A stretch of DNA of 64,000 nucleotides from Rhodobacter sp. NTK016B (GTDB lineage: Bacteria; Pseudomonadota; Alphaproteobacteria; Rhodobacterales; Rhodobacteraceae). Location: the NCBI RefSeq assembly GCF_017303295.1, contig NZ_JAFKOK010000004.1, positions 186,001 through 250,000 on the forward strand. The letters are read 5' to 3'. The notes under the pieces are model-generated. The model was not told the DNA's origin. It saw only the letters and a program-made list of their open reading frames with translations, and did not search any database. Of this stretch, positions 1-64,000 are shown one piece after another; position 1 is the first letter of the stretch; each line of letters starts with the position of its first letter. Both the position numbers and the translations under genes were made by a program.

Positions 1-439
1 GGAACACGCGTGTCGAATCCAGCAGCCCCATGACAAGGATCAGCACCGGCAGCGTGACCGGCATCACCGACAGCACCACAAGCGCGAAGATCAGCGTCGG
101 GATCGACATGATCAGGTCGTTGAACCGCGACATGACCTGATCGATCCAGCCGCCATAGACGGCCGCCGTGAAGCCCAGGATCGCGCCGGTGCAGAACGAC
201 ACCAGCGTCGCCATGGAGGCCACGAAGATCGTCGTGCGCCCGCCATAGATCATGCGGGTCAGCAGGTCGCGGCCCAGATTGTCGGTGCCCAGAAGGAACT
301 GGTCCGACGCCGGTTCCCAGATATCTCCGACGATCTCGGACATGCCGTAAGGTGCGATCCAGGGAGCGAGGATGGCCGCGATGAAGAAAGCGGCCGTGAT
401 GGTGAGCCCAAGAAGGGCAGAAATGGGAATGCCCTTCAT
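1..439 (-). CDS. ABC transporter permease, DppC/OppC type (partial, runs off the left edge)
   Basis: Translation from the ATG at 439 gives an N-terminal cytoplasmic stub, a first membrane helix (about residues 6-26), and then the DppC/OppC-type inner-membrane domain. The text GTDNLGRDLLTRMIYGGR, typical of this family, is present. About 146 codons are visible and the C-terminal half lies outside the window. The start overlaps the stop of the preceding permease gene by 4 bp (ATGA), so the two are translationally coupled. It should be the second channel subunit of the importer whose binding protein is encoded at 1398-2984. The ATPase genes are not in view. The peptide substrate class is inferred from family only. 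Confidence 0.9.
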   Translation of the reverse strand, partial: MKGIPISALLGLTITAAFFIAAILAPWIAPYGMSEIVGDIWEPASDQFLLGTDNLGRDLLTRMIYGGRTTIFVASMATLVSFCTGAILGFTAAVYGGWIDQVMSRFNDLIMSIPTLIFALVVLSVMPVTLPVLILVMGLLDSTRVF

Positions 440-1392
440 TTCGGATGCCTCAGACGGGGGTTGGACAGGATCGAGATGATGTCGGCCAACAGGTTAAGTC
501 CGATATAGATGGTCGCGAAGATCAGGCCGCAAGCCTGCACCACGGGAACATCCCGCTTGGCGACATGGTCAACAAGGTATTGCCCCATGCCGGGATAGAC
601 GAAGACCACTTCGATCACCACGACGCCGACCACCAGATAGGCGAGGTTGATCATTACCACGTTGACGATGGGCGCGATGGCGTTGGGCATCGCGTGGCGG
701 GCAATGATGGTGAAGCGGCGCAGGCCTTTCAGCTCGGCGGTCTCGATATAGGCCGATTGCATCACGTTCAGGATCGCCGCGCGGGTCATCCGCATCATGT
801 GAGCCAGCACGACAAGCGTGAGCACCATGGCGGGCAGGGCGACGGCGTTGAGCTTCTCGAAGAAGGTCATGCCGCTGTTGATGTTCGAGACCGAGGGGAA
901 GAGACCCCACTTCACCGAGAAGAAGTACATGATCACATAGCCCAGCAGGAATTCGGGCAGCGAGATCGAGGTGAGCGTGATGGCCGAGATCAGCTTGTCA
1001 GGCCAGCGGTCGCGGTAGCGGACGGCGAGAAGGCCCAGAAAGATTGCCAGCGGGACCGAGATGCAGGCCGCGACCGAGGCGAGGAACAGCGTGTTCTGAA
1101 GACGTCCGCTGATGGACGAGGCGATATCGCGGCCATTCGACAAAGCGGTGCCAAGATCGCCCTGGACGGCATTGAAAAGCCATTCGAAGTACCGGGTGAA
1201 CGCGGGCTGATCCAGCCCAAGTTCGGCGCGAAGGTTTTGCAGGGCCTGTTCGGTGGCACCCTGGCCCAGGATCGCTTGGGCCACATCTCCGGGCAGGATC
1301 TGGGTTCCGACGAAGATCAGGACCGATGCCGCAAGGAGGAGAAGGAGACCCAGCGCGAGGCGCTGGATCACCAGTGTCAGGACGGGATGCAT
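436..1392 (-). CDS. ABC transporter permease, DppB/OppB type
   Basis: This 318-residue inner-membrane protein has a helix near the N-terminus (about 10-30) and the classic DppB/OppB pattern QILPGDVAQAILGQ just after it. A BPD_transp_1 domain follows, with the EAA-like loop ETAELKGLRRFTIIARHAMPNA that contacts the ATPase. It would pair with the DppC-type protein encoded just downstream. The gene begins 5 bp after the stop of the solute-binding protein gene, so the three form one operon. Substrates of this family include di/oligopeptides, nickel, glutathione and opines. The sequence alone does not separate these. Confidence 0.93.
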   Translation of the reverse strand: MHPVLTLVIQRLALGLLLLLAASVLIFVGTQILPGDVAQAILGQGATEQALQNLRAELGLDQPAFTRYFEWLFNAVQGDLGTALSNGRDIASSISGRLQNTLFLASVAACISVPLAIFLGLLAVRYRDRWPDKLISAITLTSISLPEFLLGYVIMYFFSVKWGLFPSVSNINSGMTFFEKLNAVALPAMVLTLVVLAHMMRMTRAAILNVMQSAYIETAELKGLRRFTIIARHAMPNAIAPIVNVVMINLAYLVVGVVVIEVVFVYPGMGQYLVDHVAKRDVPVVQACGLIFATIYIGLNLLADIISILSNPRLRHPK

Positions 1393-1397
1393 CAGCC

Positions 1398-2984
1398 TTA
1401 TTCAGCCGACCACATCAGGACGGGGGCGAGACCGTCCATCAATTCCAGATTCGGGTTGGTGACCCAGCCCGTGATCTGGTCGTTATGGGCGTCGATGAAG
1501 TCGTTGAACATCGGGCAGATCAGACCGCCCTCGTCACGCACCATCATGCCCATTTCGCTGTAGATCGCCTTGCGGCGCGTCTGATCCAGCTCGCCGCGGG
1601 CTTCCAGCAGCAGCTCGTCGAAATGGTCGTTGAAGAAGCGCGTGTCGTTCCAGTCGGCGGTCGACAGATAGGCCGTCGAATACATCTGGTCCTGCACCGG
1701 ACGCCCGCCCCAATACGAGGCGCAGAAGGGCTGTACGTTCCAGGTTTCCGACCAATAGCCATCGCCCGGTTCACGGATGATGTTGATGTCGATCCCGGCA
1801 GCGGAGGCGCTTTCCTTGAACAGCTGGGCTGCGTCGACCGCACCCGGGAAGGCCACGTCCGAGACGCGCAGGTCGATCGGACCCGAATGGCCCGAACGCT
1901 CGTAGTGGAAGCGCGCCTGATCGGGATCGTATTCACGCTGCGGGATCGTGTCGTCGAACAGCGGGTACGAGGCGTTGATCGGCATGTCGTTGCCCACCGA
2001 GCCATAGCCGCGCAGGATCCGGTCGACCATGTCCTGACGGTTGATGCCCAGCTTCAGCGCCATGCGCAGGTCGTTGTTGTCGAAGGGCGCGGTGTTGCAA
2101 TGCATGATGAACACGTAATGCCCGCGACCGGCGGTCGATTCCACGCTCACGCCCGGGGCGCGCGACAGCAGACCCGCGACGCGCGGTTCGACCCGGTTGA
2201 TCAGCTGAACCTGACCCGATTGCAGCGCCGAGTTGCGCGCGGTCGCGTCGTTGATGACCAGCATCTCGATCGAGTTGAAATGGCCCGCGCCGTCATCCCA
2301 GTAATTTTCGAACTTCTCGAGCACATGGCGCACGCCCGGCTCGTTCTCGACCCATTTGTAGGCGCCCGCGAAGATACCTGACGTGGCATCGTCCATGCCG
2401 CCATTGGGCTGGATCATCAGGTGATAATCGGCCAGCAGGTAGGGAAGGTCGGCATTCGGGCCATCGGTGGTCAGCACCAGCGTGTCGCCGTCGACCGAGA
2501 TGTCGGAAATGCCGCGCATGATGCCCAGCGCGCCCGACTGGCTTTCCTCGTTCGAGTGGCGGCGCAGGGTCTGGGCGACGTCCTCGGCGGTGACGGTCTG
2601 GCCGTTATGGAATTCCACGCCCGAGCGGATCTTGAAGCTCCAGGTCGTGGCGTCGGGCGAGGCGCTCCATTCCTCGGCGATGCGGCCCTGCAGGCTGCCG
2701 TCGGGCAGGATGTTGACCATCGGCTCGCCCGAAACCTTCAGGTAGATGAAGGGCACCTGGCTGGCGGCCAGCGCCGGGTCCAGAGAGTTGGTGCTTTCGC
2801 CGCCCTGCAGGCCCATCACAAGGTTCCCGCCCTGACGCGGGCCCTGAGCCAGCACAGCCTTCGACAGTAGGCCGGTCGCGGCGGTGCTGGTCACGCCAAG
2901 TGCGGCGGCGCGGCCGAGAAAGGCCCGACGGTCCAGCTTGCCGCGCGCAGCACGGGCCAGAAGGTAGCGAAATTCGTCGTTCAT
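1398..2984 (-). CDS. ABC transporter substrate-binding protein, SBP family 5, Tat-exported
   Basis: This is a 528-residue periplasmic binding protein of the oligopeptide/nickel class (SBP_bac_5). The N-terminus carries a twin-arginine signal: DRRAFLG at about residues 18-24, a hydrophobic alanine-rich stretch, then a probable cleavage after AVLAQ near residue 47. The mature part has family hallmarks such as EEWSASPDATTWSFKIR and GVEFHNGQTVTAEDV. It should hand substrate to the permeases encoded directly downstream. About 140 bp separate it from the upstream hydrolase gene. That gap is unusually AT-rich for this window and probably holds a promoter. Tat export of a family-5 binding protein is common in alphaproteobacteria. 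Confidence 0.93.
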   Translation of the reverse strand: MNDEFRYLLARAARGKLDRRAFLGRAAALGVTSTAATGLLSKAVLAQGPRQGGNLVMGLQGGESTNSLDPALAASQVPFIYLKVSGEPMVNILPDGSLQGRIAEEWSASPDATTWSFKIRSGVEFHNGQTVTAEDVAQTLRRHSNEESQSGALGIMRGISDISVDGDTLVLTTDGPNADLPYLLADYHLMIQPNGGMDDATSGIFAGAYKWVENEPGVRHVLEKFENYWDDGAGHFNSIEMLVINDATARNSALQSGQVQLINRVEPRVAGLLSRAPGVSVESTAGRGHYVFIMHCNTAPFDNNDLRMALKLGINRQDMVDRILRGYGSVGNDMPINASYPLFDDTIPQREYDPDQARFHYERSGHSGPIDLRVSDVAFPGAVDAAQLFKESASAAGIDINIIREPGDGYWSETWNVQPFCASYWGGRPVQDQMYSTAYLSTADWNDTRFFNDHFDELLLEARGELDQTRRKAIYSEMGMMVRDEGGLICPMFNDFIDAHNDQITGWVTNPNLELMDGLAPVLMWSAE

Positions 2985-3123
2985 GGATGTCTCCCTGGAT
3001 AGCCTTCTCGACGGAAGGTCATGGTTTCGGCGCTTCTCCAGCGTCCAATTTTTCTTGACTGTTGAATCAATAACAACTGGCTGGCTAATGAAGCAATCAT
3101 TATGTTCGCCCTAACTGTAACAA

Positions 3124-5085
3124 TCAGACATGCTTGCGGGCAACACGTGCATGAAAGTTTCTGTCGATAGTTTCACGGGGTTCTGAGCCGTCCTTGATGT
3201 GGACATTCAGGGCCGCGTCCAGAACAAGCGCGTCGGTTGTGCCGGTCTGCTGGGCCTCGACGCGGGTATCGACCGACCAGTCGCCCCGGCGGAAATGCTG
3301 AGTCCAGGTGATCTTGCAACACGCGCTGAGCGGATCGTCGGGGTGAATCGACCAGATCTCGACCATCGTGTCGCGGGTTATCAGGCCGTGATCGGGGTTC
3401 TCGGTCTCGCCGCTATCCGAGATCACGGTATAGGTCTCGACGCCGCTCACCACATCGATCTCGCGGGTCCGCGCATGGCGGCTTTCGCTCAACGCCTGCA
3501 GGCGTCCGGGCGGCGGGACCTCGGGCTCGCCGAAGGTCCAGCCGGGGGTTTTGCCGTCATGGACGGGCAGGCTCAGCGTGCCGCCTGTGAGCGAGAGCGC
3601 GGCGATTTCCGGCGACGGCCAGACGAAGGGCCAATAGGTATTCGACAGCGCCAGCCGCAGGCTGTGGCCCGGCGCGATTTCATAGGCCATCTGGTCGAGA
3701 ACCAGCTCGACTTCGATCTCTTCGCCGGGCGTCAGCGGGGTCGGCGGATCGGTGCGGTGATGAAGGTTCAACAACCCATGGGCGATCCGGGTCGAAGATC
3801 CGTCCGGCGCCACATCGCAAAGCCGGGCGCAGACGAAGGCGAAAGGCTTGTCCGAGGAAAGGCGCAGCGACAGCGTCGCGGCGCCGAGCATCCGCAACCC
3901 GTCGGGCAGGGGCGTGTCGAAACAGACCGAATGCGCGTCGTCGTTGCGCTGATCGCCCGCCATCTCGCCATTGAGGCCCATCGGGAAGTACTCGCCCGCC
4001 ATCGCCCCGAGCGTCTGCTTGGTGCAGATCGTGGCCTCGGGCGCGGGGCCGTCGCCCAGCGCGCCGCCCGCCGAGAGCGGCAGCGCGCGCCATGTCACAT
4101 GCGGCGAGGGCAGGGTGTCGGCCACCCAGTAGCCCAGTTTTTCAGGGGCAGATGCGTCGGGCTTGGCCGAGGTCATCATGTAGGCGCGGTAATCGGGCCA
4201 GTCCTCGGCGCCGTTCTCGACCCCTTTGAGCCAGCGATCCCACCACGTCTTCATCTCGGTCAGGAAACCGATGCGCGGCGCAGGAACGGCGGTATGGGGG
4301 TACTGATGCACCCAGGGTCCGACAATGGCTTTGCCCATCGCGACATTCTCGACGATATGCGCGGGGGTGTTCATGTAATTGTCGGCCCAGCCGCCGATAG
4401 ACAGCACCGCGGCGGTCATGCGGCTGTAATCTTCGCAGATCGAGCCGTGCTTCCAGTAATCGTCGCGCGCCTGATGGCTCGACCACAACTCGGACAGATG
4501 CGGCAGCGTTTCGATCCGCTGGCGCAGATCCGCGCGCCAGTCGGGACGCAAGAGCGGATCGGCGGGGCGCGAGGCATAGGACAGCATCAGCGTGCCCCAG
4601 CCGAAGTTTTCACCCAGCAGGCAACCGCCCTTGAAATGGATGTCGTCGGCGAAGCGGTCGACGGTCGAACAGACGCTGACCACGGCTTTCAGCGCGGGCG
4701 GCTGCAGGAAGGCGGTCTGCAGGCAATTGAAGCCGCCCCAGCTTTTGCCCATCATCCCGACATTGCCCGTACACCAGTCCTGTGCGGCGATCCACGCGAT
4801 GACATCGCAGGCATCCTGCAGCTCGGTGGGTGAGTATTCGTCGTCGAACACGCCTTCGCTGTCGCCATTGCCGCGCAGATCCACGCGCAGGCAGGCATAG
4901 CCGCGGGCGGCCATCCACGGATGGATCGTCTCATCGCGCGGCAGCGTGTTGTCGCGCTTTCGGTACGGGATGTATTCAAGAATCGCGGGGACAGGGTCGC
5001 CTGACGCAGGGCGCCAGATCCGGGCCGAAAGCTTGGTGCCGTCGGGCAGGGGGATGGTCACGCCATCCGTGTCGATGATGTCCAC
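3124..5085 (-). CDS. CocE/NonD-type hydrolase (X-Pro dipeptidyl-peptidase S15 fold)
   Basis: This is an alpha/beta-hydrolase of about 653 residues with an S15 catalytic domain and a C-terminal jelly-roll domain (X-Pro dipeptidyl-peptidase C type, roughly 330-560). The nucleophile elbow GKSWGG puts Ser at about 115, and GPWVHQYPH provides the catalytic-His region. Family members cleave acyl esters (cocaine esterase) or amides/peptides, and the real substrate here is unknown. I chose a GTG start at 5085 because GGAGAG lies just upstream and the homologous fold begins there. The frame is open further upstream to an ATG at 5199. The gene lies upstream of the importer genes on the same strand, which suggests hydrolysis and uptake of related compounds. 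Confidence 0.85.
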   Translation of the reverse strand: MDIIDTDGVTIPLPDGTKLSARIWRPASGDPVPAILEYIPYRKRDNTLPRDETIHPWMAARGYACLRVDLRGNGDSEGVFDDEYSPTELQDACDVIAWIAAQDWCTGNVGMMGKSWGGFNCLQTAFLQPPALKAVVSVCSTVDRFADDIHFKGGCLLGENFGWGTLMLSYASRPADPLLRPDWRADLRQRIETLPHLSELWSSHQARDDYWKHGSICEDYSRMTAAVLSIGGWADNYMNTPAHIVENVAMGKAIVGPWVHQYPHTAVPAPRIGFLTEMKTWWDRWLKGVENGAEDWPDYRAYMMTSAKPDASAPEKLGYWVADTLPSPHVTWRALPLSAGGALGDGPAPEATICTKQTLGAMAGEYFPMGLNGEMAGDQRNDDAHSVCFDTPLPDGLRMLGAATLSLRLSSDKPFAFVCARLCDVAPDGSSTRIAHGLLNLHHRTDPPTPLTPGEEIEVELVLDQMAYEIAPGHSLRLALSNTYWPFVWPSPEIAALSLTGGTLSLPVHDGKTPGWTFGEPEVPPPGRLQALSESRHARTREIDVVSGVETYTVISDSGETENPDHGLITRDTMVEIWSIHPDDPLSACCKITWTQHFRRGDWSVDTRVEAQQTGTTDALVLDAALNVHIKDGSEPRETIDRNFHARVARKHV

Positions 5086-5375
5086 ACGTCTCTCCGATAA
5101 TAGATCTGCCTGCGCGCAGGATGACCGCTTGTTATACATTTGTCCAACTGGCGAGCTCGACCGGGGCCCGCTCGGTGCCGATAGCCTGTGAGAGCGCACG
5201 CATCTTGGTCAAGAGGCCGCGCATCATGGCGCGTTCAAAGGCGCGGGATAAGCCGAATCTGTGATTCGCGTCGACCGGAACCGATTCGCGCCGGATGCGG
5301 ATCGTTCGTAGCCGGGCCTCTCGCCTTGCCCGCGGCGCTGCGTTAGCGTGGCCCTTGTCTGAAACGGGGGCCTTG

Positions 5376-6794
5376 ATGGACGATTTGCTGGACCGCGACG
5401 CGCTTGACCAATCGACCGCGCTCTCACGGCGCGAGGTGTCGGCCGAGGAACTGATGCGCGCGAGCTTGGCGCGGATCGAGGCCCGCAATCCCCGCGTGAA
5501 TGCCATCGTCAGTCTTGCCGATCCCGAGGATCTGCTGGCGCAGGCTCGGCAGGCCGATGCCACGCCGCGCAAGGGCTGGATGCATGGCCTGCCCATGGCG
5601 GTGAAGGATCTAGCGAATGTCGCGGGCCTGCCCACCAGCATGGGCTCGACCATCCTTGCCGGGCAGGTCGCGCGCAGGGATGAGCTCATGGTCGCCCGGA
5701 TGCGCGCGGCGGGGGCGCTGTTCATCGGCAAGACCAACACGCCTGAATTCGGGCTGGGCAGCCATACGTTCAACCCGGTCCACGGGGCGACGGGGAATGC
5801 GTGGGATCCGGCGCGCAGCGCCGGCGGCTCGTCGGGCGGTGCTGCGGTGGCGCTGGCCTGCCGGATGACGTCTATCGCCGACGGGTCGGACATGATGGGC
5901 AGCCTGCGCAACCCGGCGGGCTGGAACAATGTCTACGGGATGCGCCCAAGCTGGGGCCGCGTCCCGGATGACGCCGAGGGCGATACCTATCTGCATCCGT
6001 TGTCCACGAATGGCCCGATGGCGCGCAGCCCGCGCGATCTGGCGGCCTTGCTCGAGGTTCAGGCAGGCCCGGTGCCCGAACGCCCCTTCTGCCTGCCGCG
6101 CGAGAGCTTTCTTGACCGGATCGAGAGCGACCTGCGCGGGCGGCGCGTGGGCTGGCTGGGCGATTGGAGCGGCGCCTATCCGATGGAGGCGGGCGTACTG
6201 GACACCTGCGCGGCGGCGCTGCGGGTCTTTGAGACGCTGGGCGTCACGGTCGAGGCGATCGACGCGCCCTTCGACGCCAAGGCGCTGTGGCAAAGCTGGC
6301 TGCATCTGCGCGCCTTCGCCAATGCCGACCGTCTCGGCGCACTCTATGGTAACCCGGCCTGGCGCAAACAGCTCAAATCCACCGCGATCTGGGAGATCGA
6401 GACCGGGCAGACCCTGACGATGGCCGAGGTCAAGGCGGCCAGCCTGACCCGCTCGAGATGGTACGCCGCCGCTGCCCGTTTGTTCGAGGATTTCGACGCG
6501 CTGATCCTGCCCAGCGCTCAGGTCTGGCCCTTCGATCTGTCGCTGGAATACCCGACCGAGATCGCGGGCTGCCAGATGGACACCTATCACCGCTGGATGG
6601 AGGTGGTGATTCCCGCCTCGCTCATCGGGTTGCCGGCCTTGTGCGTGCCTGCGGGTTTCGGGGCGGCGGCGCTGCCGATGGGGTTGCAGCTGATCGGGCG
6701 CCATGGCGACGATCTGGGTCTGTTGCAACTCGCCCATGGGTGGCATCAGGCGGTGGAATGGACCGGACGGCAACCCGCGCTCACATTCGGTTAA
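5376..6794 (+). CDS. Amidase (amidase-signature family)
   Basis: This is a 472-residue amidase-signature hydrolase. The Ser-cisSer-Lys machinery is visible: the Lys in PMAVKDLANVAG (about residue 75) and the serine-rich loop SAGGSSGGAAVALA (about 150-162). Later come the family motifs GSLRNPAGWNNVYGMRPSWGR. Such enzymes hydrolyse small amides; GatA-type action in tRNA amidation is unlikely because gatB/gatC are absent and the C-terminus differs. The ATG at 5376, preceded by a G-rich Shine-Dalgarno-like stretch, fits the family N-terminus, although the frame stays open to 5295. It is divergent from the CocE-type hydrolase, so both may serve turnover of amide or ester compounds taken up by the adjacent importer. 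Confidence 0.88.
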   Translation: MDDLLDRDALDQSTALSRREVSAEELMRASLARIEARNPRVNAIVSLADPEDLLAQARQADATPRKGWMHGLPMAVKDLANVAGLPTSMGSTILAGQVARRDELMVARMRAAGALFIGKTNTPEFGLGSHTFNPVHGATGNAWDPARSAGGSSGGAAVALACRMTSIADGSDMMGSLRNPAGWNNVYGMRPSWGRVPDDAEGDTYLHPLSTNGPMARSPRDLAALLEVQAGPVPERPFCLPRESFLDRIESDLRGRRVGWLGDWSGAYPMEAGVLDTCAAALRVFETLGVTVEAIDAPFDAKALWQSWLHLRAFANADRLGALYGNPAWRKQLKSTAIWEIETGQTLTMAEVKAASLTRSRWYAAAARLFEDFDALILPSAQVWPFDLSLEYPTEIAGCQMDTYHRWMEVVIPASLIGLPALCVPAGFGAAALPMGLQLIGRHGDDLGLLQLAHGWHQAVEWTGRQPALTFG

Positions 6795-6889
6795 CCATAT
6801 GTAAGGAGACCGATTTCATACGGCAGCTTTACCACAATTCGGTCAGAATCCCTTGTCAGGGTACAAGTTGACCGCAACCGGGAGCCGCC

Positions 6890-7096
6890 ATGCTGTATGC
6901 CATCAGACGCTTTCTGTGCCGTGACAACGGTGCGGTTACGGTCGATTGGGTCGTGCTGACGGCGATTGCCGCGTCATTCGGCATTATGGTCTTCATCGCC
7001 CTCGGCTCGGGGCCGAACGATGTCGGGCAGACGATGCAAACCCATTTGGAAAACGCCTCGGTCGCGCAGTTGCCCGAACTCGGCTATTCGCAATAA
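6890..7096 (+). CDS. Small single-span protein, Flp-pilin-like
   Basis: This 68-residue protein has a short basic N-terminus, the text RDNGAVTVDWVVLTA (about 11-25), one hydrophobic helix (about 20-40) and a polar tail. The glycine-alanine-valine-x-valine junction followed by an acidic residue and a hydrophobic helix resembles the prepilin cleavage region of Flp/TadE-type pilins. Proteins of this type are common single genes in Rhodobacterales. GGGAGCC sits just before the ATG. No prepilin peptidase or Tad assembly genes are nearby, so a pilin role is only a suggestion. Confidence 0.6.
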   Translation: MLYAIRRFLCRDNGAVTVDWVVLTAIAASFGIMVFIALGSGPNDVGQTMQTHLENASVAQLPELGYSQ

Positions 7097-7133
7097 GGTC
7101 CTGACAGACGCCGGTAACGCACGCAGGCCGCGT

Positions 7134-8183
7134 TCAGGCGACCACCTTCCAATGCACCGCGAAGCCCGGTTCGAACACCGTCACTGGCCCGGCGCCCGTA
7201 TCGATCTTGGCGGGGAAGCGCACGGGATCGGTTTGTTTTTCCAGCGTCAGGGTGCCGCTGTTGCGGGCCAATCCGTAATAATCCGCCCCGAAATGCGAGG
7301 TGAAGGCTTCAAGCCGGTCCAGCACGCCCGCGCGCTCGAATATCTCGGCCAGCAGCGGCATCGTGTTGGTCGCGGTGAAGCAGCCCGCCGCGCAGCATTC
7401 GCATTCCTTGCGGTCATCGCTGTGAGGCGCCGAGTCGGTGCCCAGAAAGAACCGCGCATCGCCCGAGGTCGCAGCCTCGACCAGCGCCTGGCGATGCAGC
7501 TCGCGCTTGGCAACCGGCAGGCAGAAATAATGCGGCCGCATCCCGCCCACGAGCAGGCTGTTGCGGTTGATGATCAGGTGATGCGTGGTGATCGTCGCGG
7601 CAAGATCCGTGTCATGGGCGCGCACATAGTCGACCGCATCCTTGGTCGTCACATGCTCCATGATCACGCGAAGGCCCGGATGGGCGCGGCGGATCGGGTC
7701 CAGAACGGTGTCGATGAACACGGCTTCACGGTCGAAAATGTCGATCTCGGGATCCGTGACCTCACCATGCAGGCAAAGCGGCACGCCCGCTTTCGCCATC
7801 GCCTCGAAAACCGGGGCGACCTTGGCAAAGTCGCGCACGCCCGAGGCTGAATTCGTGGTGGCCCCCGCCGGGTACAGCTTGACCGCCTTGACGATGCCCG
7901 CCTTGTGCGCGGCGACGACATCCGCCGGATCGGTCTCTTCGGTCAGATAGAGCGTCATCAGCGGCGTGAATTCCGCACACGGCATCGTCTTTTCCAGCGC
8001 GGCGGAGATGCGGTCGCGATAAGCGGCGGCCTGCGCGCCCGTGACCACAGGCGGCACGAGGTTCGGCATGATGATCGCACGGGCGAAGTCGCGCGCCGTT
8101 TCGGGCGCGATGCCTTCAAGCATGGCGCCGTCGCGCAGGTGCAGGTGGAAATCGTCGGGGCGGGTCAGGGTCAAGCGCGTCAT
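7134..8183 (-). CDS. pyrC: Dihydroorotase (PyrC, type II)
   Basis: This is a 349-residue zinc amidohydrolase that closes carbamoyl aspartate to dihydroorotate, the third step of pyrimidine synthesis, in the cytoplasm. The metal ligands are visible: [10 protein letters not shown] near the N-terminus, the carboxylated Lys in [19 protein letters not shown], and the catalytic Asp in GTDSAPH. The length matches E. coli PyrC. The ATG at 8183 is preferred over the one at 8210, because [17 protein letters not shown] is the usual N-terminus. The gene follows an unknown gene on the same strand with a 40 bp gap. Confidence 0.96.
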
Positions 8184-8223
8184 GGCGTTCCCATAGCGCG
8201 CGGCCTGCACGGTGTGAAGGGCG

Positions 8224-9159
8224 TTAGTCGCGCAGCGGCCTGCCGGCTTCGACCCGCTCGAGCGCCTTGCGAAGCTGCGGATGCTCGACCAGCGTGTTGG
8301 CGACCTTGAGCGCGCGCAGCAGCAGGGCGGGACGGTTCTGGATCTGGAGTCGTCCGATCATCCGCCCGAGGTAATGCGCGTTGGTGCGGCGCTGACGCCA
8401 GAGGCGGAAGAACTGAAGCGGGGTCAGCGTACCGTTGCAGGCCGCGTCGAGAAGCGGGCGCAACACGCTGATGCGGGCCAGCTCGGCCTGCGGGTCGCGC
8501 CCGATATGGCGCGCGCGCAGCCGGTTCACATGCGCGCCCCGGAACATCGCCGCATGGACGGCATCGACCTGCTGGATCGGGTCATAGACGATGAAGACCT
8601 TCTCGCAGCCTTCCACCATATCCGGCGCAAAGCCGAAGCGGCTGGTGAAATCGAGCCGCCGGGCCTGCATATAGCGGCGGTCCCATTCGGCGGCTTCGGT
8701 TTCCAGCGTCGATTGCGGCGCGAGGGCCAGTACCGTGCTGCCAGGGGCCGCGACCGAAAACGCCGCCGCGCCATAACCGCCCATGCCCGCGCCGTAGAAC
8801 ACAACGCGGTCGAAATCCTCGAAGAAAGCGTCGTCGATCAGCCGGTCGAAAAAGCCATAGACCGACGCGTCGCGATACCATGTCTCGTCATGCGCGAGGA
8901 TCGTCAGAGACGACCAGCCGCGCGGCGCGGCGATCTGGTAGCCCAGTGGCATTTGTCCGCCGCCCGCGCTGCGCACGCCCGAGACGGTTTCGAAACTGAC
9001 CAGCAGCACGGGGCCCAGATCCGAGAAGAACGCCGAATGCTTGTCGCCGAGCGGCTCGAAATAGCCCGACTCGTCACCGATTTCCTGCATGATCGCCAGC
9101 CAGTCGGCATCGTTGGCGGCCTCGCTGGCGTCGAACATCTCGATGGAATCGTCACTCAT
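8224..9159 (-). CDS. Unknown protein, alpha/beta-hydrolase-like
   Basis: I do not recognise a characterised function in these 311 residues. An acidic N-terminus is followed by a segment with the nucleophile-elbow-like text [16 protein letters not shown] (about 130-145), in which methionine stands where a hydrolase would have Ser or Cys. A helical, Arg-rich C-terminal half follows (about 215-311). A lost or different nucleophile suggests a non-hydrolytic role, or simply a fold resemblance. There is no signal peptide. It is upstream of pyrC and may share its transcript, but nothing links it to pyrimidine synthesis. Confidence 0.7.
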
Positions 9160-9407
9160 CCGTCACATCTGCCTGTCTGGAACCCTTACGCACGCCGCTT
9201 GGACGGCAGTGTTAACGAGCCTAGCGCAACAGACGGGACCTTGAAACGGTGCAATCGTGGCTGAGTGGTGACATCCGCCGCATTGGCGGAAACGATCGCG
9301 CGCTACTGTTTCGCTATCCGATACAAAGCCGCGCCTTGCGGTGTCTGTGCCGGGGTCATAGCCTTGGCTTCGACGTTCCGCAGCCGATGCATATTCAAGG
9401 GCACAAG

Positions 9408-10112
9408 ATGAAATTCGACGACATTCCCGGATGGTTCATGCCCATCGATCAGGCGGCTTTCACCTGGGTCTTGCAGTACCAGAACCGCACGCAGCCCTTG
9501 GGCGGTCTGGTCGAGCTGGGCGTGTTCAAGGGCAAGAGCGCCGTGGTGATCGGCAATTTCCAGCGTCCGGGCGAGGTATTCACCGCCTGCGATCTGTTCG
9601 AGGATGTGGCCACCGATGCCAGCGTCGCGCCCGACGAACAGCGGTTCTTCAAGGGGCAATCGCTGTCGCAGGTCGAATTCGAGCGCAATTACCTCGCTTT
9701 CCACCGCGAGCTGCCACGCATCGTGCGCGCGCCGACCTCGACAATCACCCGCCATGTCGCCCCGGGATCGGCGCGGTTCGTTCATATTGATGCGGGCCAT
9801 ACCTACGATCTGGTGCGCGAGGATACCGCCTCGGCCCGCAAGCTGTTGCGCGAAGACGGGGTCATTGTGTTCGACGATTACCGCAAAGCGGGCGCGATGG
9901 GCTGCGGCGCGGCGGTGTGGGAGGCGATCCTGAATGACGGGCTCAGGCCCATCGCCAACACCGATTTCAAACTCTACGCGACATGGGGCGATCCCGCACC
10001 CTATATCGCCGAGATCGAGGCCTGCGCGCTTGAGGCCGGATGGTGCCGGACCAAGAGCCCGACGATGATCCGCGATATGCCGATGGTATATCTGCACCGC
10101 GCCCGCGATTAG
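9408..10112 (+). CDS. Class I SAM-dependent methyltransferase-like protein
   Basis: This protein of about 234 residues has a Rossmann-type beginning, LGGLVELGVFKGKSAVVI (about 30-47), which matches motif I of class I methyltransferases of the macrocin O-methyltransferase/rhamnosyl-methyltransferase kind. Further on are FVHIDAGHTYDLVREDT and DGVIVFDDY, the acidic post-motifs typical of that group. Substrate unknown. The ATG at 9408 gives the compact domain; in-frame starts at 9387 and 9249 exist. The ~250 bp upstream gap to the divergent unknown gene contains a short perfect hairpin (TCCGCC/GGCGGA around 9274-9290) and presumably both promoters. Confidence 0.75.
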   Translation: MKFDDIPGWFMPIDQAAFTWVLQYQNRTQPLGGLVELGVFKGKSAVVIGNFQRPGEVFTACDLFEDVATDASVAPDEQRFFKGQSLSQVEFERNYLAFHRELPRIVRAPTSTITRHVAPGSARFVHIDAGHTYDLVREDTASARKLLREDGVIVFDDYRKAGAMGCGAAVWEAILNDGLRPIANTDFKLYATWGDPAPYIAEIEACALEAGWCRTKSPTMIRDMPMVYLHRARD

Positions 10113-10128
10113 GCGAAAATTTCCGGGA

Positions 10129-10148
10129 CTTAACCCCTTCGGGTTAAG
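10129..10148 (+). terminator. Perfect hairpin after the methyltransferase-like gene
   Basis: An 8 bp perfect stem (CTTAACCC / GGGTTAAG) closes a CTTC tetraloop 17 bp after the stop codon. No U-run follows, so it may act as a weak terminator or as a 3'-end-stabilising hairpin. The rest of the gap to 10339 shows only GC-rich sequence. Confidence 0.5.
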
Positions 10149-10339
10149 ACTTGGATTTGAACCGGTGCCACAATTGCGACGACAGATGGGAAAGGACAAA
10201 CTGCAACCTGAGGTATGACTGGTCGTGTCGGCGCGCTATGGGGTTCCTATTTGCGGACCTGCTTCGGCACCGGCCCTTCGGGCTTCGCCCCCTTGCCGCG
10301 CTTGCTTTGCGTAGTGATTGACGAAGAAGGGATTTCATC

Positions 10340-11314
10340 ATGGGCCGTTTTTTTGCCCCCATCCATATGACACCCGCGCCCGCCGCCGCCCTGCCGGCAT
10401 TCAGCGCCGTTCTGGCGGTTGTCCTGTCGCTGGGATGCGCCGCGCCGGTCATGGCTCAGTCCGCCTCCACATCCACAGCGACTCAGAGCGTCGACGACCG
10501 CGACTATGAAGCCGCCCGCCGCGCGTTTCGCAATGGCGAGCACGAGGAAGCGCTGCGCGTTCTCGTTCCGCTTGCCGAGCGCAATCATCCCGGGGCGCAA
10601 TTCCTGCTGGGCTATGCCTATCGTCAGGGGCGCGGTGTGGCCGAAAGTGCGCCGCAGGCGCTGCACTGGTATGACCGCGCCGCGCGTTTGGGGCACGAGC
10701 GCGCGCGCCTGAACGCCGCGATCATGCTGCGCAACGGCGCGCCCGGTGTTCCCGTCGATCTGGACCGTTCGCGCGCCTATCTCGAAAGCGGCGAGGCCGA
10801 TGGACAGGCCCCCGCCATTGCCGAGTTGGGCCGGGTCTATGAACGCGGTCTTGGCGTTCTGGCTGACGAGGCGCGGGCAATCGCCCTGTATGAGCGCGCG
10901 CATGCGCTCGATGACGATTGGGCGCCGTTCTATCTGGGCCGCTTGCTGTACCGGCGCCACGCAACCGATGCCGATTGGCGGCGCGCGCGGACGCTGTTCC
11001 GGGCCGGGGCCGATCATGGCGTCCCTGTGAGCCTGAACAACCTCGCATGGATGCTGCATAACGGGCAGGGCGGCGAGACCGATCTGGACGCGGCCGAGGT
11101 GCTGTATCGCCGTGCGCTGGATATGGGCTATACGCGGTCGGGCCTGCATCTGGCGATGCTTCTCAACCTGCGCGAGCCGCATACCCAGATCGGCGACGCA
11201 GAGATCGTGCAGTATTGCCAGCCGGTTCTTGCCGATCCCGACATGGTCTGGAGCCGCCAGCGCAACTGCCACGATCTGATGAAGCATGTCACCGACCGGG
11301 GGCTTGTGCGATAG
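10340..11314 (+). CDS. Exported Sel1-like tetratricopeptide-repeat protein
   Basis: This is a 324-residue protein with an N-terminal signal peptide: a long alanine/leucine stretch ending PVMA|Q near residue 40. At least five Sel1-like helical repeats of about 36 residues follow. Typical units read GAQFLLGYAYRQGRGVAES, PAIAELGRVYERGLGVLAD and SLNNLAWMLHNGQGGETD. Such repeats serve as protein-binding scaffolds in the periplasm or envelope. No catalytic domain is visible. It is a single gene between unrelated neighbours, and its partner cannot be read from the sequence. Confidence 0.85.
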   Translation: MGRFFAPIHMTPAPAAALPAFSAVLAVVLSLGCAAPVMAQSASTSTATQSVDDRDYEAARRAFRNGEHEEALRVLVPLAERNHPGAQFLLGYAYRQGRGVAESAPQALHWYDRAARLGHERARLNAAIMLRNGAPGVPVDLDRSRAYLESGEADGQAPAIAELGRVYERGLGVLADEARAIALYERAHALDDDWAPFYLGRLLYRRHATDADWRRARTLFRAGADHGVPVSLNNLAWMLHNGQGGETDLDAAEVLYRRALDMGYTRSGLHLAMLLNLREPHTQIGDAEIVQYCQPVLADPDMVWSRQRNCHDLMKHVTDRGLVR

Positions 11315-11350
11315 CGGGGGCCGTGCGTTAAGCCGGTCCAGCGCCCGGCG

Positions 11351-11887
11351 TCAGGTAAAGCGCACCTTGCCGATATAGGGCAGGTTGCGGTTGCGCTGCG
11401 CGTAGTCGATGCCATAGCCCACGACGAATTCGTCGGGGATCTCGAAACCTGTCCATGTGGCCTTGATATCGACCTCGCGCCGCGTCGGCTTGTCCAGAAG
11501 CGCGCAGATTTCCAGCCGCCGCGGTTCGCGCGCGCTGAGCATGTGCTTGACGTGATGCAGCGTGAAGCCGGTATCGACGATATCCTCGACCACCAGCACG
11601 TCGCGCCCGGCGATCTCGCCGCGCAGATCCTTGAGGATGCGCACCTCGCGACTGGATTCCATCGAATCGCCATACGAGCTGGCTTCGAGGAAATCGACCT
11701 CGACCGGCAGGTCGATCTCGCGCACCAGATCGGCGATGAACACGAACGAGCCGCGCAGAAGGCCCACGACGATCAGCTTGTCGGTGCCGGCGAAGGCCTC
11801 GGTGATTTCTTCGGCCAGCGCCTCGACCCGCGCGGCGATGCGCTTGGCCGAGATCATCTGATCGATCACATAGGCGGGCTGGGTCAT
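11351..11887 (-). CDS. hpt: Hypoxanthine phosphoribosyltransferase
   Basis: This 178-residue purine-salvage enzyme joins hypoxanthine (or guanine) to PRPP in the cytoplasm. The PRPP-binding loop [17 protein letters not shown] (about 95-111) is intact, as is the early [17 protein letters not shown]. The length is normal for the family. The ATG at 11887 ([11 protein letters not shown]) is preferred; longer in-frame starts to 12064 would overlap the divergent neighbour. Confidence 0.95.
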
Positions 11888-11967
11888 GGCGTCGCGTCCT
11901 GTGGAAGGGGGGGTTGAAAAGCCGCTCACACAATAGGAAAAGACCATCGCACACGCCAGAGGTCGCA

Positions 11968-12423
11968 ATGCCCCATCATCGCGAAAACCGCCAGCTTCCG
12001 TATCGCGCGGATCAGATCTATGATCTGGTGGCTGATGTCGCCAAATATCCCGAATTCCTGCCATGGACGGCGGCGGCGCGCATCCGTTCGCGCGAACCTT
12101 TGCCCGAGCGCGGCGACGGGGCCGAGGTGATGGAGGCGGATCTGGTCATCAGCTTCAAGGTCTTCCGCGAGAAATTCGGCTCGCGCGTGGTGCTGATCCC
12201 GACAGAGAACCGGATCGAGACCGATTATCTGGACGGCCCCTTCAAGTACCTGCACTCGTATTGGCAGATCGAGTCCGAGGGCGAGGGCTGCCGCGTGACC
12301 TTCGAAGTGGATTTCGAATTCCGCAACGCGATGCTGCAACGGGTGATCGGGCTGGTCTTCAATGAAGCCATGCGCCGCGTCGTCGGCGCGTTCGAGGCCC
12401 GCGCCCGCCAGCTCTACGGCTGA
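11968..12423 (+). CDS. COQ10/RatA-type START-domain protein
   Basis: This is a 151-residue single-domain protein of the polyketide-cyclase/START-like superfamily, closest in pattern to COQ10/Rat[23 protein letters not shown] at the N-terminus and [19 protein letters not shown] near the C-terminus. Mitochondrial COQ10 binds ubiquinone and supports respiration. E. coli RatA was described as a ribosome-association toxin. In alphaproteobacteria the quinone-binding role is the likelier one, by inference. It is divergent from hpt across an 80 bp gap. Confidence 0.88.
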
Positions 12424-12439
12424 CGGGCGGGGCAGGGCG

Positions 12440-13618
12440 TTACGACGAGACGTCGTAGGCGCGCTCGCCATGCACCGACAGGTCCAGCCCGTTGGTCTCG
12501 GTCTCGGCATCGACGCGCAGCGGGGTGATCAAGCCGACCAGTTTGATCAGAACCCACGATATCACGACGGTATAGACCCCGACGATGGCCAGTGCGCCCA
12601 GCTGCGCAGCCCATGCCGCATGACCGAGGGCGGCCAGCATCACCGTCCCGAAGATGCCGCCCACGCCATGAACCGCGAAGACATCGAGCGTATCGTCGAC
12701 CTTCATCTTGTGGCGCACGAAGTTCACGGCCTCCTGGCACAGGATCCCGGCAATCGCGCCGATGATCAGCGCCTCGACCGGCCCCACGAAGCCCGATGCG
12801 GGCGTGATCGAGGCCAGCCCCGCAATCGTGCCGGTCACAAGCCCGACCATCGACGCGCGGCCAAACTTGATCCTCTCCCACAGCGCCCAGGTCAGGGAGG
12901 CCGCCGCCGCCGACAGATGCGTCACGGTGATGGCCATCGCCGCCTGTCCGTTCGCCGCCAGCGCCGAGCCGCCGTTGAAGCCGAACCAGCCGACCCACAG
13001 CATCGCCGCGCCCATCATCACCAACCCCGGATTGTGGGGCGGTGTCACCCGGTTCGAACGCGGACCCAGCGCCACGGCCAGCATCAGCGCGGCAAGACCG
13101 GCGGTTTCGTGCACGACGATGCCGCCGGCGAAATCGCGCGTGCCGGTTGCGCCGAAAATCCCGCCATCGGCCAGAAACCCGCCGCCCCAGATCCAATGGG
13201 TGACCGGCGCATAGACAAGGATCATCCACAGGGCCGAGAAGACCAGCACGAAGCCATAGCCGATCCGCTCGACATAGGCGCCGACGATCAGCGCGGGCGT
13301 GATGATCGCAAAGGTCATCTGGAAGACGAAGAACAGCACTTCCGGCACCGAGCCCGACAGCGTGTCGGCGTCAATGCCGATCAGAAACGCTTGGGACAAC
13401 CCGCCCCAGATCGCGTCGCCTTCGCCGAAAGCGATGGAATAGCCAAGCGCCAGCCACAACACCGACATCAGGCAGGCGATGGAAAAGACGTGCATGAACA
13501 CGCTCAGCACGTTCCTTGCGCGCACCAGCCCGCCATAAAACAGCGCCAGCGCGGGCAAGGTCATGAACAGCACAAGGGCTGTTGCAGTGATCAGGAAAGC
13601 GGTATCCGCAGCGTTCAT
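12440..13618 (-). CDS. amtB: Ammonium transporter AmtB
   Basis: This is a 392-residue inner-membrane ammonium channel with about 11 predicted helices. The paired pore histidines are present as H170 (VVHETAG) and H317 (FAVHGVGG), and the conserved Asp before the first of them is D162. The protein starts directly in the first helix with no signal peptide, so the N-terminus is shorter than in E. coli. The C-terminal tail TETNGLDLSVHGERAYDVSS is the region that touches the PII protein in AmtB-GlnK complexes. No glnK/glnB gene is adjacent, unlike the usual glnK-amtB pairing. The upstream gap carries inverted repeats that could be an operator. Confidence 0.95.
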   Translation of the reverse strand: MNAADTAFLITATALVLFMTLPALALFYGGLVRARNVLSVFMHVFSIACLMSVLWLALGYSIAFGEGDAIWGGLSQAFLIGIDADTLSGSVPEVLFFVFQMTFAIITPALIVGAYVERIGYGFVLVFSALWMILVYAPVTHWIWGGGFLADGGIFGATGTRDFAGGIVVHETAGLAALMLAVALGPRSNRVTPPHNPGLVMMGAAMLWVGWFGFNGGSALAANGQAAMAITVTHLSAAAASLTWALWERIKFGRASMVGLVTGTIAGLASITPASGFVGPVEALIIGAIAGILCQEAVNFVRHKMKVDDTLDVFAVHGVGGIFGTVMLAALGHAAWAAQLGALAIVGVYTVVISWVLIKLVGLITPLRVDAETETNGLDLSVHGERAYDVSS

Positions 13619-13712
13619 CTGTCCCCCCTCAGGTTTGATGGCGCTTCTAGAGCGTCTCGCGAGAGGTCAGAAAACGGGCAAAGGGCCCCGAATACGAAAA
13701 TATGCTGTGCAA

Positions 13713-13758
13713 CGGGCGAAAAATGCACGTAATCGCCCGCAATTTGGACGTATCGCCC
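13713..13758 (-). promoter_or_regulatory. Candidate operator upstream of amtB
   Basis: About 95 bp before the amtB start there is a 7 bp perfect inverted repeat, CGGGCGA (13713-13719) and TCGCCCG (13733-13739). A third half-site TCGCCC (13753-13758) lies exactly 20 bp after the second arm. The 20 bp spacing puts the last two on the same DNA face. NtrC is the expected regulator of amtB and is encoded 5 kb away, but the sites do not clearly match the enteric NtrC consensus. The assignment is inference. Confidence 0.4.
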
Positions 13759-13778
13759 TTAAAAACAGCGAAAATGAA

Positions 13779-14249
13779 TCAGGAAAGCGCGGACTTGAGC
13801 GCCGCGAGGGCATGCGCGACCGAGGCCGCGCGTACCTCTGCTCGTCCGATAGGCCCGAATTCGACGGTTTCCGTGCGCGTCGTGCCGTCTTTTCGGGCAA
13901 GGCCAAAACAGACGCGGCCCTCGGGCTTGTGTTCGGATCCACCGGGGCCGGCGATGCCGGTGGTCGATACCGCGATCTGCGCCGTGCTGTGACGCAGCGC
14001 GCCCTCGGCCATCTCGCGCGCGATCTCTTCGCTGACCGCGCCGTGGGCCCGCAACGTGGTGTCGCGGACGCCAAGCATGTCGCGCTTGGCGCCGTTGGAA
14101 TAGGTCACGAAGCCCCTGTCGACGACATCAGACGAGCCGGGAATATCCGTCAGCGCCGCCGCGATCAGGCCGCCGGAGCAGCTTTCGGCGGTTGCGATCA
14201 TGACGCCCTTTGCGCGAGCGAGATCAAGGACTTCCGACGCGAGGCTCAC
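13779..14249 (-). CDS. cinA: CinA C-terminal-type nicotinamide-nucleotide amidase
   Basis: This 156-residue single-domain protein equals the C-terminal CinA domain (PncC), which deamidates NMN to nicotinate mononucleotide in NAD recycling. ATAESCSGGLIAAALT holds the active serine, and STTGIAGPGGSEHKPEGRVCFG is the second signature. The start is a GTG at 14249, whose bases overlap the pgpA stop (GTGA), so it is translationally coupled. The larger molybdopterin-binding half of full CinA is absent, as is common. It is last in the ispDF-pgpA-cinA operon. Confidence 0.93.
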   Translation of the reverse strand: MSLASEVLDLARAKGVMIATAESCSGGLIAAALTDIPGSSDVVDRGFVTYSNGAKRDMLGVRDTTLRAHGAVSEEIAREMAEGALRHSTAQIAVSTTGIAGPGGSEHKPEGRVCFGLARKDGTTRTETVEFGPIGRAEVRAASVAHALAALKSALS

Positions 14250-14740
14250 ATCAAATATCCATGCGCGACGCCCGCTGCGACGATCACCGCAAGCCCGGCG
14301 CACAGACCGGCGAACAGATCGTCCAGCATCACACCCAGCCAGTCGTGCCGCTTGTCGGCACGTCCGATGAACCACGGTTTCCAGATGTCGAACAGGCGGA
14401 AGAAGACGAAGGCCGCGACCCAGCCGGGATAGGGCATCCAGTCGTCCCAGCCGCGCCACCAGAAGGCCAGCGCCGGAAAGGCCAGCGCGATCCATTGACC
14501 GGCGATCTCGTCGATAACGATCTCACCGGGATCCAGACCGGGCCGGTCCTTGAGTTCGACGTAACAGGCCCAGAGCCCCGCGGCGGTCGCCGCGAGCGCC
14601 GCCACCACGAGCATCGGCGCGCCCAGATAGCGGTCGATGACCAGACCCACGGCGATGGCCGCCGCCGAGCCCCAAGTGCCGGGGGCGGGGCGCATCAGCC
14701 CGGCTCCGAAGCCGATGGTGACGAGACGCGCGAGGGTCAT
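14246..14740 (-). CDS. pgpA: Phosphatidylglycerophosphatase A
   Basis: This 164-residue membrane enzyme removes phosphate from phosphatidylglycerophosphate to give phosphatidylglycerol. The family text is clear: [15 protein letters not shown] at the N-terminus, then [17 protein letters not shown] (catalytic acidic residues, about 70-86), then [15 protein letters not shown]. About four hydrophobic helices are visible. It overlaps ispDF upstream by 4 bp (ATGA) and cinA downstream (GTGA), forming a tight three-gene unit. Confidence 0.95.
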
Positions 14741-15894
14741 GTCCGCACCAGCGTCGCGGTGGCAAGCGCCGCGATCCCTTCCTCACGCCCGGTGAAACCG
14801 AGCCGTTCCGAGGTCGTGGCCTTGACCGAAACCCGGTCCACTTCGACCGCCATGATCTGCGCCAGCGTGTCGCGCATCGCGTTGGCATGCGGGCCGATCT
14901 TCGGGCGTTCGCAGACCAGCGTCACGTCGCAATTGGCGATGGCATAGCCCTTGGAACGGGCCAGTTCGGCGGCGTGGCGCAGAAAGATATGGCTCTCGGC
15001 GCCTTTCCATTGCGGGTCCGAAGGGGGGAAGTGGCGGCCGATATCGCCCTCGGCCATGGCGCCATAGATCGCGTCGGTCAGCGCGTGCATCCCGACATCG
15101 GCATCCGAATGGCCCAGCAGCGCACGGCTATGCGGAACCTTGACGCCACAGAGCCAGACGTGATCGCCCTCGGTAAAGGCATGCACGTCGTAACCATTGC
15201 CCAGCCGTATGTCCATTGTCTGACCTTCTATTGCCTGACGTTCGGCCAGCGCCCGCTCGGCGCGTTCGAAATCAGCAGGATAGGTGAGTTTTATATTGCT
15301 TTCGGAGCCCTGAGTTATCCACACCGGCATGCCGGCGGCCCGCGCGATGGCCACATCGTCGGCCGCATCGCCCGGATGCGAGCGATAGGCGGCCAGAAGG
15401 CGGGCATAGTCGAAACCCTGAGGTGTCTGGGCGCGGTACAAGTCGTCGCGGTCGCGCAATCCGGCGACATGGCCGTTCTCGCCCTGCCAGAGCGCATCGG
15501 TAACCGGCAGCGCGGGGGCGGCGGCAGGATGCTGAGCGAGCGCGCCGACGACGCCGTGGATGACCTCCGGCTCGACAAGCGGGCGCGCGCCGTCATGGAT
15601 CAGTACTTTGCCGGGGGGCGTGTCGCTCAGGGCTTCAAGGGCGGCGCGCACCGATTGCGTGCGCGAAGAGCCGCCCAGCACATGCGGGACGCCCAGCGTT
15701 TCCGCGCGCTCACGGTCGTCTTCGTGGGTCACCAGCAGGATGTTTTCGAGCCCCGCCGCGCGAAACGCATCGATCGTGTGGGCAAGCACCGGATGATTGT
15801 TCAGCATCCGCCATTGCTTGGGCACGCCACCACCCATCCGGCTGCCGCGACCGGCAGCCACAAGGATCACGGCGATGTCGCTTTTCCCAGTCAT
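14737..15894 (-). CDS. ispDF: Bifunctional IspD/IspF enzyme of the MEP isoprenoid pathway
   Basis: This is a 385-residue fusion. The N-terminal cytidylyltransferase (IspD, about 1-225) shows [16 protein letters not shown] and PKQW and makes CDP-ME. The C-terminal IspF part starts at about [14 protein letters not shown], with metal ligands DVH and [15 protein letters not shown], and forms MEcPP. This fusion is usual in alphaproteobacteria. The start at 15894 ([15 protein letters not shown]) removes a non-conserved extension. The ~170 bp gap to dusB holds divergent promoters. ispG, the next MEP-pathway gene but one, is at 29.5 kb. Confidence 0.96.
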
Positions 15895-16063
15895 GAGATG
15901 TGAATTAGGGGATGTGGCAAGGGCCTGCAAGCGAATGCGCAGAACGACGAAGATGCAAAAACGGGCGTGCCTGCTTGGGCAGTGCGTGATATTTGTGCAG
16001 ACGATGAAACGGGAAGCAGAATCCTGCCCGCTCGCCTTTCCGTTTGCCGCTTCTGCGCGCTAG

Positions 16064-17086
16064 ATGGGCACAACCCGCATTGCCGAACCGAGCCTGATGA
16101 CTTCCTCAGCGTTTCCAGTATCCCTGACGCCACCCGTGGTCCTGGCCCCCATGTCGGGGATCACGGATCTGCCGTTCCGTCGGATGGTGGCCCGATTTGG
16201 CGCGGGCCTCGTGGTGAGCGAGATGATCGCCTCGGGCGAGATGGTGACCGCCCGCCCGTCGCGCCGCGCCGCAAGCCGCGCGCGGGCCGAGGTCGATGAC
16301 AGCGTGCCGACCGCCGTGCAGCTTGCCGGGCGACATGCCGACGCGATGGCCGAGGCCGCGCGCATCGCCGAAGGGCAGGGTGCCCCGCTGATCGACATCA
16401 ATATGGGCTGCCCGGCAAAGAAAGTCGTGGGCGGCGCCGCCGGTTCCGCGCTGATGCGCGAGCCTGATCTGGCGCTGCGGCTGATCGAGGCGGTTGTCGG
16501 CGCAGTAAGCGTGCCCGTGACGCTGAAAATGCGTCTGGGCTGGGACAACGATTGCCTGAACGCGCCGCAGATCGCGCGACAGGCTGAAGAGGCCGGTGTA
16601 CGGATGCTTACTATCCATGGCCGGACCCGCGCGCAGTTCTATAAAGGTCATGCCGACTGGACCGCGATCGCCGAGGTGGTCGACGCGGTGTCGATCCCGG
16701 TCATCGCCAACGGGGATATTGTCGATGCGGCAAGCGCGCGCGGCGCGCTGGCGGCCTCGGGGGCGGCGGGTATCATGGTGGGGCGCGGCGCGCAGGGGCG
16801 TCCGTGGCTGTTGGCCGAGATCGGGGCCGCGCTTCATGGCACGCCTGCGCCCGAAGTGCCCGAAGGCGACGCGCTCGCCGATCTGGTGGCCGAGCATTAT
16901 GAGCAGATCCTGTCCTTCTACGGCGCCGAACTGGGCGTGCGCATCGCAAGGAAGCATCTGGGCTGGTATATTGATGCGGTCGCCGGGCCCGCCGATCTGC
17001 GCGCCCTGCTCATGCGTGAAACCGATCCCGCGCGGGTGATCCGCACGCTGCCCGGCGCGCTGACTCCGGATCGGGCGGCGGCATGA
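16064..17086 (+). CDS. dusB: tRNA-dihydrouridine synthase (DusB/NifR3)
   Basis: This FMN enzyme of about 340 residues reduces uridine to dihydrouridine in the tRNA D-loop. VVLAPMSGITDLPFRR is at the N-terminus, INMGCPAKKVVGG carries the catalytic Cys region, and IHGRTRAQFYKGHADW and ANGDIVDAASA are family motifs. The start is uncertain: no good Shine-Dalgarno precedes the ATG at 16064, and an ATG at 16097 would also leave a full domain. The gene is coupled to ntrB by a 4 bp overlap. This arrangement is the nifR3-ntrB-ntrC operon first seen in Rhodobacter. Confidence 0.94.
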   Translation: MGTTRIAEPSLMTSSAFPVSLTPPVVLAPMSGITDLPFRRMVARFGAGLVVSEMIASGEMVTARPSRRAASRARAEVDDSVPTAVQLAGRHADAMAEAARIAEGQGAPLIDINMGCPAKKVVGGAAGSALMREPDLALRLIEAVVGAVSVPVTLKMRLGWDNDCLNAPQIARQAEEAGVRMLTIHGRTRAQFYKGHADWTAIAEVVDAVSIPVIANGDIVDAASARGALAASGAAGIMVGRGAQGRPWLLAEIGAALHGTPAPEVPEGDALADLVAEHYEQILSFYGAELGVRIARKHLGWYIDAVAGPADLRALLMRETDPARVIRTLPGALTPDRAAA

Positions 17087-18174
17087 GCTACGTTCCGGTC
17101 CCCGGCGCCATCTTCGCCGCCTTGCCGATGCCCGCCTTCCTGACCGGGGCGGACGGCACGCGTGAGGTGATCCTCGATTGCAACACGGCTGCCGAGCAAT
17201 TCTGCTCGGTCTCGTCGCAGGTGCTCAAGGGCGAGCCCGCTTTCGACCGGCTGCTGATCGACGCGCCGATGGAAGAGGCCGTCGAGCGCGCGCGCAAGAA
17301 CCGCGCACCGATCTTCATCAACGATTGCGAAGTGACCACCGGGGAACGTCCGCCCATCCTGTGCACGCTGCAGCTTGCGCCGATGAACGACGATTCCGAT
17401 TCGCTTCTGATGTTGATCACGCCGCGCGACATTGCCGGGCGACTGGGGCGCACGCAGGTGGTCAAGGCGGCGGCCAAATCGGCCATCGGCATGGCCGACA
17501 TGCTGGCGCATGAGATCAAGAATCCGCTGGCCGGGATCGCCGGGGCCGCGCAGCTTTTGTCGATGGGGCTTAGTGCCGCCGACCGCGAACTGACCGACCT
17601 GATCGTCGCCGAGACGCGGCGTGTGGTGAAGCTGCTCGAACAGGTCGAGCAATTCGGCGATCAGCGTCCGCCCGACCGCAAGGCCACGAATATCCACGAT
17701 GTTCTGGAGCGCGCGCGGCGTTCGGCCGGGGTCAGCTTTGGCGCGCATATGAAGATCCGCGACGATTACGACCCGTCGCTGCCCGAAGTCTGGGCCGATC
17801 CCGATCAGTTGCAGCAAGTGTTTCTGAACCTGTTGAAAAACGCGTCCGAGGCCCAGCCCGATGGCGGTACGATCCGCATCCGCACGCAGTTCGAGCGTGG
17901 GCTGCAGGTGAGCGGGCTCGACGGGCGGCGCGTGGCGCTGCCAATCCATGTCCATATCGAGGATGACGGCCCCGGCCTGCCCAATTCAATTGCCGAGAAC
18001 GTGTTCGAACCCTTCGTTTCCGGGCGCGAGAACGGCACCGGGCTGGGGCTGGCGCTGGTGTCGAAGATCATCGCCGCACATGAAGGCTGGATCGAGGTCA
18101 AGTCTCGTCCCGGTCAGACGATCTTTCGGGTGTCCCTTCCCATGGCCCCGATGACAAGCAAGGAGTCCCGCTGA
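17083..18174 (+). CDS. ntrB: Nitrogen-sensing histidine kinase NtrB
   Basis: This is a 363-residue cytosolic kinase/phosphatase that controls NtrC according to nitrogen status, read through PII proteins. An N-terminal PAS-like domain (about 1-120) is followed by the H-box [15 protein letters not shown] with phospho-His 143. The ATP-binding domain has LLKNASEA (N-box), DDGPGLP (G1) and GTGLGLAL (G2). There is no transmembrane segment. It is linked upstream to dusB (ATGA overlap) and downstream to ntrC (1 bp overlap, TGATG), so the three are made together. Confidence 0.96.
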
Positions 18175-19580
18175 TGGATGGAACCGTCCTCGTAGCCGAC
18201 GATGACCGCACGATTCGGACCGTGCTCACACAGGCGCTGACGCGGGCAGGGTGCCGCGTTCACGCGACCTCGAGCCTGACGACGCTGCTGCGGTGGGTCG
18301 AGGAAGGAAAGGGCGATCTGGTCGTCACCGACGTGATGATGCCCGACGGCAACGGGATCGAGATGCTGCCGCAGATCAAGACGATGCGTCCGGGGCTGCC
18401 GGTGATCGTGATTTCGGCGCAGAACACGATCATGACCGCCATTCAGGCAACCGAGGCCGAGGCGTGGGATTACCTGCCCAAACCCTTCGATCTGCCCGAT
18501 CTTCTCTCGCGGGCGGGCAAGGCGATGGAAAGCTCGCGTCGCGGCGGAGTTCGGGTCAAGTCGCCCGCCGCAGCGCCCGCGCCGGCGGTTGCCACGCCCG
18601 AACCCGCTGCCGCCGCCGATCTGCCGCTGGTCGGACGCACGCCGTCGATGCAGGCGCTGTACCGGCTGGTCGCGCGCGTGATGAATGCCGAGCTTCCGGC
18701 GCTCATCACCGGCGAATCCGGGACCGGCAAGTCGCTGCTGGCGCGCGCGCTGCACGATTTCTCGGACCGCCGCGCGCAACCCTTTGTTCTGGCCTCGGCG
18801 CAGGATTTCACCGGCGATCAGAATTCGGCGGGGCCGTCGATGATGGCGCGCGCGCGGGGCGGGTCCTTGGTGATCGACGGGCTCGGCGATCTCGATGCCT
18901 CGGCGCAGGCGCGGCTTGTGCGGCTTCTCGATTCGCTGCCGTCCGACGGGCCGCGCATCATCGCTATTGCCGATGGCACGCTGAACACCACGCTTGAGGC
19001 CGGGAATTTCCGCCACGACCTGTATTACCGCCTGTCGGGCGTGACGCTGCATGTCCCGCCGTTGCGCGAACGGATCGAGGATATTCCGCTTCTGGCCGAG
19101 CATTTCCTCGCCCGCGCCGCCCGCGACGGCGGCAATCCGCGACGCTTGTCGACCTCGGCGCTGGAACTCGTCCGGCAATACCGCTGGCCGGGCAATGTGC
19201 GGCAGCTGGAAAACGTGATCCGGCGGCTGGTTATTACTGGTCAAGAGCCCGAGATCGGCCGCGCCGAGATCGAAAGCGCGCTCAACGCCCATCCCGCCGC
19301 CGCGCCCTCAGGCGAGTCGAGCGAGGCGGGGACATTGGCGGAATCGGTGGCCCGCCACGTGCGCCGGTATTTCGAACTGCACGGCGCCGATCTGCCGCCG
19401 CCGGGCGTCTATCAGCGCATCCTGCGCGAGGTCGAAGCGCCGCTCATCGACATTGCGCTGGAATATACCGGCGGCAATCAGGCGCGTTGTGCCGATCTGC
19501 TGGGGATCAACCGCAATACCTTGCGCAAGAAAACCAACGAGCTGGATATTCGCGTGACACGGCGGCGCAAATTGATGTAG
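18174..19580 (+). CDS. ntrC: Response regulator NtrC without the GAFTGA loop
   Basis: This 468-residue regulator has a receiver domain with phospho-Asp 53 (VTDVMMPDG), a linker rich in Ala/Pro (about 125-148), an AAA+ domain with Walker A GESGTGKS (about 180-187) and a C-terminal Fis-type helix-turn-helix. The central GAFTGA sigma54-contact loop is missing, and the Walker B stretch reads LVIDGLGDL, where sigma54 activators have LDE. R. capsulatus NtrC is known to lack the loop and to work with sigma70 polymerase, and this protein fits that type. Likely targets include amtB and the urease genes, by inference. Confidence 0.95.
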
Positions 19581-19652
19581 TCAGGCAACAGGGCGTGGCG
19601 CAATTGCCGCACCCCATGCATTCAACCCCGCGGCTGCGCCTGTGTTGCCTGA
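19581..19652 (+). other. Long inverted repeat between ntrC and ntrY
   Basis: TCAGGCAACA (19581-19590) starts immediately after the ntrC stop codon and is perfectly complementary to TGTTGCCTGA (19643-19652), 9 bp before the ntrY start. The stem can extend inward with GGCG/CGCC. The arms fill nearly the whole gap, so an ntrC-ntrY transcript would fold the ntrY leader. There is no U-run. It could attenuate read-through, protect the ntrC 3' end, or limit ntrY translation. Confidence 0.6.
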
Positions 19653-19661
19653 TCATCATTC

Positions 19662-21965
19662 ATGACTTCGCCCGACTCTTCCGTCGATCCGGCCCATCAG
19701 GCCGAAGCCTTCGGTCCACGCCGTCGCAGCCCGTTCCAGCGGCGCGTGCAGACGCTGGGCACGCTGACGCTTGTGCTGCTGGCACCGGTTCTGGTGGCCG
19801 CGACCGTGCTGGTTCTGGGGCCGTTCTCGTTCGTGTCGGGGTTGCCGTCGCTGCGCGTCGTGCTGATCGCGGATCTGGTCTATATCCTCGTCGTCGCGGT
19901 GCTGGTTCTGACCCGCATCATCCGGCTGATCCGTGCGCGCCGCTCGCAGGCGGTGGGGGCCAAGCTGCATTTGCGGCTATCCTCGCTCTTTGCCGTCATC
20001 GCGCTTCTGCCCGCGATCACCGTCGCCGTTTTCGCGGTGGTGACGATCAATCTGGGGCTTGAGAGCTGGTTCTCGGACCGGGTGCGCAACGTTGTGGGCA
20101 ACTCGCTTGCCGCCGCCGAAGCCTATCAGGGCGAACAGGAGCGCAACCTCATCGAAGACGCGCAGGCCGTCGCCGATGTGCTGGCCGAGGCCCGTCGCCG
20201 CAGCCCCGCGATCAGCGAAGGCGAGGTGCGCCAGCTTCTCAGTCAGGCGCAGGCGGCGATCCAGCGTGGGCTGCGGGTCGCGTTCATCATCAATTCGGAT
20301 GGCGAGCTGCTGTTGCGTGGCGACCGCTCGTATCTGTTCGACTTCATCGAACCCGCGCCCGAGGATATCGTCCGCGCGCTGGATGGCGAACTGGCCCTAA
20401 TCAAGGACTGGCCCAACAGCGAATTCCGCGCGCTGGTGGCGCTGCCGGGCTATGGCGACCGGCTGCTCTATGTCGCGCGCGCCGTCGATGGCGAGATCCT
20501 GAGCCTGCTCGACGAAACCCAGCAGACGATCCAGCTTTACACCCAGCTTGAAGCCGAGCGGGGCACCGTGCTGTTCAACTTCGCGCTGGTTTATATCGGC
20601 TTTGCGATGATCCTCATTCTGGCGGCGGTCTGGCTAGGTATGTGGTTTGCCGAAGGGCTGTCGCGTCCCATCGGGCGGCTTGCGGCGGCGGCCGAGAATG
20701 TCGGTAAGGGCGATCTGGACGTGCAGGTGCCCGAAGAGCGCGGCGATGACGAGATCGCGACGATGGGCCGGGTGTTCAACCAGATGACCTGGCAGCTCAA
20801 AGGGCAGCGCGAGGCGCTGTTGTTCAACACCCGCCAGATCGAGGAACGGCGCCGGCTGTTCGATTCGGTGCTGGGCTCGGTGACGGCGGGGGTGATCGGT
20901 CTGGACGCCGAGGGCCGCGTCGATTTCGTCAACCGCGCCGCCGAAACCCTGATCGGGGTCGAGGCCGAAGGCGCGGTGCATTCGCCGCTGACCGAGATCG
21001 TGCCGGAATTCGAGGTGTTGCTGTCGCGTCTGCGCAAGGGCGACGGGCGCATGGTCGGCGGGCGCGTTCAGGACGAGATCCGTCTCAGCCGCAACGGGCG
21101 GCTTGAAAGCCTGCTGGTGCGGCTGGCCGAACGGCGTACCGCGAGCGGCGAGCTTGAAGGCTACGTTGTGGCCTTCGACGATGTGACCGAGCTGGTCTCG
21201 GCTCAGCGCATGGCGGCCTGGGGCGACGTGGCGCGGCGGATCGCGCATGAGATCAAGAACCCGCTGACCCCGATCCAGCTGTCGGCCGAGCGTATCAAGC
21301 GCAAGTTTTCCAAGGTGATGGATGACGAGGACGCGGCGTCGCTGGGCAATCTGACCGATGTCATCGTGCGCCAGACCAACGACCTGCGCCGTATCGTCGA
21401 TGAATTCTCGCGCTTCGCGCGGATGCCCGAACCCGATCGCCGCCCGCATGATCTGGTACAGATCCTGCGCGACGCGACCACCCTGCAGGAAGCCGGGCAG
21501 GAAGCGGTCGAATTCGATATCGCCTTGCCGCAAGAGCCGCTGGTGATCGAGATCGACGCGACGATGATCTCGCAGGCGCTGACCAACCTGATCAAGAATG
21601 CGGGCGAAGCGACCGAGGGGCTGATCGAGGCGGGCAACGCGCCCGACGGTTACCATCCGCGCATCGAGGTGCAGATGGACGTGACCGAGGATCGCGCCAT
21701 CATTACCATCGCCGATAACGGGATCGGCCTTCCCGAAGACCGGGCGCGGCTGTTTGAACCCTATGTGACGACGCGCGAACGCGGGACCGGGCTGGGCCTG
21801 CCGATCGTGAAGAAGATCATCGAAGAGCACGGCGGTTCGCTGGCGTTGCGCGATGCCCCGGTCATGCCGGGATGCGCCCATACCGGCGCGCTGGCGGAAA
21901 TCCGGCTGCCTATCCTGCGCACTCCGCGCGGCAGCCGCAATGAAAGAACAGGAGCCGAGGCATGA
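19662..21965 (+). CDS. ntrY: Membrane histidine kinase NtrY
   Basis: This is a 767-residue sensor kinase. Several N-terminal helices (about 30-145) are followed by a periplasmic or extracytoplasmic segment and another helix (about 300-325). Then come HAMP, PAS (about 395-500) and the kinase core, with H529 in [29 protein letters not shown] and GTGLGLP. NtrY with NtrX links nitrogen metabolism and, in several alphaproteobacteria, redox or respiration. The gene starts 80 bp after ntrC and overlaps ntrX by 4 bp. Confidence 0.95.
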   Translation: MTSPDSSVDPAHQAEAFGPRRRSPFQRRVQTLGTLTLVLLAPVLVAATVLVLGPFSFVSGLPSLRVVLIADLVYILVVAVLVLTRIIRLIRARRSQAVGAKLHLRLSSLFAVIALLPAITVAVFAVVTINLGLESWFSDRVRNVVGNSLAAAEAYQGEQERNLIEDAQAVADVLAEARRRSPAISEGEVRQLLSQAQAAIQRGLRVAFIINSDGELLLRGDRSYLFDFIEPAPEDIVRALDGELALIKDWPNSEFRALVALPGYGDRLLYVARAVDGEILSLLDETQQTIQLYTQLEAERGTVLFNFALVYIGFAMILILAAVWLGMWFAEGLSRPIGRLAAAAENVGKGDLDVQVPEERGDDEIATMGRVFNQMTWQLKGQREALLFNTRQIEERRRLFDSVLGSVTAGVIGLDAEGRVDFVNRAAETLIGVEAEGAVHSPLTEIVPEFEVLLSRLRKGDGRMVGGRVQDEIRLSRNGRLESLLVRLAERRTASGELEGYVVAFDDVTELVSAQRMAAWGDVARRIAHEIKNPLTPIQLSAERIKRKFSKVMDDEDAASLGNLTDVIVRQTNDLRRIVDEFSRFARMPEPDRRPHDLVQILRDATTLQEAGQEAVEFDIALPQEPLVIEIDATMISQALTNLIKNAGEATEGLIEAGNAPDGYHPRIEVQMDVTEDRAIITIADNGIGLPEDRARLFEPYVTTRERGTGLGLPIVKKIIEEHGGSLALRDAPVMPGCAHTGALAEIRLPILRTPRGSRNERTGAEA

Positions 21966-23353
21966 GCGACATCCTGATCGTCGACGACGAGCGCGACATC
22001 CGGGAACTGGTGGCCGAAATCCTGCGCGAAGAGGGGTATTCGACCCGTCTCGCCGCCAATTCGGACGAGGCGATGTCCGCCGTCGCCAATGATCCGCCGA
22101 TGCTGATGATCCTCGATCTGTGGCTGCGCGATTCCAAGATGGACGGGATCGGCATCCTGATGTCGGTGAAACGCGAATACCCGCATATCCCGGTCGTCAT
22201 CATCTCGGGTCACGGCAATATCGAAATCGCCGTCGAGGCAATCAAGAAGGGCGCCTACGACTTCATCGAGAAACCCTTCAACACCGACCAGCTTCTTGTG
22301 GTGATCGGTCGCGCGATGGAAACCTCGCGCCTGCGGCGTGAAAACACCAAGCTGAAAAAGCGCGATACCGGCCCGACCGAGATGATCGGTCAGAGCCAGT
22401 CGATGAAATTCCTGCGCTCGCAGCTGGGCAAGGTCACGCGCTCGAACGGGCGGGTGATGCTGACCGGGCCGTCGGGCTCGGGCAAGGAAGTGGCGGCGCG
22501 CTACATCCACCTCAATTCGAATCGCGCCGACGCGCCTTTCGTCACTGTTTCCTGCGCGGCGATCGAACCCGACAAGATGGAGACCGTGCTGTTCGGGCAG
22601 GAAAGCGGCGCGCGCGGCGTGATTCCGGGGCTTCTGGAACAGGCAAATGGCGGGATCCTGTATCTCGACGAGGTGGCCGACATGCCGCTGGGCACACAGT
22701 CGAAGATCCTGCGCGTTCTGGTCGAGCAGACCTTTACCCGGGTCGATGGCGCCGACCGGGTCAAGGTGGATCTGCGGGTGATCTCGTCCACCACGCGCGA
22801 TCTGCGCGCCGAGATTGCGGCGGGCACCTTCCGGCAGGAACTCTATGACCGGCTCAACGTGGTGCCGATTTCGGTGCCCGCATTGGCCGAGCGGCGCGAT
22901 GACATCCCCGTGCTGGCCCGCCATTTCATCGACCTTCTGCACCAGACGCAGGGCCTGCCCAAACGCGATCTGTCCGAAGAGGCCGAAACGCAGCTTCAGT
23001 CGATGAACTGGCCCGGCAATATCCGCCAGCTTCGCAATGTCATCGAGCGGGCGCTGATTCTGGGCGACGGGCAGGGGGCCATCGAGGCGCGCGATCTGGC
23101 CTCGGATCCTGCGGGCGCCGAGGAGGAAGGCCGCGTCGTGCTGGCGGGCGGGCTTGCCACGCTGCCGCTGCGCGAGGCGCGCGAATTGTTCGAGCGTGAA
23201 TACCTGCTCACGCAGATCAATCGCTTCGGCGGCAACATCTCGCGTACCGCCGCATTTGTGGGTATGGAGCGCTCGGCGTTGCATCGAAAGCTCAAGTCGC
23301 TCGGTGTGAACACCGCCGCCCTTTCGGGCGGGCGCAGCAATCGCGACGATTGA
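21962..23353 (+). CDS. ntrX: Response regulator NtrX
   Basis: This 463-residue regulator has phospho-Asp 52 in ILDLWLRDSK, Walker A GPSGSGKE in the AAA+ domain, an intact Walker B ILYLDEVADMP, and a C-terminal DNA-binding helix-turn-helix (GNISRTAAFVGMERSALHRK). The position of the GAFTGA loop reads QESGARGVIPG, so direct sigma54 activation is unlikely. That is usual for alphaproteobacterial NtrX. It is the partner of NtrY, with which it is translationally coupled. Confidence 0.95.
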   Translation: MSDILIVDDERDIRELVAEILREEGYSTRLAANSDEAMSAVANDPPMLMILDLWLRDSKMDGIGILMSVKREYPHIPVVIISGHGNIEIAVEAIKKGAYDFIEKPFNTDQLLVVIGRAMETSRLRRENTKLKKRDTGPTEMIGQSQSMKFLRSQLGKVTRSNGRVMLTGPSGSGKEVAARYIHLNSNRADAPFVTVSCAAIEPDKMETVLFGQESGARGVIPGLLEQANGGILYLDEVADMPLGTQSKILRVLVEQTFTRVDGADRVKVDLRVISSTTRDLRAEIAAGTFRQELYDRLNVVPISVPALAERRDDIPVLARHFIDLLHQTQGLPKRDLSEEAETQLQSMNWPGNIRQLRNVIERALILGDGQGAIEARDLASDPAGAEEEGRVVLAGGLATLPLREARELFEREYLLTQINRFGGNISRTAAFVGMERSALHRKLKSLGVNTAALSGGRSNRDD

Positions 23354-23405
23354 GGTCGCAGGCATACTGAGTCGGACCTGCTAGGGCCAGATTGGGAAAC
23401 GGACG

Positions 23406-24782
23406 ATGAAGATCATCATCTGCGGCGCGGGCCAGGTCGGCTGGCAGATCGCGCGCCATCTGTCGGGCGAGTTCAACGACGTCTCGATCGTCGACAATAA
23501 CCCCGCGCTGGTGCGCCGCGCCACCGATGCGCTGGAAGTGCAGGGAATCGTCGGCTTCGCCTCGCATCCCGATGTGCTGGAACAGGCCGGCGCGCGCGAA
23601 GCCGATATGATCATCGCCGCCACGCATTCGGACGAAGTGAACATGGTCACCTGTCAGGTGGCGCATTCGGTGTTCAACGTCACCCGCAAGATCGCCCGCC
23701 TGCGCGCGCAAAGCTATCTCGACCCGGTCTATAGCGACCTGTTTCGCCGCGATCACATGCCCATCGACGTGGTCATCAACCCCGAACAGGAAGTCTCGCG
23801 AGCGGCGCTCCGGCGCTTTGCCGCGCCGTCGACTTTCGATGTGCAGGATTTCCTCGACGGTTCGGTGCAACTGGCCGGTCTGGCGCTGGACGAAGACTGC
23901 CCGGTTCTGAACACGCCGCTGCGCCAATTGACCGAGCTGTTCTCGTCCCTGCGCGCCATCGTCGTCGGCGTTCGCCGGGGCGGCAAGCTTTTCGCGCCAG
24001 AGCCGGGCGATCAGCTGTTCAACGGCGACCAGATCTACGTGGTCTCGGAAGCGTCGGACCTTGCGCGCACGCTGGCCATTTTCGGCAAGCCCCAGGCCAA
24101 GCAGGAACGCGTGGTCGTGGTCGGGGCGGGCAATGTCGGGCTTGGCGTGGCGCGTGCGCTGGAAAACCGCAAGGAGCGGGTCCGCGTCAAGGTGATCGAG
24201 CGCGACCGCACCCGCGCAGAAACCGCCGCCGATCTGCTGGAACGGACCATCGTGCTGCATGGCGACGGGATGGACAGCGAATTGCTGGGCGAAGCGGCCA
24301 TCGATTCCGCCGATGCGCTGCTGGCCGTGACCGATGACGACAAGACCAACCTGCTGGCCTGCGTGCGTGCCAAAGCGATGGGCTGCAAAATGACCATCGC
24401 GCTGGTCAACGATCCCTCGCTGGTGCCGCTGATGACGCATCTGGGCATCGACGCGCATATCAACCCGCGCGCCACGACCGTTTCGTCGATCCTGCGCCAT
24501 GTCCGTCTGGGCCGCGTGCGCTCGATCTACACGATCGGCGATGGCGAGGCCGAGGTGATCGAGGCGCAGGTTCTGTCCACCTCGCCGCTGGCGGGCCGCA
24601 CCATCGCCAATATCGGCTTCCCCGAAGGCGCGCTGGTTGGCGCGGTCAAGAAGCGCGGCGAGTTCATCAAGCCCACCGGCTCGACCGAACTTGAGGAAGG
24701 CGACCTGCTGGTGATCTTCGCCCTTCGCAACGATGTGCCGGTAATCGAGCGGCTGTTGCAGGTGGCGGTGGAGTATTTCTGA
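23406..24782 (+). CDS. trkA: Trk potassium system NAD-binding protein TrkA
   Basis: This 458-residue peripheral protein gates the TrkH potassium channel. Two tandem RCK units are visible, each with a Rossmann NAD site (MKIIICGAGQVGWQIARHL at the start and VVVVGAGNVGLGVARAL near 235-250) followed by a TrkA-C domain. The gene starts 52 bp after ntrX and ends 1 bp before trkH, so trkA and trkH are co-expressed. The ntrYX-trkA neighbourhood is conserved across alphaproteobacteria. Confidence 0.95.
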   Translation: MKIIICGAGQVGWQIARHLSGEFNDVSIVDNNPALVRRATDALEVQGIVGFASHPDVLEQAGAREADMIIAATHSDEVNMVTCQVAHSVFNVTRKIARLRAQSYLDPVYSDLFRRDHMPIDVVINPEQEVSRAALRRFAAPSTFDVQDFLDGSVQLAGLALDEDCPVLNTPLRQLTELFSSLRAIVVGVRRGGKLFAPEPGDQLFNGDQIYVVSEASDLARTLAIFGKPQAKQERVVVVGAGNVGLGVARALENRKERVRVKVIERDRTRAETAADLLERTIVLHGDGMDSELLGEAAIDSADALLAVTDDDKTNLLACVRAKAMGCKMTIALVNDPSLVPLMTHLGIDAHINPRATTVSSILRHVRLGRVRSIYTIGDGEAEVIEAQVLSTSPLAGRTIANIGFPEGALVGAVKKRGEFIKPTGSTELEEGDLLVIFALRNDVPVIERLLQVAVEYF

Positions 24783-24783
24783 C

Positions 24784-26277
24784 ATGAACGCGCGCCTGTC
24801 CAAGGTGCCGCCGCTTGTCGCGCTGATCGCGCTGGCAGGCGCGCTGATGCTGGTGCCCGCCGCCGTGGCGGCGTTGGACGGCAATGCCTCGCTGGCGCGC
24901 ACGTTTTTCTATTGGGGGCTTCTGAGCCTGCTCGTCGCCAGCTTCGTCGCCATCGCCATGGCCGGGCAGACGCGGCGGGGCGTGGCCAAGGGGCCGTTCC
25001 CGCTGCTGGCGACGATCTATCTGGCCTTGCCCGCTGTGATGGCGCTGCCGATGGCCGATGCGTTGCCCAACATGCGCTATCTCGATGCGTGGTTCGAGAT
25101 GATCTCGGCCTTCACCACCACCGGCGCATCATTGATCGACCTGCCGCGCCGGGTGCCGCAGGCAATCCATCTGTGGCGCGGCCTGGCCGGATGGCTGGGT
25201 GGCGCCTTCATCCTTTCGGCTGCGACCGCGCTTCTCGCCCCGTTGCGGCTGGGCGGGTACGAAATGATCCGGCGCAAACCCACCGCCTTGCGCAACGCAG
25301 GCGTCGGCGCGGGCTACGGGATGCGGCTCAGGGTTCACGCGGCGGTCGTCTTGCCCGCCTATGCCGGGCTCACGCTGGCGCTGTGGCTGATCCTGTCGGT
25401 CGTGGGGGTGCCGGGGTTCCATGCGCTGATGCAGGCGATGGCGACGCTGTCGACCTCGGGTGTGCTGCCGCGCGAAACGCTGGGGAATGTGGGGCTCGCG
25501 GGGGAAATCGCGATCTTCGGGTTCCTGTGCATCGCGCTGAGCCGCCGCTTTCTGCCCGGCTATTCCGCCCGCGCCCGGCCCCTGCACCGCGACCCCGAAT
25601 TGCTGACGGCGGCGCTGGTGATCGGACTGGTGACGCTGTTCGTCGTGGCCCGCCACTGGTTCGGCGCCTTCGAGACCGCCGAGGGCGAGAACCTGCCCGC
25701 CATCGGGCGTGCGGCCTGGGGCGCGGCCTTTACCGCGCTGTCGTTCCTGACCACCACGGGCTTCGTCAATCAGGACTGGATCGCCTCACGCGCATGGTCG
25801 GGGCTGACGCCGCCGGGGCTTGTGCTGATGGCGGTGGCGCTTCTGGGCGGCGGCGTGGCGACCACGGCGGGGGGCATCAAGCTGCTCAGGATCTACGCGC
25901 TGGGACGCATGGGCCGCTACGAGATGATGCGGATGATCTACCCGTCGATGGTGATCGGCGGCAATGAATATGACCGCTTTCTGGCGACCTCGGCCGCACG
26001 CTCGGCCTGGCTGTTCGCGATGGTCTTCGCGCTGACGTCGATCGTGGTCGTGGCGTTCCTGCTGTTCAGCGGGATGCGGCTGGAAACGGCGATGATCTAT
26101 ACCGTGGCTGCGCTGACGAATACCGGCCAGCTTGTACAGGTCGGCGGCGATCAGCCGCTGTACTGGGTCCTGCTGACCGATACCCAGCGGGTGGTCCTTG
26201 CGCTCGCGATGATTCTCGGTAGGCTCGAAATCCTCGTTTTGCTGGCGGCGATCCTTGATCGTTCGCGGCGAAACTGA
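24784..26277 (+). CDS. trkH: Potassium uptake channel subunit TrkH
   Basis: This is a 497-residue inner-membrane protein with about ten helices and four pore-loop regions. Filter-like segments are visible as SAFTTTGASLIDLP (about 115-128), MATLSTSGVLPRE, LSFLTTTGFVNQDW and AALTNTGQLVQVGG. A conserved lysine/arginine region follows AGGIKLLRIYALGRMGRYEM. It works with TrkA, encoded 1 bp upstream. The ~170 bp after it to hfq holds two hairpins. Confidence 0.94.
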   Translation: MNARLSKVPPLVALIALAGALMLVPAAVAALDGNASLARTFFYWGLLSLLVASFVAIAMAGQTRRGVAKGPFPLLATIYLALPAVMALPMADALPNMRYLDAWFEMISAFTTTGASLIDLPRRVPQAIHLWRGLAGWLGGAFILSAATALLAPLRLGGYEMIRRKPTALRNAGVGAGYGMRLRVHAAVVLPAYAGLTLALWLILSVVGVPGFHALMQAMATLSTSGVLPRETLGNVGLAGEIAIFGFLCIALSRRFLPGYSARARPLHRDPELLTAALVIGLVTLFVVARHWFGAFETAEGENLPAIGRAAWGAAFTALSFLTTTGFVNQDWIASRAWSGLTPPGLVLMAVALLGGGVATTAGGIKLLRIYALGRMGRYEMMRMIYPSMVIGGNEYDRFLATSAARSAWLFAMVFALTSIVVVAFLLFSGMRLETAMIYTVAALTNTGQLVQVGGDQPLYWVLLTDTQRVVLALAMILGRLEILVLLAAILDRSRRN

Positions 26278-26294
26278 CACTCCTCTCGCTGCGG

Positions 26295-26365
26295 ACCCGG
26301 TAGCGCCATGCGTTTTGACCGGGTAATGCGCTGAAAAAGGCAAGTTTTCGGGCTGGAAACTTGCC
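26295..26365. other. Two hairpins in the trkH-hfq gap
   Basis: The first hairpin pairs ACCCGGT (26295-26301) with ACCGGGT (26318-26324). The second pairs GGCAAGTTT (26339-26347) with AAACTTGCC (26357-26365) in a perfect 9 bp stem. On the - strand the second is followed by TTTTT and so looks like an intrinsic terminator for antisense transcription. On the + strand there is no U-run, so it would sit in the hfq leader or at the trkH 3' end. Confidence 0.5.
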
Positions 26366-26447
26366 TGATCCACCTCCATACTCTGGCGACAGGGGGAGAC
26401 TGCGCCAGCTGCAATGGCTGCGCGGGCCAATAAGAAAAGGCAAGACA

Positions 26448-26681
26448 ATGGCCGTCGACAAACAAAATCTGCAGGATGCATTTCTGAACCACGTTCGCAA
26501 GAACAAGGTCCCCGTGACAATTTTCCTGATCAACGGGGTCAAATTGCTGGGCGTCATCACCTGGTTTGACAATTTCTGCGTGTTGCTGCGCCGGGAAGGG
26601 CAAAGCCAGCTCGTCTACAAGCATGCCATCTCGACCATCATGCCGGGTCAGCCGATTTCGCTGTATAACGGTGACGACTGA
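26448..26681 (+). CDS. hfq: RNA chaperone Hfq
   Basis: This 77-residue Sm-like protein forms hexamers and pairs small RNAs with mRNAs. The sequence shows the Sm1 region ([19 protein letters not shown]) and the Sm2 YKHAIST motif. The C-terminus is short, as in other alphaproteobacteria, with no long disordered tail. AAAAGG precedes the ATG. hflX follows 21 bp later, the classical hfq-hflX pair. Its presence supports small-RNA regulation in this organism, which is relevant to the candidate RNA at 29.35 kb. Confidence 0.97.
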
Positions 26682-26702
26682 TCGCGAGCCGGACGTCTCA
26701 TC

Positions 26703-28079
26703 GTGACTGACGACAGGTTTGACCACGACCGGGGGCCGCGTGCGCATCCCCAGAGGGCGCTGGTTCTGCATCCCGATATTCGTGGCCACAGCGCCGCGCG
26801 CTCGCCCGAGGCCGCCTTGGACGAGGCGCTGGCGTTGGCTTTGGCGCTGCCCGGCATCGACGTGGCGGGCGGGCAGGTCGTGCGGCTGCCCAAGGCGCAG
26901 CCGGGCCTGTTGTTCGGCACCGGTAAGGTGGCCGAACTCAAGCTTCAGATCGAAGAGGACGAGATCGAGCTGGTTCTGGTGGATGGTCCCGTTACGCCGG
27001 TTCAGCAGCGCAATCTTGAAAAGGAATGGGGCGTCAAGCTTCTTGACCGCACCGGCCTGATCCTCGAGATCTTTGCCGACCGCGCCCGCACGCGCGAGGG
27101 CGTGCTGCAGGTCGAGCTGGCCGCGCTGAGCTATCAGCGCACGCGGCTGGTCCGGGCCTGGACCCACCTTGAGCGTCAGCGCGGTGGGCTGGGCTTCGTC
27201 GGGGGGCCCGGCGAAACGCAGATCGAGGCCGACCGCCGCGCCATCGACACGCAGATGACCCGCCTGCGCCGTCAGTTGGAAAAGGTGGTGAAAACGCGCG
27301 AACTGCACCGCGCGGCGCGGCGGCGCGTGCCGTATCCGATCGTGGCGCTCGTGGGGTACACGAACGCGGGCAAGTCGACGCTGTTCAACACCCTGACCGG
27401 GGCCGAGGTCATGGCCAAGGACATGCTCTTCGCGACGCTCGATCCGACGATGCGCGCGGTGACGCTGCCCGGTGGTCTGGCGGTGATCCTGTCGGACACG
27501 GTGGGGTTCATCTCGGACCTGCCGACGCAGCTGGTCGCGGCGTTCCGAGCGACGCTGGAAGAGGTGCTCGAAGCCGATCTGATCTTGCATGTGCGCGACA
27601 TTGCCCATCCCGAGACCGAGGCGCAGGCCGACGACGTCGCGGCGATCCTGCGCGATCTCGGAGTGGGCGAAGATGTCGTCACGCTGGAAGTGTGGAACAA
27701 GATCGACCTTCTGGCGCCCGACGACGCGCAGGTCACCGTGGCCGAACGGCGCGAGGACGTGATTGCCGTCTCGGCGCTGAATGGGACGGGCATGGACACG
27801 CTGGTCGAGGCCGTGGGCCGCGCGCTTGGCGACGAGCGCCGACGCGAGACCGTGGTGATCGACCATGGCGAGGGCAGGGCGCGCGCTTGGGCCTATGCCG
27901 AGGGGATCGTGCAGGAAGAGGTCGCAGGCGATGACGGTATCACGCTGACGCTGACATGGTCGGCACGGCAGAAACGCCGTTTCCAGAGCCTGCTGACGCT
28001 TCCCGACGCGCCTGAGGACGATCTGGATGAGGATCTGGACAACGATCCGGATGACGACTTGGGCGCAGGCGACCGATAG
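26703..28079 (+). CDS. hflX: Ribosome-associated GTPase HflX
   Basis: This 458-residue GTPase has the HflX N-terminal domain (QPGLLFGTGKVAELK, about 62-76) and a glycine-rich linker (GGLGFVGGPGETQIE). The G domain shows GYTNAGKSTLFN (G1), DTVGFISDLP (G3) and NKID (G4). It binds the large ribosomal subunit and splits or rescues stalled ribosomes. The start is a GTG at 26703. The C-terminus ends in an acidic tail (about 440-456) that is not part of the G domain. It is convergent with fliG; the 21 bp between them can form a CGCGG/CCGCG hairpin. Confidence 0.94.
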   Translation: MTDDRFDHDRGPRAHPQRALVLHPDIRGHSAARSPEAALDEALALALALPGIDVAGGQVVRLPKAQPGLLFGTGKVAELKLQIEEDEIELVLVDGPVTPVQQRNLEKEWGVKLLDRTGLILEIFADRARTREGVLQVELAALSYQRTRLVRAWTHLERQRGGLGFVGGPGETQIEADRRAIDTQMTRLRRQLEKVVKTRELHRAARRRVPYPIVALVGYTNAGKSTLFNTLTGAEVMAKDMLFATLDPTMRAVTLPGGLAVILSDTVGFISDLPTQLVAAFRATLEEVLEADLILHVRDIAHPETEAQADDVAAILRDLGVGEDVVTLEVWNKIDLLAPDDAQVTVAERREDVIAVSALNGTGMDTLVEAVGRALGDERRRETVVIDHGEGRARAWAYAEGIVQEEVAGDDGITLTLTWSARQKRRFQSLLTLPDAPEDDLDEDLDNDPDDDLGAGDR

Positions 28080-28100
28080 CGCGGTGACGCAGGCTCCGCG

Positions 28101-29201
28101 TTACTCGTCATCGTCTTCCAGCAGTGTGATTTCCCCGATCTCGACCAGATTGCGCACCGCGGCCACGGCAGAGGCAAGGGCGGCTTCGGCCTCTTTCGCC
28201 TTGATGCGGCCGCGTGTTTCGACCTCGTCTCGCAGGGCGCCGGCCATACGCTGGGACATGTTGTTCAGAAGGAAGGTCGCGGCCTGACCGTCGGGGCTGT
28301 CGGGGGCCGGCAGGGTTGCCGCCAGCGCGGTGATCAGTTCCGCCTGCGGGATCTCGCGCAGCAGTTTCGGCACGTCGCGCGGGTTCACGCGTTCGGCGAT
28401 ATTGGCGAAGGTAAAGATCGCCTTGCGCACGCCCTCGGCGAAATCGGCGTCGTCCTCTTCCAGCCCGGTGAGCAGATCGTCGCGGACCTGTGACGAGGTA
28501 GAGTTCAGGATCGCACCAACCCGCGCGGCAGGGGCGGCGGGGAACGCGCGCGAGGGGCGGCCGTCGAGTTCGCGCGCGATCGACGTGCCGATCCGCGCCA
28601 CCATTTCGGGCGCGATTCCTTCGGTCAGCGACACGCCATACGCCACGCGCCGCGCCCGTTCCCCGGGCATCTTGCCCAGAATATCGGCCGCGCGGGCGAC
28701 CGGCAATTTCGATAGCACGACCGAGGCCACTTCGGCGCTTTCAGGTTCCAGCACACTCAACAGCGTTGGGGTATCGGCGCCGACGATCCGTTCCCACGGA
28801 TCTTCGCCCGCCAGCGCGCGCTGGCGCAGGCGCGAGCTGGCGCCGGGGCTGAGCTTGCCGTCGAGCGCTTTCAGCGCCCCGCCAAGATTGGACGGAAAGC
28901 TGAGCCCTACCTGTTCCATCGTCTCGACGAATTCAGCGATCACGGTGTTGAGCGTGTCGCGATCCACCAGCCGCATTTCGGCGATGGTTTCAGTCAGCGC
29001 CGTCTGCATGTCTTCGGGCAGCGCCGACAGCTTGATATCGGCCCCTTCCGCCACCAGTAGCCGGACGATGATCGCCGCTTTCTGACGACCCGTCAGTTTC
29101 TTGATCGTGCGACCCGACGCGGCATGCGCGTGCATCAGCGCCTCGGCGTCTGTGTCTGTGTCGAGCGACGGGAAAGAAAACTTGGCAAGGTCCTGTGACA
29201 T
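28101..29201 (-). CDS. fliG: FliG-type flagellar motor switch protein, isolated from other flagellar genes
   Basis: This 366-residue protein shows the FliG armadillo-like middle and C-terminal domains. LSVLEPESAEVASVVLSKLP and SLTEGIAPEMVARIG are from the middle domain. The C-terminal segment LTGLEEDDADFAEGVRKAIF to NNMSQRMAGALRDEVE matches the rotor domain with its charged residues. FliG couples stator torque to the flagellar rotor. No other flagellar gene lies in this window, so this is an orphan or second copy. The start at 29201 (MSQDLAKFSFPSL) is chosen over an upstream extension. An FNR-like box lies about 104 bp upstream. Confidence 0.85.
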   Translation of the reverse strand: MSQDLAKFSFPSLDTDTDAEALMHAHAASGRTIKKLTGRQKAAIIVRLLVAEGADIKLSALPEDMQTALTETIAEMRLVDRDTLNTVIAEFVETMEQVGLSFPSNLGGALKALDGKLSPGASSRLRQRALAGEDPWERIVGADTPTLLSVLEPESAEVASVVLSKLPVARAADILGKMPGERARRVAYGVSLTEGIAPEMVARIGTSIARELDGRPSRAFPAAPAARVGAILNSTSSQVRDDLLTGLEEDDADFAEGVRKAIFTFANIAERVNPRDVPKLLREIPQAELITALAATLPAPDSPDGQAATFLLNNMSQRMAGALRDEVETRGRIKAKEAEAALASAVAAVRNLVEIGEITLLEDDDE

Positions 29202-29304
29202 CGGCTCATCCGTTCTGGCTGAGCGCAGGATGCAGGAATGACGGTTAATCGACCGATAATTCCGAGCGGATTTTTTGCTGGTTTGGTAAGGGCGTTGCGC
29301 GGGC

Positions 29305-29318
29305 TTGATCCATGTCAA
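29305..29318 (+). promoter_or_regulatory. FNR/FnrL-like box in the fliG-ispG gap
   Basis: TTGAT-CCAT-GTCAA matches the FNR half-sites TTGAT-N4-ATCAA at nine of ten positions. It is flanked by C and G, so the dyad is CTTGAC/GTCAAG-like. The centre (29311.5) would be at -41.5 for a + strand start near 29353, the standard class II activating position. It could equally serve the divergent fliG gene. Confidence 0.6.
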
Positions 29319-29349
29319 GGTCGCGGCGCGTCGGGAGCATTAGACAGGA

Positions 29350-29457
29350 TGGCGAAGGGCAGGACATCGTCCGATCTTCATCTCCCGTTTCCGGGCGCAC
29401 CTTCCTGCGTCTGGTCGACTATGCCGCCGCGAGACCTCCCTCTCGCGGCGCTTTTTC
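29350..29457 (+). ncRNA. Candidate small RNA with FNR-like box and intrinsic terminator
   Basis: About 100 nt lie between an FNR-like box and a strong + strand terminator, with no + strand protein gene ending there. Three hairpins are seen: 29354-29379 (GAAG/CTTC outside, GGAC/GTCC inside), 29384-29395 (CCCG-TTTC-CGGG), and the terminator at 29425-29450 followed by CTTTTTCTT. The terminator loop is CCTCCC and the linker holds CATCTCCC; both are anti-Shine-Dalgarno-like seeds. hfq is encoded 2.7 kb away. The 5' end is a guess from the box position, and the strand follows the terminator polarity. No matching protein frame is closed within it. Confidence 0.5.
29425..29456 (+). terminator. Intrinsic terminator, + strand, with no coding gene in front
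   Basis: A perfect 10 bp stem (CGCCGCGAGA-type arm 29425-29434, TCTCGCGGCG 29441-29450) closes a CCTCCC loop and is followed by CTTTTT. On the - strand no U-run follows, so the polarity is +. The nearest upstream + strand gene, hflX, ends 1.3 kb earlier beyond the oppositely oriented fliG. A second 7 bp stem (GGGGCGC/GCGCCCC, 29464-29484) next to it may serve ispG on the - strand. Confidence 0.85.
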
Positions 29458-29499
29458 TTGTCCGGGGCGCCGCTAAAGCGCCCCGCCAGACTACTCGGC

Positions 29500-30627
29500 T
29501 CAGCCCGCCGCGACCGGCTCGGCCTCGGCTTCCAGCTCGGCTGCGCGCTTTTCGACGAGCTCGACGATATGGTCGATCATGCGGTCATTGGACATCTTGT
29601 GGTCCTGCTTGCCCGCCATGTAGATCATGCCCGAGCCCGCACCGCCGCCGGTGAAGCCGATATCTGTCATCAGCGCCTCGCCCGGGCCGTTCACCACGCA
29701 GCCGATGATCGACAGGCTCATCGGCGTCTTGATATGCGACAGCCGGTCTTCGAGGATCTCGACCGTCTTGATCACGTCAAAGCCCTGACGCGCGCAGGAC
29801 GGGCAGGAAATGATCTGCACGCCGCGTGTGCGCAGGCCCAGCGATTTCAGGATCTCGTAGCCGACCTTGACCTCTTCGACCGGGTCCGCCGACAGGCTCA
29901 CGCGGATCGTGTCGCCGATCCCGGCCCATAGCAGGTTGCCTAGCCCCACCGCCGATTTAACGGTCCCCGAAACGAAACCGCCCGCCTCGGTGATACCCAG
30001 ATGGATCGGCGCATCGGTGGCATCGGCCAGTTGCTGATAGGCGGCGGCGGCCAGGAACACATCCGAGGCTTTCACCGAAATTTTGAATTCGTGGAAGTCG
30101 TTATCTTGCAGGATCTTGATGTGATCGAGCCCGCTTTCGACCATCGCGTCGGGGCAGGGCTCGCCATATTTGTCGAGCAGGTGCTTTTCCAGCGAACCGG
30201 CATTCACGCCGATGCGGATCGAACAGCCGTGATCCTTGGCGGCGCGGATCACTTCCTTCACGCGCTTCTCGTCACCGATATTACCGGGATTGATCCGCAG
30301 GCAGGCGGCGCCCGCCTCGGCGGCTTCAATCGCGCGTTTGTAGTGGAAATGGATATCGGCCACGATCGGCACCGGGCTTTCGCGGCAGATCTCGCGCAGC
30401 GCCTGCGTGCTGGCCTGATCGGGGGTCGAGACACGGACGATATCGGCGCCGACATCGGCAGCTGCCAGCACCTGAGCCAGCGTGGCCTTGACGTCGGTGG
30501 TGTCGGTATTGGTCATCGTCTGCACCGAGATCGGTGCGTCGCCGCCCACGGGGACGGATCCCACCATGATCTTGCGCGAGGCGCGGCGCTCGATGTTGCG
30601 CCAGGGGCGGATCGGGTTCAGGGACAT
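29500..30627 (-). CDS. ispG: 4-hydroxy-3-methylbut-2-enyl diphosphate synthase IspG
   Basis: This is a 375-residue [4Fe-4S] enzyme of the MEP pathway that converts MEcPP (the IspF product) to HMBPP. IscG-type TIM-barrel text is clear: [16 protein letters not shown] and [13 protein letters not shown]. Cluster cysteines are in ISCPSCARQ and [11 protein letters not shown]. The length matches the family. The start at 30627 ([11 protein letters not shown]) is used, since upstream codons are not conserved in character. It follows the rodZ-like gene on the same strand, but a terminator separates them. Confidence 0.96.
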
Positions 30628-30708
30628 GGGGCCGGGCTCCTCGATCTGTGTCGATCCTGAGAAATGGGTCTGAGGGCTGAGATAAGGTCTGTGGCGGACG
30701 GCGGCAAT

Positions 30709-30742
30709 GCTGCAAAAGCAAAAGGCCCGCATCGCGCGGGCC
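30709..30742 (-). terminator. Intrinsic terminator after the rodZ-like gene
   Basis: On the - strand GGCCCGC and GCGGGCC form a 7 bp stem around a 5 nt loop (30724-30742), starting 20 bp after the stop codon. TTTTGCTTTTGC follows it. This is a good intrinsic terminator, so ispG probably has its own promoter in 30628-30708. Confidence 0.8.
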
Positions 30743-30762
30743 CCTGTCGATCACGTTTCGCC

Positions 30763-32031
30763 TTATTCCGCCTGAAGCTGGGCGACATAGACGGCCAGAT
30801 CGTCATCGCGTTCAAGATCGGCCACCTGATAGCTGCCCTGCAGCGCGTCGGCCTCCAGCGCCACATTGCGCACGACCGAAGCCGTGGGCGCAGCGGGGCC
30901 ATAGGCCTGACCGTTGATCAGGAAATAGACCGAGCTGGAATTGCCCGCATGCAGCGTCGGCACATCCTCGGTCTGCGGGATAGTGTAACGCTCTCCCGCG
31001 TCGAGGATCCGCTCGAAGATGACCGAACCGTCGGCGGCCCGCACGCGCAGCCATGCCGGACGCACGGCGAGCAGCTCGACCGTGTCGGGACCGGCGGCCA
31101 GCACCTGCGGCGCGGTCGGATCGGCGCTTTCATCGCTCGAGGCCAGAGCCGCCAGCACCGCGTCATCGGTCGCGGCACGCTGCGCGGCTTCGGCCGGGCG
31201 GGGCGTCGAGGCGGCGGGCACGATCGACGCGATCGGTCCGTCGCGCGGCACCACGATCGGCACATCGAGCGCGGGCGCCCGGGCGATGCGAACCATACCC
31301 TCGGCGCTGCCAGTGGCATCGTCGCCCTGCATCGAGCCTTCATCCGTCGCGCTGAGCGACGGCGACCGCGGCGCGGTGCCAGCCCCCATCAGCGGATCGG
31401 TGTCATTCTCGGCCAGCATGGACGGCGCGGCGCGCATATCCGTACCCAACGGGTTGATGTCGCTGGCGACGTTGGGGATGATATCGGCCGGGGCGACCTG
31501 AACGCGCTGCACTTCTTTCAGCACTGTCCAGCCCGCATAACCAAGGCCAAGGATCAGCGCGCAAAGGATCGTCACCGATCCCAGCGCACCGGGTTCGATC
31601 CGGCGCCAGAAGGGTTCGGGATCGGGCAGGATGCCAACGCCTTTCAGCGCACCGCCGCGGGCTTCGATCGGTTCGCTGCGCGAGGGCTTGTTGAGCCCCG
31701 ACATGCCGCCCATGCCCTGGACCTGAACCTGAAAACCGTGCTCGGCGCAGAAGCGCTCGTACACCCATTCGGGCTCCATACCCAGATAGCGGGCATAAGA
31801 CCGCACGAACCCGGCGATGAAGCTGGGGGTCTCGAACGCGTCGAGATCGCCATTCTCGATGGCTGCAATATACGCCGCCCGGATATGCAGTTCCCGCTGA
31901 ACGTCCAGCAGCGACTTGCCCAAAGTGGCGCGTTCGCCACGAAGGATGTCGCCGAGATGCAGTTCGAAATCATCGAAACCGCGTGGACTTTCATCGTGCT
32001 GCGCCGGAGGCTGTTCCTTCCGCCAGATCAT
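30763..32031 (-). CDS. rodZ: RodZ-like protein (HTH_25, one membrane helix, DUF4115)
   Basis: This 422-residue bitopic membrane protein has a cytoplasmic Cro/CI-like HTH_25 domain (about 22-90: LGDILRGERATLGKSLLDVQ, GDLDAFETPSFIAGFVRSYA), a transmembrane helix (about 148-170), a long Ala/Asp/Pro-rich periplasmic linker (about 180-330) and a C-terminal DUF4115 beta domain (about 335-420). RodZ links MreB to the wall elongation machinery. The linker is longer than in E. coli. Regulatory annotations of such genes as DNA-binding proteins are usually misleading. The gene starts at 32031. Confidence 0.85.
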   Translation of the reverse strand: MIWRKEQPPAQHDESPRGFDDFELHLGDILRGERATLGKSLLDVQRELHIRAAYIAAIENGDLDAFETPSFIAGFVRSYARYLGMEPEWVYERFCAEHGFQVQVQGMGGMSGLNKPSRSEPIEARGGALKGVGILPDPEPFWRRIEPGALGSVTILCALILGLGYAGWTVLKEVQRVQVAPADIIPNVASDINPLGTDMRAAPSMLAENDTDPLMGAGTAPRSPSLSATDEGSMQGDDATGSAEGMVRIARAPALDVPIVVPRDGPIASIVPAASTPRPAEAAQRAATDDAVLAALASSDESADPTAPQVLAAGPDTVELLAVRPAWLRVRAADGSVIFERILDAGERYTIPQTEDVPTLHAGNSSSVYFLINGQAYGPAAPTASVVRNVALEADALQGSYQVADLERDDDLAVYVAQLQAE

Positions 32032-32180
32032 CTGCCCTGTCCCTTGACCGCCTGCTCTGAATGGATCGCTTTGCCCCGACCACAACTTCCGCACCGGGAT
32101 AAGTGCGGACGAGTCGCCGGGAACGATCTCTTGCGTAAGGTTTAGCAGATCATCAAAAGCAATTGAAGTCTAAGACGTTC

Positions 32181-33410
32181 TCAGGCGGACATCTCGGCGC
32201 GATTCAGCGCACAATGCGACCACAGTTTGTCCATTGCGCCCACAACACGGTCGATTTCCTTGGGATCGTGTACCGGAGAGGGCGTGAAGCGCAGCCGCTC
32301 GGTGCCGCGCGGCACGGTCGGGAAGTTGATCGGCTGCACATAGACGCCGTGATCTTCCAGCAGCATGTCCGACAGCATCTTGCAGTGCACCGGGTTGCCG
32401 ACATGGACCGGGACGATGTGGCTGCCATGGTCGATGATCGGCATGCCCAAGCCTTTCAGTCGCATCTTCAGGATCCGCGCATGCAGTTGCTGCTTGTCGC
32501 GCAGCTCTTGCCCGGCGGCGGTCTTGAGGAACGCGATCGAGGCCGCGCAGCCCGCAGCCACGGCGGGCGGCAATGAGGTGGTGAAGATGAAGCCCGGCGC
32601 ATAAGACCTTATGGCGTCGACCATTTTCGCGCTCGCCGCGATATAGCCGCCCATCACGCCATAGGCTTTCGCCATGGTGCCGTTGATGATGTCGATGCGG
32701 TGCATCAGGCCGTCACGCTCGGCCACACCGGCGCCACGATGACCATACATGCCGACGGCGTGGACCTCGTCGATATAGGTCAGCGCGTTGAATTCGTCCG
32801 CCAGATCGCAGATCGCCTCGATCGGGCCGAAATCGCCATCCATCGAATAGATCGATTCGAAGGCGATGAGCTTCGGCGTGGCGGGATCGTCGGCTTCCAG
32901 AAGCTCGCGCAGATGGGCGACATCGTTGTGGCGGAAGATGCGCTTGGCACCGCCGTTGCGGCGCACGCCTTCGATCATCGAGGCGTGGTTCAGGGCATCG
33001 GAATAGATGATAAGCCCCGGAAAAAGCTTGGGAAGCGTCGAAAGCGTCGCATCATTGGCGATATAGGCCGAGGTGAAGACCAGCGCCGCTTCCTTGCGGT
33101 GCAGATCGGCGATCTCGGCTTCGAGACGCTTGTGAAAAACGGTCGTGCCCGAAATGTTCCGCGTCCCGCCCGAGCCCGCGCCGGTCGCGTCGAGCGCTTC
33201 GTGCATCGCGGCCAGAACCGTGGGGTTCTGGCCCATGCCGAGGTAATCGTTGCCGCACCAGACGCTGATGTCTTTCTTCGAGCCGTCTTCCTTGGTCCAG
33301 ATCGCGTGGGGGAAGTGCCCCTTCTTGCGCTCGATGTCGATGAAGGTCCGGTACCGCCCTTCGTCGTGTAGGCGCTGCAGGGCGGAATCGAGGGCGGCAT
33401 CGTAGGTCAA
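32181..33410 (-). CDS. hemA: 5-aminolevulinate synthase
   Basis: This 409-residue PLP enzyme condenses glycine and succinyl-CoA to 5-aminolevulinate, the first step of tetrapyrrole synthesis by the Shemin route. The Schiff-base lysine is K248 in [16 protein letters not shown], and [12 protein letters not shown] and [11 protein letters not shown] are family motifs. I chose a TTG start at 33410 with AGGAG 9 nt upstream. It begins [22 protein letters not shown], like other ALAS, and gives the same lysine number as the R. capsulatus enzyme. The open frame continues to an ATG at 33461. An FNR-like box lies about 90 bp upstream. Confidence 0.95.
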
Positions 33411-33500
33411 GGGTCTTCTCCTGGCGTCCTGCTGGGCACTCTTTAGGTGTGGCCAGCTCAAAAGCTGGACGATCTCTGCATGTTTGAATGCGACATTAAC

Positions 33501-33514
33501 ATGACCTGGATCAA
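33501..33514 (-). promoter_or_regulatory. FNR/FnrL-like box upstream of hemA
   Basis: On the - strand TTGAT-CCAG-GTCAT matches eight of ten positions of TTGAT-N4-ATCAA. It lies 91 bp before the TTG start, in the gap after the unknown exported-protein gene. FnrL control of hemA is established in R. sphaeroides, so oxygen-linked control here is plausible. Confidence 0.6.
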
Positions 33515-33557
33515 TTGAAAAAAACGTCGCACCCTGAGGAATGTGACGTTTTTCCCA

Positions 33558-34142
33558 TCAATCTGCGATTACAACTTCGCAATCGGAAACCTCGGCACCG
33601 CCAATACAGGCCGCAACAGCGTCGGATCCGGCGTCACGGCCGGTGCCGATTCCCCATTGTCCGGTGCTGGGCGAAATGGCTAGCGCGCGGGGCGCCGAGG
33701 CGGCGGCGAAGTCGGTGGTGAAGCCGGTCGTCGCGTCCGAGGACAGCATCAAGGCCCGTTCTTCCCAGCCGGCGGGGCGCACTTCCAATGCGAGCGTGCA
33801 GGCGCTGCCGCCATCGCGGCGCGCATTGCAGCCGCTCAGCGCCGCGGCGCGCGCTGCGTCAGGCGAATGGTAATTCGCGGCCATGACGGTGGGGTCGGAC
33901 ATGATGCCCGCATCCGGTGCATAGGCGACGGCGGCATAGAAGGGCTGGCTGCGCGCCACGGTCATCAGGGCCGCGATCTCTTGTTCGCTCAGCCCGGGCA
34001 GGTCGTAACGGGCGACCTCGATCTGGCCCGCGGGGAAGACCATCGCCTGCGCGGTCCGCGACGGCACCGGGTCCGCCGTCGCGGCAGAGGCCAGCAGCGT
34101 GGCAAGGGCACAGGTCAGGGCGGTAACGGTGCGGTGCGACAT
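33558..34142 (-). CDS. Exported protein of unknown function with a DUF4189-like end
   Basis: This 194-residue protein starts with a clear Sec signal peptide (hydrophobic 5-21, cleavage near ASAATA|D). The mature part is Ala-rich with paired cysteines (SGCNARRDGGSACTL). Its last 40 residues, with TGQWGIGTGRDAGSDAVAACIG and DCEVV, resemble a DUF4189-type repeat (aromatic-rich segment, then Ala-x-x-x-Cys). That motif is seen in small periplasmic proteins of unknown role. It lies just upstream of hemA on the same strand, but the hemA promoter region separates the two. No function can be assigned. Confidence 0.7.
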   Translation of the reverse strand: MSHRTVTALTCALATLLASAATADPVPSRTAQAMVFPAGQIEVARYDLPGLSEQEIAALMTVARSQPFYAAVAYAPDAGIMSDPTVMAANYHSPDAARAAALSGCNARRDGGSACTLALEVRPAGWEERALMLSSDATTGFTTDFAAASAPRALAISPSTGQWGIGTGRDAGSDAVAACIGGAEVSDCEVVIAD

Positions 34143-34271
34143 TCGTGACTCCGGGTCGGTTTTCGGCCTTCACTTCTATCCACTTTATGACGCGAATGCA
34201 GCCCCTTGAGCGCCGCTTTTCGTGCACACATTCCGTTGAACGCCGTCCGCCCGCCTACGCCGCCGGGCGCA

Positions 34272-34305
34272 CCGCGCGGGCATCTGGACTTCGCCGCCCG
34301 CGCGG
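34272..34305 (+). other. Strong 5'-leader hairpin before the M20 peptidase gene
   Basis: CCGCGCGGGC (34272-34281) pairs perfectly with GCCCGCGCGG (34296-34305) around a 14 nt loop, ending 34 bp before the peptidase start codon. With no U-run it is not a simple terminator. It would be a stable leader structure, or a palindromic protein-binding site. Confidence 0.55.
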
Positions 34306-34339
34306 GACTAGGGTTGGGCCGCAACAACAGGGATGTTCC

Positions 34340-35728
34340 ATGACCTCCGATGCCGCCACCCCCGTCCTCGCTCATGTCGATATGCATCTCGACGAGTCGC
34401 TCGAGCGCCTGAAGGGCCTGCTGCGCATTCCGTCGATCTCGACCGATCCCGCCTTCAAGGCCGATTGCGACAAGGCCGCCGACTGGCTGGTCGATGAATT
34501 GGCCGAACTGGGCTTCGACGCCGCCAAGCATCCCACGCCGGGCCATCCGATGGTCGTCGCGCAGGATGATGACGGCGAAGGGATGCACCTTCTGTTCTAT
34601 GGTCACTATGACGTGCAACCCGTTGATCCGTTAGAGCTTTGGGCGCGCGACCCGTTCGACCCGCAGGTCGAGGAAACGCCCAAGGGCCGGGTGATCCGGG
34701 GACGCGGCGCAGCCGATGACAAGGGTCAGCTGATGACCTTCGTCGAGGCCTGCCGCGCGTGGAAAGCGGTGCATGGCAGCCTGCCGCTCAAAGTGTCGAT
34801 GTTCTTCGAGGGCGAAGAGGAATCGGGTTCGCCCTCGCTCGTGCCCTATATGAAAGAGCACGCCGAAGATCTGAAAGCCGATCTGGCGCTGATCTGCGAC
34901 ACCGGCATGTTCGACCCCGAAACGCCCGCCATCACAACCGCCCTGCGCGGCCTTGCCAAGATCGAGCTGGTCATCACCGGCCCCGACAAGGATCTGCATT
35001 CGGGCATGTATGGCGGCGCGGCCCGCAACCCGGCGCATGTCCTGTCCAAGATCCTGGCCGATCTGCACGACGAAAACGGCGGCTGCACGCTCGACGGCTT
35101 CTATGACGGCGTGCCGGAGCTGTCGAACGCGCAAAAGGCGCAATGGGAAAATCTGGGCTTCGATGCCGAGGCATTCCTGAAAAGCGTGGGCCTGTCGGTG
35201 CCCGCGGGCGAGAAAGGGCGCTCGGTGCTCGAAATGATCTGGTCGCGCCCGACCTGCGAGGTGAACGGCATGACCTCGGGCTATACCGGCGCGGGGTTCA
35301 AGACGGTGCTGCCATCGAAGGCGACGGCGAAAATCAGCTTCCGGCTGGTCGGTACGCAGGACCCCAAGGCGGTACTCGCCGCGCTCGAGGCGCATATCAA
35401 GGCACGGATGCCCGCCGATTGCCACTATGTCATCAATGAGCCCGAAGGCAGCAGTGCGACGACCATGCCGGTCGAGAACCCGGCTTTCGAAGCCGCGCGG
35501 CAGGCGTTGAGCGACGAATGGCCCAAACCGGCGGCCTTTATCGGCTGCGGCGGGTCGATCCCGATCGCCGGGCATTTCCAGACGCTTCTGGGCATGGATT
35601 CGATGCTGATCGGGTTCGGCAATGACGACGACCAGATCCACTCGCCCAACGAGAAATACGACCTGACCTCGTTCCACAAGGGCATCCGCAGTTGGGTGCG
35701 CGTGCTCGACGCGTTGTCGAAAGCCTGA
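34340..35728 (+). CDS. M20/M28-type dipeptidase
   Basis: This is a 462-residue zinc metallopeptidase of the M20 family (CNDP/PepV-like dipeptidases). Metal-site motifs: LLFYGHYDVQPVDP (His and Asp ligands), RGRGAADDKGQLMTF (bridging Asp), FFEGEEESGSP (catalytic Glu and ligand Glu), LALICDTGMF, and near the end IHSPNEKYDL (His ligand). A lid/dimerisation domain covers about 195-350. No signal peptide, so cytosolic. Start at 34340 (MTSDAATPVLAHVDMHL); codons upstream to 34145 are in frame but not family-like. Substrates are probably dipeptides or N-acylated amino acids. Confidence 0.93.
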   Translation: MTSDAATPVLAHVDMHLDESLERLKGLLRIPSISTDPAFKADCDKAADWLVDELAELGFDAAKHPTPGHPMVVAQDDDGEGMHLLFYGHYDVQPVDPLELWARDPFDPQVEETPKGRVIRGRGAADDKGQLMTFVEACRAWKAVHGSLPLKVSMFFEGEEESGSPSLVPYMKEHAEDLKADLALICDTGMFDPETPAITTALRGLAKIELVITGPDKDLHSGMYGGAARNPAHVLSKILADLHDENGGCTLDGFYDGVPELSNAQKAQWENLGFDAEAFLKSVGLSVPAGEKGRSVLEMIWSRPTCEVNGMTSGYTGAGFKTVLPSKATAKISFRLVGTQDPKAVLAALEAHIKARMPADCHYVINEPEGSSATTMPVENPAFEAARQALSDEWPKPAAFIGCGGSIPIAGHFQTLLGMDSMLIGFGNDDDQIHSPNEKYDLTSFHKGIRSWVRVLDALSKA

Positions 35729-35747
35729 ATCGAGGACGCCGGCGGTC

Positions 35748-36113
35748 TCACATCCGTCGGCAGGCAAGACAGGCGAGGGCCGTCCAGGCCCCCGCCGCCC
35801 CCAACGTCAGCGCGGCGCCGAGCGCCAGCTCGGGATGGGTAAGGACCAGCGCCAGCGGCAGACCCAGTGCCAGCGCGCTCCAGCTCAGGGCCATGGCGAG
35901 ATGCCGCTCGGGCTGCGGCACGATCAACGGCACCGCCAGCATTCCGGCAATCGCGGCGACCAGCGCCAGCACCTCGCCGCGCACCGGCACCAGCGTTGCG
36001 GCACCGGCGACAAGGGCAAGGCCGAAGAGCAGGCCGGCCCCCCGGGCCGACGCGACGAGGGCGGAAGGTATGGCGGGCGAGGGCGGGGCCGAAGGGCGCA
36101 GGATACGGGACAT
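35748..36113 (-). CDS. Small integral membrane protein, unknown
   Basis: This protein of about 121 residues has an N-terminal Ser/Pro/Arg-rich stretch and four hydrophobic helices (about 22-40, 43-58, 70-88 and 95-115). It is mostly Ala, Leu and Val. I do not recognise the family. The start at 36113 (MSRILRPSAPP) is preferred over an Arg-rich upstream extension to 36185. It is convergent with the M20 peptidase and divergent from the P450. Probably a real gene, though short alanine-rich frames in high-GC DNA deserve caution. Confidence 0.55.
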   Translation of the reverse strand: MSRILRPSAPPSPAIPSALVASARGAGLLFGLALVAGAATLVPVRGEVLALVAAIAGMLAVPLIVPQPERHLAMALSWSALALGLPLALVLTHPELALGAALTLGAAGAWTALACLACRRM

Positions 36114-36256
36114 GCCCGTTAGACGGCGCAGGCGGCCCGCCGGTTCAAAGATTGTCTCGCGGTGCCGCCGCGTCGTCCGCCGCACTTCTTGACCTTTCGG
36201 TCAGGTCCGGGCAACGTCCCGCTTTCCCCGAATGGCAGATCTGAACCGAGCCCCTT

Positions 36257-37438
36257 ATGCAGCGCCTGAGCCAATCGCCCACCGATCCCGCCTTCGTGCA
36301 GGATCCCTATGCTTTCTACGACCGCGCCCGTGCCGCCGGACCGGTCGTTTTCTGGGAAGATTACAATCTGCCCTGCGTCTTCGGTTTCGCCGCCGCGAAC
36401 CAGATCCTGCGCGACCGCCGCTTCGGGCGCGAGATCCCCGAGAACAAGCGCGCGCCCGTCGCGCCGCATACTGCGCCGTTCTACGAGATCGAGGCGCATT
36501 CGATGCTCGAGCTGGAGCCGCCGCGCCACAAGCGACTACGCGGGCTGGTGCTGCGCGCCTTCACCTCGCGCCGGATCGAGGCCATGGAACCCGAGATCGA
36601 CGGCCTCGTCGACGATCTGATCGCGCGATTGCCCGACGGCCCCTTCGACCTGCTTCCCGCTTTCGCCGAGACGATCCCGGTGATCGTCATCGCCCGGCTT
36701 CTGGGGGTGCCCGAAGAGATGAAGGATCAGCTGCTGGGCTGGTCGCATGACATGGTCGGCATGTATCAGGCGGGCCGCACCCGCGCGATGGAGGATGCCG
36801 CCGCCCGCGCCAGCCGCGATTTCTCGGACTTCCTGCGCGACTATGTCGAGACCCGGCGCCGCCAGCCGGGTGGCGACCTGATCACCTCGCTCATCGAGGC
36901 CGAGGAAGCGGGCGACAAGCTGTCCACCGACGAGCTGATCACCACCTGCATCCTGCTTCTGAACGCGGGCCACGAAGCCACGGTCCATGCAATCGGCAAC
37001 GGGGTGAAGACGATCCTTGAAGCGGGCGGGCCCAAAGACTGGCTGACCCCCGACAAGGTCGAGGCCACGATCGAGGAAGCCCTGCGCTTCGACCCGCCGC
37101 TGCACATGTTCACCCGCTGGGCCTATGAGCGCATCGAGGTCATGGGCCATGTCTTCGAGCCGGGCGACGAGGTGGGCGTGATGCTGGGCGCGGCCAATCG
37201 CGATCCGTCGATGTGGGAAAACCCCTCGGTCTTCGATCCCGGGCGGCCCGCGAAGCCCAATCTGGCCTTCGGCGTGGGGCTGCATTTCTGCGTCGGCGCG
37301 CCGCTGGCGCGGATGGAACTGGTGCGCGCGCTGCCCAAACTGTTCGCCGCCTGTCCCGATCTGCGGCTGGCCGAGCCTGTGGATTACGCGATGAAGTACC
37401 ATTTCCACGGGCTCGACCGGCTGATGGTGCAGCGCTGA
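36257..37438 (+). CDS. Cytochrome P450 (soluble bacterial type)
   Basis: This is a 393-residue haem-thiolate monooxygenase without a membrane anchor. It has an I-helix LLLNAGHEATVHAIGNG (the AG-x-E-(A/T)-T motif), K-helix EEALRFD (ExxR), and a haem-binding loop FGVGLHFCVGAPLAR with the Cys ligand at residue 345. The length is typical of class I bacterial P450s that need a ferredoxin and a reductase. Neither is adjacent, so electrons must come from partners elsewhere. The substrate is unknown. Codon use resembles its neighbours. Confidence 0.94.
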   Translation: MQRLSQSPTDPAFVQDPYAFYDRARAAGPVVFWEDYNLPCVFGFAAANQILRDRRFGREIPENKRAPVAPHTAPFYEIEAHSMLELEPPRHKRLRGLVLRAFTSRRIEAMEPEIDGLVDDLIARLPDGPFDLLPAFAETIPVIVIARLLGVPEEMKDQLLGWSHDMVGMYQAGRTRAMEDAAARASRDFSDFLRDYVETRRRQPGGDLITSLIEAEEAGDKLSTDELITTCILLLNAGHEATVHAIGNGVKTILEAGGPKDWLTPDKVEATIEEALRFDPPLHMFTRWAYERIEVMGHVFEPGDEVGVMLGAANRDPSMWENPSVFDPGRPAKPNLAFGVGLHFCVGAPLARMELVRALPKLFAACPDLRLAEPVDYAMKYHFHGLDRLMVQR

Positions 37439-37533
37439 GCCTGAGGCGCTAAGGAGGCCCGGATGACGGAAGGGGCGCGTGACGGGGGCATCGAGCCCCC
37501 GCCACCCGCGCGGGCTGGCCGCCCGCACCCGGA

Positions 37534-37596
37534 CCGAGAGGGGGACACGCCCCCCTCTCGGTGCTCTTCCTGTGGATATTTCCGGATTAAAGATGT
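37534..37596. repeat. Intergenic repeat copy C (hairpin plus ATATTT motif)
   Basis: CCGAGAGGGGG (37534-37544) and CCCCCTCTCGG (37551-37561) form an 11 bp stem between the convergent P450 and oxidoreductase genes. After it comes GTGGATATTTCCGGATTAAAG (37572 onward), the motif shared with the copies near 48.0 and 58.0 kb. The hairpin probably serves as a transcription end for both genes. Confidence 0.65.
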
Positions 37597-37597
37597 G

Positions 37598-38596
37598 TCA
37601 GGCGTCGGGATCGATGGCGATCAGCGCGGCGCCGATCCGGTCGTTGCTTTCGCAGGCTTCATGCGCGCGCCAGCCCTCGGCGAAAGGGGCTTCGAGCGCG
37701 ATGGTATGGGTCAGCGCGCCGGTTTCGAGCCAGCCATTGATATCGCGGATCGCCGCGCTTCGGGCCTCGGGCGGGAGGATATAAACCAGCACCATGCGCA
37801 GGGTCTGGCTGGCAAACAGCATCGGGTAGAAGGGCAGGACCGGCTCGGGCTCGGCCATAGAGCCATAGGTCGCAACCACGCCATTGGGTTTGAGAACCGC
37901 GCGCGTGACGGGCAGGTTGGCGGCGAATTCGACCTCGACGATGCGGTCGACGCCGCCCTCGGACGCGGCTTCGACCTGCAGGGCCGCATCGGGGTCGCGG
38001 TAATCGATCACCGCATCGGCGCCCATCATCCGCGCATGGTCGGCCTTGGCGGGCGAGGCGGTGGCGATTACCCGCGCCGCGCCGCCCAGTTTCGCCATCT
38101 GCACCGCATAGGCCCCGACTGCACCGCCGCCGCCGGTGACAAGAATTGTCTGGCCGGTGATCGGACCGTCGGCAAAGAGGCAGCGATGCGCGGTCATCGC
38201 CGGGATGCCCAGGCACGCGCCCTGGGCATAGCTGGCGGCATCGGGCAGGGGGACGGCCTGCGCCTCGGGCAGGCAGACATATTGGGCGGCAGAGCCGAAC
38301 GGTCTTTGCCACGCCGCGTTCCACAGCCAGACGCGCTGTCCCCGGCGCGCGGGATCGACGCCCTCGCCGGTTTCGACGATACGCCCGGCGCCGTCGCTGT
38401 CGGGTATGACCAGCGGGAAAGGGATCGGCGCGCGGGCGCCCGCACGGGTCTTGGCGTCCGACGGATTGGCGCCGGAAAAGGCCACTTGCACCAGCACCTC
38501 GCCGGGGCCGGGCTTCGGGCGCTCGACCTTGCGCAGCGTGAGGACCTCGCGCGCGGGGCCGGTGCGGTCGTAGCAAAGGGCCTGCATAGCGGTCAT
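37598..38596 (-). CDS. Zinc-free MDR-type NADPH:quinone oxidoreductase-like protein
   Basis: This medium-chain dehydrogenase/reductase of about 332 residues has a GroES-like N-terminal half (PGPGEVLVQVAFSGANPSDAKTRAG) and a Rossmann half with VTGGGGAVGAYAVQMAKLGG. The zinc-site cysteines are absent, as in quinone or enone reductases. The ATG at 38596 lies 44 bp after the hemF stop on the same strand, so the two may be co-transcribed. A second ATG at 38587 is also possible. Its link to haem synthesis is only positional. Confidence 0.87.
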   Translation of the reverse strand: MTAMQALCYDRTGPAREVLTLRKVERPKPGPGEVLVQVAFSGANPSDAKTRAGARAPIPFPLVIPDSDGAGRIVETGEGVDPARRGQRVWLWNAAWQRPFGSAAQYVCLPEAQAVPLPDAASYAQGACLGIPAMTAHRCLFADGPITGQTILVTGGGGAVGAYAVQMAKLGGAARVIATASPAKADHARMMGADAVIDYRDPDAALQVEAASEGGVDRIVEVEFAANLPVTRAVLKPNGVVATYGSMAEPEPVLPFYPMLFASQTLRMVLVYILPPEARSAAIRDINGWLETGALTHTIALEAPFAEGWRAHEACESNDRIGAALIAIDPDA

Positions 38597-38640
38597 CTCT
38601 GTCTCGTCCTTGGGCAAGGGGTTGGGGGCCGGATCGCGGG

Positions 38641-39522
38641 TCAGACCCATTTCGCCAGCGGCGGCAGGCTCATCAGGACCGCATTGGCGTCGTGCCCGGT
38701 TTCCAGACCGAACTTGGTGCCGCGGTCATAGACAAGGTTGTATTCAGCATAGAGCCCGCGATGGATGAGCTGTGCGTCGCGATCGGCCTCGGTCCAGTCC
38801 TGCACCCGGCGCTTTTCGCATAGCGGCGCGAAGGCGGGCAAGAAGGCCTCGCCCACCGCGCGGGTGAAGGCGAAATCGGCGTCCCAGCTATCGGCGTCCT
38901 GTCCGCCCGAATTGAGGTCGTCATAGAAGATCCCGCCGACGCCGCGCGCGCGACCGCGATGGGGAATGAAGAAGTACTCGTCCGCCCAGGCCTTGAACCG
39001 GTCGTAGTAGCCCGCGTCATGCGCGTCGCAGGCGCGCTGCAGCTCGGCATGGAAATGCGCCGTGTCCTCGGGGTATTCGAGACAGGGATTGAGATCCGCG
39101 CCGCCGCCGAACCACCACGCGCCGGGCGTCCAGAACATGCGGGTATTCATGTGCACGGCCGGGCAATGCGGGTTGCGCATATGCGCGACAAGGCTGATGC
39201 CGGAGGCCCAGAAGCGCGGGTCGTCGGCCATGCCTGGCACGCCGCGCGCGGCCATCGCTTTTTGCGCGCGCTCGCCCAGCGTGCCATGCACCGCCGACCA
39301 GTTGACGCCGACCTTTTCGAACAGCCGTCCGCCGCGCATCACCGACATGATCCCGCCGCCGCCCGCGCCGCCGTCGCGCTGAGTGGGCGTGACTTCGAAC
39401 CGCCCGGCGGGCAGGTCGCTGTCGGTCGTGTCCTCGAGCGCCTCGAAGGCCTGCGTGATGGTGTCGCGCAGGCTGCGGAACCAATCGGCGGCTTCGGTCT
39501 TGCGGGTTTCGAAATCGGTCAT
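38641..39522 (-). CDS. hemF: Oxygen-dependent coproporphyrinogen III oxidase
   Basis: This 293-residue cytosolic enzyme decarboxylates two propionates of coproporphyrinogen III with oxygen. Family motifs: GGGIMSVMRGGRLFEKVGVNWS, HMNTRMFWTPGAWWFGGGADLNP and HRGRARGVGGIFYDDL. The length is normal. A GAGAGGC Shine-Dalgarno-like sequence lies before the ATG. It works downstream of hemA in the same pathway but is aerobic only. A short intergenic repeat sits right upstream and includes a weak FNR-like sequence (TTGAC-AATA-CTCAA on the - strand). Confidence 0.96.
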   Translation of the reverse strand: MTDFETRKTEAADWFRSLRDTITQAFEALEDTTDSDLPAGRFEVTPTQRDGGAGGGGIMSVMRGGRLFEKVGVNWSAVHGTLGERAQKAMAARGVPGMADDPRFWASGISLVAHMRNPHCPAVHMNTRMFWTPGAWWFGGGADLNPCLEYPEDTAHFHAELQRACDAHDAGYYDRFKAWADEYFFIPHRGRARGVGGIFYDDLNSGGQDADSWDADFAFTRAVGEAFLPAFAPLCEKRRVQDWTEADRDAQLIHRGLYAEYNLVYDRGTKFGLETGHDANAVLMSLPPLAKWV

Positions 39523-39544
39523 GGAGCCTCTCGGTGGCAGCGAC

Positions 39545-39570
39545 TTTTGAGTATTGTCAACAAGGTGAGG
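39545..39570. repeat. Short intergenic repeat motif (degenerate copy)
   Basis: TTTTGAGTATTGTCAACAAGG begins at 39545 and resembles the sequence at 46457 and the ATATTT parts of the longer copies. It lies between the hemF start and the DUF2332 stop. As it is short and degenerate, the assignment rests on its similarity and intergenic location. Confidence 0.45.
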
Positions 39571-39573
39571 GGA

Positions 39574-40602
39574 TCAGCGCGCGCGCCATTCGACCCAGCG
39601 GCCATGGAAATCCGCACGGCCGAGATCGATTGTCCGGTCGCCGGGCCAGAGCCGCAGGGTCAGGCCCGCGCCCGGACTGGCGCCGTCATGTTCATAGGCA
39701 AGCCAGGCGAGCGGGGCGTCGGGGGTGGCGCGGGCGCCCGCCGCTTCCATCAGCCGGGTGCCACGCTGCTTCGCGGCGTCGGGGAAATACTGCCACGCGA
39801 CGGTGGACCAGACCAGATGCAGGTGGCCGGGCTTCGGCGCGAGGCGGATTTCGAGCCAGTCGACGGCGTCGGCACGGTCAGGCCTGGGCGGATTGGTGGC
39901 GATGGCCGCTTCGGTCAGCGCGCGGCGATGCGGCTGATCGGGCCAGAGATAGGCAAGAAGGCGCAGCCGCTCGTCGGCATCGTTCAGGTCGATCGGATTG
40001 AGATCGACGCCCGCGCGATTAGCCACGGTGATATCGGCAGCAAAGGGCAGGGCGCCCGTCCATTCGGGGCTGAGGACTACGCCAGTCGAGGGGCTGCCCA
40101 GCCGCGTGCCGCCCGCTTGCAGCGCGAACCGGTCCCAGTTCAGGTTCAGCCCGGCACTGGCGCCGAGTTCAGAGAAGACGAAGGGCAGGGTGAAACGCTC
40201 GGCCAGCCAATGGCCGGTGGCGATCAGCACGGCGGCGCGGCGGACCTCGTTGGTTTGCGGTGCACGCTCGATGAACGGGGCGATGAAATCGACCGCGGCA
40301 TCCAGCGCGGTGTCGATGGCCTGCCAGAGCGCCTCGTCAGGGACGTTGTGTTGCGGATAGACCGCTTCCAGCGCCGTGTTCCCGCGCAGGACGAGCGCGT
40401 GCAGCGCCCCGGCAAGGCGCAGCGGCACCGCGTCGCCCGAAGCGGTCATGTCGCCGGGCCAGTCGAACAGGCGCTTCGTAAGAGGCCGGTCGGGTTCGAG
40501 GCGGTCGGCCAGAAGGGTGCAGAGCCGCTCCATGAAGGGAGAGCCAAGGGCGGCACAGCTTGCGCCCTGAGCGCGAAACGCTTGGCGAAGGGGATGGGTC
40601 AT
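39574..40602 (-). CDS. DUF2332 family protein
   Basis: This 342-residue cytosolic protein matches the DUF2332 pattern: RAGVDLNPIDLNDADERLRLLAYLWPDQ in the middle, LHLVWSTVAWQYFP later, and an early ELGASAGLNLNWDRFAL with a glycine-rich turn that recalls a methyltransferase motif I. No catalytic function is established for the family. It overlaps pth by 4 bp (ATGA), so its translation is coupled to peptidyl-tRNA hydrolase. Confidence 0.85.
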   Translation of the reverse strand: MTHPLRQAFRAQGASCAALGSPFMERLCTLLADRLEPDRPLTKRLFDWPGDMTASGDAVPLRLAGALHALVLRGNTALEAVYPQHNVPDEALWQAIDTALDAAVDFIAPFIERAPQTNEVRRAAVLIATGHWLAERFTLPFVFSELGASAGLNLNWDRFALQAGGTRLGSPSTGVVLSPEWTGALPFAADITVANRAGVDLNPIDLNDADERLRLLAYLWPDQPHRRALTEAAIATNPPRPDRADAVDWLEIRLAPKPGHLHLVWSTVAWQYFPDAAKQRGTRLMEAAGARATPDAPLAWLAYEHDGASPGAGLTLRLWPGDRTIDLGRADFHGRWVEWRAR

Positions 40603-41309
40603 CGGAACCTGTCGGCGAGTTTCTGCAGGGCCGAGCGGGTATCTTCCGGCGCAGAGATGGGCTGCGGGGCAGCGGTCTTGGGCTCGGTTGCTGGCGTCTC
40701 GCGCCCCTGATTGCGGCCCTGATTTTGCCCCTGATTTCGGGCAGGCGCCGTGCGGGCCGCGACGGCGTTCTGGAACTTCGCACCATCCCCGGCGGCGAGG
40801 TGATCGGCGCCGTCCGAGATGCCGCGCATCAGGTCGTCGAGCCAGTCGTCGTCGGCCTTGGCGAAATCGTGCAGCACATAGGCCGCAACGCGATCCTTGT
40901 GGCCGGGATGGCCGATGCCCAGCCGCACGCGGCCATAGGCCTCGCCGATATGCTGGTGGATCGAGCGCAGCCCGTTATGGCCCGCATGGCCGCCGCCCTG
41001 TTTCAGCCGCAACTTGCCCGGGGCTAGGTCGAGTTCGTCATGCAGGACGATCACGTCGGCGGGGTCGAGCTTGAGATAACGCATCGCTTCGCCCACCGCC
41101 TGACCCGAGAGGTTCATGAAGGTCTGAGGCTTGAGAAGCATGGCCTTGTCGCCGCCGAGACGGCCCTCGGAAACCTGCGCCTGAAAGCGGGTTTTCCATG
41201 GGCTGAACCCGTGGTCCGAGGCGATCCGGTCCACGGCCATGAAGCCGATATTGTGACGGTTCTGCGCGTATTTCGCGCCGGGATTTCCAAGGCCGACAAT
41301 GAGTTTCAT
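40599..41309 (-). CDS. pth: Peptidyl-tRNA hydrolase with a Gln/Asn-rich C-terminal tail
   Basis: This 236-residue enzyme releases peptides from drop-off peptidyl-tRNAs. MKLIVGLGNPGAKYAQNRHNIGFM holds the catalytic His 19 and Asn 10. The middle text FMNLSGQAVGEAMRYL and GGGHAGHNGLRSI is standard. The normal domain ends near residue 185. The last ~50 residues are extra: a NQGQNQGRNQGR repeat, a Pro/Thr linker and a short amphipathic end (ALQKLADRF). Such tails on Pth occur in other alphaproteobacteria. The tail repeat recalls the QG-rich tail of the transporter at 52.4 kb. Confidence 0.95.
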   Translation of the reverse strand: MKLIVGLGNPGAKYAQNRHNIGFMAVDRIASDHGFSPWKTRFQAQVSEGRLGGDKAMLLKPQTFMNLSGQAVGEAMRYLKLDPADVIVLHDELDLAPGKLRLKQGGGHAGHNGLRSIHQHIGEAYGRVRLGIGHPGHKDRVAAYVLHDFAKADDDWLDDLMRGISDGADHLAAGDGAKFQNAVAARTAPARNQGQNQGRNQGRETPATEPKTAAPQPISAPEDTRSALQKLADRFR

Positions 41310-41457
41310 GGCGCTTGTTCTAGCGCGCGCCCCGGGGGGTGTCCATTGGCGGCGGGCGGTCGGGCAAGGTCATGACTGCTGCGGAAACGGACAGTTCGGG
41401 CGTGGGGCGGGGAACCGGGCGCGCGCTGCCGGGGTTGGTCTGCGAAAGGAGAATGCC

Positions 41458-41712
41458 ATGGCCAATCCCAGTCTGAAGGACGAAGACCTGTACGAGACCC
41501 TGCGCGACGAGGGAATGTCGAAGGAAAAGGCAGCCCGCATTTCGAATGCGAAGGCCAATCCCGACATGCATCCGTCCCGGAAGGGCGGCAAGGCGCCGCC
41601 TTACGAGGAATGGACGCGCGACGATCTCTATGCCCGGGCGCAGGAGATCGGCATCGACGGACGCTCGGCGATGAGCAAGGACGAGCTGATCGAGGCGCTG
41701 CGCAACCACTGA
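41458..41712 (+). CDS. Small Rho-N/SAP-like protein
   Basis: This is an 84-residue, highly charged protein. The N-terminal half (about 1-40) reads MANPSLKDEDLYETLRDEGM followed by Lys/Ala-rich text, like small stress-type proteins of alphaproteobacteria. The C-terminal half, EWTRDDLYARAQEIGIDGRSAMSKDELIEALR, is a Rho-N/SAP-like fold that can bind nucleic acid. AAAGGAG lies 5 nt before the ATG at 41458. It is a single gene ending at a bidirectional terminator. Confidence 0.78.
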   Translation: MANPSLKDEDLYETLRDEGMSKEKAARISNAKANPDMHPSRKGGKAPPYEEWTRDDLYARAQEIGIDGRSAMSKDELIEALRNH

Positions 41713-41733
41713 AGGTGCCACCTGCGCAACGAA

Positions 41734-41760
41734 AAACCCCGCCCGGAAGGGGCGGGGTTT
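41734..41760. terminator. Bidirectional intrinsic terminator
   Basis: AAACCCCGCCC (41734-41744) and GGGCGGGGTTT (41750-41760) form a perfect 11 bp stem. It lies between the small Rho-N-like gene (+) and rplY (-), which are convergent. A-run/T-run flanks on both sides give U-tracts on either strand, and the rplY side has the better one. Confidence 0.9.
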
Positions 41761-41793
41761 CGGATAGCTTCGCCTGAAGCGAAAGCCTGAGGA

Positions 41794-42420
41794 TTACTCC
41801 TCGGCGGCTTCTTCTTCGGCACCGTCGTCCTCGGCATCGGCCGAACGCAGACCCGACGGGGCGGCGATGTTGGCGATGACGAAGTTCCGGTTGATGACCG
41901 GCTTCACGCCGTTCGGCAGTTCGATGTCGTTGATGTGGACGGTGTCACCGATTTGCTTGCCGGTCAGATCGACCACCAGCTTTTCGGGGATCTCGCCCGC
42001 CAGAACGTTCAGTTCGACATCCGAGCGCACCACGACCAGCGTGCCGCCGCGCTTCAGACCCGGTGCCGCGTCGTGGTTCACGAATTCCACGTGGACGTAC
42101 AGGTTGATGCGCGAGGTGCGGCGCAGGCGCATCAGGTCGACATGCGTCGGCAGGTCTTTGACAACGTCGCGCTGCACATCGCGGCAGATCACGCGCACGT
42201 CTTCCTGACCGTCGACTTTCAGGTTCCAAAGCTGCGACTTGAAGCGGCCTTGCTTCAGCAGTTTCAGCAGGTAGTTGAAGTCGAAGTTGACGTTCAGCGG
42301 GTCCGCACCGCCCCCGTAGAGGACGCCGGGCACTTTGCCGTCGCGACGAGCTTGACGAGCGGCCCCCTTGCCCGACCCCGTCCGGACCTCGGCGATCAGA
42401 TCCTGGATCTCACCAGCCAT
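41794..42420 (-). CDS. rplY: Ribosomal protein bL25, long (CTC) form
   Basis: This 208-residue 5S-rRNA-binding protein has an L25 domain (about 1-95: [26 protein letters not shown]) followed by the TL5/CTC beta domain (about 100-190) and an acidic tail ending EEEAAEE. The start at 42420 ([12 protein letters not shown]) is family-like, and GGAGAACCGAT precedes it. It belongs to the rplY-pth pairing seen in many bacteria, though here the small Rho-N-like gene lies between them on the opposite strand. Confidence 0.95.
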
Positions 42421-42585
42421 ATCGGTTCTCCATGAATTAGGTTGCATAAGCCACGCCCCTCCAAGGGTGGATGCGCAGCCGGGCTGCCCATAGCGCAGGC
42501 CGGGCACGAAGGAAAGGGGAAAGTGCATCTTCACAGGCGTTGCGCATGGGCCGGGGCCAAAGCACGCTGCGCGCTGCACGGTCGC

Positions 42586-44391
42586 TCAGCCGTCGTTGAA
42601 TTGCAGCGCGTGCAGGCGGGCATAGACCCCCTCAAGCGCCAGCAAGGTCTCGTGATCGCCTTCTTCGACCACCCGGCCGGCTTCCATCACGACGATCTTG
42701 TCGGCATGGCGCACGGTCGACAGGCGGTGCGCGATCACCAGCGTCGTGCGCTGCGAACTGAGCTCGTCGAGCGCTTCCTGCACCAGCGCTTCGGATTGCG
42801 CATCGAGCGCCGAGGTCGCCTCGTCCAGCAGCAGAACCGGCGCTTCGCGCACCAGCGCGCGGGCGATCGCCACGCGCTGCCGCTGACCGCCCGACAGAGC
42901 CGATCCGCGCGGTCCGACCCGTGTCTCAAGCCCCAGCGGAAGTCCGGGCACGAATTCGTCGACATGCGCGGCCTTGATCGCGCGCTGCAACTGCTCTTCG
43001 GGGACGTCGGTCTTGCCCATGAGCACATTGTCGCGCAGCGTTTCGTCGAACAGCGCACTGTCTTGCGCGACGACGCTGAACTGGCTGCGAAGCCCGCGCA
43101 GATCCATGCGCGTGATATCCTCGCCACCCAGCAGGACCTTCCCGGCTTGCGCATCGACCAGACGCGTCAGCAGCATGAAGACGGTGGATTTCCCCGCGCC
43201 CGACGGCCCGACCAGCGCCGTGGTCTGCCCGGCCTTCGCGGTAAAGCTGAGACCGCGCAGCACCGGCTCGGATTCGTAGGCGAAGGTGACGTCGTCGAAG
43301 ACCACGTCTTCCTTGCCGTGCTCAGGCAGTGGGGCCAGGTCGCCCTCGGGCTGGGTGATGCGCGGCTTTTCCGACAGCAGGCGGTGGATCCGTTCGAGCG
43401 AGGCGAGGACGTTCTGCCATGCACCGGCAAGGTTGCCCAGACGGCGCAGCGGTTCGAACAGGAAGGCGATCGCGGCGAAGAAGGTCATGAAATCGCCGAC
43501 CGTGCGGTCTCCGGCGGCGATCTGGCTGCCCGCGAAGATCATCACCAGCGCGAAGCCCATCGCGGCAACCAGATCCGACATCGACCCCATCGCCGCCTGA
43601 CCGCCCGTCACGCGCACGCGCGCCTTGACGAAGCGGGTGAAGACACGGCTCAGGCGCGCGGTCTCGTTCTCTTCGGTGCCGGTGCGCTGGATGGTCTGCA
43701 CGCCGTGGAAAATCTCATCGAGCCGGGTCGAGGCCGCAGCGGAACTCTCGCGCGCCCGCACGCCCATCGCCCGCACCAGCCGCTGCAGGAAGGCCGCCGG
43801 CAGGACCAGAAGCGGCACGCCCACCAGCGCGATCACCGTCCACAGCCAGTCAGTCCACATCGCGACGCCCAGAAGCACCACGATCGACACCATGTCACGC
43901 CCGACATTGGGGATGATCTTTTCAAAGACCGCGTTCAGTTCCAGCGTATCGCCCCGCACCCGGTCGATCAGATGCCCGGGCGGGTGACGATGATGGAACG
44001 ATTGGTCCAGCCCGATCAGGTGCTGCGTCATGTCGAGTTGCAGCCGCGTCACGACTTTTTCGGAAACATAGGCCATGAGCGTGCGGTAGGTCAGCGACGA
44101 CACCGCGCGCACCACGAACGTGGCCGAGATCCCGATTGCGACCCAGAACACCATGTCCTCTTGGCCCGCCACCAGAACATCGTCGAACATGGGCTTCAGC
44201 ATCGCGCTGAGCACGCCCGCCATGGCGCCATCCATCGCCATCAGGATGATACCGACGATGATATAGGGCAGCCAGCGGCGGACATGGGTGCGCCAGAACC
44301 AGCGCGCCAGTGCGCGGTCCTGCGCCGGGTCCGCGCGGCGCGGCAGCGGTTCCGACTTGGATTTCTTTTTCGGGGTCGACACTTGGCTCAC
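42586..44391 (-). CDS. MsbA-like ABC exporter (half-transporter)
   Basis: This is a 601-residue fused exporter. Six membrane helices lie within about 40-330, followed by an ATPase with Walker A GPSGAGKST (395-403), signature LSGGQRQR, Walker B VLLLDEATSALD and the switch His in IAHRLST. It acts as a homodimer. The closest kind is the MsbA/lipid A or multidrug exporter. A basic N-terminal stub (KKKSKSEPLPRR) faces the cytoplasm. The substrate cannot be read from the sequence. It ends about 165 bp upstream of the rplY start on the same strand. Confidence 0.92.
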   Translation of the reverse strand: MSQVSTPKKKSKSEPLPRRADPAQDRALARWFWRTHVRRWLPYIIVGIILMAMDGAMAGVLSAMLKPMFDDVLVAGQEDMVFWVAIGISATFVVRAVSSLTYRTLMAYVSEKVVTRLQLDMTQHLIGLDQSFHHRHPPGHLIDRVRGDTLELNAVFEKIIPNVGRDMVSIVVLLGVAMWTDWLWTVIALVGVPLLVLPAAFLQRLVRAMGVRARESSAAASTRLDEIFHGVQTIQRTGTEENETARLSRVFTRFVKARVRVTGGQAAMGSMSDLVAAMGFALVMIFAGSQIAAGDRTVGDFMTFFAAIAFLFEPLRRLGNLAGAWQNVLASLERIHRLLSEKPRITQPEGDLAPLPEHGKEDVVFDDVTFAYESEPVLRGLSFTAKAGQTTALVGPSGAGKSTVFMLLTRLVDAQAGKVLLGGEDITRMDLRGLRSQFSVVAQDSALFDETLRDNVLMGKTDVPEEQLQRAIKAAHVDEFVPGLPLGLETRVGPRGSALSGGQRQRVAIARALVREAPVLLLDEATSALDAQSEALVQEALDELSSQRTTLVIAHRLSTVRHADKIVVMEAGRVVEEGDHETLLALEGVYARLHALQFNDG

Positions 44392-44634
44392 GCGGGAATG
44401 CCCAGATTGATCGCGGCTCTATACATGGGATCGCCGCGCAGGGAAACCGGGGCCTTCGCGGCAGGCGGTTTCCTTCGGGCCGGGCTTTGCAAAGCGGGCG
44501 CGAAACAGTGCCGGGAACCCGCCCCGGCGCCTAGGCGTTTGATTCCGCGCGCAAGACAGGCCACCTTGGCGGCGATGCGAGGCACAGATGATGCGAGTCT
44601 CGCACCCAAGACCCCAGGCGGCTCAGGAGAGGCC

Positions 44635-46395
44635 ATGTCCACCCCGCAACTGACCATCCTTGCGATTCTTATCCTTGTCGTCGCGGGGTTCCTGTGGGGA
44701 CGCTTCCGCCACGATGCCGTGGCTCTTTTCGGCCTCATCGCCTGCGTCGTGACCGGCCTAATCGATCCGGAGCGCGCGTTTACCGGCTTCGGCCATCCGG
44801 CGGTTGTGACCGTGGCCTGCGTGCTGATCCTCAGCCGCGCATTGCAGCATACCGGCGCCGTCGATGTGCTCGCCCGCCGGGTGCTGCCCGCCGAAGCCGG
44901 GCGCCTGAGCGCCGTGGCCGCGTTGATGGGGCTGGGCGCGGCTTTGTCGGCCTTCATGAACAATGTGGGCGCAATGGCGCTGCTGATGCCGCTGGCGATC
45001 CAGCTGGCGGGCCGGTTGAAGCTGCCGCCCGGACAGGTGCTGATGCCGCTCGCCTTCGGCACGATCATGGGCGGCATGGTCACGTTGGTGGGGACGCCCC
45101 CCAACCTGATCGTCGCGACGTTCCGCCCCGACGGCGCTTTCCGGATGTTCGATTATACATGGGTGGGTCTGCCCGTGGCGCTGGCCGGGATCGCCTTCGT
45201 CGCGCTGATCGGCTGGCGACTGGTGCCGGTGCGGCGTCCGGCTGGGGATATGCCCTTCGAGACCGGCACCTATCTGACCGAACTGCGCGTGCCCGAGGAC
45301 AGCAAGGCCATCGGCCTGACGCTGCGCAAGTTCGAAGACGAGCTCGAAGGCGTCGATCTGGTGATCCTCGCCCTCATCCGGGGCACGCAGCGGCAGAACA
45401 ACCCGCATGGCTCGCGCAAGATCGAACAAGGCGACGTGCTGATCGTCGAGGCCGAGGCCAAGGCGCTGACTGAAAGCGCGGCACGCCACGAGATCGCGCT
45501 CGAAGGACTGGGGTCGCGCGACGAGGACGAAAACGACGACGAATTCGTGCTGCGCGAATTCGCGCTTTTGCCCGGCTCGTCCCTGATCGGGCGCTCGGCG
45601 CGCCAGCTGAGAATGCGCTTTCGCTGGGGCGTGTCGTTGCTGGCGGTGGCGCGCGAAGGGGCGCGGCCGCGCGGGCGGCTGGGGACGCTGACGCTGAAAT
45701 CGGGCGATCTGCTGCTGTTGCGCGGCAAGGCCGAGGTCCTGTCTGATTTCGCCCGCGACCATAGCTGCGTGCCGCTCGACACCGCGCCGCTCTGGGTGCC
45801 CGACAAGCGCAAGGCGTGGCTTGCGACGGCGATCATGGCGGCGGCGGTGCTGGTCGCGGCGTTCGGCATCCTGCCCTCGGCGGTGGCCTTTGCGGGCGGC
45901 GTGCTGGCGACGATGCTAACCGGCACGCTGCCGCTGCGCGAACTCTACCGCGCGCTCGACGGGCCGGTCATCGTACTGCTGGCCGCGCTGATCCCGGTCG
46001 CGGCGGCGATGCAGGAGACGGGGACGGCGGACCTGCTGGCACGGGGCATGGTGGACTGGCTGGCGCAGGGCAACACGCTGGCCGCGCTGGTGGTCGTGCT
46101 GGTGGTGACGATGGTCCTGTCGGACGTGATGAACAACGCGGCGACGGCGGCGGTGATGGCCCCGATCGCACTGGGAATCGCAGCCCAGCTCGGCGCCGGG
46201 GCCGAGGGCTTTCTGATGGCCGTGGCCATCGGCGCCTCCTGCGCCTTCCTGACGCCCATCGGGCATCAGAACAATACGCTGATCCTCGGGCCGGGCGGGT
46301 TCCGGTTCGGCGATTACTGGAAGCTGGGTCTGGCGCTGGAAGTGGTGATCGTCACCGTCTCGGTCCCGCTGATCGTGTTGATCTGGGGGGTGTGA
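44635..46395 (+). CDS. SLC13/DASS-type transporter with two RCK-C domains
   Basis: This inner-membrane protein of about 586 residues has two CitMHS/ArsB-like membrane halves (about 1-200 and 395-586). Repeated FMNNVGAMALLMP and LSDVMNNAATAAVMAP are the hairpin substrate/sodium loops. Two cytosolic RCK-C/TrkA-C domains lie between them (about 205-390). Such proteins carry dicarboxylates, sulfate or other anions with sodium. The ATG at 44635 has AGGAGAGG upstream. The gene is divergent from the MsbA-like gene across a ~240 bp gap with no other gene. The same strand is open far upstream, antisense to that gene, which is an artefact. Confidence 0.9.
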   Translation: MSTPQLTILAILILVVAGFLWGRFRHDAVALFGLIACVVTGLIDPERAFTGFGHPAVVTVACVLILSRALQHTGAVDVLARRVLPAEAGRLSAVAALMGLGAALSAFMNNVGAMALLMPLAIQLAGRLKLPPGQVLMPLAFGTIMGGMVTLVGTPPNLIVATFRPDGAFRMFDYTWVGLPVALAGIAFVALIGWRLVPVRRPAGDMPFETGTYLTELRVPEDSKAIGLTLRKFEDELEGVDLVILALIRGTQRQNNPHGSRKIEQGDVLIVEAEAKALTESAARHEIALEGLGSRDEDENDDEFVLREFALLPGSSLIGRSARQLRMRFRWGVSLLAVAREGARPRGRLGTLTLKSGDLLLLRGKAEVLSDFARDHSCVPLDTAPLWVPDKRKAWLATAIMAAAVLVAAFGILPSAVAFAGGVLATMLTGTLPLRELYRALDGPVIVLLAALIPVAAAMQETGTADLLARGMVDWLAQGNTLAALVVVLVVTMVLSDVMNNAATAAVMAPIALGIAAQLGAGAEGFLMAVAIGASCAFLTPIGHQNNTLILGPGGFRFGDYWKLGLALEVVIVTVSVPLIVLIWGV

Positions 46396-46456
46396 GGCGT
46401 CGCTTGGGAGCATCCGCGCGCTCACGACCGCTCGCGCGCTTGTGAAGGGCGGCGGG

Positions 46457-46482
46457 TTTTGAGTATTTGAGGCAAAGTGAAA
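46457..46482. repeat. Short intergenic repeat motif
   Basis: GTTTTGAGTATTTGAGGCAA begins at 46456 and is followed by AGTGAA. It resembles the copies at 39545 and in the longer repeats. It lies in the 216 bp gap between the SLC13-type transporter and proS, where I see no gene. Confidence 0.5.
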
Positions 46483-46611
46483 GGGCGCGGGCTAAGGGCG
46501 TCCATTGGAGCGCGGCTCATCGGGCGCGAGCGATACCACGCTTCTTGTAGGGCGCGCGGCAATCGCCTAGACACAGGCGGAAATCTTGTGCCCGACAAAA
46601 CCGAGGTCCGC

Positions 46612-47955
46612 ATGCGCCTGAGCCGCTATTTCCTGCCCGTCCTCAAGGAGACGCCGTCCGAGGCGCAGATCGTCAGCCACCGGCTGATGCTGCGTGCCGG
46701 CATGATCCGCCAGCAGGCAGCGGGGATCTATTCCTGGTTGCCGCTGGGCTTCAAGGTGCTGCGGCGCATCGAGCAGATCGTGCATGAAGAACAGCAGCGC
46801 GCGGGCCATATCCCGCTTTTGATGCCCACGCTGCAGCCCGCTGATCTGTGGCGCGAGAGCGGCCGCTACGAGGCCTATGGCGAGGAGATGCTGCGCATCA
46901 AGGATCGGCACAAGCGCGACCTGCTGTACGGGCCCACGAACGAAGAGATGATCACCGACATCTTCCGCAGCCATGTGTCGAGCTACAAGGATCTGCCGCT
47001 GACGCTGTACCACATCCAGTGGAAATTCCGCGACGAGATCCGGCCGCGTTTCGGCGTGATGCGCGGGCGCGAATTCCTGATGAAGGACGGGTATAATTTC
47101 GACCTCACTTATGAGGACGCGATGCATGCCTATAACCGCCATCTGGTGAGCTATCTGCGCAGCTACGAGCGGATGGGCCTGCAAGCCATTCCGATGCGCG
47201 CCGAGTCGGGGCCCATTGGTGGTGACGACACGCATGAATTCCTGGTTCTCGCCGAGACGGGCGAATCCGAGGTGTTCTACGACAGCGAGATCACCGATCT
47301 GCGCTTTGGCGAGCGCGAGATCGATTACGACAATGTTGATCAGTGCCGCGCCGTGCTGGAGGAATTCACCTCGCGCTATGCGCGCACCGACGATACGCAT
47401 GACGCCGCCGCGTTCGAGGCGCAGGTGCCCGAGGAACGCCGCCGCTCGGCACGCGGGATCGAGGTCGGACAGATCTTCTATTTCGGCACAAAGTATTCCG
47501 AGCCTATGGGCGCCACCGTCGTCAACGACAAGGGCGAGCGGGTGCCGGTGCATATGGGCAGCCACGGGATCGGCGTGTCGCGTCTTCTGGGCGCGATCAT
47601 CGAGGCCAGCCACGACGAGAACGGGATCATCTGGCCCGAAGGCGTGACGCCGTTCCATGCCGGGATCGTCAATCTGAAGCAGGGCGACGCGGCGGCGGAT
47701 GCGGCCTGCGAGTCGCTCTATGCAGCGCTCAAGGCGAAAGGCCTTGATCCGCTCTATGACGACCGCGAAGAACGGGCGGGGGCAAAATTCGCGACGATGG
47801 ACCTGATCGGTCTGCCGTGGCGGATCACCGTCGGGCCGCGTGGGCTGAAGAACGGGGTGGTCGAGCTGACCTCGCGCCGGACGGGCGAGAGCGAAGAGCT
47901 GACCGCCGAGGCCGCGATCGACCGCCTCGCGCAGATCTACGCGCCGCATTTGTGA
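46612..47955 (+). CDS. proS: Prolyl-tRNA synthetase, short alphaproteobacterial type
   Basis: This 447-residue class II synthetase charges tRNA-Pro. Motif 2 reads [21 protein letters not shown], motif 3 [13 protein letters not shown], and an anticodon domain follows (about 345-447). Between motifs 2 and 3 the editing (INS) domain of the long E. coli type is absent, which is normal for alphaproteobacteria. The start at 46612 ([19 protein letters not shown]) with CCGAGG upstream is family-like. An in-frame extension to 46477 runs through the repeat gap and is not credible. Confidence 0.96.
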
Positions 47956-47968
47956 GCAGGCGGGGCGA

Positions 47969-48034
47969 GGGGGCTGTCTGCCCCCTCTTGGCCGCGCGGC
48001 CCGTTCCCCCTGAGGGTATTTTCGAAACAAAGAG
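47969..48034. repeat. Intergenic repeat copy A
   Basis: GGGGG-CTGTCTG-CCCCC (47969-47985) is followed by TCTTGGCC, a GC stem (GGCCGCGCGGCC) and TGAGGGTATTTTCG...CAAAGAG up to 48034. The first 25 nt are identical to copy B at 57950, 10 kb away, and the rest is similar. It lies 13 bp after the proS stop and likely doubles as its terminator. The rest of the gap to 48162 holds a GC-rich stem before CTTTTTG. Confidence 0.75.
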
Positions 48035-48162
48035 CGCGGGCGCGGCGGGGGCTGCGCCTTTTTGCTTATCCGGGGGGCGCGGCCTGCCGATCACACAGTC
48101 AGGAGTTGCGCTGCGATGCGGCGTGGGTATCTTGCGCTCATTACCGCTTTGGGGAGTTCATT

Positions 48163-49110
48163 GTGTCGATCCGGTCCTGGACCCTGTTTACGTTAATGAT
48201 TGCATCGCTGGCCACGGGCGCGCGGGCCCAGGAGGCGTCGGTCGAAACCCGGGCCGAGGCGCTGGCGGGAGCGTTTTTCGACTGGGCGCATGAGGTGGGC
48301 GCCGCCGCGCCCGAGATCGCCGTGACCTATCGCGGCGCGGTGGTGTTGACGCAGGCCGAAGGTGTCGAGCCGGGCGCGCCGCGCGAGCTGGCCTCGATGT
48401 CGAAGGCGATCACTGCGCAATGCCTTGCGGGGCTGGTCGAAGAGGGGCGGCTGCGCTGGAGCGACACGACGGCCGCCCGGCTGGGCTGGGACGGCGATGC
48501 GGGCGCAATCACGGTTGCGCAGCTTGTCACCCACAGCGCCGGTCTGGGGCCGGACCGTACGCAGGAGGCGATGGCGGGCTGGCTGACCGAAGGCGACTGG
48601 CGCGATGTGGCGGGCTGGCCGATGGCGCCGGTCCACGCGCCCGACACGCCGCCGGCCTACCGTTACAGCAATGAGAATTACGCGATCCTTGGCAGTGTTA
48701 TCGAGGCGGTGACGGGCCAGCCCTATGAGACGGCCTGCGACGGGGTGTTGCCCGCGGCGGCGCTGTCCGAAACCACGGGCGCCTTCGGGCCGATGGGGGG
48801 ATGGCGCGCGCCGCTGGCCGATTACGCACAGTTCCACGCCATGCTCTATGGCGACCGCCCGGCCTCGGGTCCTGTCACGGTGATCGACGGGCCGGTTGTT
48901 TACGGGCTGGGCATGGTCGGGCGTCCGCTGGGCGAAGGCTGGGCATGGTGGCATAGCGGGATGTTGTGCATGGAAGACGTGCAGGCGGCGGCCTATTCGG
49001 TGCTCTGGCGCGGCGGCTGGGGCGTGAGCGTCGCACTCGACAGCTGCCCCGGCTGGGAGGGGCTGGAATCGCTGGACCGCATGCTGGTAGAGGCCTTGCC
49101 CGATGAATGA
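48163..49110 (+). CDS. Exported serine hydrolase, class C beta-lactamase/PBP-like fold
   Basis: This is a 315-residue serine-active beta-lactamase-family protein. A GTG start at 48163, with GGGGAG 6 nt upstream, gives a typical Sec signal peptide (MSIRSWTLFTLMIASLATGARA|Q-like). The SxxK motif is SMSK (Ser 78, Lys 81), and YRYSNENY supplies the YxN motif. A third motif (WWHSGM) takes the place of KTG. The family includes esterases and D-aminopeptidases as well as lactamases. The stop overlaps the next gene by 8 bp. Confidence 0.88.
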   Translation: MSIRSWTLFTLMIASLATGARAQEASVETRAEALAGAFFDWAHEVGAAAPEIAVTYRGAVVLTQAEGVEPGAPRELASMSKAITAQCLAGLVEEGRLRWSDTTAARLGWDGDAGAITVAQLVTHSAGLGPDRTQEAMAGWLTEGDWRDVAGWPMAPVHAPDTPPAYRYSNENYAILGSVIEAVTGQPYETACDGVLPAAALSETTGAFGPMGGWRAPLADYAQFHAMLYGDRPASGPVTVIDGPVVYGLGMVGRPLGEGWAWWHSGMLCMEDVQAAAYSVLWRGGWGVSVALDSCPGWEGLESLDRMLVEALPDE

Positions 49111-50017
49111 GTCCTTGAGCCGGGCGATCCCGCGGATCGATGTCGCAGCGCTGTTTGCGGGCGATGCGCAGGCCCGGGCCGAGCTGCGGCGCGGGGCCGA
49201 AGAAGTCGGCTTCCTGACGCTGGTGAATACCCCGATACCGGCCGCACGGGTGCGCGACGTGATCGCTGCCTATCGGGCGTTCTTCGCCTTGCCTCTGGCC
49301 GAGAAGGGCGCGGTCGACATGGCGCGGACCGGATCGAACCGGGGCTGGGGCGCGCCCTTGTCCGAACAGGTCGATCCGGGCGCCAACCCCGATTACAAGG
49401 AAGTCTTCGACATGGGCTTCGCGGTGCCCGGCTCGACCCGGCCGGTCCATGCGCCCAATCTGTGGCCTGCCCGGCCCGAAGGGTTCCGCGAGACGCTGGA
49501 GGCCTATTATGCCGAGGCACAGGCGCTGTCGCTGCGGCTTCTGTCGGCGATTGCCGGGGCGATCGGCGCCAAGGAAGACTGGTTCGACGACAAGTTCGAG
49601 CATCCGATGGCGCTGTTGCGCGGTAATTTCTATCCCGAGCGGCCCGACTGGGCCGGAGACCGCGATTTCGGCATCGGCGCGCATACCGATTACGGATGTC
49701 TGACTTTGCTGGCCAATGACGGCGTTCCGGGGCTCGAGGTGAAGATGCGCAACGGCGAGTGGCAAGCGGTCGCGGCCGAGCCTGGCGGCTTCGTGGTGAA
49801 TTTCGGCGAAATGCTGGAAAGCTGGTCAGGCGGGCGTATCCGCGCGACGCTGCACCGTGTGGTAGGCTCGGCCTCTGAGCGCATCTCGGTGCCGCTCTTT
49901 TTCAACCCGTCGCCCGATGTAAACGTGGCGCCGCCGGGATCGGGGCAAGTGATCCGCGCCGAGGACCACCTGCAGAAACGTTTCAACGAGACCTATCTGC
50001 ACCTGCAGAAGGCCTGA
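49103..50017 (+). CDS. Isopenicillin-N-synthase-like 2-oxoglutarate/Fe(II) oxygenase
   Basis: This 304-residue non-haem iron oxygenase has an N-terminal DIOX_N domain (SRAIPRIDVAALFAGDA) and a 2OG-Fe(II) core. The iron ligands are H194 and D196 (GAHTDYG) and His 251 (TLHRVVG), and the 2OG-binding Arg is in RISVPLFF (about 261). The substrate is unknown. Members include ethylene-forming and gibberellin-type oxygenases, and true isopenicillin N synthase is not implied. It overlaps the upstream serine hydrolase gene by 8 bp, so the pair are co-translated and may share a substrate. Confidence 0.9.
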   Translation: MNESLSRAIPRIDVAALFAGDAQARAELRRGAEEVGFLTLVNTPIPAARVRDVIAAYRAFFALPLAEKGAVDMARTGSNRGWGAPLSEQVDPGANPDYKEVFDMGFAVPGSTRPVHAPNLWPARPEGFRETLEAYYAEAQALSLRLLSAIAGAIGAKEDWFDDKFEHPMALLRGNFYPERPDWAGDRDFGIGAHTDYGCLTLLANDGVPGLEVKMRNGEWQAVAAEPGGFVVNFGEMLESWSGGRIRATLHRVVGSASERISVPLFFNPSPDVNVAPPGSGQVIRAEDHLQKRFNETYLHLQKA

Positions 50018-50265
50018 CATCCTTCAGGCAGGCACGTCGTCGACCAAAGGCGCGTCAGGCCCCCCGGGCTCTGCCGGATAGGCTTGCTCATAGGCGCGAC
50101 AGAGGATGGCAATGACGATCGCGACGGGTGAACGACTACGGTCATGACTCGATCTTACCTATAGCCATCGCTCGCGGCACTCGTCATCTAATGGCAATGC
50201 GTCCCGCCCCAAGGCATCAGGGATTGTGCTCGCCAATCGTGGGCTGATTCCGCCGGAACGGGGCT
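50018..50265 (-). other. Gene-free gap with a possible decayed coding end
   Basis: Between two convergent genes, the - strand reading from about 50146 down to 50031 spells VAIVIAILCRAYEQAYPAEP and then GGPDAPLVDDVPA and stop. There is no start codon in that frame after an upstream TAG. It looks more protein-like than the shadow frames, so it could be the tail of a lost gene. It is also short enough to be chance. Confidence 0.25.
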
Positions 50266-50961
50266 TTAGCCGCGAAACACGCTCATAATCTCGTCGAGAG
50301 GCTTCTTGATCTTGGCGACCTGCGGCACCGTTGCTTCGGGCGCGGGGAAGCCCACGGGCAGGATCATGACCGCCTTTTCCGACTCGGGCCGGTTGCACAA
50401 GGCGTTTAGGAATTTCATCGGGTTGGGCGTGTGTTCCAGACAGACCAGCCCGGCATGGTGCAAGGCGGCGATCAACATCCCGGTGGCGATGCCGACGCTT
50501 TCGGGGACGTAGTAATTCTTGTAGCGCTCGCCGTCCTGCGTGACGCCCCAGCGCTGCGCGAAGACGACGATGAGCCATGGCGCATCGGTGAGATGGGGCT
50601 TCGACGCGCCCGTGCCGATGGGTTCAAGCGCGGCCAGCCATTCGTCGCTGGCGCCGCCTTGGTAGAAGGCACGCTCTTCCTCTTCGGCGGCGTCGCGGAT
50701 CTGTTGTTTCATCGCCGGGTCCGAAATCGCCACGAAATGCCAAGGCTGATGATTGGCGCCCGACGGCGCGGTGCCCGCGGCGGCGATGCAGGCGGCGATC
50801 ACCGCTTCAGGGACCGGGCGGGTATCGTAGTCGCGCACCGAATGGCGTTTTTTCATGTAGGCGAGGAAGGCTTCGGCCTGTGCGAGCGTTTCGGCCTCGG
50901 GCCGTTGCACCCGGTCGGGCAGGGGGATGGGCTGATACTGAACCTGACCTTTGGAATACAT
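50266..50961 (-). CDS. Nitroreductase-family FMN protein
   Basis: This is a 231-residue flavin oxidoreductase. FMN-binding motifs are RHSVRDYDTRPVP (about 39-51) and TAPSGANHQPWHFV (about 66-79). The C-terminal VGFPAPEATVP precedes a Lys-rich end. Length and motifs match the nitroreductase/BluB-like clan; without the BluB-specific pattern I call it generic. GGGAGG lies 6 nt before the ATG at 50961. It is divergent from the FAD monooxygenase gene, separated by about 95 bp, which must hold both promoters. Confidence 0.9.
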   Translation of the reverse strand: MYSKGQVQYQPIPLPDRVQRPEAETLAQAEAFLAYMKKRHSVRDYDTRPVPEAVIAACIAAAGTAPSGANHQPWHFVAISDPAMKQQIRDAAEEEERAFYQGGASDEWLAALEPIGTGASKPHLTDAPWLIVVFAQRWGVTQDGERYKNYYVPESVGIATGMLIAALHHAGLVCLEHTPNPMKFLNALCNRPESEKAVMILPVGFPAPEATVPQVAKIKKPLDEIMSVFRG

Positions 50962-51055
50962 GGCTAACCTCCCGATTTTGCAAAGGCGTAGCAAGCCGCG
51001 CAGCCCGGGTCCAGCGTCCTTGCGCGGGCGGCATCGCGGGCGCATGGTGGTCGGC

Positions 51056-52285
51056 ATGGAACAGATGACGACACGCTGTGTGATCTCGGGCGGCGGCCCG
51101 GCGGGGCTGATGGCCGGATTCCTGCTGGCGCGCGCCGGTGTCGAGGTGGTCGTGCTTGAGAAACACCGCGATTTCCTGCGCGATTTCCGGGGCGATACCA
51201 TCCACCCATCGACGCTGCGGATCATGGAGGCGCTGGGGCTGCTCGACGAGCTGCTGGCGCTGCCGCATTACCCGTTCCGGCATATGGAATTCAGCTTCGG
51301 CGACAGGGCGGTTCCGGTCGTGGATTTCACCCCGCTGGGCGAGCGGACCGGCTTCGTGGCGATGATGCCTCAATGGGATTTTCTGGATTTCGTCGCACAG
51401 AAAGCGGCGGACTATCCGGGTTTCACGCTATTGATGCGCACCGAAAGCGAGGCGCTGATCGAAGAAAACGGGCGCGTCACCGGGCTGCGGGCCAAGGGGC
51501 CTGCAGGGCCGGTCGAGATCCGCGCGGATCTGGTGCTGGTCGCGGATGGTCGGGATTCGGCGCTGCGCGATACGGCCGGGCTGGATGTGCAGGACCTTGG
51601 TGCGCCGATCGACGTGTTATGGTTCCGGGTCAGCCGCACTTCGGGCGAGAACCCGGAATCACTGGGCCGGTTGAAGGATGGCAGCATCGTCATTCAGCTC
51701 AATCGCGGCAATTACTGGCAGATGGCCTTCATCGTACCCAAGAACGGGGCAGAGCGGGTGCGGGCCGAGGGGCTTGCGGCGTTCCGCCGTCGCGTCGGTG
51801 CCGCGACGGGGATCGAGGCCGCGCGGCTTGAGGAAATCGACGACTGGGACAAGGTGAAACTGCTCAGCGTGCAGGTCAACCGGCTTCAGCGCTGGTGGCG
51901 CGACGGGCTGTTGTGCATCGGCGACGCGGCGCATGCGATGTCGCCAGTGGGCGGCGTGGGCATCAACCTTGCGGTGCAGGACGCGGTGGCGGCGGCGAAT
52001 ATCCTTGCCGCGCCACTGCGCAACGGAACGCTGAGTGTCGATCATCTGCAGCAGGTCCAGAAGCGGCGCCTGTGGCCCGCACGGGTGACGCAGCGGTTTC
52101 AGGTCTTCTTGCAGGACCGGGTGATCCGCCCGGCGCTGGACAAACCCGATGCGCCGCCGCCGCTGCCGCTGCGGATTCTGGCGAGGGTGCCGTATCTGCG
52201 GCGCTTCCCGGCGCGGTTCATCGGACTGGGTCTGCGGCCCGAACTTCCCCGCGCGGGTGAGGTTGCACCGGGCGACGCGTGTTAG
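51056..52285 (+). CDS. FAD-dependent aromatic hydroxylase-type monooxygenase
   Basis: This flavoprotein of about 409 residues belongs to the PHBH/UbiH class. The ADP-binding fold ISGGGPAGLMAGFLLARAG is at the N-terminus, with the ribose acid in VVVLEK. A DG motif LVLVADGRDSALR is in the middle, and the GD motif LLCIGDAAHAMSPVGGVGIN is at about 295-315. It lacks an obvious membrane anchor. The substrate is unknown. The start is uncertain: ATG 51056 is used, with 51065 and 51044 possible. It is the divergent partner of the nitroreductase. Confidence 0.88.
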   Translation: MEQMTTRCVISGGGPAGLMAGFLLARAGVEVVVLEKHRDFLRDFRGDTIHPSTLRIMEALGLLDELLALPHYPFRHMEFSFGDRAVPVVDFTPLGERTGFVAMMPQWDFLDFVAQKAADYPGFTLLMRTESEALIEENGRVTGLRAKGPAGPVEIRADLVLVADGRDSALRDTAGLDVQDLGAPIDVLWFRVSRTSGENPESLGRLKDGSIVIQLNRGNYWQMAFIVPKNGAERVRAEGLAAFRRRVGAATGIEAARLEEIDDWDKVKLLSVQVNRLQRWWRDGLLCIGDAAHAMSPVGGVGINLAVQDAVAAANILAAPLRNGTLSVDHLQQVQKRRLWPARVTQRFQVFLQDRVIRPALDKPDAPPPLPLRILARVPYLRRFPARFIGLGLRPELPRAGEVAPGDAC

Positions 52286-52421
52286 CCGCCACCCTGAGCG
52301 CGCCTTTGCCCGGCACTCCCATCCTACGGGAGCGGCGATTGACGGCGCGGGCCGCGTTCGTTACGGGAGGCCACTTGCCTGATCCCTCGCCTGATCCCAC
52401 CTCGTGGACGGGACCCTGACC

Positions 52422-54146
52422 ATGCCCACCTCTTTGCTTCTGATCCTCACCGCCGCAGGCTTCGGTGCGTCGCCGCTGCTGATTGCCGAGGCCGTAGCCT
52501 ATTTCCCGCCCTGGACATTGGCCGCCCTGCGCTCGGCGCTGGGGTTGCCGCTGCTGATCCTCGCTGCCGGGGCGCTTGGCCCGCAGAAGCGTTTGAGCCG
52601 CTACGACCTGCTGACCGCTCTGGTCGGCGGGACGCTCGTCGTGGCGATCCCCTTCGTCAGCATGGCGGCGGGGATGCAGTATATCCCGTCGGGCATGGGC
52701 GGGATGCTCTATGCCACGATGCCGCTTTTCACGCTGGCGATGGCGGCGATGTTCCTGCCCGATGAGCCCGCCACGCTGGAACAGGGGATGCGCATCGGTG
52801 TGGGCATTCTGGGCGTTCTGCTGATCTCGGTTCCGGCGATCATCGCGGGCGGTTTCGGTCAGGCAGGGTTCGGCACGCTGCTGACGCTGATCTCTCCCCT
52901 GAGCTATGCTGCCGGGAATGTCTGGTTCCGCCGCCGCCGCCGGGTCGCGCCGCTGATGTTGTCGGCGGCGATGTTCGCGGTCGGCACCGTGGCGATCTGG
53001 CCTCTGGCCTTGTTGATTGACGGCCCTGTCGTGGCCGATCCGTCCTTCGCGGTGATCGGCACCCTCGTGGCGCTGGTCGTTCTGGCCACGGTCGCGCCCA
53101 ACCTTCTGAATTATGCACTGGTCCAGCAGGCGGGCGCGAACCGCGCGGCGCTGGCGATGTTCCTCATGCCCGCCTTCAGTGTGGTATTCGGCATGATCTT
53201 CCGTGACGAGCGGCTGCCGCTTCTGGCATTCGGCGGGCTGGCGCTGGTGATCGCTGCCTCGACGGTGAAACTGCCGAAATGGCGGCGCGCGAAATCGGCC
53301 CTCGCGGCCGAGGCGCAGGGACATCGCGTGGTTCGTCAGATGGGACCGGCAGCGCGCGCCCGTGCGGAAGCCGCCGCCGAGGCCAGCGCGACCCCGACGC
53401 CACCGACGGCGGCGATCGATCAGGGCCCGAAAGCTGCGGGTCTGAACGCTCAGGGACGGAATGCTGAAGGCCGGACAGGGCAGGGTGCCGGCGGGCAAGG
53501 CCCCAACCAGCAAGGCCAGAAGCCGCAAGGGCAAAAATGGCAGGGCCAGAAGTGGCAAGGGCAACAGCCCAAAGCCGCGAACCCGCAAGGTCAGAACGCG
53601 CAGGCCTTGAAGGGACAGGCTTGGAAGGGGCAGGCCGGTAACAACCAAGCGGGGAAAGCCGCGGGACCCAATGCACAGGGTCCGGGCGCTCAGGCCGCGA
53701 CGGCACGGGGCCCCAATGCGCAGACGAAGCCCGCTCAGGCTGGCAATCGCCCGGCTGCGGCCGGTCAATGGCCCAAGCCGCAAGGCGCGAAGGCCGGCGG
53801 AGGGCAGGTCCGACAGGGCGTCAAGGCAAATGGTCCGCAAGCACCGGCGACAGCGCCGGTGGCTGCTTCGGCTAAGGGCGAGGCACAACAGCCCCCCAAA
53901 GCCCCCGCGAAGGCACCGGCGGGCGGACAAGCAGGCGGTACAGGATGGGCCGGGAACGGCAAGAAGGCCGCTGCGTCGCAAGGCCGGAACCAAAGCGCCA
54001 ACAAAGCCGCCGCTCAAGAGCCCGGTCAACCTGCCGCGAAACCGGGAGCGAAAGCCGGTGGCGCAACAGCACCGGACGGCTCTGGTTCAAACCCCGACAC
54101 GCCGCGCCAACCGCCACGCGGCCCGCGTCCGACCGAAGACGCCTGA
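52422..54146 (+). CDS. EamA/DMT-family transporter with a ~290-residue QG-rich tail
   Basis: This is a 574-residue protein. Residues 1-283 form a normal ten-helix drug/metabolite transporter with two EamA halves (for example PSGMGGMLYATMPLFTLAMA and QAGANRAALAMFLMPAFSVV). From about 286 to the end (53277-54146) it is low-complexity and basic: Gln, Gly, Ala, Lys, Asn and Pro, with repeats such as QGQKWQGQKWQGQ and KGQAWKGQAGNNQAG. Acidic residues are rare until the last 10 codons. Typical EamA proteins end near 290-300. The tail should be cytosolic and disordered. The reading frame is uninterrupted, and the tail stops 3 bp before the ureG stop on the other strand. The start may also be GTG 52404. 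Confidence 0.85.
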   Translation: MPTSLLLILTAAGFGASPLLIAEAVAYFPPWTLAALRSALGLPLLILAAGALGPQKRLSRYDLLTALVGGTLVVAIPFVSMAAGMQYIPSGMGGMLYATMPLFTLAMAAMFLPDEPATLEQGMRIGVGILGVLLISVPAIIAGGFGQAGFGTLLTLISPLSYAAGNVWFRRRRRVAPLMLSAAMFAVGTVAIWPLALLIDGPVVADPSFAVIGTLVALVVLATVAPNLLNYALVQQAGANRAALAMFLMPAFSVVFGMIFRDERLPLLAFGGLALVIAASTVKLPKWRRAKSALAAEAQGHRVVRQMGPAARARAEAAAEASATPTPPTAAIDQGPKAAGLNAQGRNAEGRTGQGAGGQGPNQQGQKPQGQKWQGQKWQGQQPKAANPQGQNAQALKGQAWKGQAGNNQAGKAAGPNAQGPGAQAATARGPNAQTKPAQAGNRPAAAGQWPKPQGAKAGGGQVRQGVKANGPQAPATAPVAASAKGEAQQPPKAPAKAPAGGQAGGTGWAGNGKKAAASQGRNQSANKAAAQEPGQPAAKPGAKAGGATAPDGSGSNPDTPRQPPRGPRPTEDA

Positions 54147-54149
54147 GGT

Positions 54150-54767
54150 TCAGCTCAGCGCCAGCCCGCCTTCGCGTTCCAGAAACGCCACGACCGCGTC
54201 GATCCCCACCGTGTTGCGAACCTGGGCCAGCACATAGGGTTTCGTACCACGCGCCTTTTGCGTGTCCGCTTCCAGAAGCGTCAGGTCGACCCCGACATAC
54301 GGCGCCAGATCGGTCTTGTTGACCACCAGAAGGTCCGATTTCGTCAGCCCCGGCCCGCGCTTGCGCGGAATGTCCTGCCCGGCGGCGGTGTCTATCACAT
54401 AGATCGTCAGATCCGCCAGCTCGGGCGAGAAGGTCGCGGCAAGGTTGTCACCGCCCGACTCGATCAAAATCAGGTCGAGCCCCGGAATGTCGGTCGTCAA
54501 TTCATCCACGGCGGCAAGGTTAATCGACGCATCCTCGCGGATCGCGGTATGCGGACAACCGCCTGTTTCGACGCCCTTGATGCGCGCCTCGGGCAGAACC
54601 TGCGCGCGCAGCAGGTAATCGGCATCCTCGCGCGTGTAGATGTCATTGGTGATCACCGCCATCGAGCAGCGCCCGGCCAGCGCCCGCGCAAGTTGCTCGG
54701 TCAGCGAGGTCTTGCCGCAGCCCACCGGGCCGCCGATCCCGACCCGAAGGGGGCCATGTTTACTCAT
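54150..54767 (-). CDS. ureG: Urease accessory GTPase UreG
   Basis: This 205-residue GTPase delivers nickel for the urease active site. The P-loop GGPVGCGKT (12-20), [10 protein letters not shown], the metal-binding Cys-x-His in [29 protein letters not shown] and the G4 motif NKTDLA are all intact. It overlaps ureF by 4 bp and is last in the ureE-yrhK-ureF-ureG unit. Confidence 0.97.
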
Positions 54768-55834
54768 GTGCGAAAGATCCTGACGTCTTGGGTTTCGTGT
54801 TCGAAAGCGGCCAGATCCCCGGCCAGCGCAGAGCCGCCGAGATCGTCGAGCGTGGCCTCGGCCGCCTGGCTCGCCAGCGCAAGGATGACCGGTGCAAGAC
54901 GGGCAAGGACCGTCTGACCCTCGGTCTGGCCCAGCGGAACATGGCGCACGGCGATGGTGACGAGGTTCCCGGCAAAGCCCTGAAGGTAAAGCGCAATCAC
55001 GGTCGAGGACGGCAATGCCGTCCGCCGCGCGGCCTCGGCAAGCGCGACGGGCAGGGTGCGCGGGCCATGGGATCTGGGGGGCATGTCTGTGATGTTGCTT
55101 TGATGCGACGCGGTGGACGGATCGGCCCCGGCAACCGTCGAGATCGGTGCGGACCGGGGGCTTTCCATGTCTGTCGCATTAGTGCCAGTGGTCTCTGGCA
55201 TCGCCCGAGGAGTGACCTCGTCTGTGCGTGCTGGCCCTGTCTGAGCGCTGGCATTCGCGGTTGTCTGTTGCGGTTGTTTCCAGCCTTGGTGGGCCTCTGT
55301 CGGCTCTGCTTCGGGCGTAAGAGCGGAAGACGGCGCGGCTGCACCACCGTCACCAGTCTCCTGCGAGACCGACGCAACGCTCTCTCTCTTAGCCGAGGTC
55401 AGACCTTCGCCGGGTTGCGCGGCCGGATCCGTTGGCATCGTTGCTGCCGGGGCCGCGCTCACTTGAGCAGCCGCATTCGCGCCCGGCACATCAGCCCCGC
55501 CCATTCCGGCGATCGTCCGCGCCAGCGCGGCGCCCTGATCGAGCGTCTCTTTCAGTCGCTCGGCCGAAGGGGCCAGCGCGCGTGCCAGCGCATCGAGCGC
55601 GTCGAGATCGTTTTCCTTCCGCAGCCCCTGCGCCAACAGCACCGCATCCTGCCATCCTGCCCCGTGCAACAAGATGCCGGTCAGCCAGTCTTCGAGCGTC
55701 GCGGCGTCATGGATGGTGCCGGTCGCTACCACCCGTTCGAGCCCGTGCGAATAGGCAAAGGCACCGGTCGGAAAGGCCGGCGAAAGCCATTGCGTCAAGC
55801 AAAGCAGATCGGCTGCGTTGGGCGTGTCAGTCAT
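54764..55834 (-). CDS. ureF: Urease accessory protein UreF with a large low-complexity insertion
   Basis: This 356-residue UreF is far above the usual 210-240. Residues 1-118 match UreF ([21 protein letters not shown]), as do 258-356 ([37 protein letters not shown]). The ~139 residues between them (about 119-257; 55064-55480) are Ala/Thr/Pro/Ser/Gln-rich with no visible fold. They fall in the loop between helices where UreF normally has a short stretch. UreF, UreD and UreG form the nickel-delivery complex on the urease apoprotein. The frame is intact across the insert. The gene overlaps yrhK (8 bp) and ureG (4 bp). Confidence 0.93.
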
Positions 55835-56108
55835 TGAGCCTCTTGGCGACGTCTTCGACATCGCCGAGTGTCACCATCCTGATCTCGCGTGCAAGCCGGA
55901 TCGTCGGTTTCAGCCCGAAGCAGATCGAGCCCACGATGAACATCCAGGTGCCGATGGTCACAGTGCTTTCCCACAAGAACAGCACCGAGCCCACGATGAA
56001 CAGCCCGGCGGCGCTGAAATCGACCATCGTATAGGCGATCTCATAGGTCGCCCAGATACGCGCGTGATCGGCCGAGGCATGACGGTTTCCGGGGGCAAAC
56101 AGCTTCAT
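55827..56108 (-). CDS. YrhK-domain membrane protein
   Basis: This is a 93-residue protein with two hydrophobic helices (about 24-46 and 50-66). The text TYEIAYTMVDFSAAGLFIVGS and FIVGSICFGLKPTIRLAREI matches the YrhK domain. The function of YrhK is unknown. It is locked into the urease accessory operon: its start overlaps the ureE stop by 4 bp and its stop overlaps the ureF start by 8 bp. That suggests a role linked to urease or nickel, but this is inference from position. Confidence 0.85.
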   Translation of the reverse strand: MKLFAPGNRHASADHARIWATYEIAYTMVDFSAAGLFIVGSVLFLWESTVTIGTWMFIVGSICFGLKPTIRLAREIRMVTLGDVEDVAKRLND

Positions 56109-56725
56109 TGATCGTCCCCGTCCAGAGTGGAATGCACGCCATGGTGGTGAACAACGTCTGATACGCGATCATGGGCGTGATGATGTCCATGTTTATTATC
56201 GCCATGCGTATGATCGCCATGCTCACTGTCGCCATGGTGATGACCATGTCCGGCATGCGAGTGGCCATGATCATGCCCCATGGTCCGGCCGGTCCCGTAG
56301 GCGCCCGATTCCGGCGCGAAGGGTTGCGTCACGCGGGTGATCGTCGCGCCCAGCCCTTCAAGCATCCGCTCGAGCACATGGTCTTCGCGGATCAGCAAAT
56401 GGTCTTCATGGATTTCGCAGGGCGTGTGGCGGTTGCCGATATGCCAGGCCAGTCGCGCCAGATCGCCCGTGACGCGCAGCACGGCCTCACCGGCAGCGAC
56501 GATGCGGATCACCCGGCCGTCTTCAAGCTCGAAGCCCCAATACTCGTCAAGATTGGTGACGGCGGGCAGGTCGACCATGAAGCCCTGACCGTGCTGCGTT
56601 TGCAGCCTTTTGCGTCGCAGCATCCGTGCGTCATAATCCAAAACGACGCTGTCATAACTTTCGGGCACGGCGTCGTGCAGCAGGCGGGCGACCGGCGGAA
56701 GGTCGGAATTGGGCAGATCGTGCAT
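56105..56725 (-). CDS. ureE: Urease accessory nickel-binding protein UreE
   Basis: This 206-residue metallochaperone has an N-terminal peptide-binding domain, a C-terminal ferredoxin-like metal domain (LAWHIGNRHTPCEIHEDHLLIREDHVLERML) and an unusually His-rich tail (about 152-202, with runs such as HDHGHSHAGHGHHHGD). The tail should bind or store several nickel ions, as in Klebsiella UreE. GAGGATACC precedes the ATG at 56725. It is first in the second urease block, with its own promoter presumably in the 71 bp before a divergent + strand gene. Confidence 0.95.
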   Translation of the reverse strand: MHDLPNSDLPPVARLLHDAVPESYDSVVLDYDARMLRRKRLQTQHGQGFMVDLPAVTNLDEYWGFELEDGRVIRIVAAGEAVLRVTGDLARLAWHIGNRHTPCEIHEDHLLIREDHVLERMLEGLGATITRVTQPFAPESGAYGTGRTMGHDHGHSHAGHGHHHGDSEHGDHTHGDNKHGHHHAHDRVSDVVHHHGVHSTLDGDDQ

Positions 56726-56796
56726 CCCGGTATCCTCGTAAACGTGGTGTTTACCCTCGCATCGCACCATCGCGGACGCAAGCGATGGAGGAAACG

Positions 56797-57195
56797 ATGA
56801 GGATATCGGCAGAAGTCGATGAACTGGCGATGGTGCGCAGCCGTATCGCCCGGCTCAGAGCGCGCGAAGCAGAGTTATGCGCCACGCTGATCGCGGGCGA
56901 TGCTGCGGCGCGGCGCGGGCGCTGGACAATCGCCCATCTGCGCGAAATCCGGGTGCGCGTGTTTGATCACCGGCTTTTGCCGCTCGACCTGCAGGCGGAT
57001 GGAACGTTCTGGCAAGAGCAGACGAAAATCGTTGTGGATGTGAGCCTACGCGACGGTCTGGCGCCGGGTGCGACGGATATGCGCGCGGATGACCGGCAAC
57101 TGGCATCGCAGAATGCCTTGGTGCCCGCCATACCCGACCTGGCCGACGCGGCACTGATCGCCATGTCGCAAGAGGTCGACGCCGCCTGGACCTGA
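56797..57195 (+). CDS. Unknown 132-residue protein
   Basis: I do not recognise this protein. Residues 1-30 look like a short coiled coil (VDELAMVRSRIARLRAREAEL). The middle is basic (RRGRWTIAHLREIRVRVFDH), and the remainder is mixed with Asp/Ala-rich loops. No signal peptide or membrane helix. GGAGG lies 5 nt before the ATG at 56797, which supports a real gene. It faces away from ureE and sits between the two urease blocks on the opposite strand. It is followed by the folded non-coding stretch at 57234-57560. Confidence 0.65.
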   Translation: MRISAEVDELAMVRSRIARLRAREAELCATLIAGDAAARRGRWTIAHLREIRVRVFDHRLLPLDLQADGTFWQEQTKIVVDVSLRDGLAPGATDMRADDRQLASQNALVPAIPDLADAALIAMSQEVDAAWT

Positions 57196-57233
57196 CGAGA
57201 AAAGGGCGCGTCGCGTCAGCTGGGACGGAAAAA

Positions 57234-57364
57234 GTGTCTCTTGGCAGGAGGTGTCAGCGCGGGGTCTTGGTGCCGCCGAAACCCCGCCAAGTGCAGCGCG
57301 CCTTCGGCGAAAGTTTCGGCTTCAGAGCCTTTCGCTCGAGAGCCAAGACACCCCCCGCGCTGAC
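57234..57364. ncRNA. Highly structured non-coding element with nested and competing inverted repeats
   Basis: The outer stem joins GTCAGCGCGGGG (57253-57264) with CCCCGCGCTGAC (57353-57364), 12 of 12 paired. It continues with TCTTGG (57265-57270) and CCAAGA (57343-57348) after a CACC bulge. Inside, GCCGAAAC (57275-57282) can pair with GTTTCGGC (57313-57320). GCGAAAG (57307-57313) can pair with CTTTCGC (57329-57335). These two inner helices share base 57313 and cross, so they exclude each other. An alternative outer arm GTGTC-TC-TTGGC (57234-57245) also matches the right arm. It may be an RNA or a MITE-like palindrome. Confidence 0.5.
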
Positions 57365-57436
57365 GTCGTTTCCGGCTACGCGAAGTTGCTGCCGGCGCGA
57401 CATGTGAGACGGCGTCTTGCTCAGGCGTATCTGTTG

Positions 57437-57559
57437 AAACCCTCCTGCGGCGAGGGTTTGGCAAGCAAATCCGTCATGGCCGGGTCACGCGATGCTAAAA
57501 CCCCATGACAACACAAGCCCCGCGGCGGCGTTCACCCGGTCAGAAACCCGAGCGCCGCC
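57437..57559. other. Two further hairpins downstream of the DUF1127 gene
   Basis: AAACCCTC (57437-57444) and GAGGGTTT (57452-57459) form a perfect 8 bp stem with loop CTGCGGC. GGCGGCG (57524-57530) and CGCCGCC (57553-57559) form a 7 bp stem that, on the - strand, starts 14 nt after the DUF1127 stop and could end its transcript. No open frame with a ribosome site is seen in 57196-57572. Confidence 0.45.
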
Positions 57560-57572
57560 CTGCCGTTGATGC

Positions 57573-57794
57573 TTACAGACACAGACGGTCGCGGAAGACG
57601 TGTTGGACGATACCGTCGCGGGTGATGCCCATACGCTCGAGCTGCGCGTCCGACATCAGTTGCAGGCGTTCGATCTCGTCACGACGCGACCGGGCTTCGA
57701 CGAAGGCATTGACCCCTTGGCCGAGCGCTACGAAGAACGCGTCGATCTGCGCGCGCAGGCGCGGCGAAAAATCGGAAGTGCTGGTGAAGGCCAT
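57573..57794 (-). CDS. DUF1127 small protein
   Basis: This 73-residue protein has the DUF1127 pattern at its C-terminal end: SRRDEIERLQLMSDAQLERMGITRDGIVQHVFRDRL. The N-terminal part is Phe/Ala-rich. GAGG lies 9 nt before the ATG at 57794. Short DUF1127 proteins are RNA-linked: R. sphaeroides CcaF1 of this family binds RNA, and its gene is co-transcribed with several small RNAs (CcsR1-4). The structured DNA on its downstream side makes a similar layout possible here. The functional link is inference. Confidence 0.88.
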   Translation of the reverse strand: MAFTSTSDFSPRLRAQIDAFFVALGQGVNAFVEARSRRDEIERLQLMSDAQLERMGITRDGIVQHVFRDRLCL

Positions 57795-57949
57795 TGTGGA
57801 AACCTCGTTTGGCTGGCGGGTTTCCTCCCTGATATCAAGATAGGACAAGAGTGCTGACATAACCATTGACCATTCGGCATGGGCGCTTTGCACTTGCAGC
57901 ATGGCGCGTCGGAAGCGGCAAACCAGTTTGCGGTGGACGGGATGGGAAA

Positions 57950-58065
57950 GGGGGCTGTCTGCCCCCTCTTGGCCTCCGGCCAATTCACCCCCGAGGATAC
58001 TTCCGGATCAAAGATGATGGTTAACGGCAACTTAACCATCTTTGTTCTTCAAATATCCCGGGGGG
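57950..58065. repeat. Intergenic repeat copy B and an inverted partner, forming a hairpin
   Basis: GGGGG-CTGTCTG-CCCCC (57950-57966), TCTTGGCC and GAGGATACTTCCGGATCAAAG repeat copy A. An inverted motif (CCATCTTTGTTCTTCAAATA from 58036) faces it. The two give a stem of CAAAGATG + GTTAA with TTAAC + CATCTTTG (58009-58044; 13 bp and a 3 nt bulge). It is about 73 bp after the ureC stop on the - strand and may end the ureDAJBC transcript. A run of GGGGGGCC/GGCCCCCC stems (58050-58085) follows. Confidence 0.7.
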
Positions 58066-58116
58066 GCCGGGGGGGCTGGCCCCCCGAAGCAGCCGCGAGC
58101 ACCGGGTGCAATGTGT

Positions 58117-59826
<1,710 letters not shown>

Positions 59827-59860
59827 GGGGGTGTCCTTTCTTGCGGGCGGGATGGCGCGG

Positions 59861-60361
59861 TCAGTCGACCCAGAGGCCGTGAGCCTTGTGCCAATCCTCA
59901 AGCGAGGCATCGGGGTAGCGGGCGAAGCTGCGGTCCTGCGGTCCGGCCAGCACGGGAACCCAGTCGGGCTTGAAATCGAGCATCATATGCGTGCGCTCGG
60001 GCGCTTCTGGCAGTGGCGTGTCGATGATGGCGGCCAGCGGATGGACCAGAGCGGGCCAAGTCGGATCGAAAAGCCACAGATGGCAGCCGCAACGTGTGCA
60101 GAAATTGCGCTCGGCGGTCGACAGACGGCAGGCGCCGTCCTCGTCATGGATCTCGGCGCGGAATACGCCGAGATTTTCGGCCCCCTCGATGGTCAGGGTG
60201 TCGGCGCGGGCGCCCAGATTGATCGCGTAGCCGCCCCCGCCCGAGGTCTTGCGACAGATCGAGCAATAGCAAAGCTGGTAGGGCACGGGCGTATGGCTGT
60301 TCACGCCGAACCGTACCGCGCCGCAATGGCAGCTGCCCTGAAGCACGCGCCCGCCGCTCAT
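59861..60361 (-). CDS. GFA/CENP-V-family zinc protein inside the urease operon
   Basis: This is a 166-residue protein of the glutathione-dependent formaldehyde-activating (GFA) domain family. It has zinc-binding Cys pairs at [24 protein letters not shown] and [11 protein letters not shown]. Actual Gfa activity is uncertain for most members. It lies between ureB and ureC on the same strand (34 bp before the ureC start, 97 bp after the ureB stop). Location inside the operon is unusual, and I see nothing that ties it to urea hydrolysis. Confidence 0.9.
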
Positions 60362-60458
60362 TCTGTGATCCGTCCGTTTTGAGGCCGGGTCATGACCGGC
60401 GCAGGAGGCGAGGCGGGCATCGGCAATGGCGGCAACGGCGAAGGCGCGAGGCGGGCCA

Positions 60459-60767
60459 TCACGACAGCTTTCCCATCACGCGGGCATTGAAGCCGTAGAC
60501 CGTGCGCGCGCCCTCGAAGGGGATCAGGCGCACCTCACGCGTCTGGCCCGGCTCGAAGCGCACGGCGGTGCCGGCGGGAATGTCGAGCCGCTGGCCCAGC
60601 GCCGCCTCGCGGTCGAAGCGAAGCCCCGGATTGGTTTCGGCGAAATGGTAATGCGACCCCACCTGCACCGGCCGGTCGCCGGTATTGGCGACTTCCAGCG
60701 TCGTGACCGGCGCATCGGCATTGAGGGTGATGTCGCCCTCGGCAGGAAACAGCTCTCCGGGGATCAT
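60459..60767 (-). CDS. ureB: Urease beta subunit
   Basis: This 102-residue structural subunit reads [16 protein letters not shown], then [21 protein letters not shown] (the urea-channel-lining HYHF segment) and [16 protein letters not shown]. Length and text match UreB. TAAGGAGC precedes the ATG. It assembles with UreA and UreC. The adjacent ureJ ends 10 bp before its start on the same strand. Confidence 0.97.
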
Positions 60768-60777
60768 GATACGCTCC

Positions 60778-61353
60778 TTATGCCAGAGCCAGGACAAGGC
60801 CCGCACCGGCGGTCAGGGCGCCGAGGCCCCGCATCGACAGCGTGTTGACCGCGCGACCCATGCCGAGACCCGCGCCGTGCAGCGCGGCGGTGGCCAGCGC
60901 GAAGCCCAGCGCATAGGCGGCCAGCCCTGTGGCCGGGCCTTCCGCGCCATGCGCCCAGCCATGGGCAAGGCCAAAGGCCGCGACCACCGGCAGCAGCAGC
61001 GCAGTGGGCACACGGACGGCCATGGCGATCAGCGCGCCCAGCACGATGATCGAGGCGAGGATCATCGGCTCCATCGCCGGGAAGGTCAGGCCCGCCGCGC
61101 CCAACGCACCGCCGGCCAGCATCGCGCCCACGAAGGTGGCGGGCGTGGCCAGCACCGAGGCGCCACCGCGCTGCGCCGCGATCAGCCCGACCGCCAGCAT
61201 CGCCAGAACGTGGTCCAGACCGCCCAACGGATGCGACAGGCCGCTCATGAAAGACAGGCCGGAATGCGCGCCGCTATGCGCCAGCGCGAGCGTGGGCAGG
61301 GCGGCGAGAGGCAGGGCGACGGGCAGGGCGAGGGCGAGGGCGAATGCGCGCAT
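60778..61353 (-). CDS. ureJ: HupE/UreJ nickel-permease-like protein
   Basis: This 191-residue membrane protein starts with a signal-like helix ([18 protein letters not shown]) and has about six hydrophobic segments. [24 protein letters not shown] carries the family HP-x(5)-DH signature, and [15 protein letters not shown] holds the second His-rich motif. Members are thought to bring nickel or a similar cation across the envelope. It sits between ureA and ureB, the common ureJ position in alphaproteobacteria. Confidence 0.93.
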
Positions 61354-61373
61354 GGGGATTTCCTTGGGATAGG

Positions 61374-61676
61374 TCAACGGATCGGATGATGGACGGTGAC
61401 GAGCTTGGTGCCGTCGGGAAAGGTGGCCTCGACCTGCACGGAGTGGATCATCTCGGGGATGCCCTCCATGCATTGCGCGGCGGTGATGACATGGGCGCCG
61501 GCTTCCATCAGCTCCGACACCGGGCGGCCATCGCGGGCGCCTTCGACGACGAAATCGGTGATCAGCGCGACCGCTTCGGGATGGTTCAGCTTCACGCCGC
61601 GTTCAAGCCGCCCGCGCGCGACCATCGCGGCGAGGCTGACCAGAAGCTTGTCCTTTTCGCGGGGGGTAAGGTTCAT
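61374..61676 (-). CDS. ureA: Urease gamma subunit
   Basis: This 100-residue subunit begins [20 protein letters not shown] and contains [22 protein letters not shown] and the conserved C-terminal THHP-type end (LVTVHHPIR). The length is exactly that of bacterial UreA. It starts 26 bp after the ureD stop and has GAACGGC before the ATG. Confidence 0.97.
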
Positions 61677-61702
61677 GCCGTTCTCCGGGACATTCGGGTC
61701 TC

Positions 61703-62491
61703 CTAGATCTGCCAGACGCGGGGCAAGGGGCCCGGGCGCAGGACCTGCACGAGGCGGGCGATCTGGCGCCTGAGCGGCCAGCCATCCGCCGCCATCAAAC
61801 GTATCGTCAGTTTTCCATCGAAGCCAGAGGCCGCGCCCCGCACGCCCGCTTCATTCAGCGCGGCACGGACCGGACCCAGCGCATCCTCGGCCCCCTGCGC
61901 GATCAGCGCCATCGAGGCAAATGCGCGCGCGCCGTTCAGCGTCGCGGTGCCGTGCAGCGCGCTTGCGGTCAGCTTGAGCGGCTCGACCAGAAGCGGGCGG
62001 CCCGCGCGCGAAATCTCGCGCGTGTCGTGCAGCAGAAGATCCTGCACCGTCTCGCCCATCGCCGCGCGGCCCAGAACGATGGCTTCCAGCGTCAGGCATT
62101 CCGCCTGCGGCCCCAGCGCGATGCGGGTGCGGCGGCGCAGAGCCGAGCGGTCGAACAGGATGGTTTCCTGCGGCAGCCAGTCCAGCCGACCATGCGTGAT
62201 ATCGAGCGCCACATCCATCCGCGCGATGCCGTCGCCCGCCCGATAGGCGCGCTCGGCGGTCTGTGTGGTGGCGGTGGTGTCGCTGTCGCAATGCAGCGCA
62301 TAGCCCAGCCGGTCGCCGCCGGTCAGCCCGCCAGAGGTGTTCAGGAACACGATTTCGGGGCGCTTGGGATCGGGCAGGGTGATCGCCTTGGCCGAGCCTT
62401 GCGTGAACAGCCGCCGGATCCGCCCGCCCTGCAAGGCGACATCGGCGGTGCCTCGGGTGCGCTGATGCAGGATCTGGGGTTGGGCGTGCAT
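61703..62491 (-). CDS. ureD: Urease accessory protein UreD
   Basis: This 262-residue chaperone binds the apo-urease and recruits UreF/UreG for nickel loading. [20 protein letters not shown] (about 52-71) and [12 protein letters not shown] are family signatures. [20 protein letters not shown] lies mid-protein. The C-terminus PLPRVWQI is typical. It is first of the urease block, with a ~290 bp divergent upstream gap holding a palindromic site at 62605-62623. Confidence 0.95.
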
Positions 62492-62604
62492 GGCTTGGGG
62501 ATACCGTGACCGGCGGGCGGGCGAAAAGAGGGGGCGCGGCGGGCGACGGGCAATGGCGGGTTGAGTGACCCGTCAAGGGAAGGATTGCCCGTGTCTTGTG
62601 CGTT

Positions 62605-62623
62605 GTGCTCTAAATTTAAGCAC
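62605..62623 (-). promoter_or_regulatory. Palindromic site upstream of the urease operon
   Basis: GTGCT-CTAAATTTA-AGCAC is a perfect 5 bp dyad around an AT-rich 9 bp core, about 114 bp before the ureD start. In this GC-rich sequence the core stands out. It satisfies the T-N11-A shape of LysR-type operators. It shares GTGC/GCAC elements with NtrC sites but in the reverse arrangement. The rest of the gap (62492-62781) shows no gene. Confidence 0.45.
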
Positions 62624-62781
62624 GGCAAGAGAAATCGCCCCGACTCAGGCGCTTGCCGGTCCGCTGGCGCTGCCGGATCGTCCAAAGCTTGCCGCGCCCA
62701 TGGGCGTTTTGCCGCTTTCGCTCGCGCCCGAACTTTGCCAGCATGGTCCCGGGATGATCCCACCGGACAAGCGTGAGAGCC

Positions 62782-63660
62782 ATGAGACCCGATGCACGAT
62801 GGGCCTTCGCCCGCTACCGCGCGATTGCACACCGCCTGCCGCCCACCACGCGGCTCTGGCCCAGACACAGCTACCGGATTCTGGATCTCGATTACGTCCT
62901 GAAGCGCTATGATGGTTTCATTCTGGACGCGTTCGGCGTGCTGAATATCGGCGAGGGCGTGCTGGAGCAGGCGCTCGTGCGGGTGGCGAAAATGCGCGCT
63001 CTGGGCAAGAAGGTCATGGTGCTGACCAACGGCGCCTCGGCCCCGCGCGCGGCGGCTTTGGCCAAGTATCATGGCTGGGGCTTCGACTTTTCCGACGCCG
63101 AGGTGATCGCCAGCCGGGATCTGGCCGGCGCGGCGCTGGCCGGGCGCGGTGGCGTATGGGCCGGGATCGCGCCTGACGGCGCGGGATTCGGCGATCTGCC
63201 GGGGGATGTGCGGGCGCTGGACGACGCTCTGCTGGACCGCGCGGACGGGTTTTTGTTCCTTGGCTCGCAGGACTGGACCGACGCGAAACAGGCGGCGCTG
63301 ATCGCCGCGCTGAAAGCCCGCCCGCGTCCGGTAATCTGCGCCAATCCCGACATCGTCGCCCCGCGCGAAGACGGCTTCACATGGGAGCCGGGCCACTGGG
63401 CGCATCAATTGCCGGTCCCGGTCGAATACCATGGCAAGCCCTTTGCCGGTGCCTTCGATGCGGCGCTCGCGGCGATGGGGTTGCCCGCCGAGCGCGTGGC
63501 GATGGTGGGCGACACGCTGCACACCGATATCCTCGGCGGTCACGCGGCCGGATGTGCAACCGTGCTGATCAAAGGGCACGGGTTCTTCAAGGGCGTCGAT
63601 CCCGACGGCTTTATCGAGGCCACAGGCATCGTGCCCACCTTCATCGCGGACGAGACATGA
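62782..63660 (+). CDS. HAD-superfamily subfamily IIA phosphatase-like protein
   Basis: This hydrolase of about 292 residues resembles the HAD-IIA group often found in alphaproteobacteria (TIGR01459-like). The nucleophile motif is ILDAFGVLNIG (Asp 49). The second motif lies in VMVLTNGAS, a cap-type domain is in the middle, and the Mg-binding loop is AMVGDTLHTDILGGHAAG. The position after the nucleophile that is usually Asp holds Phe, as in that subgroup. Substrate unknown. The ATG at 62782 is used; a GTG at 62773 is in frame. Its stop overlaps the next gene by 4 bp. Confidence 0.88.
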   Translation: MRPDARWAFARYRAIAHRLPPTTRLWPRHSYRILDLDYVLKRYDGFILDAFGVLNIGEGVLEQALVRVAKMRALGKKVMVLTNGASAPRAAALAKYHGWGFDFSDAEVIASRDLAGAALAGRGGVWAGIAPDGAGFGDLPGDVRALDDALLDRADGFLFLGSQDWTDAKQAALIAALKARPRPVICANPDIVAPREDGFTWEPGHWAHQLPVPVEYHGKPFAGAFDAALAAMGLPAERVAMVGDTLHTDILGGHAAGCATVLIKGHGFFKGVDPDGFIEATGIVPTFIADET

Positions 63661-64000
63661 GCGACAAGCCGTTGAAACCCGGGGAAGAGGCGACGCAGGC
63701 CGTGCTGCCCGCCGATGCCTCGCTGGGCTTCATCGGTCATGTCGAAACCCCGTGGAAGACGCTGGCGGATTGCCCCAAACGCGCCGATCCAGATGGGCCG
63801 GTCTCGACCGCGGTGGTCAATGCGCCATGGGACCGGGCGCTGATCGGCGTCGAAGGGTTCGAGTGGATTGAGCTGTATCTGTGGTTTCACAAGGCAAGGC
63901 GCGATCTTCTGGTGATCAGGCCGGGCCATGCCGAGGGCTTGCGCGGCGTGTTCTCGCTCCGCTCGCCGGTGCGTCCGAACCCGATTGCCGTGACGAATGT
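63657..64000 (+). CDS. trmO: TsaA/TrmO-type tRNA methyltransferase (partial, runs off the right edge)
   Basis: The first ~114 codons are in view. After a short variable N-terminus, LGFIGHVETPWKTLADCPKRA, then VVNAPWDRALIGVEGFEWIELYLWFHKARRDL and FSLRSPVRPNPIAVTN are the TsaA (UPF0066) signatures. In E. coli TrmO this domain N6-methylates t6A37 in some tRNAs. The ATGA overlap with the HAD gene indicates co-translation. Confidence 0.9.
   Translation, partial: MSDKPLKPGEEATQAVLPADASLGFIGHVETPWKTLADCPKRADPDGPVSTAVVNAPWDRALIGVEGFEWIELYLWFHKARRDLLVIRPGHAEGLRGVFSLRSPVRPNPIAVTN

Follow-up and report, generated by a model that had tools for sequence, protein, structure and literature searches.

Gene organisation between the FliG-like gene and ispG

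The gap between a FliG-like gene and ispG in the 64 kb stretch of DNA analysed here (the window) contains a + strand unit, at positions 29305-29457, which comprises a box, a -10-like element, a predicted start, two hairpins, a linker and a terminator. Both flanking genes are encoded on the - strand: the FliG-like gene (28104-29201) is divergent from the unit, and ispG (29500-30636; above the cut-offs of NF001540 and TIGR00612) is convergent with it and is its conserved neighbour. The FliG-like protein, encoded between hflX and ispG, scores 117.4 bits with TIGR00207, around half of the FliG equivalog cut-off (226.7 bits), and no fliG match adjoins ispG in 80 loci from other genera, within about 1.3 kb beyond ispG.

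The unit begins with the palindromic FNR-family box TTGATCCATGTCAA (29305-29318), whose centre lies at -41.5 from a predicted transcription start at 29353; this start was placed from the position of a GARG motif and corresponds to a class II FNR geometry. A sequence that may act as -10 element, TAGACA, is found at 29341-29346. The start is followed by hairpin 1 (GAAGG ... CTTC, 29354-29379), by the unpaired linker ATCTCCCGTTT (29380-29390), which contains CTCCCGTTT and is, on the grounds of its conservation, the likely anti-Shine-Dalgarno seed, and by hairpin 2 (29391-29414), the loop of which reads CCTTCC in the window copy according to the alignment. An intrinsic terminator with its T tract (29425-29458) closes the unit; it consists of a 10-pair stem (29425-29450) with a CCTCCC loop, and then CTTTTTCTT.

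The 105 nt between 29353 and 29457 fold with -45.8 kcal/mol (z -3.7), a value reached by none of 200 shuffled sequences. The terminator hairpin has the strongest energy among the 165 hairpins that precede T-runs on both strands of the window. Counted by themselves, terminator-like sites in 28500-30500 are at chance level (2, against 1.7 in shuffles). Because ispG and the FliG-like gene are both on the - strand, this + strand terminator serves neither of them. The initial annotation, made from the sequence alone, had described a strong terminator where no + strand gene ends, two further hairpins between start and terminator, and two CTCCC-type segments; the stem and its loop were confirmed, both hairpins appear in the fold of 29353-29457, and CTCCC occurs twice in the window copy. 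It had also placed hfq close to the RNA gene, and this gene, likely to encode the chaperone, is indeed located at 26442-26681 on the + strand (above the cut-offs of TIGR02383 and NF001602). It lies 2.6 kb from the unit, a nearness that is uninformative on Hfq binding.

The FNR box and promoter geometry

The sequence TTGATCCATGTCAA agrees with TTGAT-N4-ATCAA at 9 of 10 positions. The degenerate pattern TTGAY-N4-RTCAA occurs only once in the whole window, at 29305-29318, where 0.15 occurrences would be expected, and at least one occurrence was found in 14 of 100 shuffles of the window. A lone FNR box is weak evidence, and the case is carried by the comparison with relatives. Upstream of the RNA, all 15 loci collected from Pararhodobacter (see below) have a box that matches at 9 or 10 of the 10 positions, and the GARG at the RNA start is located 48-50 nt past the beginning of the box in each of them; at locus L007 the alignment takes a second GARG, which lies at 54 nt. 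Modest conservation of the -10-like element is seen at offsets 36 (T, 11/15), 37, 39 and 40 (A, 10/15 each) from the start of the box. A simple scan of 28500-30500 found no sigma-70-type consensus promoter. The 9/10 match and the activating distance from a start near 29353, as annotated at the outset, were upheld, with the spacing kept in 15 loci and the start itself predicted: the box centre is 41.5 nt before it, at the place looked for in an FNR-activated small RNA.

A box centred at -41.5 has been reported as near-optimal for Fnr-dependent promoters (PMC5398030). Five matches to Crp-type proteins were found in the same genome. One of these proteins carries an N-terminal cysteine cluster, CGSCPIRHRAVCARC, together with an ETVSR helix, which we take to be the arrangement of FnrL, and on this sequence evidence an FnrL-type protein is encoded in the genome. 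The reading of the box as an FNR site is strengthened because it sits at -41.5 and an FnrL-type protein is present in the same genome. Switch-on by FnrL is a prediction supported by the promoter geometry; other Crp/FNR-type proteins of the genome may use the same box.

Conservation in Pararhodobacter

BLAST searches with the gap in 18 genomes of Pararhodobacter (the genus of the window), followed by synteny with ispG, provided 15 loci, and from these a covariance model (R1) was built. Among the 18 genomes, 15 have the unit downstream of ispG, and none of the 12 with completeness of 90% or more and contamination of 5% or less lacks it. R1 recovers the 15 loci at E<=4.1e-15; recovery of its own training set is by construction, and independent evidence is given by synteny and by the shared promoter, which is outside the model. 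No convincing R1 match was obtained in three genomes: G006 (none), G015 (E 0.26) and G016 (E 0.0047). This absence is indistinguishable from assembly gaps because these genomes are 70-89% complete (85%, 89% and 70%, respectively). A partial match in G006 (L019), considered as a copy at a contig edge, was dropped because the sequence around it is different and has no ispG.

Box, start spacing and terminator are kept together in all 15 loci. Mean pairwise identity is highest in the linker (0.88), followed by the terminator (0.76), hairpin 2 (0.60), hairpin 1 (0.57) and the spacer (0.30), and CTCCCGTT of the linker is invariant in 15/15 sequences. The loops of hairpin 2 and of the terminator vary among the loci, the former being CCTCCC in 7 of the 15. 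The most conserved part of the RNA is the unpaired linker AUCUCCCGUUU, which from its sequence would be suited to pairing with Shine-Dalgarno regions.

Evidence for the fold comes from covariation. The structure-fitted alignment (A2) of the 15 loci, which by its construction leans toward the model structure, has two-sided changes in 12 of 27 pairs, and 93.8% of its 388 cells are paired; when the partner is slid, only 39-42% are paired, and on each of the five measures used all 500 shuffles fell short. These changes are distributed over the upper helix of hairpin 1 (4/5 pairs; none of four in its lower helix), hairpin 2 (5/9) and the terminator (3/9). RNAalifold on an unfitted MAFFT alignment also gave two-sided changes in 10 of 23 pairs. 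The initial annotation had proposed to look in related genomes for conserved covariation together with box and terminator, and had counted a lack of conserved stem pairing as evidence against the RNA; pairing is kept with covariation, and the three features were found together in the 15 loci. No reading frame or start codon common to the 15 RNAs was found. Fold, covariation, terminator and the lack of a shared frame point to a free-standing, structured unit that is predicted to be non-coding and to have its own terminator.

Proposed function and candidate targets

Box, spacing, conserved covarying fold, terminator and FnrL-type gene are seen in the sequence, and taken together they make it very probable that the unit specifies, as a free-standing gene, a non-coding RNA of about 105 nt, activated by FnrL at low oxygen, whose CUCCC linker would lower translation at Shine-Dalgarno regions, probably with Hfq. 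When oxygen falls, FnrL would bind the box at -41.5 and activate transcription from around 29353, with the intrinsic terminator marking the end of the RNA. Purine-rich Shine-Dalgarno regions could then pair with the unpaired CUCCC-GUUU linker, perhaps also with the CUCCC-type hairpin loops, and this pairing would lower translation of the target mRNAs, probably with the help of Hfq. Transcription, oxygen control, the use of Hfq and target repression are predictions from sequence; repression by pairing is suggested by conservation and by analogy.

Related to the targets, the linker complement GGAAACGGGAG was searched at 3-12 nt from an ATG, which gave 10 matches in 7 of the 18 Pararhodobacter genomes and one control match (G015); some excess is expected, as GGGAG is itself a common Shine-Dalgarno string. 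Three of the ten matches belong to one MBL-fold metallo-hydrolase, whose closest NCBIfam models are SoxH-related and below cut-off; one other gene is matched on two contigs of one genome, and the rest are unrelated. A survey of this hydrolase covered 20 copies in 15 genomes, besides a contig-edge copy of G002. A complement of 9-13 nt overlaps its ribosome-binding site in six genomes (G000, G001, G002, G004, G005 and G013), and other copies have 4-7 nt. Duplex energies, calculated for 19 copies, gave z from -3.1 to -4.1 in five of them (G000a, G001b, G002, G004 and G013) and from -2.1 to +1.0 in the remaining 14 (G005, -1.4). The metallo-hydrolase mRNA is thus a candidate target in six genomes, as far as complementarity indicates; the match may be due to chance or be lineage-bound, since it is missing in other genomes that have the gene. 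A pattern for the complement of the core hit no site other than the RNA genes, which it recovered in 11 of the 18 genomes; the control gave one match. The genome of the window encodes an identical hydrolase protein at two places with different upstream regions (L262 and L277, on G000:C8 and G000:C22); only one of them has the RNA complement and is divergent from a MarR-like gene, as read from the sequence.

Alternative explanations

The palindromic form of the box, 104 nt upstream of the start of the FliG-like gene, would be compatible with a site that serves this divergent - strand gene, the hairpins being incidental. However, the box keeps an almost constant spacing from the RNA and a variable one from the FliG-like gene: among the 12 loci with a fliG match the box is 85-316 nt from the aligned fliG start. 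The five loci whose alignment begins at residue 1 have 85-137 nt, and distances of up to 316 nt come from seven where the first 23-29 residues are unaligned, so that the range is partly uncertain. Besides, locus L014 keeps box and RNA without a fliG match in the 1.6 kb beyond ispG, and the RNA itself covaries. Exclusive service to the FliG-like gene is therefore very improbable; a double role of the box, for the RNA and for the FliG-like gene, is possible. It is extremely improbable that the RNA serves as a short mRNA coding for a small protein: although a mechanical 138-codon frame overlaps the region, it starts at 29238, upstream of the FNR box, and the 15 RNAs have neither a start nor a frame in common.

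Membership among the CCUCCUCCC RNAs of the CcsR (cuckoo) family would account for the CUCCC loops and for a weak match to CcsR1 (19.3 bits, E 0.018 in a search of 321 bases), but this score is below the gathering score of CcsR1 (RF02791; 65.3 bits). For CcsR RNAs, the 3' end of a DUF1127 gene is described as the source from which they are processed (PMC10253847, PMC8307010), whereas the unit has a predicted FNR-type promoter of its own, and its neighbours are the FliG-like gene and ispG, both on the other strand; such membership is quite improbable. More room has to be left for an RNA whose CUCCC motifs titrate another RNA or a protein, without pairing to mRNAs, as CUCCC recurs in the loops of the window RNA and of RNAs from other genera. 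Nevertheless, the most conserved part is the linker, whose conservation goes beyond CUCCC, while the loops of hairpin 2 and of the terminator vary, and one ribosome-binding site has a complement of 9-13 nt in six genomes, so that titration is unlikely. The FnrL-activated RNA that pairs with Shine-Dalgarno regions is the reading retained here.

Comparison with known small RNAs

No Rfam family matches the RNA at its cut-off. Eleven sub-threshold matches were obtained for 29200-29520 up to E 10, CcsR1 being the best of them, and FnrS was found neither at cut-off nor among the matches of this region up to E 10. Within the window, the gathering score is reached only by an unrelated 5'ureB small RNA, which is matched in full length at 59386-59673 on the + strand (95.3 bits). 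The initial annotation, which had suggested the comparison with Rfam, knew of no description of this RNA; this agrees with the lack of a gathering match in the region and with a literature search, judged by titles and abstract starts, in which no paper on the locus was found.

FnrS from enterobacteria is an FNR-activated, Hfq-bound small RNA with a free-standing gene and an intrinsic terminator. Direct control by FNR and repression have been reported for it (PMC4263372). The window RNA resembles FnrS in the FNR-type box at activating distance, the free-standing gene, the intrinsic terminator and a likely role as low-oxygen repressor of mRNAs. On the other hand, its putative seed is CUCCC-GUUU, and strong matches are restricted to Pararhodobacter among the family genomes searched. 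The analogy with FnrS drawn by the initial annotation consequently holds for regulation and mode of action, as predicted here, and fails for sequence, FnrS being absent from the Rfam matches. With the CcsR1-4 or cuckoo RNAs of Rhodobacter and other Alphaproteobacteria, the RNA shares CUCCC-type motifs in hairpins (motif according to the Rfam title), and it differs from them in its own FNR-type promoter, in a locus without DUF1127 partner gene and in a score below the Rfam cut-off.

PcrZ from Rhodobacter sphaeroides has been described as a low-oxygen small RNA that requires PrrA and FnrL, with a PrrA site and a perhaps indirect control by FnrL (PMC8139620), and its length is given as 136 nt (PMC6238624). 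Compared by description only, the window RNA would be, like PcrZ, a low-oxygen small RNA of the relatives of Rhodobacter; the length of PcrZ, its PrrA site and the perhaps indirect role of FnrL set the two apart, also by description only. Two further RNAs of R. sphaeroides, RSs2461 and RSs0019 (Pos19), have FnrL ChIP peaks at the putative promoter region (PMC4263372), a position comparable, by description only, with the FnrL-type site predicted here; Pos19 is reported to be a 219 nt RNA of the RpoE regulon (PMC5036791). FNR-activated small RNAs (FnrS) and small RNAs with CUCCC loops (CcsR) are already known; the family described here was found neither in Rfam nor in the papers retrieved. The proposal of a new, uncatalogued family of FNR-activated small RNAs is largely supported by the sequence comparisons, its absence from print being judged by Rfam and by titles and abstract starts.

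Distribution beyond the genus

From 189 genomes of other genera with an ispG match, 80 ispG loci were examined, and the RNA core was found in none of them within about 1.3 kb beyond ispG, with an expression that also misses one of the 15 Pararhodobacter loci (L011). Boxes within 600 nt amounted to one of 9/10, 559 nt away, and eight of 8/10 in the same 80 loci. R1 matched 51 of 394 family genomes at E<=0.01, strongly only in two Pararhodobacter (strict filters); the best match outside the genus has an E value of 1.2e-5. Inspection of 28 loci, taken from the 49 other-genus genomes that match R1 at E<=0.01, revealed a box upstream in 7 and downstream in 2.

A pattern made of box, gap and CTCCC-GTTTY was found in 5 of 388 family genomes, with no control matches. 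These genomes are the two Pararhodobacter, G073 and G398, whose matches look like chance, and G146, in which (L224, 1484-1551, - strand) a similar but shorter RNA of about 68 nt has an FNR-type box, the linker CUCAACUCCCUGUUUCUGG and a terminator with CUCCC loop. The gene downstream of this short RNA is presumably xthA-like, as read from its sequence. The box-plus-core pattern hit 49 stretches in a named genome collection, 12 of them from Pararhodobacter or its MAGs (including P. zhoushanensis); the remaining 37, from unrelated organisms, were taken for chance. Neither RNA had a match in a plasmid collection.

A wider class of CUCCC RNAs in Rhodobacteraceae

Some of the weak R1 matches are RNAs in which an FNR-type box accompanies several CUCCC motifs. 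A search for a box combined with two CTCCC gave matches in 9 of 197 genomes and none in the control; four of the nine (G153, G118, G072 and G195) were judged by eye to be chance. A second model (R2), for which six such RNAs were used and promoter columns left out, gave 24 matches in 23 of the 394 genomes at E<=0.001, six of them being the training loci. TTGAY-N4-RTCAA lies within about 170 nt upstream in 13 of the 18 non-training matches, where around 0.07 would be expected; this expectation (0.0037 per locus) is rough, as it derives from a background of 47,880 bases with a single box. The box is 47-49 nt upstream in seven of the 13, and a box downstream was seen in 2 of the 18. For five of the 13 the box was already known before R2, namely for G041 and G121 (box-containing pattern), G337 and G379 (R1) and the window's own, and the other eight are new. 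The five matches without box include a DUF1127-CcsR-like locus (L294). The genome of the window has a single R2 match at E<=0.001, at the RNA in question (E 1.2e-4). No Rfam gathering matches were obtained in two sets of further class loci, of 13 and 15.

We are inclined, with some reserve, to see in these sequences an undescribed class of Rhodobacteraceae RNAs: free-standing, around 70-130 nt long, in many cases with an FNR/Dnr-type box at -41.5, in most with 2-4 CUCCC anti-Shine-Dalgarno motifs, at loci that differ by genus, which together would constitute a common layer of translational repression at low oxygen. The proposed loci are the ispG gap (Pararhodobacter), the coxE-xdhC-like gap, a position beside a glycosyltransferase-like gene (in some) and one upstream of an xthA-like gene. 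The shared part is mainly a CUCCC hairpin plus terminator, from which common descent of the class does not follow; convergence on one design and common descent are equally possible. The combination of box and CUCCC, recurring in many genera, could be a variant beyond the known kinds.

If this holds, FNR-driven anti-Shine-Dalgarno RNAs would be a fast repressing arm of low-oxygen circuits, comparable to FnrS. For R. sphaeroides, 13 FnrL-bound places that are not upstream of an annotated gene have been reported, and small RNAs are located at two of these (PMC4263372), and orphan FnrL sites would gain a testable meaning. The class can be searched for with the covariance models and with the box-plus-motif pattern.

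Several of the individual loci deserve description. Loci L282-L291, from ten other genera of Rhodobacteraceae, contain RNAs of 120-127 nt with 3-4 CTCCC motifs near locus position 1501; a TTGAY-N4-RTCAA box precedes the RNA start by 47-48 nt, and six of these RNAs are the training set of R2. L192/L294 (around 1501-1610) encodes a DUF1127-like small protein, as read from the sequence, followed by three CCUCCC hairpins; it resembles the CcsR (CIN1) locus and is below the Rfam cut-off. At L191, L194 and L200, an FNR-type box and hairpins with CUCCC loops adjoin a VWA/CoxE-like gene, and at L194 and L200 an XdhC-like gene is located on the other side, both genes being named from their translations.
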